Shown: positions 1-33,302 of the stretch, piece by piece
Numbering within the stretch: position 1 is the first letter of the stretch
Layout of the letters: each line of letters opens with the position of its first letter
From: an uncultured Oscillospiraceae bacterium
Lineage (GTDB): Bacteria > Bacillota > Clostridia > Oscillospirales > Oscillospiraceae
Length of the DNA: 33,302 bases
Direction of reading: 5' to 3'
Assembly: GCA_905205085.1 (NCBI GenBank)
Contig: CAJLCG010000018.1
Location: 1-33,302, forward strand
Notes under the pieces: generated by a model
The model's database searches: none
What the model was told of the DNA's origin: nothing
The model's input: only the letters and a program-made list of their open reading frames with translations
Translations under genes and position numbers: made by a program

Positions 1-56
1 GGATATTTTCCCATATTTTTCAATCGTTCCCTGTCGTTTTCGCCAAGCAGCTTCCA

Positions 57-94
57 GAAAACCGGTTGCCGGATTGGTCCAGTTGTGCTATCAT
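57..94 (+). promoter_or_regulatory. Promoter of the sucrose block with a LacI-type palindrome
   Basis: A -35 TTGCCG (66-71) and an extended -10 TGC-TATCAT (86-94) are separated by 17 bases. The perfect palindrome AACCGGTT (60-67) overlaps the -35. A central CG flanked by AA/TT is the typical core of LacI-family operators, so the LacI-type regulator encoded at 3442-4428 is the natural candidate to repress here. Bases 1-56 upstream show no gene. The operator assignment is inference. Confidence 0.6.
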
Positions 95-158
95 CAAATT
101 GACCATCGCAATACCGCCTGTGCGCTTTATTTTAGAAGTAAGGGGGAGTGATGCCGCC

Positions 159-1091
159 ATGCTGGACGTCACCACCATTGGAGAAGTACTCATTGATCTG
201 ACCCAGACCGGCCACAGCGACCAGGGTGTGCCCCTGTTCGCCGCCTACCCCGGCGGAGCTCCCGCCAACGTGGCGGTGGCCGCCGCCCGTCTGGGCGCCC
301 GCACCGCCTTTTTAGGAAAGATCGGACGGGACGGATTCGGCGACTATCTGAAACGCGTATTGGAGGAAAATCAGGTGGACGTGGCCGGCCTGCGCACCGA
401 CGACAGCGCCACCACCCTGGCCGTCGTCACCGTCGCCCCCTCCGGGGAGCGCTCCTTCCGCTTTGTGCGGGGAGCCGACTGCAACCTGTCCCCCGATGAG
501 GTGGACGTGCGCCAGCTGGAGGGGAGCAAGGTGCTCCACTTCGGCTCGGTCAGCCTCACCGCCGGGCTGTCCCGTTCGGCCACCATCTTTGCCGCCCGCC
601 ACGCCCATCAGAAGGGCATACTGGTGAGCTATGACCCCAACTACCGCGCTTCCCTGTGGAAGACCCAGGACGAGGCCCAGCAGTGGATGCGCATTCCCCT
701 GCCCCTGGTGGATCTCATCAAGCTCTCCGACGAGGAAATCGCCCTGATGACCGACACCAACGATCCCGAGGAGGGCAGCCGCCGCCTGGAGGCGGAGGGC
801 GTGCGCCTGGTGCTCATCACCCTGGGCGACAAGGGTTCCTTCTACCGCTGGCAGGGCAAGACCGGCATCGTGCCCGGTGTAAAGACCACCGTGGCCGACA
901 CCAACGGCGCCGGCGACACCTTTCTGGGCGCGGTGCTCAGCCGCCTGGTGGCCCGGGGCGACAAACCTCTGGAGGGCCTGACCACCCAGGAGCTGGAGGA
1001 GATCCTGGCCTTTGCCAACCGCGCCGCCTCGGTGACCTGCTCCCGCAGCGGAGCCATTCCCGCCATGCCCACCCTGGCGGAGATTCAGTAA
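159..1091 (+). CDS. scrK: Fructokinase, PfkB/ribokinase family
   Basis: Predicted to phosphorylate fructose with ATP to fructose 6-phosphate in the cytoplasm. The 310-residue protein has the N-terminal PfkB glycine motif (GGAPANVAVAAARLG) and the C-terminal signature DTNGAGDTF, whose Asp is the catalytic base of the family. The ATG at 159 follows a GGGGGAG ribosome site at 142-148. An earlier in-frame start at 66 would lie inside the promoter and adds residues unlike the family. It sits 13 bases upstream of an amylosucrase, whose by-product is fructose, which supports fructose as the substrate. Related PfkB kinases (2-keto-3-deoxygluconate or ribose kinase) cannot be excluded from motifs alone. 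Confidence 0.88.
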   Translation: MLDVTTIGEVLIDLTQTGHSDQGVPLFAAYPGGAPANVAVAAARLGARTAFLGKIGRDGFGDYLKRVLEENQVDVAGLRTDDSATTLAVVTVAPSGERSFRFVRGADCNLSPDEVDVRQLEGSKVLHFGSVSLTAGLSRSATIFAARHAHQKGILVSYDPNYRASLWKTQDEAQQWMRIPLPLVDLIKLSDEEIALMTDTNDPEEGSRRLEAEGVRLVLITLGDKGSFYRWQGKTGIVPGVKTTVADTNGAGDTFLGAVLSRLVARGDKPLEGLTTQELEEILAFANRAASVTCSRSGAIPAMPTLAEIQ

Positions 1092-1104
1092 GGAGGCCCT
1101 TGAT

Positions 1105-3405
1105 ATGAATGGGTTTAAGAATTGGAGCGTCATCCCCGCCCGCACCTGGCGCATCCGCCAGGCCGATGAGGGAGACGGCTGGCTGAAGATCCCCGCCATC
1201 CCCATCCCGGTGGGCGAACTGGCCCCCGCAGAAGTCCAGGAGAAGGCTGTCCAGCCTGCTCTCGAGAAGGCTCCTGAAGTTCCCGCTCAGAAGGCGGTGG
1301 AAGTGACTGAGGAGCCCAAGGTCGAAGAAACCGTGGAAGTCGCCGAGGAGTCCAAGGTCGAAGAGACTGTGGAAGCTGCCGAGGAGCTCGAGGTCGAGGA
1401 GACCGTGGAAGCTGCCGAGGAGCCTAAGGCCGAGGAGACCGTGGAAGCTGCTGAGGAGCCTAAGGCCGAGGAGCCCGTGGAAGTTGCTGAGGAGATTCCC
1501 GAGGAACCTGCCCAGGAGGAAGAGGTGCCCGTCCAGGACGAGGAGCCCACTCCGGTGCATCCCGACCCCGATGCCTTCCAGCGCCGCTTGGACCAGCGCT
1601 ATGACGAGCTCAAGTGGCTCTACTGTGAGCTCTACCACGGCGACATGGCCGCCTTTGACTACTTTGTCCAGATGCTCCGCCGCTGCTGGGCCCAGCGTAA
1701 GGACGCTCTGCGCCTGCAGGACCAGCGCCGGGAGGCTGACCCCGACTGGTACCGCCGCCGGGATCTGCTGGGCATGATGCTCTACACCAACGCCTTTGCC
1801 GGCACTTTGAAGGGTGTGGAGGAGAAGCTGCCCTACATCCAGGAGTGCGGCGTCAACTACCTGCACCTGATGCCCCTGCTGGAGAGCCCCAAGGGCCGCA
1901 GCGACGGCGGCTATGCCGTGTCCAACTTCCGCCGGGTCCAGCCCGAGCTGGGCACCATGGAGGACCTGGAGTCTCTGGCCAACGCCTGCCGGGAGAAGGA
2001 CATCAGCCTGTGCCTGGACTTTGTGATGAACCACACCAGTGAGGACCACGAGTGGGCCCGCAAGGCCCGGGCCGGAGAGCCGGGCTACCGGGAGCGCTAC
2101 TTCTTCTATGACAACTGGGATATCCCCCGTGAGTTTGAGAAGACCGTGCCTCAGGTGTTCCCCACCACCGCCCCCGGCAGCTTCACCTGGCTGGATGACT
2201 GCAAGCAGGTGGTCATGACCAACTTCTACCCCTACCAGTGGGACCTGAACTACGCCAACCCTGTTGTCTTTAATGACATGACGGAGAACCTCCTGTACCT
2301 CACCAACCGGGGTATTGATGTAATCCGTCTGGACGCTGTCCCCTACATCTGGAAGCAGCTGGGCACCACCTGCCGCAACCTCCCCCAGGTCCACACCCTG
2401 GTGCGCATGATGCGCATGGTGTGCGAGATCGTCTGCCCCAGCGTGCTTCTGCTGGGCGAGGTAGTCATGGAGCCGGCCAAGGTGGTCCCCTACTTCGGCT
2501 CCCCCGAAAAGCCCGAGTGCCACATGCTCTACAACGTGACCACGATGGCCACCACCTGGCACACCCTGGCCACCGGGGACGTGTCCCTGCTGCGCCACCA
2601 GATGGACACTGTGTGCGCCCTGCCCCGGGACTTCTTGTTCCTTAACTACCTGCGCTGCCACGACGACATCGGCTGGGGCCTGGACTACCCCTGGCTCAAG
2701 GAGCACTTCGGCACCGACGAGGTGACCCACAAGAAGTATCTCAACGACTGGTTCACCGGCAAGTGGCCGGGCAGCGACAGCCGGGGCGAGCTCTATAACG
2801 ACGACCCCCGTCTGGGCGACGCCCGCCTGTGCGGCACCACCGCCTCCCTGTGCGGCGTGGAGGCCGCCGACTACGAGAAGAATCCCTTCAAGCTGGAGCG
2901 TGCCATCGCCTGCGACCTGATGCTCCACGCCTGGATGCTCACCCAGAGCGGCATCCCCGTGCTGTACAGCGGCGACGAGGTGGGCCAGCTCAACGACTAC
3001 TCCTACCACCACGACGGCGAGAAGTGGGACGACAGCCGCTACATCCACCGGGGCAACTTCCAGTGGGATCTGGCCCACATGCGCCACGACGGGGAGACCC
3101 GCCAGGGCAAGCAGTTTATGGGTCTGCGCCGTCTGGAGGAGATCCGGGCCGACGAACCTGCCTTTGACGCCCGTGCCAACGTGTGGACCTTTGACACCGG
3201 CTCTCCCCACGTGTTGGGCGTAGGCCGCTGGTACCAGGGCCGCAAGCTCATCGCCATGTTCAACTTCAGCGACCAGTTCGTCACCGCCTCCTCCTGGGAG
3301 AAGGGCCCCTACCGGGAGCTGGTCTACGGCGGCGACTTCGACGACCTGGGCCGGGTGGAGCTGTTCCCCTACGGCTTTGTCTGGATGCTCCACACCGAGG
3401 ACTGA
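1105..3405 (+). CDS. Amylosucrase-like GH13 enzyme with acidic repeat insert
   Basis: Predicted to transfer the glucosyl unit of sucrose to the end of an alpha-1,4-glucan, releasing fructose. The (beta/alpha)8 core starts near residue 160. Catalytic candidates are the nucleophile D410 (VIRLDAVPYIWK), the acid/base E452 (LLGEVVM) and D520 (RCHDDIGW). The segment WKQLGTTCRNLPQ after the nucleophile and the 42-residue gap to the acid/base resemble Neisseria amylosucrase (D286/E328/D393), so this is favoured over sucrose phosphorylase. At 766 residues it is about 130 longer than usual, mainly because residues 40-150 form an acidic, repeat-rich low-complexity stretch. There is no signal peptide, so it is cytoplasmic. 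The ATG at 1105 follows AGGAGG at 1091-1096, which overlaps the fructokinase stop, so the two genes form one operon. Confidence 0.85.
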   Translation: MNGFKNWSVIPARTWRIRQADEGDGWLKIPAIPIPVGELAPAEVQEKAVQPALEKAPEVPAQKAVEVTEEPKVEETVEVAEESKVEETVEAAEELEVEETVEAAEEPKAEETVEAAEEPKAEEPVEVAEEIPEEPAQEEEVPVQDEEPTPVHPDPDAFQRRLDQRYDELKWLYCELYHGDMAAFDYFVQMLRRCWAQRKDALRLQDQRREADPDWYRRRDLLGMMLYTNAFAGTLKGVEEKLPYIQECGVNYLHLMPLLESPKGRSDGGYAVSNFRRVQPELGTMEDLESLANACREKDISLCLDFVMNHTSEDHEWARKARAGEPGYRERYFFYDNWDIPREFEKTVPQVFPTTAPGSFTWLDDCKQVVMTNFYPYQWDLNYANPVVFNDMTENLLYLTNRGIDVIRLDAVPYIWKQLGTTCRNLPQVHTLVRMMRMVCEIVCPSVLLLGEVVMEPAKVVPYFGSPEKPECHMLYNVTTMATTWHTLATGDVSLLRHQMDTVCALPRDFLFLNYLRCHDDIGWGLDYPWLKEHFGTDEVTHKKYLNDWFTGKWPGSDSRGELYNDDPRLGDARLCGTTASLCGVEAADYEKNPFKLERAIACDLMLHAWMLTQSGIPVLYSGDEVGQLNDYSYHHDGEKWDDSRYIHRGNFQWDLAHMRHDGETRQGKQFMGLRRLEEIRADEPAFDARANVWTFDTGSPHVLGVGRWYQGRKLIAMFNFSDQFVTASSWEKGPYRELVYGGDFDDLGRVELFPYGFVWMLHTED
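1300..1515 (+). repeat. 36-base tandem repeat encoding a 12-residue acidic unit
   Basis: Five in-frame copies begin at 1300, 1336, 1372, 1408 and 1444, with a diverged sixth at 1480. The encoded unit is of the form EAAEEPKAEETV (residues 66-137 of the amylosucrase). Copies differ mainly at single bases, so the array looks recently expanded. It encodes a strongly negative, probably extended linker. It is coding sequence, not a CRISPR array, because there are no spacers. Confidence 0.93.
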
Positions 3406-3441
3406 CCCTATCCGCCCCCGGAGCAAAGGAGGCTCCCCCAT

Positions 3442-4428
3442 ATGACTATGAAGGAGATCGCACAGCTGGCCGGCGTATCCAGTGCCGCCGTCAGCCGCTA
3501 CTTTAACGGCGGCTCCCTCAGCCAGCCCAAGCGGGAGGCCATCCAGGCCGCCATCGACCGCACCGGCTACCGCCCCGACGCGGCGGCCCAATCCCTGCGC
3601 ACCAAATCCACTGACTACATCGGCTTCATCGTCCCCAAGATCAGCTCCGACGCCGTCAGCCGGGTCACCGCAGGCGTCACCCAGGTCCTGTCTCAGCAGG
3701 GCTATCTGTGTCTGCTGGCCAACACGGACGACGACCCCCAGCAGGAGCTGACCTATCTGGACCTGTTTCAAAGCCGCTGTGTGGCGGGCATCCTGCTCAT
3801 GGCCACCGTCCTCACCCCCCGGCACCAGGAGATGCTGCGCCAGTGCTCCGTACCGGTGGTAGTGATTGGCCAACGCTCTCAGAACGTGCCCTGCGTCTAC
3901 CACGACGACTTCAACGCCGCCCGGGAGCTGATGGACTGCCTCATCCAGCGGGGCCGACGGAAGCTGGTATACATCGGCGTCACTGAGCTGGACGTGGCGG
4001 TGGGCCTGAACCGCCGCCAGGGGGTGCGCGCCGCCCTCACCCAGGCCGGCCTTGACCCGGATATCCCTACCCGCCAGAGTTCCTTTACGGTAGAGGGAGG
4101 CCGGGCGGCTATGGAGGCTCTGCTAGAAGAATGTCCCGACGTGGACGGGGTGATGTGCGCCACCGACCTCATTGCCCTGGGGGCCATGGAGGCCCTGCGC
4201 AAGGCGGGCAAACGCCTGCCGGAGGACGTGAGCGTGGCGGGCATTGACGACAGCTGGGCCGGGGTCCATGTGTCCCCCAAGCTCACCACTGCCCACTTCT
4301 ACTACGAGGACTGCGGCGCCGAGGCCGCACGGCTGCTGCTGTCTATGGCCGACCAGAAGCACCGGGATGACACGCCGGTGCGGCAGACCATGCTGGGCTA
4401 CACGGTGGTCCAGCGGGAGTCGGTATAA
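3442..4428 (+). CDS. LacI/GalR-family transcriptional regulator
   Basis: A 328-residue repressor with the classic N-terminal LacI helix-turn-helix (MKEIAQLAGVSSAAVSRYFN, residues 3-22) and hinge (DAAAQSLRTKSTDYIGFIVP), followed by a two-lobed periplasmic-binding-protein-like sugar sensor. The sensor includes MCATDLIALGAMEALRKAG and the late motif SVAGIDDSW. It lies 36 bases after the amylosucrase, with AAAGGAGG at 3425-3432 serving the ATG at 3442; an in-frame ATG at 3448 is a possible alternative. Position makes it the likely regulator of the sucrose block, sensing sucrose, fructose or a glucan breakdown product. The ligand cannot be read from sequence. A strong terminator follows directly. 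Confidence 0.92.
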   Translation: MTMKEIAQLAGVSSAAVSRYFNGGSLSQPKREAIQAAIDRTGYRPDAAAQSLRTKSTDYIGFIVPKISSDAVSRVTAGVTQVLSQQGYLCLLANTDDDPQQELTYLDLFQSRCVAGILLMATVLTPRHQEMLRQCSVPVVVIGQRSQNVPCVYHDDFNAARELMDCLIQRGRRKLVYIGVTELDVAVGLNRRQGVRAALTQAGLDPDIPTRQSSFTVEGGRAAMEALLEECPDVDGVMCATDLIALGAMEALRKAGKRLPEDVSVAGIDDSWAGVHVSPKLTTAHFYYEDCGAEAARLLLSMADQKHRDDTPVRQTMLGYTVVQRESV

Positions 4429-4439
4429 CTTCATTGTTT

Positions 4440-4480
4440 CGCCGCCAGAGGAGAAATATCCTCTGGCGGCGCTGTTTTTT
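4440..4480 (+). terminator. Intrinsic terminator after the LacI-type gene
   Basis: A perfect 13-bp GC-rich stem (4440-4452 with 4459-4471), a 6-base loop and a run of six T. It closes the fructokinase/amylosucrase/regulator operon. Confidence 0.95.
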
Positions 4481-4481
4481 C

Positions 4482-4510
4482 TTGAAGCAGGGCCCCAATT
4501 GCGTTATGCT
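4482..4510 (+). promoter_or_regulatory. Promoter of the alpha/beta-hydrolase gene
   Basis: TTGAAG (4482-4487), 17 bases, TATGCT (4505-4510). It lies directly after the preceding terminator and 29 bases before the start codon. Confidence 0.7.
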
Positions 4511-4539
4511 GTACCTAAATCCAAAAGGAGGAATGCTTC

Positions 4540-5475
4540 ATGGGGCGACTGATCCGCCGAATGATTCAAAAGAAATGGGACGGAAACACCCGGCGGGACG
4601 CCGTCCGGCTGGCTGCCCAGACCCCGCCCCAGGGGGTGGAGGTACGGGAAGGCCTGCCCTATCTGGATGACGGCCACCCCATGCACACCCTGAACCTGTA
4701 TCGCCCGGCGGGGGTGTCCGGCCCCCTGCCCACCGTGGTGGATATACACGGGGGCGGCTGGATGTACGGAGACCGGCAGCTCAACCGCAACTACTGCATG
4801 TATCTGGCCTCCCGGGGCTACGCCGTCATGGGCATGAGCTACCGCCTGGTGCCTGAGGTGACGGTGGCTGGACAGGTGCAGGACGTGTTTGCCAGCCTCC
4901 ACTGGCTGGCCGAACATGGGTCGGAGTACGGCTTTGATCTGAGCCGGGTGCTGCTCACCGGGGACTCCGCCGGGGGACACCTCACCGGCCTCATCGCCTG
5001 CGTACAGCTCAATCCAGACCTGCAAGCCCTCTACCAGGTGGAGCCCCTGCCCTTCTCCTTTTCCGCTCTGGCCATTGCCCACGGAGTGTGCGACGTGTAC
5101 CGCTTCCGCCTGTTCACTCCCCTGCTGGACCGGGCCCTCACCCGGGAGTACCTCCACCTGATGCTGGGCCGTCCCTGGCGGCACTCCCCCCTCCGGGGCC
5201 ACGTCAGCTTTGAGGACACCGCCCCCGGTCTGCCTCTGCCCCCCATTCTGGTCATTGCCAGCCAGCCCGACCGCTACTACGCCCAGAGTAAGCGGCTCAT
5301 CCGCTACCTTGACAACTCTCCCTTCCCCCACCAGGTGATTCACTGGTCCCGGCAGCAAAGTGAGCGGGCCACCCACGTCTTTGAGGTTGGCTGGTGGGAC
5401 TGGCCGGAGAGCCGGGACACCAACGATCGCACCCTGGCCTTTTTCGATCAGGTGTGCCAGGGGGATTTTCCTTGA
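4540..5475 (+). CDS. Alpha/beta-hydrolase (fold-3, HSL-type esterase)
   Basis: A 311-residue hydrolase of the hormone-sensitive-lipase-like type. It carries the oxyanion-hole motif HGGGW (residues 70-74) and the nucleophile motif GDSAGG with Ser143. The acid and base of the triad are probably the Asp in SQPDRYY and the His in RATHVFEV near the C-terminus. It has no signal peptide, so it is cytoplasmic. The ATG at 4540 follows AAAAGGAGG (4523-4531); an ATG at 4533 is too close to that site. It has its own promoter between the LacI-type gene and malQ. The natural substrate is unknown; removal of acyl groups from imported sugars would fit the surroundings, but this is speculation. Confidence 0.85.
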   Translation: MGRLIRRMIQKKWDGNTRRDAVRLAAQTPPQGVEVREGLPYLDDGHPMHTLNLYRPAGVSGPLPTVVDIHGGGWMYGDRQLNRNYCMYLASRGYAVMGMSYRLVPEVTVAGQVQDVFASLHWLAEHGSEYGFDLSRVLLTGDSAGGHLTGLIACVQLNPDLQALYQVEPLPFSFSALAIAHGVCDVYRFRLFTPLLDRALTREYLHLMLGRPWRHSPLRGHVSFEDTAPGLPLPPILVIASQPDRYYAQSKRLIRYLDNSPFPHQVIHWSRQQSERATHVFEVGWWDWPESRDTNDRTLAFFDQVCQGDFP

Positions 5476-5499
5476 ATTTTCCAGAGATTCTGGTATACT
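5472..5499 (+). promoter_or_regulatory. malQ promoter, extended -10
   Basis: TTGAAT (5472-5477), 16 bases, and TATACT (5494-5499) preceded by TGG. The -35 overlaps the stop codon of the hydrolase gene. Confidence 0.78.
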
Positions 5500-5516
5500 G
5501 TGACATAGATTTTTTT

Positions 5517-5541
5517 GGCGGGACCCCTCCCGGGTTCCGCC
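5517..5541 (+). other. Hairpin at the 5' end of the malQ leader
   Basis: A 10-bp stem (5517-5526 with 5532-5541, one G-U pair) with a 5-base loop. It lies about 11 bases after the expected transcription start and 11 bases before the ribosome site. No U-tract follows, so it is not a simple terminator; a 5' mRNA-stabilising role is plausible. Confidence 0.6.
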
Positions 5542-5571
5542 CATTCAACCCTGAAAGGAGACCCTGATCCC

Positions 5572-7011
5572 ATGTACGACGCGCGCTTCAGCGGCATTCT
5601 TCTGGCCGTCTCCTCCCTACCGGGCCCCTACGGCATCGGCTCTCTGGGGGCGTCCGCCCGCCGCTTTGTGGACTTTCTGTCCGAGTCGGGCCAGAGCTAT
5701 TGGCAGATCCTGCCTCTGGTCCCCCTGGGCCACGGAAACTCCCCCTACATGTCCACCTCCGCCTTTGCGGGCAATCCCTTGCTCATCGACCTGGACGAGC
5801 TGGCTGCCCAGGGCCTGCTCACCACCGAGGAGCTGGAATCCGCCCGGTGTGAGAATCCCGACCGGGTGGACTATGAACACCTCAACGCCACCCGCATTCC
5901 CCTGCTGCGCAAGGCCTTTGAGCGCTACGCCCAGCTGCCCGCCGCCCAGGAGGAGGAGCCCGACCTGCCCTGGCTGGCCGACTACGCCCGCTTTGCCGCC
6001 CTCCACGACCAGTACGGCACCAGCTGGGAGGAGTGGCCCGAGGACGCCCAGCCCGACCCCGATGGAGTGGCCTTCCACATCTTCCTCCAGGATACCTTCT
6101 ACCGCCAGTGGTTCCATTTAAAGGAGTATGCCAACCAGAAGCACATCCGCATTATGGGCGACATCCCCTTCTACCTGTCCGCCGACAGCGTGGAGCGCTG
6201 GTCTCACCCCGAGCTGTTCCAGCTGGATAAGGACGGCCACCTGGCCAATGTAGCCGGCGTGCCCCCGGATGCCTTCACCGCCGACGGCCAGTTCTGGGGC
6301 AATCCCCTGTACGACTGGAAGGGCAACAAGAAGGGCGTCTTCAACTTCTGGCGGGAGCGCATCACCTGGTGTGCCCGGCTCTACGATGCCATCCGCATCG
6401 ACCATTTCCGTGCTTTCCACACCTACTGGTCCATCCCTGCCGACGCTCAGACCGCCAAGGAGGGCCACTGGGAGCCCGGCCCGGGCATGGAGCTGCTGAA
6501 GGTCCTCCAGCGCACCGCCCCCGAGCTGGAGCTCATTGCCGAGGACCTGGGCGACCTGGACGCCGACGCGCTGAAGTTTGTGCGTACCTGCGGCATCCCC
6601 GGCATGAAGGTGCTGGTCTTTGCCTTCGATCACCTGGGCGAGAGCGCCTATCTGCCCCACAACTGTGAAAAATTCTCCGTGGTGTACACCGGTACCCACG
6701 ACACCCCCACCTTTATGGAGTTTTTGACCCAGGGCAACCCCGACCAGGCCCGCTTCGCCCGGCAGTACCTGCGCCTGCGGGAGGACGAGGGACTGGGCTG
6801 GGGCCTCATTGCCGGTGCCTGGGCCTCGGGCAGCTATCTGGCTATGGCTCCCCTCCAGGATGTGCTGAGCCTGGGGGCCGACGCCCGGATGAACACCCCC
6901 GGCACTGCCGGCGACCACAACTGGTCCTGGCGGGTACGGATGGACGCCTTTAACCCTTACGTGTCCGGCAAGCTGCGGGAGATCACCCGCACCTACCGCC
7001 GGTGCCTGTAA
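5572..7011 (+). CDS. malQ: 4-alpha-glucanotransferase (amylomaltase, GH77)
   Basis: Transfers segments of alpha-1,4-glucans between acceptors, releasing glucose; it acts in the cytoplasm in maltodextrin or glycogen turnover. The 479-residue length is normal for the bacterial single-domain form. The start of the barrel (SSLPGPYGIGSLG, SYWQILPLVPLG) is typical. The three acidic catalytic residues are D277 (RIDHFRAFH), E324 (AEDLGDL) and D377 (TGTHDTPT). The ATG at 5572 follows GAAAGGAG (5553-5560); an in-frame codon at 5515 lies in the leader hairpin and is rejected. It completes a set with amylosucrase and fructokinase: one enzyme builds the glucan, the other redistributes it. Confidence 0.97.
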   Translation: MYDARFSGILLAVSSLPGPYGIGSLGASARRFVDFLSESGQSYWQILPLVPLGHGNSPYMSTSAFAGNPLLIDLDELAAQGLLTTEELESARCENPDRVDYEHLNATRIPLLRKAFERYAQLPAAQEEEPDLPWLADYARFAALHDQYGTSWEEWPEDAQPDPDGVAFHIFLQDTFYRQWFHLKEYANQKHIRIMGDIPFYLSADSVERWSHPELFQLDKDGHLANVAGVPPDAFTADGQFWGNPLYDWKGNKKGVFNFWRERITWCARLYDAIRIDHFRAFHTYWSIPADAQTAKEGHWEPGPGMELLKVLQRTAPELELIAEDLGDLDADALKFVRTCGIPGMKVLVFAFDHLGESAYLPHNCEKFSVVYTGTHDTPTFMEFLTQGNPDQARFARQYLRLREDEGLGWGLIAGAWASGSYLAMAPLQDVLSLGADARMNTPGTAGDHNWSWRVRMDAFNPYVSGKLREITRTYRRCL

Positions 7012-7027
7012 GCAGAGCCAACGATAT

Positions 7028-7062
7028 AAAAAAACGACGGAGCAAATGCTCCGTCGTTTTTT
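7028..7062. terminator. Bidirectional terminator between malQ and ftsH
   Basis: Stem 7035-7043 with 7048-7056, flanked by A6-7 and T6, with an AAAT loop. It can serve both malQ (+) and ftsH (-), whose stop codon is two bases away. Confidence 0.93.
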
Positions 7063-7063
7063 C

Positions 7064-9247
<2,184 letters not shown>

Positions 9248-9332
9248 ATGAGAATACCTCCGTCGCTTGTTGACACAAAAAAATGGGGAACCAGAGCTTT
9301 TTGCCCCAGTCCATGGTCGATTAGCAGTCACT

Positions 9333-9361
9333 ACTATACCACACTCTTCCTTTAAAAACAA
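9333..9361 (-). promoter_or_regulatory. ftsH promoter, extended -10
   Basis: On the minus strand, TTGTTT (9361-9356), 17 bases, then TATAGT (9338-9333) preceded by TGG. The leader is about 80 bases. Confidence 0.75.
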
Positions 9362-9416
9362 GAAAGAGTGCTGTAAACTTTCTGTGAAACCCTGCCGCCG
9401 GGGCACAATTTTTCCC

Positions 9417-9445
9417 TTCCCTCAGGGTACGAAATATGGTATAGT
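9417..9445 (+). promoter_or_regulatory. rlmB promoter, extended -10
   Basis: TATAGT (9440-9445) preceded by TGG, with only a weak -35 (TTCCCT, 9417-9422) at 17 bases. The nine-base TGGTATAGT is identical to the divergent ftsH -10. Confidence 0.6.
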
Positions 9446-9499
9446 ATATTCTGTATCGCATTTTGATTTTTTACCGCTCATTTTGGAGGTTTTCATTTT

Positions 9500-10285
9500 A
9501 TGAATAAACGTCCCCCCCTGCGCCGCTCCGCCCCCATCGAGGCGGAAAGCGACGGCGTGATCGAGGGCCGCAACGCGGTCATCGAGGCACTGCGCGCCGG
9601 CGTTACCATCGACAAAATCTTCATCGCCAAGGGCGAGACTGACGCTACCTTGGGCCATATCGCCTCCACCGCCCGGGAAAAGGGCATCGTGGTGGTGGAC
9701 GCCGACCGGCGCAAGCTGGACGGCATGAGCCGCACCCACTCCCACCAGGGCGTCATTGCCCTGTGCGCCGTGCGGGAGTACGTCACCGTAGACGATATCC
9801 TGGCCATCGCCCGGGAGAAGGGGGAAAAGCCCCTGATCGTGGTGTGCGATGAGCTCAGCGATCCCCACAACCTGGGCGCAGTCATCCGTACCGCCGACGC
9901 CGCCGGAGCCCACGGGGTCATCATCCCCAAGCGCCGCTCCGCGGGACTCACTGCCGTGGTGGCCAAGACCTCCGCGGGCGCAGTGGCCCACGTGCCGGTG
10001 GCCCGGGTTCCCAACCTGGTAGCCGCCCTGAAGGAGCTTCAGCAGGCGGGCGTGTGGATCTTCGGCACCGCCGCCGAGGGCACCACCTCCCTCTACCAGG
10101 CCGATCTGAAGGGCCCCGCCGCCATCGTCATCGGCAGCGAGGGAGACGGCATGGGCCGCCTGGTCACGGAGAACTGCGACTTCACCGTCTCCATCCCCAT
10201 GTTCGGCAAGATCAACTCTCTCAACGCCTCGGCCGCCGCCGCTGTGCTTCTCTATGAGGCGGTGCGGCAGCGCGTGGGCGGATAA
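9500..10285 (+). CDS. rlmB: 23S rRNA (guanosine-2'-O-)-methyltransferase RlmB, SpoU family
   Basis: Uses S-adenosylmethionine to 2'-O-methylate a guanosine in 23S rRNA (G2251 in E. coli). The 261 residues contain an N-terminal L30e-like RNA-binding part (GVIEGRNAVIEAL near residue 20) and the C-terminal SPOUT knot. All three SpoU motifs are visible: SDPHNLGAVIRTADAAGAHG, VIGSEGDGMGRLV and IPMFGKINSLNASAAAAV. The ATG at 9500 follows GGAGG at 9485-9489. It is the first gene of a three-gene run with the ATPase-like membrane protein and the acetyltransferase. Related TrmH-family enzymes act on other RNAs, but the full N-terminal domain favours RlmB. Confidence 0.95.
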   Translation: MNKRPPLRRSAPIEAESDGVIEGRNAVIEALRAGVTIDKIFIAKGETDATLGHIASTAREKGIVVVDADRRKLDGMSRTHSHQGVIALCAVREYVTVDDILAIAREKGEKPLIVVCDELSDPHNLGAVIRTADAAGAHGVIIPKRRSAGLTAVVAKTSAGAVAHVPVARVPNLVAALKELQQAGVWIFGTAAEGTTSLYQADLKGPAAIVIGSEGDGMGRLVTENCDFTVSIPMFGKINSLNASAAAAVLLYEAVRQRVGG

Positions 10286-10318
10286 TTACTCTCACGAACC
10301 ACCACCAAGGAGCCGCTT

Positions 10319-12586
10319 ATGCGCCAGCGTGACAAAGAAAAACCCAATAAAACCAACCCGGAGAATACCAAGCAGCCCACCCAGGAGCCCTCGGAAGAAA
10401 TCTATTCTCTGGAAGATATTTTGGCGGAATACGGCACTCGGCGCAGCACCGTGCGCACCGCCGTCCCTGTGAACTCCCCCCTGGATTCCCAGCCCGAGGG
10501 CAAGGTGCTGGCATTCCCCCGCCGCCAAGCCCAGCCTCAGGAGGAGCCGGAGGAAGAGGAGCAATCGGACCAGCCCGAGCCCCCCTCTGACTCGGACCAG
10601 CCGTCTCAGGAGGAGGAAACGGACGACTCCCAAGAAGAGGACGAGCCGGAAGCATCCCAGCCCCAGGAGGAAGAGGAACCACCCGAGGAGGACGACTCCG
10701 GCGTGGTGGAATTCCCCCCGGAGGAGAGCCTGCTCTCCTCTCTGCTCAAGCGTCTGGGCCGCAAGGCCGACCGGTATGCCGACCAGATGTTCCAGGAGTC
10801 GGAGGAGATGGACGAGGAGGAGATCCGCCGTCTGGAGGAGCTGATCCCCGGTACAGACCAGGAGGATGAGCCCGCCGTTCCCCCGACCCCCAGCCTGCTC
10901 TACCGCCTGCTCCACCGCCCCCGGCGGGAGGAGCCCATGCCCGAGGACATCGCCCCCCAGCAGTTGGCCCGTACATACGGAAAGGGGCTCAAGGGACTGC
11001 GCATGCGCTCCCTGCTTATTTTCCTGCTGGCTGTGGTTTCCATTGTCCAGCTGGTGGTGCCCGCCCTTAACTATGTGTGGCTTTCCCCTCTGGACGACTA
11101 TCAGATCCAGGTCTGGATCGCCTGCGGCCTGCTGGGCGCGGGCTTTCTCCTCTCTGTGGACGTACTGATTACCGGGCTGGCCCGGGCCTTCCACGGTAAA
11201 GTGGGTATGGATACCCTGAGTGCCCTGTCTGTGATCTTCACCCTGGCCGACGGTCTGGTGCTGGCCATGGTACAAAACCGGGAGGGCCAGCTGCCCTACA
11301 CCGCCCCTGTGCTGGTGGGCCTGTTTTTCCTGACCCACGGGGCCTACCACAAAAAATGCGGACTTCGTCTGGCCTGCCGCACGGCCGCCGCGGCGGCAGA
11401 GCCCTATCTGCTCACCTTGGACGAGGGCAAGTGGAACGGCCGGGACACCTACTGCAAGTGGTCCAGCGTCCCCAATGGCTTTGGCAGCCAGATTCAGACC
11501 GACGACGGGGCCCAGCGGATCTACCGCCGCTTCTGTCCCATTCTGCTGCTGGCCTGTCTGCTGTTCTCTCTGCTGGCCTCGGCGGCCGCCAATCGGCCGG
11601 AATACCTTCTGTGGTGTCTGTCGGCCACCTTCACCTCCGCTGCCGCCTTCGGCAGCGCCCTGGTCTACGGCCGGCCCTTCCATAAGCTCACCCGCCGTCT
11701 CTCCCACACCGGCGCGGCCCTGGCCGGCTGGCCCGGACTGGCCCAGACCCGGAAAGGGGACCGGGCCCTCATCACCGACGGCGACCTGTTTCCCCCGGGC
11801 TATGTGGAGTTCAACGGCATCAAGGTCTTTGGCGACTACTCCATTGAGCGGGTGCTCAGCTACACCGCCACCCTGATCCGGGACTCTGGCAGCGGCTTAA
11901 CCAAGCTCTTCTACGACCTGCTGCGGGCCCAGGGCGGCCTGTTCCGCCAGGCCGACCACCTGTGCTGCTACGAGGGCGGCGGCCTGTCCGCCAACATCCG
12001 CGGCTATCAGGTGCTGGTGGGCTCCGCCTCGTTTATGAACCTGATGGAGGTCCCCCTTCCCCCGGGCCTGAACGTGAAAAACGCCGTGTTCTGCGCCATC
12101 GACGGGGATCTGGCCGGTATCTTCGCCCTCAATTACAGCCTGCCCGATGGAGTGTTCCCCTCTCTGGACGCCCTGCTGCGGGAGAAGGTGGGCCCGGTGC
12201 TGGCCACCCGGGACTTTAATATCATCCCCGCCATGCTTCACCAGCGCTTCAAGCTGGCCTCGGATAAGATGGACTTCCCCCCGGTGGAGCGCCGCCGGGA
12301 GCTGTCCGACCCGGAGCAGCCCCATAATCCTATCCTCACCGGCGTGCTGTGCCGGGAGGGCCTGGTGCCCTATGCGGACACGGTGGTAGGCGCCCGTCGC
12401 CTGCGCCGGGCCACCCGCTTTGGCGCCATCCTCACCTGCGTGGGTTCCACGGTGGGCGTGCTGCTGGCCTACTACCTCACCGCCGTCACCGCCTTTGGTT
12501 CCCTGTCCCCCCTGAACCTGCTGATTTTCCTCATCACCTGGCTGCTCCCGGTGTGGTTCCTTACCAGCTGGGTGCCCCGGTATTGA
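10319..12586 (+). CDS. P-type ATPase-like membrane protein lacking catalytic motifs
   Basis: A 755-residue protein I do not recognise by name. Residues 1-225 are hydrophilic and very acidic (Glu/Gln/Pro-rich at 70-135). Membrane segments follow at about 231-250, 264-289, 299-318, 328-345, 405-423 and 428-450, with a final pair near 702-722 and 731-751. Order and spacing resemble a P1B-type ATPase: two helical pairs, a short actuator-like loop, another pair, a cytoplasmic catalytic region, a last pair. Stretches such as YEGGGLSANIRGYQVLVGSA (551-570) and AIDGDLAGIFAL (593-604) look like its nucleotide and phosphorylation domains. Yet DKTGT is replaced by ITDGDLFPPG (485-494), TGES is absent, and TGD and GDGxND are replaced (ATRDF, 629-633). 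It therefore probably cannot form the phospho-Asp intermediate. It starts 33 bases after rlmB (AAGGAG at 10307). Function is unknown; a sensor, scaffold or channel is possible. Confidence 0.72.
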   Translation: MRQRDKEKPNKTNPENTKQPTQEPSEEIYSLEDILAEYGTRRSTVRTAVPVNSPLDSQPEGKVLAFPRRQAQPQEEPEEEEQSDQPEPPSDSDQPSQEEETDDSQEEDEPEASQPQEEEEPPEEDDSGVVEFPPEESLLSSLLKRLGRKADRYADQMFQESEEMDEEEIRRLEELIPGTDQEDEPAVPPTPSLLYRLLHRPRREEPMPEDIAPQQLARTYGKGLKGLRMRSLLIFLLAVVSIVQLVVPALNYVWLSPLDDYQIQVWIACGLLGAGFLLSVDVLITGLARAFHGKVGMDTLSALSVIFTLADGLVLAMVQNREGQLPYTAPVLVGLFFLTHGAYHKKCGLRLACRTAAAAAEPYLLTLDEGKWNGRDTYCKWSSVPNGFGSQIQTDDGAQRIYRRFCPILLLACLLFSLLASAAANRPEYLLWCLSATFTSAAAFGSALVYGRPFHKLTRRLSHTGAALAGWPGLAQTRKGDRALITDGDLFPPGYVEFNGIKVFGDYSIERVLSYTATLIRDSGSGLTKLFYDLLRAQGGLFRQADHLCCYEGGGLSANIRGYQVLVGSASFMNLMEVPLPPGLNVKNAVFCAIDGDLAGIFALNYSLPDGVFPSLDALLREKVGPVLATRDFNIIPAMLHQRFKLASDKMDFPPVERRRELSDPEQPHNPILTGVLCREGLVPYADTVVGARRLRRATRFGAILTCVGSTVGVLLAYYLTAVTAFGSLSPLNLLIFLITWLLPVWFLTSWVPRY

Positions 12587-12605
12587 TCAAAAAGGAGGCC
12601 TTGCC

Positions 12606-13127
12606 ATGATTCGTCCCGCTCAGCCCCAGGACCTGCCCGCCATTGCCGCCATCTACGAGGCGATTCTGGCCCAAGAGGACGCCCGCCCGGTCTCCTTCAC
12701 CAACTGGCAGCGTGGCAAATATCCCACCGAGGACACCGCCCGTGCCGCCCTGGAGGCGGGCACCCTCTTCACCGCAGAGGAGAACGGAGAGGTGTACGGC
12801 TGCGTCAACCTCAACGGGGAGCAGCTGCCTGAGTACGCCAATATCCCCTGGCAGTACGCCGCCGGGGACGATGAGGTGGGGGTCATCCACACCCTGGTCA
12901 TCCACCCCGCCTGGTCGGGAAAGGGAAAGGCCCGGGAGCTGGTGGCCTTCTGCGAAGCGCACTGCCGCAAGCAGGGCAAGCGGGTCATTCGGCTGGACAC
13001 CTACGTGAACAACCAGCCCGCCAACACCATGTACCCCCGCCTGGGCTACCGCTTTGCAGGCACCAGTCATTTTCTCTTCCAGGGCTTCCTGCCGGAGGAT
13101 CTCAACTGCTACGAAAAGCTGTTGTAA
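12606..13127 (+). CDS. GNAT-family N-acetyltransferase
   Basis: A 173-residue acetyl-CoA-dependent acetyltransferase-type protein with the full GNAT order. The N-terminus IRPAQPQDLPAIAAIYEAIL is the usual first strand and helix. The acetyl-CoA site lies around VIHTLVIHPAWSGKGKAREL, where the family's Q/RxxGxG/A loop is read as WSGKGKA. The C-terminal half has LDTYVNNQPANTMYPRLGYR, typical of GNAT motif B. The gene begins 19 bases after the ATPase-like gene with AAAAAGGAGG as ribosome site, so the two are cotranscribed. The substrate cannot be deduced. Confidence 0.88.
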   Translation: MIRPAQPQDLPAIAAIYEAILAQEDARPVSFTNWQRGKYPTEDTARAALEAGTLFTAEENGEVYGCVNLNGEQLPEYANIPWQYAAGDDEVGVIHTLVIHPAWSGKGKARELVAFCEAHCRKQGKRVIRLDTYVNNQPANTMYPRLGYRFAGTSHFLFQGFLPEDLNCYEKLL

Positions 13128-13131
13128 CGAC

Positions 13132-13165
13132 AAAAAAGGAGTGGACCGAGGTCCACTCCTTTTTT
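13132..13165. terminator. Bidirectional terminator between the GNAT gene and bioY
   Basis: Stem AAAAAAGGAGTGGAC (13132-13146) with its complement (13151-13165) around a CGAG loop. A-tract and T-tract flank the GC part, so it can act on both strands. Confidence 0.93.
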
Positions 13166-13176
13166 ATTATTTTGAT

Positions 13177-13746
13177 TCAGAGTTGCAGCAGTCCTGCCTT
13201 CTCCAGCCGCCCCCGGATCATGGGACCCATGGTCATGGCCAGCGCCATTTTGACCAGGTCCCCCGCGATGAAGGGGATCACGCACATCCACAGGGCTGCC
13301 ATCACTCCGGTGTTGGTAGAGAAACAGAACCAGGCGGTTCCCAGGGCATAGCACACCGCGGTGCCCAGGATCATACCCAGCAGCTGGAGAATGCGGCTGT
13401 GGGTGTGGTCGATGACCAGACCGGCGATCACCGCCATGGGCAAAAACCCGATGATGTAGCCGCCGGTGGGACCGGCCAGCTTACCCAGACCTCCGGCAAA
13501 GCCGGAGAACACCGGCACACCTACCATACCGATGAGCATATAAACGATGTAGCTCACCGAGGCCCGCTTCCACCCCAGAAGATAGAGGGTAAAGTAGATC
13601 ACTAGGTTGGTAAAGGAGATGGGCACCTCTCCAATAGGAATGGACATGGGGGCCAGCACGCAGGTCACCGCCGTCATTACGGCGATCATAGACATCACAT
13701 AGATTTTTCCCCGGCTGCTGGCGGTAGGGGCGGGCGATTGGGTCAT
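13177..13746 (-). CDS. bioY: Biotin transporter substrate-binding subunit BioY
   Basis: Membrane S-component that captures biotin and delivers it to an ECF energy-coupling module. The 189-residue protein has six hydrophobic segments and BioY landmarks: PIGEVPISFTNL in the first half and GGLGKLAGPTGGYIIGF in the middle. The ATG at 13746 follows AAGGAAGGA; an upstream in-frame ATG at 13770 would place that ribosome site inside the gene. No ecfA, ecfT or biotin-synthesis gene is in the window, so the energy module must be shared from elsewhere, as is common in Firmicutes. It is transcribed alone from a strong promoter. Confidence 0.95.
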   Translation of the reverse strand: MTQSPAPTASSRGKIYVMSMIAVMTAVTCVLAPMSIPIGEVPISFTNLVIYFTLYLLGWKRASVSYIVYMLIGMVGVPVFSGFAGGLGKLAGPTGGYIIGFLPMAVIAGLVIDHTHSRILQLLGMILGTAVCYALGTAWFCFSTNTGVMAALWMCVIPFIAGDLVKMALAMTMGPMIRGRLEKAGLLQL

Positions 13747-13770
13747 TGCAGTTCCTTCCTTTCTCCGCAA

Positions 13771-13821
13771 AACGTAAACCTAATTTGAGAATAGTATACA
13801 TTCCGCTTCTTAGATTGTCAA
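13771..13821 (-). promoter_or_regulatory. bioY promoter with a possible operator
   Basis: On the minus strand, a consensus TTGACA (13821-13816), 17 bases, TATACT (13798-13793). An imperfect inverted repeat, AATGTATACT (13802-13793) and GGTTTACGTT (13780-13771), spans the -10 and start region. BirA operators in Firmicutes have TTGTTAACC/GGTTAACAA-like halves, but with 14-15 bases between them; here the gap is 12, so BirA control is only suggested. Confidence 0.65.
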
Positions 13822-13896
13822 CCGTTTTCTGTTTTAGTTTACTTTCCTATTTTCACTGTGTGCCGCCCCTGAAAACGGAAGCCATCCACTTCCTCC

Positions 13897-13925
13897 TTGC
13901 ATTTTTTGCTCCCTTCCGGTATAAT
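13897..13925 (+). promoter_or_regulatory. Promoter of the SLH protein gene
   Basis: TTGCAT (13897-13902), 17 bases, consensus TATAAT (13920-13925). The transcript would have a leader of roughly 110 bases before the ATG at 14041. Confidence 0.82.
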
Positions 13926-13966
13926 ATTTTTTCAAGAAAAGGTAAAACTTTCTGATATCCCACCCA

Positions 13967-14010
13967 AAACCAGGTTTATCCTGGTTTGGTTCTCCGCCTT
14001 TTTGGGCGGA
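13967..14010 (+). other. Two hairpins in the SLH gene leader
   Basis: Hairpin one pairs AAACCAGG (13967-13974) with CCTGGTTT (13980-13987). Hairpin two pairs TCCGCC (13993-13998) with GGCGGA (14005-14010). Neither is followed by a T-run. They lie between the promoter and the ribosome site (AGGAG, 14031-14035) and could stabilise the mRNA, as long leaders do in other surface-protein genes. Confidence 0.5.
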
Positions 14011-14040
14011 AATGCTATCACATGTTTGAGAGGAGTTCCT

Positions 14041-15267
14041 ATGTTACTGCACTTAAAACGCGGTCTGACTGCCGCTTTGATTCTTGCCCTGACCCTCACG
14101 CTGGGGGTCCCCGCCCTGGCCGCCGACCCGCTGGCCAGCGGAGGCTTTGTAAAGGTCGCCATCTCTGCAAAAAATTCCGACTCTCCCACCCTGGACCTGG
14201 ATCTGGCCCTGTATCGCCGGAACAGCTCCAACGCCTTTACCAAGGTGGAGTCCATGGACTACGTCACTCCGGTCAACCGTCTGACCAAGGATATGACCTT
14301 CCAGCTCACCCCCCAGGCCCAGCAGGTCTCGCTGACGGTAGATTACCTCACCGACCTGAACGGGGACGGCGTGTATGAGCTGCTCAGCGGCCAGGATCGG
14401 CCGGTGGGCAACGTACTCTCCACCGACGGCACCCTCACCAGCGCCAGCAGCGGGGTATCCACCCAGCTGACCCAGGGCCGCACCTATTCCATCACCAGCA
14501 ATGATCTGCTCTCCCGGGGCCAGGCGGCCATTCAGGACCGCACCACCTCCGGTAGCGCCAGCTATCTTTCCGACCTGAGCAGTTCCACCTCTCAGGCCGA
14601 CTCCATCCTGTATATGCTCACCATCTCCTATCAGTCTTCCAGCGACAACAAGAAGTATGAGCAGTGCTACTATGTACACCTGTATGATCAGCTGCCTGCT
14701 CCTTCTGCTGCTGACTTCCGGGACATCTCCCCCAACGCCTGGTACTATGACGCGGTAGACTATGTGGTGTCTGAGGGCCTGCTCTCCGGCTCCACCCGCA
14801 GCACCTTCTCCCCTGATCAGAAGCTGTCCCGGGCCATGCTGGCTCAGACCCTCTACAACATCGCCGGTCAGCCTGACAGCACCATCAGCCACTACGACGA
14901 TGTGCCTCAGGAGCACTGGAGCTATGCCGCCGTCTCCTGGGTCACCAGCCAGGAGCTGATGGCCGGAACCAGCCCCAAGCAGTTTGCCCCTGATCAGAGC
15001 CTGACCCGTCAGGAGATGGCACTGACCCTGTTCCTGTACGCCCAAAGCCAGAAGATCTCCACCTCCCAGCGCGCCGACCTGAGCGTCTACGCCGACGAGG
15101 ACAAGGTGGCCGACTGGGCCCGCACTTCCATGGAGTGGGCCGTGTCGGAGGGTCTGCTGGCCGGCCGCACAGTGGGCGGCAAAACGGTACTGGACCCCAC
15201 AGGCAATGTGACCCGGGCCGAGTTCGCTGCGGTGCTGAAAACTCTGTGCCAGGACGTGCTGGCCTAA
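14041..15267 (+). CDS. Secreted protein with three SLH domains
   Basis: A 408-residue surface protein. Residues 1-28 form a signal peptide (basic LKRG, hydrophobic core, cleavage after ALA). The N-terminal half is a beta-rich Ser/Thr domain of no recognised family; it contains a calcium-loop-like DLNGDGVYE at 105-113. Three S-layer-homology domains follow at about 226-276, 285-336 and 346-408, the usual cell-wall polymer anchor (FRDISPNAWYYDAVDY; WSYAAVSWVTSQELMAG; WARTSMEWAVSEGLLAG). The ATG at 14041 is chosen because AGGAG lies five bases upstream and the signal peptide then begins at residue 1. It is monocistronic, with its own promoter and a UUCG-capped terminator. Confidence 0.92.
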   Translation: MLLHLKRGLTAALILALTLTLGVPALAADPLASGGFVKVAISAKNSDSPTLDLDLALYRRNSSNAFTKVESMDYVTPVNRLTKDMTFQLTPQAQQVSLTVDYLTDLNGDGVYELLSGQDRPVGNVLSTDGTLTSASSGVSTQLTQGRTYSITSNDLLSRGQAAIQDRTTSGSASYLSDLSSSTSQADSILYMLTISYQSSSDNKKYEQCYYVHLYDQLPAPSAADFRDISPNAWYYDAVDYVVSEGLLSGSTRSTFSPDQKLSRAMLAQTLYNIAGQPDSTISHYDDVPQEHWSYAAVSWVTSQELMAGTSPKQFAPDQSLTRQEMALTLFLYAQSQKISTSQRADLSVYADEDKVADWARTSMEWAVSEGLLAGRTVGGKTVLDPTGNVTRAEFAAVLKTLCQDVLA

Positions 15268-15280
15268 CACAAACGCTTTT

Positions 15281-15311
15281 ATGGACCTGCCTTCGGGCAG
15301 GTCCATTTTTT
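15281..15311 (+). terminator. Terminator of the SLH gene
   Basis: An 11-bp stem (15281-15291 with 15296-15306) capped by a TTCG tetraloop and followed by T5-6. Confidence 0.95.
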
Positions 15312-15323
15312 GTTTAGGCCTTG

Positions 15324-15351
15324 GAATAATTGTCCAAACTAAGCATATCCT
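15324..15351 (+). promoter_or_regulatory. Candidate sigma-E-type promoter for yaaL-bofA
   Basis: GAATAAT (15324-15330) fits the sigma-E -35 consensus KMATAWW. CATATCCT (15344-15351) matches six of eight positions of the -10 CATACAHT, with 13 bases between them (about 14 expected). No convincing sigma-A promoter is visible here. bofA is under mother-cell sigma-E in Bacillus subtilis. Confidence 0.5.
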
Positions 15352-15377
15352 AGCAGTGTACGAAAGGAGGAATTCCC

Positions 15378-15620
15378 ATGGCTCAGCCGGCCCGCCCCTT
15401 TTTGTCCCGGCGCAGACAGTCCGCCGCCCTGGAGGCGGAGCGGCGGGAGCTTCTGGCCTCCCTGGCCAGCACCCGCACCCAGATCCAGCAGGCCTACGGC
15501 GGCTTCAATACCGTGTGCGACAGCGACCTCATTGAGTCCTATGTCTTTGAGATCAAGGCTCTTCAGTCCCGGTACGACTATCTGCTGCGCCGGGTCAAGG
15601 AGCTGGAGTACGCCCCATGA
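15378..15620 (+). CDS. yaaL: DUF2508 (YaaL-like) protein
   Basis: An 80-residue, charged, largely helical protein with no membrane segment. The pattern RRELLASLASTRTQIQQAYG followed by DLIESYVFEIKALQSRYDYL matches the small DUF2508 family, whose B. subtilis member YaaL is encoded directly before bofA. The ATG at 15378 follows AAAGGAGG. The last four bases overlap the bofA start (ATGA), so translation is coupled. Its molecular role is not known. In B. subtilis recR precedes this pair; here an SLH gene does. Confidence 0.85.
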   Translation: MAQPARPFLSRRRQSAALEAERRELLASLASTRTQIQQAYGGFNTVCDSDLIESYVFEIKALQSRYDYLLRRVKELEYAP

Positions 15621-15877
15621 CCGCCCCCAATGTGCCCTGGCTGGCGGTAGCGCTGCTGGCCCTTTCCATCCTGGCCTTGCTCCACCGGCCCCTTGGCCGG
15701 CTTTTCCGCCTGGCCGCCCGCTCGGCGGTGGGGCTGGCGGTACTGGCCCTGTTCAGCCAGGTGGGACAGTTCATCGGAGTCTCCCTGGGTGTCAATCTGG
15801 TCAACGCCCTCATTTTGGGCGTGCTGGGAGTGCCCGGCTTTGGCCTGCTGCTGATGCTCCAGTGGGTGCTCCGTTAG
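15617..15877 (+). CDS. bofA: Pro-sigma-K processing inhibitor BofA
   Basis: Holds the SpoIVFB protease inactive in the outer forespore membrane until the checkpoint signal arrives. The 86-residue product has two hydrophobic regions (about 8-23 and 34-60) and the conserved family end GVNLVNALILGVLGVPGFGLLLMLQ. The start overlaps yaaL by four bases. Together with spoVAC at 27072 it shows that the organism belongs to a spore-forming lineage. No spoIVFA/B or sigK is in the window. Confidence 0.93.
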   Translation: MTAPNVPWLAVALLALSILALLHRPLGRLFRLAARSAVGLAVLALFSQVGQFIGVSLGVNLVNALILGVLGVPGFGLLLMLQWVLR

Positions 15878-15909
15878 ATGGCTTTTTTCCGTTTTCGGTT
15901 TCTCATTTG

Positions 15910-15934
15910 CCGTCCGCTTCGCGGGCGGTTTTTT
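15910..15934 (+). terminator. Terminator after bofA
   Basis: Stem CCGTCCGC (15910-15917) with GCGGGCGG (15921-15928, one G-U pair), followed by T6. Confidence 0.9.
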
Positions 15935-15990
15935 ATTGCCATCTTCTCCCGGCCTTGTTATGATAAAAGTATCGAAATGAGAAAAAAGTC

Positions 15991-16021
15991 TTGACTGTAA
16001 AGGAACTTGATACCCTATACT
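15991..16021 (+). promoter_or_regulatory. MerR-type promoter with 19-base spacer
   Basis: TTGACT (15991-15996) and TATACT (16016-16021) are 19 bases apart, two more than optimal. This over-long spacing is the hallmark of promoters activated by MerR-family DNA distortion. The gene directly downstream encodes a MerR-type protein, so autoregulation is likely. A clear dyad in the spacer is not evident beyond AAG-GAA-CTT. Confidence 0.65.
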
Positions 16022-16059
16022 GGCACCAGAAAGGACCAGATTGGGAAAGGAGCACCTTT

Positions 16060-17520
16060 ATGACCATACGCGAAATCGAGGAGGCCACCGGCCTGCCCCG
16101 CGCCAATGTGCGCTACTATGAGAGCCTGGGGCTCATCCACCCCGCCCGGGCGGCCAACGGCTACCGGGACTACCGGCAGGAGGATCTGGACACCCTGTTG
16201 AAAATTAAGCTCCTGCGGCAGCTGGACTGCTCCCTGGAGGACATCCAGGCCCTAGAACAGGGAACGCGCTCCCTGGAGCAGGTGCTGTCTGAGGTGGGAG
16301 CCGCTTTGGAGAAAAAAGACGCGCAGACCCAGCACGCCCTGGAGCTTTGCCGACAGATGAGGGCGGACCGGCCCAGCTGGGACAGTCTCCAGCCGGAGCG
16401 CTACCTCTTCTGGAATCCCTCCTTCTCCACACAGCTCCCTCCCGTGCAGGACGCCTCAGACACCCTGGGCAGCCGCTGCCCCTGGCGGCGGTACTTTGCC
16501 CGTACACTGGACTATACGCTATGCTTCACCTTGTGGGAGCTGTTTTTGTCTGCGGTGCTCCGGGTCAACATTCTGTCCCCCTCCACGGAACAAAATATTC
16601 TGAGTGTTATCATGTCTCTGGGCCTGATGTGCGCGCTGGAGACGGTCTTTCTCCACTTCTTCGGCACCACCCCGGGCAAGGCCCTCTTCGGTTTGAAGCT
16701 GACCCGCTCAGATGGCAGCTACTTCGGTTTTTGGGACGGCCTTTGGCGCACCAGCCGGGTGGTGCTCTTCGGCCTTGGGCTGATGGTCCCTCTTGTTTCG
16801 CTGGTCACCTTGATTCTGTCCTTTCAGCGGTGCAGACATCAGGTATCCCAGCCCTGGGCCCTGGATGATGAGAGCTGGTCCGACCCCTCCGGCGGCCGGA
16901 CTCCCTTCTTTGAGCAGCGGGGCAGCATACTGCGGGTCGTGGGCTATGCGGGCTGTTATGCAGCCATCATCGCCCTTGCCTTGCTGGGCTCTCTGGTGGC
17001 CGCCACTCCCTGGCACCATGGTTCTCTCACAGCAAAGGAGTTTGCGGACAACTACAACCATCTGCTTACCTACGCCAGCGCCCCCGGCTCTCCGGGGGAA
17101 AAACTGAGAGCCGATGGGCGATGGTATCAGACCACCCACAACGCGGTGGTGCTCCACGTCACGGGCATAGAACCTCCCACCTACCAATTGACAGAAAAAG
17201 ACGGTCAGCTCACCCAGGTTTCCTTCTCCATCTCCACCTCGCAGCCAGCCCCGGTATACGAACTCCCCTCCGTCTACGCCGTACGCACCCTCCATGCCCT
17301 GCTGGGGGAGCGAGAGCTGCTGCCCGGCAAGGCGCTGCTTACCATTGACCAGGAATTGCAGCAGACAGTTGCCGGAGAGCGCACCTGGAGCATCGATGGA
17401 TGGGATATCATCTGTAAGATGGATTTCTCAGGCTACGAGGTCTACGGGCCGTACATGTTTCCGATTGACGGAGAGACACAGAATCTGACCTACTCTTTCT
17501 CCATCCAGACCCAAGCATAA
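16060..17520 (+). CDS. MerR-type regulator fused to RDD-like membrane domain
   Basis: A 486-residue one-component membrane regulator. Residues 1-70 form a complete MerR winged helix (IREIEEATGLPRANVRYYES, then LGLIHPARAANGYRDYRQED). Residues 71-105 form the usual coiled-coil dimerisation helix. A 40-residue linker leads to an RDD-like region with helices near 146-168, 180-201 and 232-254; the motif TTPGKALFGLKL is characteristic. A fourth helix (292-315) precedes an approximately 170-residue C-terminal domain with no recognised family, rich in beta-type residues. With four helices both ends would lie on the same side, inside; with three or five the C-terminal domain would be outside. The ATG at 16060 has AAAGGAGC upstream; the earlier in-frame codon at 15991 lies in the -35. 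The gene stands alone. Confidence 0.85.
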   Translation: MTIREIEEATGLPRANVRYYESLGLIHPARAANGYRDYRQEDLDTLLKIKLLRQLDCSLEDIQALEQGTRSLEQVLSEVGAALEKKDAQTQHALELCRQMRADRPSWDSLQPERYLFWNPSFSTQLPPVQDASDTLGSRCPWRRYFARTLDYTLCFTLWELFLSAVLRVNILSPSTEQNILSVIMSLGLMCALETVFLHFFGTTPGKALFGLKLTRSDGSYFGFWDGLWRTSRVVLFGLGLMVPLVSLVTLILSFQRCRHQVSQPWALDDESWSDPSGGRTPFFEQRGSILRVVGYAGCYAAIIALALLGSLVAATPWHHGSLTAKEFADNYNHLLTYASAPGSPGEKLRADGRWYQTTHNAVVLHVTGIEPPTYQLTEKDGQLTQVSFSISTSQPAPVYELPSVYAVRTLHALLGERELLPGKALLTIDQELQQTVAGERTWSIDGWDIICKMDFSGYEVYGPYMFPIDGETQNLTYSFSIQTQA

Positions 17521-17552
17521 CCATTTGAGTATAGATTTCTTTCCCGCAAGGA

Positions 17553-17581
17553 TTGACACAACTTTGCCCCTTTACTATAAT
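17553..17581 (+). promoter_or_regulatory. serC promoter (perfect consensus)
   Basis: TTGACA (17553-17558), 17 bases, TATAAT (17576-17581), the full housekeeping consensus. Strong constitutive transcription is expected unless the leader intervenes. Confidence 0.93.
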
Positions 17582-17588
17582 AAACAAT

Positions 17589-17614
17589 ATTCCGGCAGGC
17601 GAGCTGTCCGGAAT
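17589..17614 (+). other. Hairpin at the start of the serC leader
   Basis: ATTCCGGCAG (17589-17598) pairs with CTG-t-CCGGAAT (17604-17614), one bulged T, loop GCGAG. It sits at the expected 5' end of the transcript, with no U-tract after it. Confidence 0.55.
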
Positions 17615-17643
17615 GAGTTTGAAAATGAAAGGGGTTCTCCCAA

Positions 17644-18726
17644 ATGAATGAGCGTGTCTACAATTTCTCCGCTGGCCCTTCCATGCTCCCGCTTTCCGCC
17701 CTGGAGCGCGCCGGGTCAGAGATCACCAACTACCGCGGCAGCGGCATGTCAGTGATGGAGATGAGTCACCGCTCAAAGGTCTTTCAGCAGATTTTTGACG
17801 AGACCCAGGAGAAGCTGCGCCGCCTGATGAATGTGCCCGACGGCTATAAGATCCTGTTCTTGCAGACCGGCGCCTCCGGCCAGTTCTCCATGATCCCCCT
17901 GAATCTGATGGGCCCCAATGGCAAGGCCGACTACGCCGTCACCGGCAACTTCGCCGGCATCGCTGCCAAGGAGGCCGCCAAATACGGCACCGTGAACATC
18001 GCCGCCGACACCAGCGACCGCAACCACAGCTACATCCCCACCCAGGAGCAGCTCAAGCTGTCCCCCGACGCCAGCTACTTCTACTACTGTGCCAACAACA
18101 CCATCTACGGCACCGAGTGGCAGTACGTCCCTGAGACGGGCAGCGTGCCTCTGGTGTGCGATATGTCCTCTGATATTCTCTCCCGCCCCGTGGACGTGTC
18201 CAAGTTCGGCATCGTCTACGCCGGCGCCCAGAAGAACATGGCCCCCGCCGGTCTGACGGTGGTCATCATCCGGGAGGATCTGGCCGGCCACGAGCTGCCC
18301 TACACCCCGCTGATGATGAACTACAAGACCATGATCGACAAGGACTCCATGTATAACACTCCCCCCTGCTGGTGCATCTACATGCTGGGACTGACCCTGG
18401 ACTGGGTGGCCGAGCAGGGCGGTGTGGAAGGAATGGAGAAGCTGCGCACCCTGCGCTCCTCCATGCTCTATGACACCCTGGATAACTCCCGCCTGTTCCA
18501 TTGCCACGCCGAGAAGGGCTCCCGCTCCGGGATGAACGTCACCTTCCGCACCGGCAACGAGGAGCTGGACGCCAAGTTCGTCCAGGAGGCCGCCGCGGCC
18601 GGCTTCACCAACCTGAAGGGCCACCGCAAGACCGGCGGCATGCGGGCTTCCATCTACAACGCCATGCCTGTGGAAGGCGTAGAGAAGCTGTGTGACTTTA
18701 TCAAGGCTTTCGATAAGAACAACTGA
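17644..18726 (+). CDS. serC: Phosphoserine aminotransferase
   Basis: PLP enzyme converting 3-phosphohydroxypyruvate and glutamate to O-phosphoserine, the second step of serine synthesis. The 360 residues begin with the family signature NFSAGPSMLP. The PLP lysine is K197 in YAGAQKNMAPAGLT, and the end has HRKTGGMRASIYNAMP. The ATG at 17644 follows AAAGGGG. It precedes serA, the first enzyme of the pathway, by 158 bases. No phosphoserine phosphatase gene is nearby, so the third step is encoded elsewhere. Confidence 0.97.
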   Translation: MNERVYNFSAGPSMLPLSALERAGSEITNYRGSGMSVMEMSHRSKVFQQIFDETQEKLRRLMNVPDGYKILFLQTGASGQFSMIPLNLMGPNGKADYAVTGNFAGIAAKEAAKYGTVNIAADTSDRNHSYIPTQEQLKLSPDASYFYYCANNTIYGTEWQYVPETGSVPLVCDMSSDILSRPVDVSKFGIVYAGAQKNMAPAGLTVVIIREDLAGHELPYTPLMMNYKTMIDKDSMYNTPPCWCIYMLGLTLDWVAEQGGVEGMEKLRTLRSSMLYDTLDNSRLFHCHAEKGSRSGMNVTFRTGNEELDAKFVQEAAAAGFTNLKGHRKTGGMRASIYNAMPVEGVEKLCDFIKAFDKNN

Positions 18727-18733
18727 TTTTCCC

Positions 18734-18811
18734 GAGACCGCGGGCCAAGCCCGCGGTCTCAGCACATAAACCATCCTTGCTCTTCTTTGTTTCCGCCCCG
18801 CAGGGGCGGAA
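18734..18811 (+). other. Two stable hairpins in the serC-serA spacer
   Basis: Hairpin one is a perfect 12-bp stem (18734-18745 with 18749-18760, loop CAA). Hairpin two is a perfect 9-bp stem (18791-18799 with 18803-18811, loop GCA). Neither is followed by a T-run. No good housekeeping promoter precedes serA, so the genes are probably cotranscribed and the hairpins may set relative mRNA stability. Confidence 0.7.
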
Positions 18812-18884
18812 CCCTTCCTAAGCAGTTTACGTGGAAGAAACAAAAGCAAATTGAAAAACTGATTGAGAATTCGAGGTCATTTTT

Positions 18885-20057
18885 ATGTATCGTATCAAAA
18901 CCCTGAACAAGATCTCCTCCGCCGGCCTGGACCAGCTGGACAAGAGCCGCTTCCAGGTAGGCAATGACGTAGAAAACGAGGACGGCATCCTGGTGCGCTC
19001 TGCCGCCATGCACGACTATGTCTTTCCCGACGCCCTGCGGGCCATCGCCCGGGCGGGCGCCGGCACCAACAACATCCCCATCGACCGCTGCTCCGAGAAC
19101 GGCATCGTGGTCTTCAACACCCCCGGCGCCAACGCCAACGCGGTGAAGGAGCTGGTCATTGCCGCCCTGCTCATCGCCTCCCGTGACATTCTGGGCGGCG
19201 CCGAGTGGGTGCAGGAGCAGGCCCACACCCCCAACGTAGACCTGGCCGCCGCGGTGGAGAAGGGCAAGAGCGCCTTTGTGGGCCCCGAACTCTACCGCAA
19301 GACCCTGGGCGTTATCGGCCTGGGCGCCATCGGCGCGCTGGTGTGCAACATCGCCCTGGACCTGGGCATGGATGTGTACGGCTATGACCCCTTCCTGTCG
19401 GTGGACGCCGCCCTTCGGCTGGACCGCCACGTCCACGTGGTCAAGAATGTGGACGAACTGTATAAGGTCTCCGACTATATTACCATCCACGTGCCCTACA
19501 CCAACGACACCAAGGACTTCATCAACGCCGAGGCCATCTCCAAGATGAAGGGCCAGGTGCGGGTGCTGAATCTGGCTCGGGGCGGCCTGGTCAACGATGA
19601 CGACATGATCGCCGCCCTGGAGTCCGGCCGGGTTGCTAAGTATGTCACCGACTTCCCCGACGACAAGATTGCCCTGGTCCACAATGTCATCGCCCTGCCC
19701 CACCTGGGCGCCTCCACCCCCGAGAGCGAGGAGAACTGCGCCCGCATGGCCGCTGACCAGCTCAAGGACTACCTCATCAACGGCAACATCAAAAACTCCG
19801 TCAACCTGCCCAACGTCCACCAGGACTGGAGCGGCATCTCCCGGGTGTGCCTCATTCACAAGAACATCCCCGCCATGCTGACCAAGATCACCTCCATTCT
19901 CTCTGAGGAGGGCGTCAACGTGGAGAACCTGACCAACAAGTCCAAAAAGGACTACGCCTACACCATGGTGGATCTGAATGGCCGCATCAAGGACGCGGTG
20001 GCCGACGAGCTGCGCTCCATCCCCGGTATGATTCGAGTGCGGGTGCTGAACCACTGA
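18885..20057 (+). CDS. serA: D-3-phosphoglycerate dehydrogenase, short form with ACT domain
   Basis: Oxidises 3-phosphoglycerate with NAD to 3-phosphohydroxypyruvate. The 390-residue protein has the Rossmann motif GVIGLGAIGA near residue 143, Arg232 (NLARGGLV) and His273 (ALPHLGAST) of the dehydrogenase triad. A C-terminal ACT domain (about 322-390, NIPAMLTKITSILSEEGVNV) probably binds serine for feedback inhibition. The Glu of the usual Arg-Glu-His triad is not obvious; the matching region reads DFPDD (256-260). The ribosome site CGAGGT is modest. It overlaps nothing but ends one base before the rhomboid gene. Confidence 0.95.
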   Translation: MYRIKTLNKISSAGLDQLDKSRFQVGNDVENEDGILVRSAAMHDYVFPDALRAIARAGAGTNNIPIDRCSENGIVVFNTPGANANAVKELVIAALLIASRDILGGAEWVQEQAHTPNVDLAAAVEKGKSAFVGPELYRKTLGVIGLGAIGALVCNIALDLGMDVYGYDPFLSVDAALRLDRHVHVVKNVDELYKVSDYITIHVPYTNDTKDFINAEAISKMKGQVRVLNLARGGLVNDDDMIAALESGRVAKYVTDFPDDKIALVHNVIALPHLGASTPESEENCARMAADQLKDYLINGNIKNSVNLPNVHQDWSGISRVCLIHKNIPAMLTKITSILSEEGVNVENLTNKSKKDYAYTMVDLNGRIKDAVADELRSIPGMIRVRVLNH

Positions 20058-20058
20058 C

Positions 20059-20634
20059 GTGAAAGAGCTGCGAATTCAATATAATTCTCCGGTGGTACTC
20101 ACCTTCTTCCTGCTCTCCCTGGGAGCACTGGCTCTGGGCGAGTTCACCGGAGAGCGGACCACCTGGCTGCTGTTCACCGTCTATCGCTCCCCTCTCACCG
20201 ACCCCCTCACCTATCTGCGCATGTTTACCCATGTGCTGGGCCACGCGGACTACGCCCACTTTATGAGCAACATGATGCTCTTTCTGGTGGTAGGGCCGCC
20301 TCTGGAAGAGAAATACGGCAGCAAGCGGCTGCTGGGCTGTATCGTGATCACCGCCTTTGTCTCCGGGCTGGTGCAGTTTATTTTCTTCCCCACCACCGCC
20401 CTGCTGGGGGCCAGCGGCATCGTGTTTATGATGATCGTCCTCTCCTCTCTGGCGGGGATGCGGAATGGCTCCATCCCTCTGACCCTGATTCTGGTGGTCA
20501 TCCTGTATCTGGGCGGCGAAATCGTAGACGCCGTCACCGCCCAGGATAACATCTCCCAGCTGACCCACATCGTGGGCGGCCTGTGCGGCGCAGCCATGGG
20601 CTTTGCCATGAGCCGCCCCCACCGCCGACGCTAA
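20059..20634 (+). CDS. Rhomboid-family intramembrane serine protease
   Basis: A 191-residue membrane protein with about six hydrophobic segments. The rhomboid catalytic dyad is visible: Ser119 in LLGASGIVF and His170 in THIVGGLCG. The supporting HxxxN motif is H67-F-M-S-N71 and sits after the usual Arg-Met-Phe-Thr-His loop. The start is GTG at 20059, one base after the serA stop, with no clear ribosome site inside the end of serA, so it probably depends on translational coupling. Its substrate is unknown, and a link to serine synthesis is not implied. Confidence 0.9.
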   Translation: MKELRIQYNSPVVLTFFLLSLGALALGEFTGERTTWLLFTVYRSPLTDPLTYLRMFTHVLGHADYAHFMSNMMLFLVVGPPLEEKYGSKRLLGCIVITAFVSGLVQFIFFPTTALLGASGIVFMMIVLSSLAGMRNGSIPLTLILVVILYLGGEIVDAVTAQDNISQLTHIVGGLCGAAMGFAMSRPHRRR

Positions 20635-20638
20635 GGAT

Positions 20639-20674
20639 AAAAAATTGGCAGGTCGTTTGACCTGCCAATTTTTT
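20639..20674. terminator. Bidirectional terminator between rhomboid and sirtuin genes
   Basis: A perfect 16-bp stem (20639-20654 with 20659-20674), GTTT loop, A6 and T6 at its feet. It overlaps the sirtuin stop codon. Confidence 0.95.
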
Positions 20675-21404
20675 ATACCCGGATCTGGTCTAAAATCTCT
20701 CCAATAGGGCCGGAGAGGACCAGGTCTGCGTTTTTGTCGTAGGGGGTGGTGGACTTGTTGATGAGTACCAGGCGGTGGCCCTGGTAGTAGTTCACCAGCC
20801 CGGCGGCGGGATAGACCACCAGGGAGGTGCCCCCGATGATGAGCATATCCGCCTGCTGGATGTCGCTCAGCGCCCCCTGGAGCACCCGGGAGCTGAGGCT
20901 CTCCTCGTAGAGGACCACGTCGGGCTTGATGATACCGCCGCAGCTACAACGGGGCACTCCTTCACTGTCCGCAATGGCGGAGATGGGGTAGTCCCGGCCG
21001 CAGGCCATGCAGCGGTTGCGCAGCACGCTGCCGTGGAGCTCCCACACCCGCTTACTTCCGGCGGCCTGGTGCAGGCCGTCGATGTTCTGGGTCACGATGC
21101 TGCGCAGCTTTCCCGCCGCCTCCAGCTGGGCCAGCTTCTTATGGGCGGCGTTGGGCTTTGCGTCCAGGCAGAGCATCTTGTTGCGGTAGAAGCGGTAGAA
21201 CTCCTCCGGGTCCCGGTCAAAAAAGCTGCGGCTGAGGATGGTCTCGGGAGGATATTTGTACTGCTGGTTGTAAAGGCCGTCCACGCTGCGGAAATCGGGA
21301 ATCCCGCTCTCGGTGGACACCCCCGCCCCACCGAAAAAGACGATCTTTTGGCTCTCGTCGATCCATTTCTGCAAGGTCTCCAGCTGTGCCTGATACTCCT
21401 TCAT
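20673..21404 (-). CDS. cobB: NAD-dependent protein deacylase, sirtuin (Sir2) family
   Basis: Removes acyl groups from protein lysines, consuming NAD. The 243 residues show the NAD motif GAGVSTESGIPDFRS (26-40), TQNIDGLH (105-112), catalytic His124 (ELHGS), and a zinc site with Cys132, Cys135, Cys153 and Cys155 (C-X2-C, C-X-C). The ATG at 21404 follows GAGGAGG; an upstream in-frame ATG (21527) lies inside the neighbouring gene. It follows the coiled-coil gene by 14 bases and is cotranscribed with it. Confidence 0.95.
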   Translation of the reverse strand: MKEYQAQLETLQKWIDESQKIVFFGGAGVSTESGIPDFRSVDGLYNQQYKYPPETILSRSFFDRDPEEFYRFYRNKMLCLDAKPNAAHKKLAQLEAAGKLRSIVTQNIDGLHQAAGSKRVWELHGSVLRNRCMACGRDYPISAIADSEGVPRCSCGGIIKPDVVLYEESLSSRVLQGALSDIQQADMLIIGGTSLVVYPAAGLVNYYQGHRLVLINKSTTPYDKNADLVLSGPIGEILDQIRV

Positions 21405-21418
21405 AGTTCCTTCCTCCT

Positions 21419-22315
21419 CTACGCTCCGGCCAGCAGCGTCTCCCGCTCCCGGCTCAAATCCTCTTTTGTCTTCTCCTGTTCTTCCAGTTCCTTCTCCAGT
21501 GCCTTTACCAGAGTATCCACCTCGCACAGGGTGTTGTCCACCCCAATCTGGACCCGATCTTCTCCGCTGGACTCAAACAGGTCGGTGAACAGGCCGTCCA
21601 TAAAATAATCGGCAAAGGCAAAAAAGCCCTCCAGATCCACCTGGGGCAGATCCTTCGGGGGCAGGCCGGCCAGCTCGGTGCGCAGGCGGCTCAGCGCTCC
21701 CCGGGTCTCCCGGGCACAGGACTGAACCGCTTGGAGGTTTATATAGCCTCCCGGCATATCCCAGCCCCGGCCTTTGGCCTGCTCCAGTACAATCACCATC
21801 TCCCGCAGCCGCTCCCGGGCCTCCTTGCCCGCCTGGAGAGCCTCCCGGCCCTCCCGCAGCCGCCGGTCTGCCGCCCCCAGCTCCCGTGCAATCTCCACCA
21901 GGCGGTGGACCTGGCCGCTGCCGGTGCAGCACAGATACTGCTCCTTTTCCTTCAGCAAAGCCTGGTACCGGCTCTCCTGTTCTGCCAGTCCGGCCCGCTC
22001 CTCCTTTACGTCCCACAGGCGGTCCTCCAGGTCCTGTAAGTCCCACTCCGCCTCCTCATACCGGGCCCGTGCCTGGGCCACCTCCTGCTTATCCCGGCGG
22101 AGCTTTCCGGTCTCATGCTCCGCCTCCCGGCCGGAAGCCAGAAAGGCCTCCTTCTCTTCCGCCCGGTTCAGCCGCTCAAAGGCTTCCGTCGCCTCCTTGC
22201 GCCGCTGGAGGTGCTGCTTTCCCAGGTCGGCCAGCATGGCATCCAGCTTTCCGGCCCGGTCCAGGTCCCGCCGCACCTGTCTGAGCTCCTGGTCGATCTG
22301 GCTCAGCTCCCGCAT
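21419..22315 (-). CDS. Predicted coiled-coil protein of unknown function
   Basis: A 298-residue protein I cannot assign. Residues 1-190 are almost entirely heptad-like charged helix rich in Glu, Arg, Lys, Ala and Leu, with a short break LCCTGSGQVHR at about 128-138. A compact section follows near 190-265 (GWDMPGGYINLQAVQSCA, then FFAFADYFMDGLFTDLF and DRVQIGVDNTLCEVDTL), then another helix. There is no signal peptide or membrane segment. The ATG at 22315 has AGAGGAAGAGG upstream. It leads a two-gene unit with the sirtuin, so it could be a partner or substrate, but this rests on position alone. The non-coil section is the part most likely to carry a specific function. Confidence 0.8.
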   Translation of the reverse strand: MRELSQIDQELRQVRRDLDRAGKLDAMLADLGKQHLQRRKEATEAFERLNRAEEKEAFLASGREAEHETGKLRRDKQEVAQARARYEEAEWDLQDLEDRLWDVKEERAGLAEQESRYQALLKEKEQYLCCTGSGQVHRLVEIARELGAADRRLREGREALQAGKEARERLREMVIVLEQAKGRGWDMPGGYINLQAVQSCARETRGALSRLRTELAGLPPKDLPQVDLEGFFAFADYFMDGLFTDLFESSGEDRVQIGVDNTLCEVDTLVKALEKELEEQEKTKEDLSRERETLLAGA

Positions 22316-22347
22316 AGTCCTCTTCCTCTCTTAATTGTGATTATTTT

Positions 22348-22378
22348 ATTATACCACGCTCCCACCGCCCCGTCTCAA
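22348..22378 (-). promoter_or_regulatory. Promoter of the coiled-coil/sirtuin unit
   Basis: On the minus strand, consensus TATAAT (22353-22348) is preceded by TGG. The best -35, TTGAGA (22378-22373), lies 19 bases away, so the extended -10 probably carries recognition. Confidence 0.68.
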
Positions 22379-22385
22379 TTTTTTC

Positions 22386-22414
22386 TGGACTTTCTTTCCC
22401 TATTTCGCTACACT
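22386..22414 (+). promoter_or_regulatory. tex promoter
   Basis: TGGACT (22386-22391), 17 bases, TACACT (22409-22414). It lies back to back with the coiled-coil gene promoter. Confidence 0.6.
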
Positions 22415-22446
22415 AAGTGGTAATCGGAGAAAAAGGAGCGTTTTCC

Positions 22447-24609
<2,163 letters not shown>

Positions 24610-24660
24610 CCTTCCACACCGGAGCCATAGAATGTGGAAAACCGGAAAGGAGAATCCCCC

Positions 24661-25596
24661 ATGCCTGTGTTCGATCTCCACTGCGATACTCTCACCGCTT
24701 TCATGAGTCCTCTGCGCTGCCGGGATACCCTGAATGACCCCTGCTCCGCCTTTGCCCTGTCCAAGGTGCAGACCATCCCCTGGTGCCAGTGCTGCGCCGT
24801 CTTTGTGCCCGACGGCCTCACGCCCCAGGAGGCCCTGGGCTACTACCGCTATCACCGAGACAGTTTTCAGCGGCAGGTGCAGGGCTGCCAGGGTCAGGCC
24901 CTGGCCTGCACCACGGCCCGGGAAGTATCTGCCGCCTGGGAGCAGGGCAAAACCGCTCTGGTGCTGACGGTGGAAAACGGCTCCCTGCTGGGGGCGGGGC
25001 TGGAGCATGTGGAGGAGCTGCGCCGGGACGGGGTACGGATGCTTACCCTCACCTGGAACGGAGAGAACGCCCTGGGCTCCGGCCACGAGACCGACCACGG
25101 TCTTACCCCCCTGGGCAAGGAGGCAGTCCGGGCTCTGGAGGAGGCGGGTATCACGGTGGACGTGTCCCACCTCAACGACGCCGGATTCCGGGACGTGCTG
25201 GACGTTGCCCAAAAACCCTTTGCCGCCTCCCACTCCAACGCTCGGGCCATCTGTCCCCACCGGCGCAACCTGGAGGACGGACAAATTCGGGAAATGGTGA
25301 TGCGAAACTGTATCATTGGGCTTAATTATTACAGTCCGTTTTTTCGCTCTGACGGGAACGAGGCGGATTTTGACGATCTCTACCGCCACATCTGCCGCTT
25401 CCTGGAACTGGGGGCGGAGGACTGTCTGGCTCTGGGCTCCGACTTTGACGGGGCCGACCTGCCCCCCTGTCTGGACGACTGCCGCAAGGTGCCCGCTCTG
25501 GGTGAGTACCTGATGGACCGCGGTCTGGACCGCTTCCTGGTGGAAAAGATCTTCTGGCAAAACGCCCTGGATTTCGCCCAAAAAAATTGGCGATAA
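24661..25596 (+). CDS. Dipeptidase, peptidase family M19
   Basis: Zinc dipeptidase of the renal/membrane-dipeptidase family, here without a signal peptide or lipobox, so cytoplasmic. The 311-residue length is typical of the short bacterial form. Metal and catalytic candidates are His7 and Asp9 (DLHCDT), Glu105 (VENG), His170 (VDVSHLND), His191 (SHSNARA) and Asp261 (GSDFDG). The ATG at 24661 follows GAAAGGAG; an in-frame ATG at 24634 lacks a ribosome site. It starts 51 bases after tex with no terminator between and is likely read from the same transcript. Confidence 0.93.
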   Translation: MPVFDLHCDTLTAFMSPLRCRDTLNDPCSAFALSKVQTIPWCQCCAVFVPDGLTPQEALGYYRYHRDSFQRQVQGCQGQALACTTAREVSAAWEQGKTALVLTVENGSLLGAGLEHVEELRRDGVRMLTLTWNGENALGSGHETDHGLTPLGKEAVRALEEAGITVDVSHLNDAGFRDVLDVAQKPFAASHSNARAICPHRRNLEDGQIREMVMRNCIIGLNYYSPFFRSDGNEADFDDLYRHICRFLELGAEDCLALGSDFDGADLPPCLDDCRKVPALGEYLMDRGLDRFLVEKIFWQNALDFAQKNWR

Positions 25597-25600
25597 CGCC

Positions 25601-25629
25601 TTGCGCCCCCTTTTTCTTCCGAGTATACT
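25601..25629 (+). promoter_or_regulatory. Promoter of the AlbA_2 gene
   Basis: TTGCGC (25601-25606), 17 bases, TATACT (25624-25629), immediately after the dipeptidase stop. Confidence 0.65.
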
Positions 25630-25651
25630 GGAGAAAAAGGGGGCGGTTTTT

Positions 25652-26110
25652 GTGCTGGATGAGCTGGACTTTTTAGAAGAGTATCAGGAGGACAACCGCA
25701 TTGAGGCCAAGCGGGCCCAGGGCGGCCTGCCCCACAGCCTGTGGGAGACCTACTCCGCCTTTGCCAACACCCTGGGGGGTGTCATCCTGCTGGGGGTGGC
25801 CGAGGGGGCGGACAAGTCCCTCTACTCTGTGCCCCTCTTCGACCCCCAGGAGCTGGTGGACGAGTTCTGGGACATGGTAAATGACCCTACCGTGGTCAGC
25901 GCTAACATCCTCCAGCCGGAGGACGTGCAGATCTTCCGCAGCGGGAAAAACGCCATTGTGGCCATCTTCGTTCCCCGTGCCTCACAGAAATACCGCCCTG
26001 TCTACATCGGCGGCGACCCCTACGCGGGCACCTACTACCGCCGGGGTGAGGGGGACTGGCGCTGTCCCCGCCACGAGGTGGAGGCTATGCTGCAAGATCA
26101 AAAGGGATAA
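25652..26110 (+). CDS. Stand-alone AlbA_2 (Schlafen-like) domain protein
   Basis: A 152-residue protein matching the AlbA_2 nucleic-acid-binding domain: RIEAKRAQGGLPHSLWETYS, then AFANTLGGVILLGVAEGAD, and the later IFVPRASQKYRPVYIGG and GTYYRRGEGDWR. AlbA_2 is usually the first part of a 400-600-residue ATPase-like or regulator protein; here nothing follows it. The start is GTG at 25652 because AGGGGG (25638-25643) lies eight bases upstream. A TTG at 25601 would sit in the -35. It may be a small RNA- or DNA-binding regulator. Confidence 0.82.
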   Translation: MLDELDFLEEYQEDNRIEAKRAQGGLPHSLWETYSAFANTLGGVILLGVAEGADKSLYSVPLFDPQELVDEFWDMVNDPTVVSANILQPEDVQIFRSGKNAIVAIFVPRASQKYRPVYIGGDPYAGTYYRRGEGDWRCPRHEVEAMLQDQKG

Positions 26111-26142
26111 AAAAGGGATCTGCCTCAGGCAGATCCCTTTTT
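26111..26142. terminator. Bidirectional terminator
   Basis: A 14-bp stem (26111-26124 with 26128-26141), TCA loop, A- and T-tracts at the feet. It serves the AlbA_2 gene (+) and the convergent monophosphatase gene (-). Confidence 0.94.
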
Positions 26143-26144
26143 CG

Positions 26145-26930
26145 TTACCGATTGATGAGCTCCAGCAGCTCCGGGCCAATGTGGCCGTTGGCCGCCATCA
26201 CGCTGCTGGGGCCGTTAAGGGTGAGGGGCGCGCCCTCGGCGGTGGTGATCATGCCTCCCGCCTCCTGGACCAGGAGCATCCCCGCTCCAAAGTCCCAGGG
26301 CTTCAGGCCACCCTCCACATAGCCGTCGATCCGGCCCGCCGCCACATAGCACAGGCAGATGGAGGCCGCACCGATGCGCCGCACGTCGTGGCTGGCGTCA
26401 TAGATGGCCCGCATCCAGGCAAAGGTGCGATCGGCTAGGTGCCGCTCGCCCGGGTTGGTGCCCACGTCTACCAGGCTGTCACTGAGGTGCTGGGCCCCGC
26501 TGACCTGGATGGGCGCTCCGTTACAGAAGGCCCCGTGTCCCTTCCGGGCGGTAAACAGCTCCCCAGCATAGGGGTCGTAGATGAGAGCCATGGTCACCTC
26601 GCCCCCTTCGGCCAGGGCCAGAGAGACCGCGCTGTGGCAGTAGCCGTGGATCAGGTTGGTGGTGCCATCCACCGGGTCCAGCACCCAGACCGCCCCCGAC
26701 AGGTCCACCTGGGAGTTGTCCTTCTCCTCCCCCATAAACTGCACCTCCGGCGCGATCTCCGCCAGCCGCTTTTGCAGCATGGACTGCACCTCCAGGTCCA
26801 CCTGGGTGACAAAGTCGGTGGCTCCCTTCTGACGGATGTGCCCCGCCATGTCCCGCCGGGCGAAAAGCTCTCCCGCCTCCCGCACCGCCTGGGACGCCTG
26901 CTCCAACAATTTCTCTGTATCCAACGCCAT
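26145..26930 (-). CDS. Inositol monophosphatase family protein
   Basis: Mg-dependent phosphatase of the IMPase/FBPase superfamily. The 261 residues contain the metal-binding Glu in FMGEEKD, the motif WVLDPVDGTTNLIHG and the C-terminal WDFGAGMLLVQEAGG. The ATG at 26930 has GAGGAGG eight bases upstream; an upstream in-frame ATG (27053) precedes the promoter. Substrate may be inositol phosphate, a nucleotide such as PAP, or a sugar bisphosphate; these cannot be told apart by motif. It is monocistronic and divergent from spoVAC. Confidence 0.93.
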   Translation of the reverse strand: MALDTEKLLEQASQAVREAGELFARRDMAGHIRQKGATDFVTQVDLEVQSMLQKRLAEIAPEVQFMGEEKDNSQVDLSGAVWVLDPVDGTTNLIHGYCHSAVSLALAEGGEVTMALIYDPYAGELFTARKGHGAFCNGAPIQVSGAQHLSDSLVDVGTNPGERHLADRTFAWMRAIYDASHDVRRIGAASICLCYVAAGRIDGYVEGGLKPWDFGAGMLLVQEAGGMITTAEGAPLTLNGPSSVMAANGHIGPELLELINR

Positions 26931-26979
26931 GACTATCTCCTCCTCGTCTATGCCGGATTCCCGCGTGGTTTTCCTGGTC

Positions 26980-26988
26980 ATTATAGCA
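26980..26988 (-). promoter_or_regulatory. Monophosphatase gene promoter, extended -10
   Basis: On the minus strand TATAAT (26985-26980) is preceded by TGC. No good -35 is present at 16-18 bases. Confidence 0.55.
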
Positions 26989-27019
26989 CGTCCCCCTTCT
27001 GAGAAAAAGAGGACAAACC

Positions 27020-27049
27020 GCATATTTCTTCCGGTTTTCGGGTATGCTG
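27020..27049 (+). promoter_or_regulatory. Candidate sigma-G-type promoter of spoVAC
   Basis: GCATA (27020-27024) matches the sigma-G -35 consensus GHATR. After exactly 18 bases comes TATGCTG (27043-27049), which agrees with CATNHTA except at its first and last positions. No housekeeping -35 pairs with it. spoVA genes are forespore sigma-G genes in B. subtilis. Confidence 0.48.
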
Positions 27050-27071
27050 GCAAAAAAGGAGGCGGTCATCC

Positions 27072-27512
27072 TTGGACATCAGCAAACAGGAATACAATCA
27101 GCTTATTCAGGCTCACGCCCGCCCCTCCCCCCTGGTGCGGGATATGCTGTGGGCTTTCTTCGTGGGGGGGGCCATCTGCACCCTGGGGCAGGTGCTGCGC
27201 AATCTGTATGAGAGTCTGGGGCTCTCCGGAGACGACGCAGGCGTCGCCGTATCGGTGACCCTCATCTTTCTCTCCGCCCTGCTCACTGGCCTTGGACTCT
27301 TCGACAAGCTGGCCAAGCATGCGGGGGCTGGCACCCTGGTGCCCATCACCGGCTTTGCCAACGCCATGGTCTCCCCCGCCCTGGAATTTAAGAGCGAGGG
27401 CTATATCACCGGCACTGCCGCCAAGCTCTTTGTCGTGGCCGGACCGGTACTGGTGTTCGGGATCAGCGCCAGCGTGATCTACGGTCTCATCTGCTTTTTC
27501 TTTGGGCTTTGA
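27072..27512 (+). CDS. spoVAC: Stage V sporulation protein AC
   Basis: Inner-membrane part of the SpoVA channel that moves dipicolinic acid into the forespore. The 146-residue protein has the family features AFFVGGAICTLGQ, LIFLSALLTGLGLFDKLAKH, and the very conserved AGAGTLVPITGFANAMVSPA and LEFKSEG. The start is TTG at 27072 with AAGGAGG at 27056-27062; no ATG fits. spoVAD and spoVAE, its usual neighbours, are absent: an amylase-family gene follows. Confidence 0.94.
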   Translation: MDISKQEYNQLIQAHARPSPLVRDMLWAFFVGGAICTLGQVLRNLYESLGLSGDDAGVAVSVTLIFLSALLTGLGLFDKLAKHAGAGTLVPITGFANAMVSPALEFKSEGYITGTAAKLFVVAGPVLVFGISASVIYGLICFFFGL

Positions 27513-27546
27513 TTTTGTTCTGTGCAGAACCAACAAAAATTCTCCC

Positions 27547-27575
27547 TTTTCACCGGGGGCTTCTTGTGCTAAAAT
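27547..27575 (+). promoter_or_regulatory. Promoter of the GH13 gene
   Basis: TTTTCA (27547-27552), 17 bases, TAAAAT (27570-27575) preceded by TGC. Confidence 0.6.
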
Positions 27576-27615
27576 AGGAACAGTTCATTTCCCCTGGAAA
27601 GAAAGGAAGATGTTT

Positions 27616-28929
27616 ATGTGGGCGGAAAATAGTGTGTTTTACCAGATCTACCCCCTGGGCTTCTGCGGAGCCCCAAAGGAAAATGACGGCATCACCGTCA
27701 ACCGCATCGGCAAAATCGCCGATTGGGCGGACCATATTCAGCGTCTGGGGGCGGACGCGGTATACCTCTCCCCCATTTTTGAAAGTGACCGCCACGGCTA
27801 CGACACCCGGGACTACCGGAAGATCGACTGCCGCCTTGGCACCAACGAGGACTTCGCAAAGGTTTGTGAGACCCTTCACGCCCATGGCATCCGGGTGGTG
27901 CTAGACGGCGTGTTCAACCACGTGGGCCGCGGCTTCTGGGCTTTCCGTGACGTGCAGGAAAAGAAATGGGACTCCCCCTACAAGGACTGGTTCCACATCC
28001 ACTTTGACGGCAACTCCAACTACAACGACGGCTTCTGGTATGAGGGCTGGGAGGGCCACTTTGAGCTGGTAAAGCTCAACCTCCGCAACCCCGCCGTCGT
28101 AGACTACCTGCTGGACTGCGTGCGCTCCTGGGTGGAGGAGTACGACATTGACGGGCTGCGTCTGGACGTGGCCTACTGCCTGGACCACGACTTCCTGCGC
28201 CGTCTGCGGCAGTTTACCAACGGCCTGAAACCGGAATTTTTCCTGGTGGGCGAGACCCTTCACGGGGATTATAACCAGTGGGTCAACGACCAGATGCTCC
28301 ACAGCTGCACCAACTATGAGTGCTACAAGGGCCTCTACTCCAGCCTTAACTCCATGAATCTCTTTGAGATCGTTCACAGCCTGAAGCGGCAGTTTGGCCC
28401 GGAAAACTGGACCCTCTACAAGGGCAAGCACCTGCTGTGCTTCTGCGATAACCATGACGTGACCCGGGTGGCCAGCATCCTTCAGGAGCCCCGCCACCTG
28501 CCCCTCATCTACGGCCTGATGTTCGGCATGCCCGGCATCCCCTGCCTGTACTACGGCAGCGAGTGGGGAGCCAAGGGTGAGAAGCGGCCCGGCAGCGACG
28601 ACGAGCTGCGCCCCTGCTTTGAGGCTCCCGAGTGGAACGAGCTCACCGACCTCATTTCCGCCATGGCCAAGGCCCACCGGGAGAGCGACGCTCTGTGCCA
28701 CGGTGACTTCCAGGATGTGGTGCTTACCAACCGCCAGACCATCTTCCAGCGCAGGACCGACAAGGAGCGGGTTCTGGTGGCCATCAACGCCGACTCCCAG
28801 CCCTATGTGGCCCACTTCAACGCAAACTGCGGCCGTGCCGTAGACCTCATCACCGGCAAGGACCACGACTTTGGCGGCGGCAGCGAGCTGCCCCCCTACT
28901 CCGTGGCCTTCTGGAAGTGCGAGCGCTAA
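27616..28929 (+). CDS. GH13 alpha-amylase-family glycosidase, cytoplasmic
   Basis: A 437-residue alpha-glucan hydrolase or transferase. It begins directly with the barrel (NSVFYQIYPLGF), without the N-terminal domain of neopullulanases. Catalytic candidates are D184 (GLRLDVAY), E213 (LVGETLHG) and D281 (CDNHDVTR), with VLDGVFNHVG as conserved region I. No signal peptide is present, so the substrate must be internal: stored glucan or imported maltodextrin. The start is set at ATG 27616; ATG 27610 is in frame but touches the ribosome site AGGA (27604-27607). It could degrade the polymer made by the amylosucrase at 1105. Cyclomaltodextrinase and oligo-glucosidase are both possible. Confidence 0.92.
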   Translation: MWAENSVFYQIYPLGFCGAPKENDGITVNRIGKIADWADHIQRLGADAVYLSPIFESDRHGYDTRDYRKIDCRLGTNEDFAKVCETLHAHGIRVVLDGVFNHVGRGFWAFRDVQEKKWDSPYKDWFHIHFDGNSNYNDGFWYEGWEGHFELVKLNLRNPAVVDYLLDCVRSWVEEYDIDGLRLDVAYCLDHDFLRRLRQFTNGLKPEFFLVGETLHGDYNQWVNDQMLHSCTNYECYKGLYSSLNSMNLFEIVHSLKRQFGPENWTLYKGKHLLCFCDNHDVTRVASILQEPRHLPLIYGLMFGMPGIPCLYYGSEWGAKGEKRPGSDDELRPCFEAPEWNELTDLISAMAKAHRESDALCHGDFQDVVLTNRQTIFQRRTDKERVLVAINADSQPYVAHFNANCGRAVDLITGKDHDFGGGSELPPYSVAFWKCER

Positions 28930-28941
28930 TCTAATTTCTCC

Positions 28942-28973
28942 AAGATGCCCGCCCAAGAGGCGGGCATCTTTTT
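28942..28973 (+). terminator. Terminator of the GH13 gene
   Basis: A 12-bp stem (28942-28953 with 28959-28970), CAAGA loop, T5. Confidence 0.95.
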
Positions 28974-28981
28974 GCATTTAT

Positions 28982-29036
28982 ACATTGACAATCATCTATG
29001 TGTGTGCTAGGATATCGCATAGATAATTATCAATGT
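28982..29036 (+). promoter_or_regulatory. ars promoter framed by two ArsR operators
   Basis: TTGACA (28985-28990), 17 bases, TAGGAT (29008-29013). Nineteen-base arms at 28982-29000 and 29018-29036 are inverted copies with 17 of 19 matches. Each arm is itself a palindrome: the right arm (29019-29035 core, ATAATTAT) pairs at eight of nine positions, the left at six of nine. AT-rich palindromes of this kind are typical ArsR/SmtB operators. One covers the -35, the other the transcription start. Confidence 0.85.
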
Positions 29037-29048
29037 GAGGTGACGAAT

Positions 29049-29333
29049 ATGAGCGCCATGGACGTAGCCCTCCTGTGCAAGGCCCTGGGGGACACCAACC
29101 GGCTTCAAATCGTAGAAATGCTCTCTCAGGGGGAGATGTGCGCCTGTAAACTGCTGGAGCACTTCGCCATCCGTCAGCCTACCCTGTCCCACCATATGAG
29201 TGTGCTGTGCGCCTGCGGACTGGTGGAGGTGCGGAAAGAGGGCAAATGGAGCTATTATTCTCTCAACCGAGAGACCTTGACCCAGTTCCAGCAATTTATC
29301 GCTGGTCTGGCCCATGAGGAGGCCAGGGCGTAA
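29049..29333 (+). CDS. arsR: ArsR-family arsenic-responsive repressor
   Basis: A 94-residue winged-helix repressor released from DNA by the metalloid. The sensor motif in helix alpha-3 reads EMCACKLLEHF (Cys31, Cys33), equivalent to the ELCVCDL arsenite site of classical ArsR. The recognition helix is QPTLSHHMSVLCACGLV, where Cys54 and Cys56 form a second CxC; family members usually have a non-Cys residue pair there. Cys10 is also present. The ATG at 29049 follows GAGGTGA; an in-frame ATG at 28998 lies within the operator. The stop overlaps the permease start (TAATG). Confidence 0.95.
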   Translation: MSAMDVALLCKALGDTNRLQIVEMLSQGEMCACKLLEHFAIRQPTLSHHMSVLCACGLVEVRKEGKWSYYSLNRETLTQFQQFIAGLAHEEARA

Positions 29334-30325
29334 TGTGGGATTTCATTCAGACTCAGGTCCTAGGTATGGCCTGGCTCAACCAAGGGATTGGAACGCTTCT
29401 GTCCGCCGCCGGGCTGGATCTCTCCTCCCGTCTGGGAGGCAGTATCCAGTTTTTCCTCTATGACGTAATAAAAATCACCATTCTGCTGTGTGTGCTGATT
29501 TTCCTGGTCTCTTACATCCAGAGCTACTTCCCACCCCAGCGCAGCCGTGCCATTCTGGGCCGCTTCCGGGGCATCGGGGCCAACTGCATTGCCGCCCTGC
29601 TGGGCACGGTGACGCCCTTCTGCTCCTGCTCCTCCATCCCCCTGTTCATGGGCTTTACCAGCGCAGGCCTGCCCCTGGGGGTGACCTTCTCCTTTCTCAT
29701 CTCCTCCCCCATGGTGGATTTGGGCAGCCTCATTTTGCTCATGAGCATCTTCGGGGCCAAGGTGGCTATCCTCTACGTAGTGCTGGGCCTGGTGGTGGCG
29801 GTGGCGGGCGGTACCCTCATCCAACGCCTGGGCCTGGAGGATCAGGTGGAGGACTTCATCCGCCAGGCCGCTGGTGGGGCAGGGGATGCCCCCATCCTCA
29901 CCCAGCGGGACCGGGTGATCTACGCTAAGGAACAGGTGGTCTCCACCTTCCGCAAGGTGTTCCCCTACATTTTGGTGGGGGTTGGCATCGGCGCGGTGAT
30001 CCACAACTGGATTCCCCAGCAGTGGGTGGAGACCGTGCTGGGCGGCAACAATCCCCTGGGTGTGGTACTGGCCACCATTGTGGGCGTGCCCATGTACGCC
30101 GACATCTTCGGCACTATCCCAGTGGCCGAGGCCCTGTTGAGCAAGGGGGCCCAGCTGGGCACGGTACTGTCCTTCATGATGGCGGTCACCACCCTGAGCC
30201 TGCCCTCCATGGTGATGCTCAGCAAGGCGGTGAAATCCAAGTTGCTGGGTATTTTCGCCGCTATCTGCACGGCGGGTATCATTCTGGTGGGCTACTTCTT
30301 CAATGCCATTCAAATGTATCTGTAA
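29333..30325 (+). CDS. arsP: COG0701 (ArsP-like) permease
   Basis: A 330-residue inner-membrane permease with about eight helices. The family motif TPFCSCSSIPLF is near residue 96, followed by GLPLGVTFSFLISSPMVD, and a second half contains GVPMYADIFGTIPVAEALL. ArsP proteins export trivalent organoarsenicals; other COG0701 members are linked to metal or redox stress. Placement between arsR and arsC supports arsenic export. It starts on the last base of arsR, so translation is coupled. No ArsB or Acr3 is present in the window. Confidence 0.85.
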   Translation: MWDFIQTQVLGMAWLNQGIGTLLSAAGLDLSSRLGGSIQFFLYDVIKITILLCVLIFLVSYIQSYFPPQRSRAILGRFRGIGANCIAALLGTVTPFCSCSSIPLFMGFTSAGLPLGVTFSFLISSPMVDLGSLILLMSIFGAKVAILYVVLGLVVAVAGGTLIQRLGLEDQVEDFIRQAAGGAGDAPILTQRDRVIYAKEQVVSTFRKVFPYILVGVGIGAVIHNWIPQQWVETVLGGNNPLGVVLATIVGVPMYADIFGTIPVAEALLSKGAQLGTVLSFMMAVTTLSLPSMVMLSKAVKSKLLGIFAAICTAGIILVGYFFNAIQMYL

Positions 30326-30337
30326 GGAGGAATTTTT

Positions 30338-30634
30338 ATGGGTCTCTTTGGAACAAAAAAGGCCTCCCCTCAGGCGGTCGAACCGGAACAGGCCCGGGTG
30401 CTGGTTCTGGGCAGCGGGTGCACCAACTGCAACGCCCTGGAACAGGCAGCGGTGCAGGCCATGACTGAGCTGGGCGTGGAGCCCGCCGTAGGCCATGTCA
30501 CCGACTTCACCAAGATCGCCCAATACGGCATCATGACCACCCCCGCCCTGGTACTGGACGGGAAGGTACTTTGCCAGGGCCGGGTACTGAGCAAGGATGA
30601 GGCCAAGCGCCTGTTGACGGAGGCGGGACTGTGA
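30338..30634 (+). CDS. Thioredoxin-like small redox protein (CTNC)
   Basis: A 98-residue protein of the 'redox-active disulfide protein 2'/thioredoxin_3 type. The first 20 residues are a polar extension; then the fold begins with RVLVLGSGCTNC (active cysteines two apart around Thr-Asn) and has the cis-proline loop MTTPALVLDG. It probably passes electrons to the arsenate reductase next to it, or keeps the permease cysteines reduced. The ribosome site AAGGAGG lies between the permease stop and the ATG. The stop overlaps the reductase start by four bases. Confidence 0.88.
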   Translation: MGLFGTKKASPQAVEPEQARVLVLGSGCTNCNALEQAAVQAMTELGVEPAVGHVTDFTKIAQYGIMTTPALVLDGKVLCQGRVLSKDEAKRLLTEAGL

Positions 30635-31029
30635 AGCCAAAGGTTGCCTTTATCTGCGTCCACAACTCCTGCCGCAGCCAGATGGCCCAGGCCATCGCCA
30701 CCTTGCTGGCCGGGGATGTCTTTGACAGCTTCTCCGCGGGCACGGAACTGAAAGACCGCATCAATCCCGGCGCAGTGGCCGCCATCCGTGATTTGTATGG
30801 GGTGGATATGGAAGCCACCCAGCGCCCCAAGCTACTCTCTGACATCCCGCCGGTGGATGTGGTAGTCACCATGGGCTGCAATGTCCAGTGCCCCGCCCTC
30901 CCCTGCCGCCTGCGGGAGGACTGGGGATTGGATGACCCCTCCGGCGGGACACCGGAGGAGTATATCCGGGTGGCCAAACGCATTGAGCAGCAGGTGCTGG
31001 ATCTGCGGCACCGTCTGTCCCAGTCATAA
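30631..31029 (+). CDS. arsC: Arsenate reductase, low-molecular-weight phosphatase type
   Basis: Reduces arsenate to arsenite using a cysteine relay regenerated by thioredoxin. The 132 residues have the P-loop CVHNSCRSQ (Cys9, Arg15), further cysteines at 83, 87 and 92 (GCNVQCPALPC) for the relay, and the Asp loop WGLDDPSGG. The start is GTG at 30631, overlapping the thioredoxin-like gene (GTGA). Tight coupling of the two genes fits an electron-donor relationship. A tyrosine phosphatase role is less likely because of the extra cysteines and the arsR neighbour. Confidence 0.93.
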   Translation: MKPKVAFICVHNSCRSQMAQAIATLLAGDVFDSFSAGTELKDRINPGAVAAIRDLYGVDMEATQRPKLLSDIPPVDVVVTMGCNVQCPALPCRLREDWGLDDPSGGTPEEYIRVAKRIEQQVLDLRHRLSQS

Positions 31030-31056
31030 ATCTTTCTCCCGCGACGGTCGGAACTT

Positions 31057-31078
31057 TCCCGCCTGCCGCGGGATTTTT
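31057..31078 (+). terminator. Terminator of the ars operon
   Basis: TCCCGC (31057-31062) pairs with GCGGGA (31068-31073), then T5. An alternative left arm TCCCGCG (31037-31043) can compete for the same right arm. Confidence 0.8.
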
Positions 31079-31120
31079 CTTCCATTTTACAAAAAGGCCC
31101 TCAACTTTTTAACCTTGCTG

Positions 31121-31129
31121 TGGTATACT
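31121..31129 (+). promoter_or_regulatory. ppk promoter, extended -10
   Basis: TGG followed by TATACT (31124-31129), with no strong -35. The 70-base leader has a 7-bp hairpin (31151-31157 with 31163-31169). No convincing Pho-type repeats were seen. Confidence 0.55.
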
Positions 31130-31203
31130 GAAATGGAGTATGGATACCACACCATTCAACCGGAATGGTATGTGTTTGGATCGAAAGAAAGAGGGATCAC
31201 TGT

Positions 31204-33302
31204 ATGCCGAAAATCGTGGATACCCGCTATACCCAGGACCGTGAGCTGTCCTGGCTGCGGTTTAACGAACGCGTGCTGGAGGAGGCCAAGGACGAGAGCG
31301 TGCCTTTGATGGAGCGGCTGAAATTTGCCGCCATTTTCACCAGCAACCTGGACGAGTTCTTTATGATCCGGGTGGGTTCCCTGTGCGACCTGACCCTGGT
31401 GAAAGAACCTCACTTCGACGCCCGCACCGGCCAGACCCCGGACCAGCAGCTCGCTGCCATCTATCAGGCGGTCACCCCGCTGTACAAGATGCGTGACAAG
31501 GTGGTGGACCAGCTGGAAAAGCGGCTGCGCACCTGCAACATCTGCCGCATGACCATGGAGGAGATGGACACCAAGGAGCGCAAGCAGGTGGAAAATTGGT
31601 TCCGGGACGAGCTGCAGCCCATCCTCTCTCCCCAGGTGGTGGATTCCCGCCATCCCTTCCCTCACCTGTCCAACAAGGTGCTTAACATTGTGCTGCGCCT
31701 GCAGAGCGACGGCCAGGAGGCCCTGGGTCTCATCCCCATTCCCCAGAGCCTGCCCCCCTACTTTGTCCTGCGGGAGCGGGGTCTGCGGTACATCCTCACC
31801 GAGGACGTGCTGCTGGAGTACGCCAAAAAGCTCTTCCCCACCTTCAGCGTCCAGGGCAAGGCGGTGTGCTCCGTCACCCGCAACGCCGACATCAGCCCCG
31901 AGGACGAGGCCTACGACGTGGACGAGGACTACCGCCAGCACATGCGCAAGATTGTGAAAAAGCGCAACCGTCTGGCTCCGGTGCGTCTGGAGATCCAGAG
32001 CAGCACCCGGGACGAGAAGGCCATTGAGTTTTTGTGCAGCAAGTTGAAGCTGAGCCGGGAGCAGGTCTTTTTCTCCAAATGCCCCCTGCGCATGAACTAC
32101 GTCTTCTCCCTGGAGGGACTGCTGCCCCCGGAGAGCAAATCCGCCCTGTGCTATCCCCCCTATACCCCTCGCTTCCCCGCCTGTCTGCGCCAGGATGAGA
32201 AGATCCTGCCCCAGATCCTGCGCCACGACGCTCTGCTGTTCTACCCCTTCGAGTCCATGGACCCCTTCCTCCATCTGGTGCGCGAGGCGTCCTCTGACCC
32301 CAATGTGCTCTCCATCAAAATCACCATCTACCGTCTGGCCTCCAAGGCCAAGCTGGCCGAGTATCTGTGCGCCGCCGCCGAAAACGGCAAAGAGGTCACC
32401 GTACTCATGGAGCTGCGGGCCCGCTTTGACGAGCAGAACAACATCCAGTGGGCCGAGCGCATGGAGGAGGCGGGCTGCACCATCCTCTACGGCACGGAGG
32501 GCTTCAAAGTCCACTCCAAGATCTGCCTCATCACCCGCCGGGAGCGGGGAAAGATTCAGTACATCACCCAGGTGGGCACCGGCAACTACAACGAGAAGAC
32601 CGCCAAGCAGTATACCGACCTGTGCCTGATGACCGCCCGGCCCGAGCTGGGTGAGGATGCGGCGGTCCTGTTCCGGAACATGGCCACCGCCAACCTGGAG
32701 GGTGACTACAAGCATCTGCTGGTCTCCCCCTTCCAGCTGCGGGACAAGGTGATGGAGCTGATGGACCGGGAGATCAAAAAGGGTCCCCAGGGCTACATCT
32801 TCCTAAAGCTCAACTCCGTTACCGACCGCAAGCTCATCGACAAACTGGCCCAGGCTTCTCAGGCCGGAGTTGAGGTGGTTATGAATGTGCGGGGTATCTG
32901 CTGCATCCGTCCCGGCATTCCCGGTCTCACCGACCACATCACCATCTTCTCCATCGTGGGCCGGTATCTGGAGCACACCCGCATCTACCGCTTTGGCCGG
33001 GGAGACGACGCCGATCTGTATATCTCCTCTGCCGACTTTATGACCCGGAACACAGAGCGACGGGTGGAGGTGGCCTGCCCAGTACTGGACCCCCAGGTGC
33101 GCCGCTCTATCTTCCACATCTGCGATGTACTGGTTTCCGACAACGTAAAGGCCCGCCAGCTGGGTCCCGACGGCCAGTGGGGCCCCCGAAAGACGGGCAC
33201 CGCCCCCTGCTCCAGCCAGGACGTATTCCTGGAGGAGGGCCTGGGCACCACTTACCAGGAGCCCGCCGCCCACCCCGCCAAGGGCAAAAAGGGCAAGAAG
33301 GG
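31204..33302 (+). CDS. ppk: Polyphosphate kinase 1, 3' end cut by window
   Basis: Reversibly polymerises the terminal phosphate of ATP into polyphosphate. 699 codons are visible with no stop. The N-terminal domain starts at once (TQDRELSWLRFNERVLEEA), followed by the head domain and two phospholipase-D-like catalytic domains. The phosphorylated histidine is H437 (FKVHSKICL) and the second is H591 (YLEHTRIYRF), close to E. coli H435 and H592. The visible part already reaches full family length (E. coli 688) and continues in a Lys/Gly tail (AKGKKGKKG). The ATG at 31204 has a GAGGG site. No ppx gene is adjacent upstream. Confidence 0.97.
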   Translation, partial: MPKIVDTRYTQDRELSWLRFNERVLEEAKDESVPLMERLKFAAIFTSNLDEFFMIRVGSLCDLTLVKEPHFDARTGQTPDQQLAAIYQAVTPLYKMRDKVVDQLEKRLRTCNICRMTMEEMDTKERKQVENWFRDELQPILSPQVVDSRHPFPHLSNKVLNIVLRLQSDGQEALGLIPIPQSLPPYFVLRERGLRYILTEDVLLEYAKKLFPTFSVQGKAVCSVTRNADISPEDEAYDVDEDYRQHMRKIVKKRNRLAPVRLEIQSSTRDEKAIEFLCSKLKLSREQVFFSKCPLRMNYVFSLEGLLPPESKSALCYPPYTPRFPACLRQDEKILPQILRHDALLFYPFESMDPFLHLVREASSDPNVLSIKITIYRLASKAKLAEYLCAAAENGKEVTVLMELRARFDEQNNIQWAERMEEAGCTILYGTEGFKVHSKICLITRRERGKIQYITQVGTGNYNEKTAKQYTDLCLMTARPELGEDAAVLFRNMATANLEGDYKHLLVSPFQLRDKVMELMDREIKKGPQGYIFLKLNSVTDRKLIDKLAQASQAGVEVVMNVRGICCIRPGIPGLTDHITIFSIVGRYLEHTRIYRFGRGDDADLYISSADFMTRNTERRVEVACPVLDPQVRRSIFHICDVLVSDNVKARQLGPDGQWGPRKTGTAPCSSQDVFLEEGLGTTYQEPAAHPAKGKKGKK

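Follow-up and report, generated by a model that had tools for sequence, protein, structure and literature searches.

The gene described here probably belongs to an unnamed family of pseudo-P-type ATPases, with copper-type pumps as its likely closest relatives, which is fixed beside rlmB in the Oscillospiraceae and related Clostridia and would now serve as a membrane docking or regulatory platform. P-type ATPases are textbook pumps; computation shows for this family that fold and homology are of P-type, that the metal site and most of the chemistry are lost, that selection is purifying and that synteny is kept, and the loss of catalytic chemistry is well supported. Many bacteria of the lineage have kept a membrane protein with the build of a copper pump in which the ATP-using and metal-holding parts are missing, a pattern that points to an old pump turned to another use. 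The window, that is, the whole stretch of DNA analysed, comprises 33,302 nucleotides from an uncultured Oscillospiraceae bacterium, and its features are collected in Table 1. A preliminary description had proposed a pseudo-ATPase of P1B-like build whose gene looks maintained and not in decay; this proposal is well supported by the fold, profile homology, the missing motifs (0/332 proteins), a dN/dS of 0.12 relative to the closest locus and near-universal occurrence at a single locus.

Table 1. Features of the pseudo-ATPase gene, its product and its neighbours (positions in the window).
Feature	Position	Strand	Remarks
rlmB	9500..10285	+	TIGR00186 match; 33 bases upstream of pseudo-ATPase gene
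Pseudo-P1B-ATPase gene	10319..12586	+	755 codons, open frame
Acidic N-terminal tail	10319..10984	+	about residues 1-222; from sequence; weakly constrained, dN/dS 0.44
Conserved N-terminal peptide YSLEDILAEYG	10403..10435	+	residues 29-39
Conserved pre-membrane stretch ADQMFQ...RRLEELIPGTDQED	10778..10867	+	residues 154-183; invariant columns in 19 sequences
Membrane helices 1-4	10988..11386	+	residues 224-356; DSSP of model
A-domain remnant, two strands, no TGES	11402..11464	+	residues 362-382; model and hhalign
Membrane helices 5-6	11507..11710	+	residues 397-464; AAF replaces CPC
ITDGDLFPPG replacing DKTGT region	11771..11800	+	residues 485-494; alignment, tree set, family columns
N-domain-like part	11798..12139	+	residues 494-607; 109 residues superposed on CopA N domain, rmsd 2.2
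TRD replacing TGD	12206..12214	+	residues 630-632
Membrane helices 7-8	12362..12568	+	residues 682-750; GDGxND deleted immediately ahead of helix 7
GNAT acetyltransferase gene	12606..13127	+	PF00583 match; local neighbour
Terminator-like hairpin, 15 pairs	13132..13165	+	pattern match only

In the structural model, eight membrane-length helices occur in P1B order (DSSP) behind an acidic N-terminal region of about 220 residues, in agreement with what had been claimed for both. A structure lacking the P-type fold had been named as the outcome that would speak against the proposal; in the model the membrane helices are accompanied by A, P and N parts, of which the A part is reduced to a remnant. 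Whole-chain superposition gave moderate TM-scores (0.55 and 0.47) with a large rmsd of 9-12 Å. Conservation is modestly higher in the cytoplasmic part than in the helices, both in a close (0.835 vs 0.734) and in a diverse set of sequences (0.474 vs 0.422). The window protein has no Pfam or NCBIfam family match above a curated cut-off and no significant sequence match in the PDB, and only one of 28 diverse members scanned against Pfam matches a family (PF00702, E 0.0015). The observation exceeds chance: the sequence database contains 1929 proteins matching the window protein at E<=1e-3, and an HMM of the family also reaches intact P-type ATPases, up to E 3e-30. In a few of the database entries listed, members carry names such as copper ATPase, cation ATPase or HAD hydrolase, indicating that automatic annotation has already caught the resemblance. 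Viral relatives among structures were considered and dismissed: the one match under E 0.001 is a giant-virus Ca-type pump (E 2.8e-4), with none closer.

Motif columns were read from 332 unique proteins of the family, among them that of the window, all scoring at least 136.7 bits; the set contains many close relatives and rests on the best 120 of 1929 and the best 120 of 240 matches. The preliminary description had every catalytic motif lost, which is accurate for the DKTGT Asp, TGES and GDGxND but not for the TGD region. With ITDGDLFPPG at residues 485-494, T486 indeed takes the phosphorylated-Asp column (hhalign and family columns), TGES is absent from an A domain that is down to a beta hairpin, and the GDGxND block is deleted in the hhalign alignment. 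In contrast, T630-R631-D632 align with T-G-D (hhalign): this region reads TRD or TCD, with the Gly lost and an Asp in the D632 column of 322 of the 329 family proteins listed. Homologues with intact DKTG and GDGxND, which had been put forward as possible counter-evidence, were looked for inside the family, and none of the 332 proteins listed has DKTGT, TGES or GDGxND in place; stray strings occur in N-terminal tails (two DKTGT, three TGES). Of the 331 family proteins listed, 165 have T, 135 have D and 31 have another residue in the phosphorylated-Asp column. The Asp is found chiefly in a sister branch, where it predominates; the motif there reads D-[AS]-x-[DE]-LFP and in no case DKTGT. Three positions further along this segment hardly vary among the 331 proteins listed (D or E in the D489 column of 324, F in the F491 column of 328, P in the P492 column of 329), and DLFPxG is, judged from these columns, a signature of the family. 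R658 stands in the catalytic Lys column (hhalign), which contains R or L in 302 and Lys in two of the 330 proteins listed, and the CPC of the fourth core helix aligns with AAF (hhalign), CPC occurring in 0/332 family proteins listed. Given that T630 and D632 are kept and that the phosphorylation column of the sister branch retains its Asp, some chemistry of the HAD type, or binding of Mg or nucleotide, is conceivable.

Selection on the pseudo-ATPase gene is purifying. The intact frame of 755 codons reported previously was recovered at 10319-12586 on the plus strand, and comparison with the closest locus, L001, gave a dN/dS (Nei-Gojobori, without codon-bias correction) of 0.123 over the core; the P/N part stands at 0.055, the A remnant at 0.038 and the tail at 0.44. 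The helices differ among themselves (0.19 for 1-4, 0.32 for 5-6 and 0.05 (0.053) for 7-8), helices 7-8 being constrained equally with the P/N part. Relative to 13 other loci, the values range from 0.23 to 0.43, above those of rlmB (0.07-0.21). Lost catalytic residues, an open frame and purifying selection are the marks of a maintained pseudoenzyme, and the protein would be expected to be inactive in vitro.

Of 200 host-family genomes searched in full, 184 contain the gene. The other 16 contain nothing above 82 bits under a broader model and are uninformative, since in 14 of them rlmB itself is unmatched and the contigs of two end at or near rlmB: that of G056 stops at rlmB, and that of G113 stops 285 bases past it, where a frame opens with the family peptide FSLDDILAEY. 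Confirmed absence of the gene was found in none of the 200 host-family genomes. Among 391 Clostridia genomes, the broad model gave full-length matches of 207-726 bits in 17, all of which adjoin rlmB, and at most 104 bits elsewhere; all 19 lower-scoring loci that were fetched with a pump frame carry DKTGT, TGE[SA] and GDGxND. Named hosts among the matches listed include Pseudoflavonifractor, Flavonifractor, Lawsonibacter, Caproiciproducens and Caproicibacterium, and Vescimonas and Subdoligranulum are hosts as well. The Vescimonas fastidiosa locus is annotated as ftsH, rlmB and hypothetical protein. Two public records labelled as plasmids contain the rlmB/pseudo-ATPase locus (L242, NZ_AP023416.1, 860,917 bases; L243, OY725837.1, 116,409 bases); the former additionally holds ftsH and groEL, and both are perhaps chromosomal pieces or a secondary replicon. 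One relative of 746 amino acids and 94% identity (P0004) has precomputed IclR-type Pfam accessions, unlike the other relatives among the matches listed, and is perhaps a fused or mis-assembled record.

The position of the gene is constant. At all 49 testable family loci, rlmB lies directly upstream on the same strand, a count that omits four loci with at most 65 bases upstream (L008, L016, L017 and L020) and includes three where the stop-to-stop frame overlaps rlmB (L091, L169 and L172) and one where rlmB is partial (L001). The gene for an EF-G paralogue (NF009381 match, two tested) then follows on the same strand at 13 of the 49 loci, on several distant branches, and FtsH is encoded upstream on the other strand in 23/53 loci. 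The operon with an rRNA methyltransferase and an acetyltransferase that had been described holds for rlmB, while the acetyltransferase is local: 14 of the 53 loci have a GNAT gene downstream.

A tree built from 55 sequences over 491 columns recovers the family as one clade (100/100); its stem measures 4.48 changes per column, and long branches are flagged by the program. The clade sits within the Cu-pump group (92/99), away from Zn/Cd-like and P2-like pumps; the AU test does not reject an alternative topology that puts the family outside every Cu pump (p 0.441). The comparison alignments contained 12 and 7 pumps, which we labelled P2-like, Zn/Cd or Cu types by their motifs. P1B-1 copper-type pumps appear to be the closest relatives of the family, a placement that is not firm. 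In another Clostridia family, 5 of 14 rlmB-bearing genomes encode an intact Cu-type CopA right after rlmB (L174 and L228-L231; genomes G311, G334, G283, G222 and G256). A sister relation between this CopA and the pseudo-ATPases is neither rejected nor shown (AU p 0.407); the intact CopA after rlmB may represent the ancestral arrangement, and an independent insertion is possible. Of 20 loci with intact pumps (L174, L194-L209 and L211-L213; L210 gave no pump frame and is not counted), some with short flanks, only L174 has rlmB near the pump. At the five CopA loci, the pump sits between rlmB and a two-gene pair, presumably ACT-domain and DUF711-type genes by eye, and several other genomes of that Clostridia family have the same pair directly after rlmB.

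Several known systems invite comparison. Compared to CopA and ATP7B (P1B-1; PDB 4bbj, 3rfu, 7si6), the pseudo-ATPase lacks the phosphorylated Asp (in the window's branch), TGES, the catalytic Lys, GDGxND, CPC and SEHP; its A domain is cut to a hairpin, DLFPxG stands where the pumps have DKTGT, and the long acidic tail has no HMA match. The rlmB-linked CopA has position, strand and P1B type in common with the pseudo-ATPase, whereas it possesses all catalytic and metal motifs, an HMA motif and other downstream genes. With HAD superfamily hydrolases (PF00702) the protein has a HAD-type P domain in common, in which the TGD region persists as TRD, without its Gly; the other motifs are lost, and PF00702 is matched by one of 28 diverse members. 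KdpB, an active enzyme, is the pump subunit of KdpFABC (P1A) and a weaker structural match than P1B pumps. No pseudo-P-type ATPase surfaced in the literature searched, mostly papers available without subscription and including the review PMC10654040.

Within the weakly constrained tail, one peptide stands out. The loose pattern [FY]SL[DE]DILAE, derived from the family itself, occurs in 36 of 52 family N-termini and in none of 605 control frames (other frames of at least 300 codons from the same loci, many of them spurious and not genes). Several of the 16 N-termini without a match show visible variants of the peptide, and in the genome-search set the pattern is present in 30/47. Its use as a recruiting tag common to other proteins was rejected, as the DNA pattern for [DE][DE]I[LF]AE retrieved from 16 genomes the family and otherwise unrelated frames only.

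What might such a protein do? We infer that no aspartyl-phosphate would be formed and nothing pumped, and that the eight helices would hold a module of N and P domains at the membrane. This module, along with the long acidic tail and the fixed [FY]SLDDILAEYG peptide in it, could offer cytoplasmic partners a platform for docking or regulation. A docking or regulatory role is the most likely one, given that most helices evolve faster than either the P/N part or the A remnant, that the metal path is gone and that a fixed peptide lies near the end of the tail. The new type of membrane sensor or scaffold envisaged in the preliminary description is likewise a reasonable inference. Operon neighbours need not interact; nevertheless, with rlmB as constant neighbour and an EF-G paralogue often nearby, a link to translation or the ribosome would be the first to consider. 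A more specific version, in which a lineage-wide housekeeping pseudo-pump arose from a copper ATPase beside rlmB and uses its tail peptide to tie ribosome maturation or the EF-G paralogue to the membrane, the family being a distinct, non-transporting branch of P-type ATPases, strikes us as rather doubtful.

Other explanations compete with the docking platform. The protein could be a regulatory subunit or sensor that pairs with, and tunes, an intact pump present in the same cell, for example as the dead half of a dimer. All eight genomes examined also hold 3 to 10 E1-E2 ATPase domain matches, and a common fold would permit such pairing; given that the constant neighbour is rlmB and no pump gene, and that the protein has neither metal ligands nor an A domain, we regard this as unlikely. 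Residual enzymatic activity, as an altered HAD-type phosphotransferase or a nucleotide-binding switch using D489 or the Asp of the sister branch together with T630 and D632, would fit the retained N-domain fold of the model, the Asp of the D632 column (322/329), the acidic D489 column (324/331) and the nearly invariant LFP of the proteins listed. Such an activity is quite improbable for a protein in which GDGxND is deleted, the Lys column is non-Lys (328/330 listed) and, in the window's branch, the Asp at position 486 is missing.

A function in spore formation derives its appeal from co-occurrence: spoIVA is found in 169 of 200 host-family genomes, and the raw overlap is 163 of 184 gene-positive versus 6 of 16 gene-negative genomes. 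However, the gene-negative genomes carry no information for the reasons given above, and 21 of the 184 gene-positive genomes, some perhaps incomplete, have no spoIVA match, which leaves a spore role very unlikely. Decay into a pseudogene could account for the lost catalytic motifs and for an internal stop in one listed genome (G155), but the frames are open in all other genome matches listed, and with a dN/dS of 0.12 and a conserved new motif this explanation is rejected for the family as a whole.

A lineage-wide pseudo-pump at a single locus, with a new signature at the most conserved spot of the superfamily, provides a clean case of pump fold reuse and suggests a testable function for a hypothetical protein that nearly all of one bacterial family carries (184 of 200 genomes). 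The intact CopA found beside rlmB in the corresponding position may be its counterpart.

The surroundings of the gene in the window deserve brief mention. An AAGGAG site is located in the 33-base gap between rlmB and the pseudo-ATPase gene. Terminator-like hairpin sites number six on both strands versus 2.9 expected, and the one behind the GNAT gene is the sole long hairpin among those on the plus strand. It is preceded by an A run and followed by a T run, with a converging reverse frame (13177-13770), which by eye we take to resemble a BioY transporter, on its far side; it is possibly a two-way terminator between the GNAT gene and this frame. Upstream, a frame of 769 codons (7046-9355, plus strand) runs antisense to the ftsH frame (7064-9406, minus strand) and is probably a shadow frame in GC-rich DNA. 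Further downstream, the protein encoded at 13897-15267 on the plus strand presumably contains S-layer homology repeats, judging by eye.
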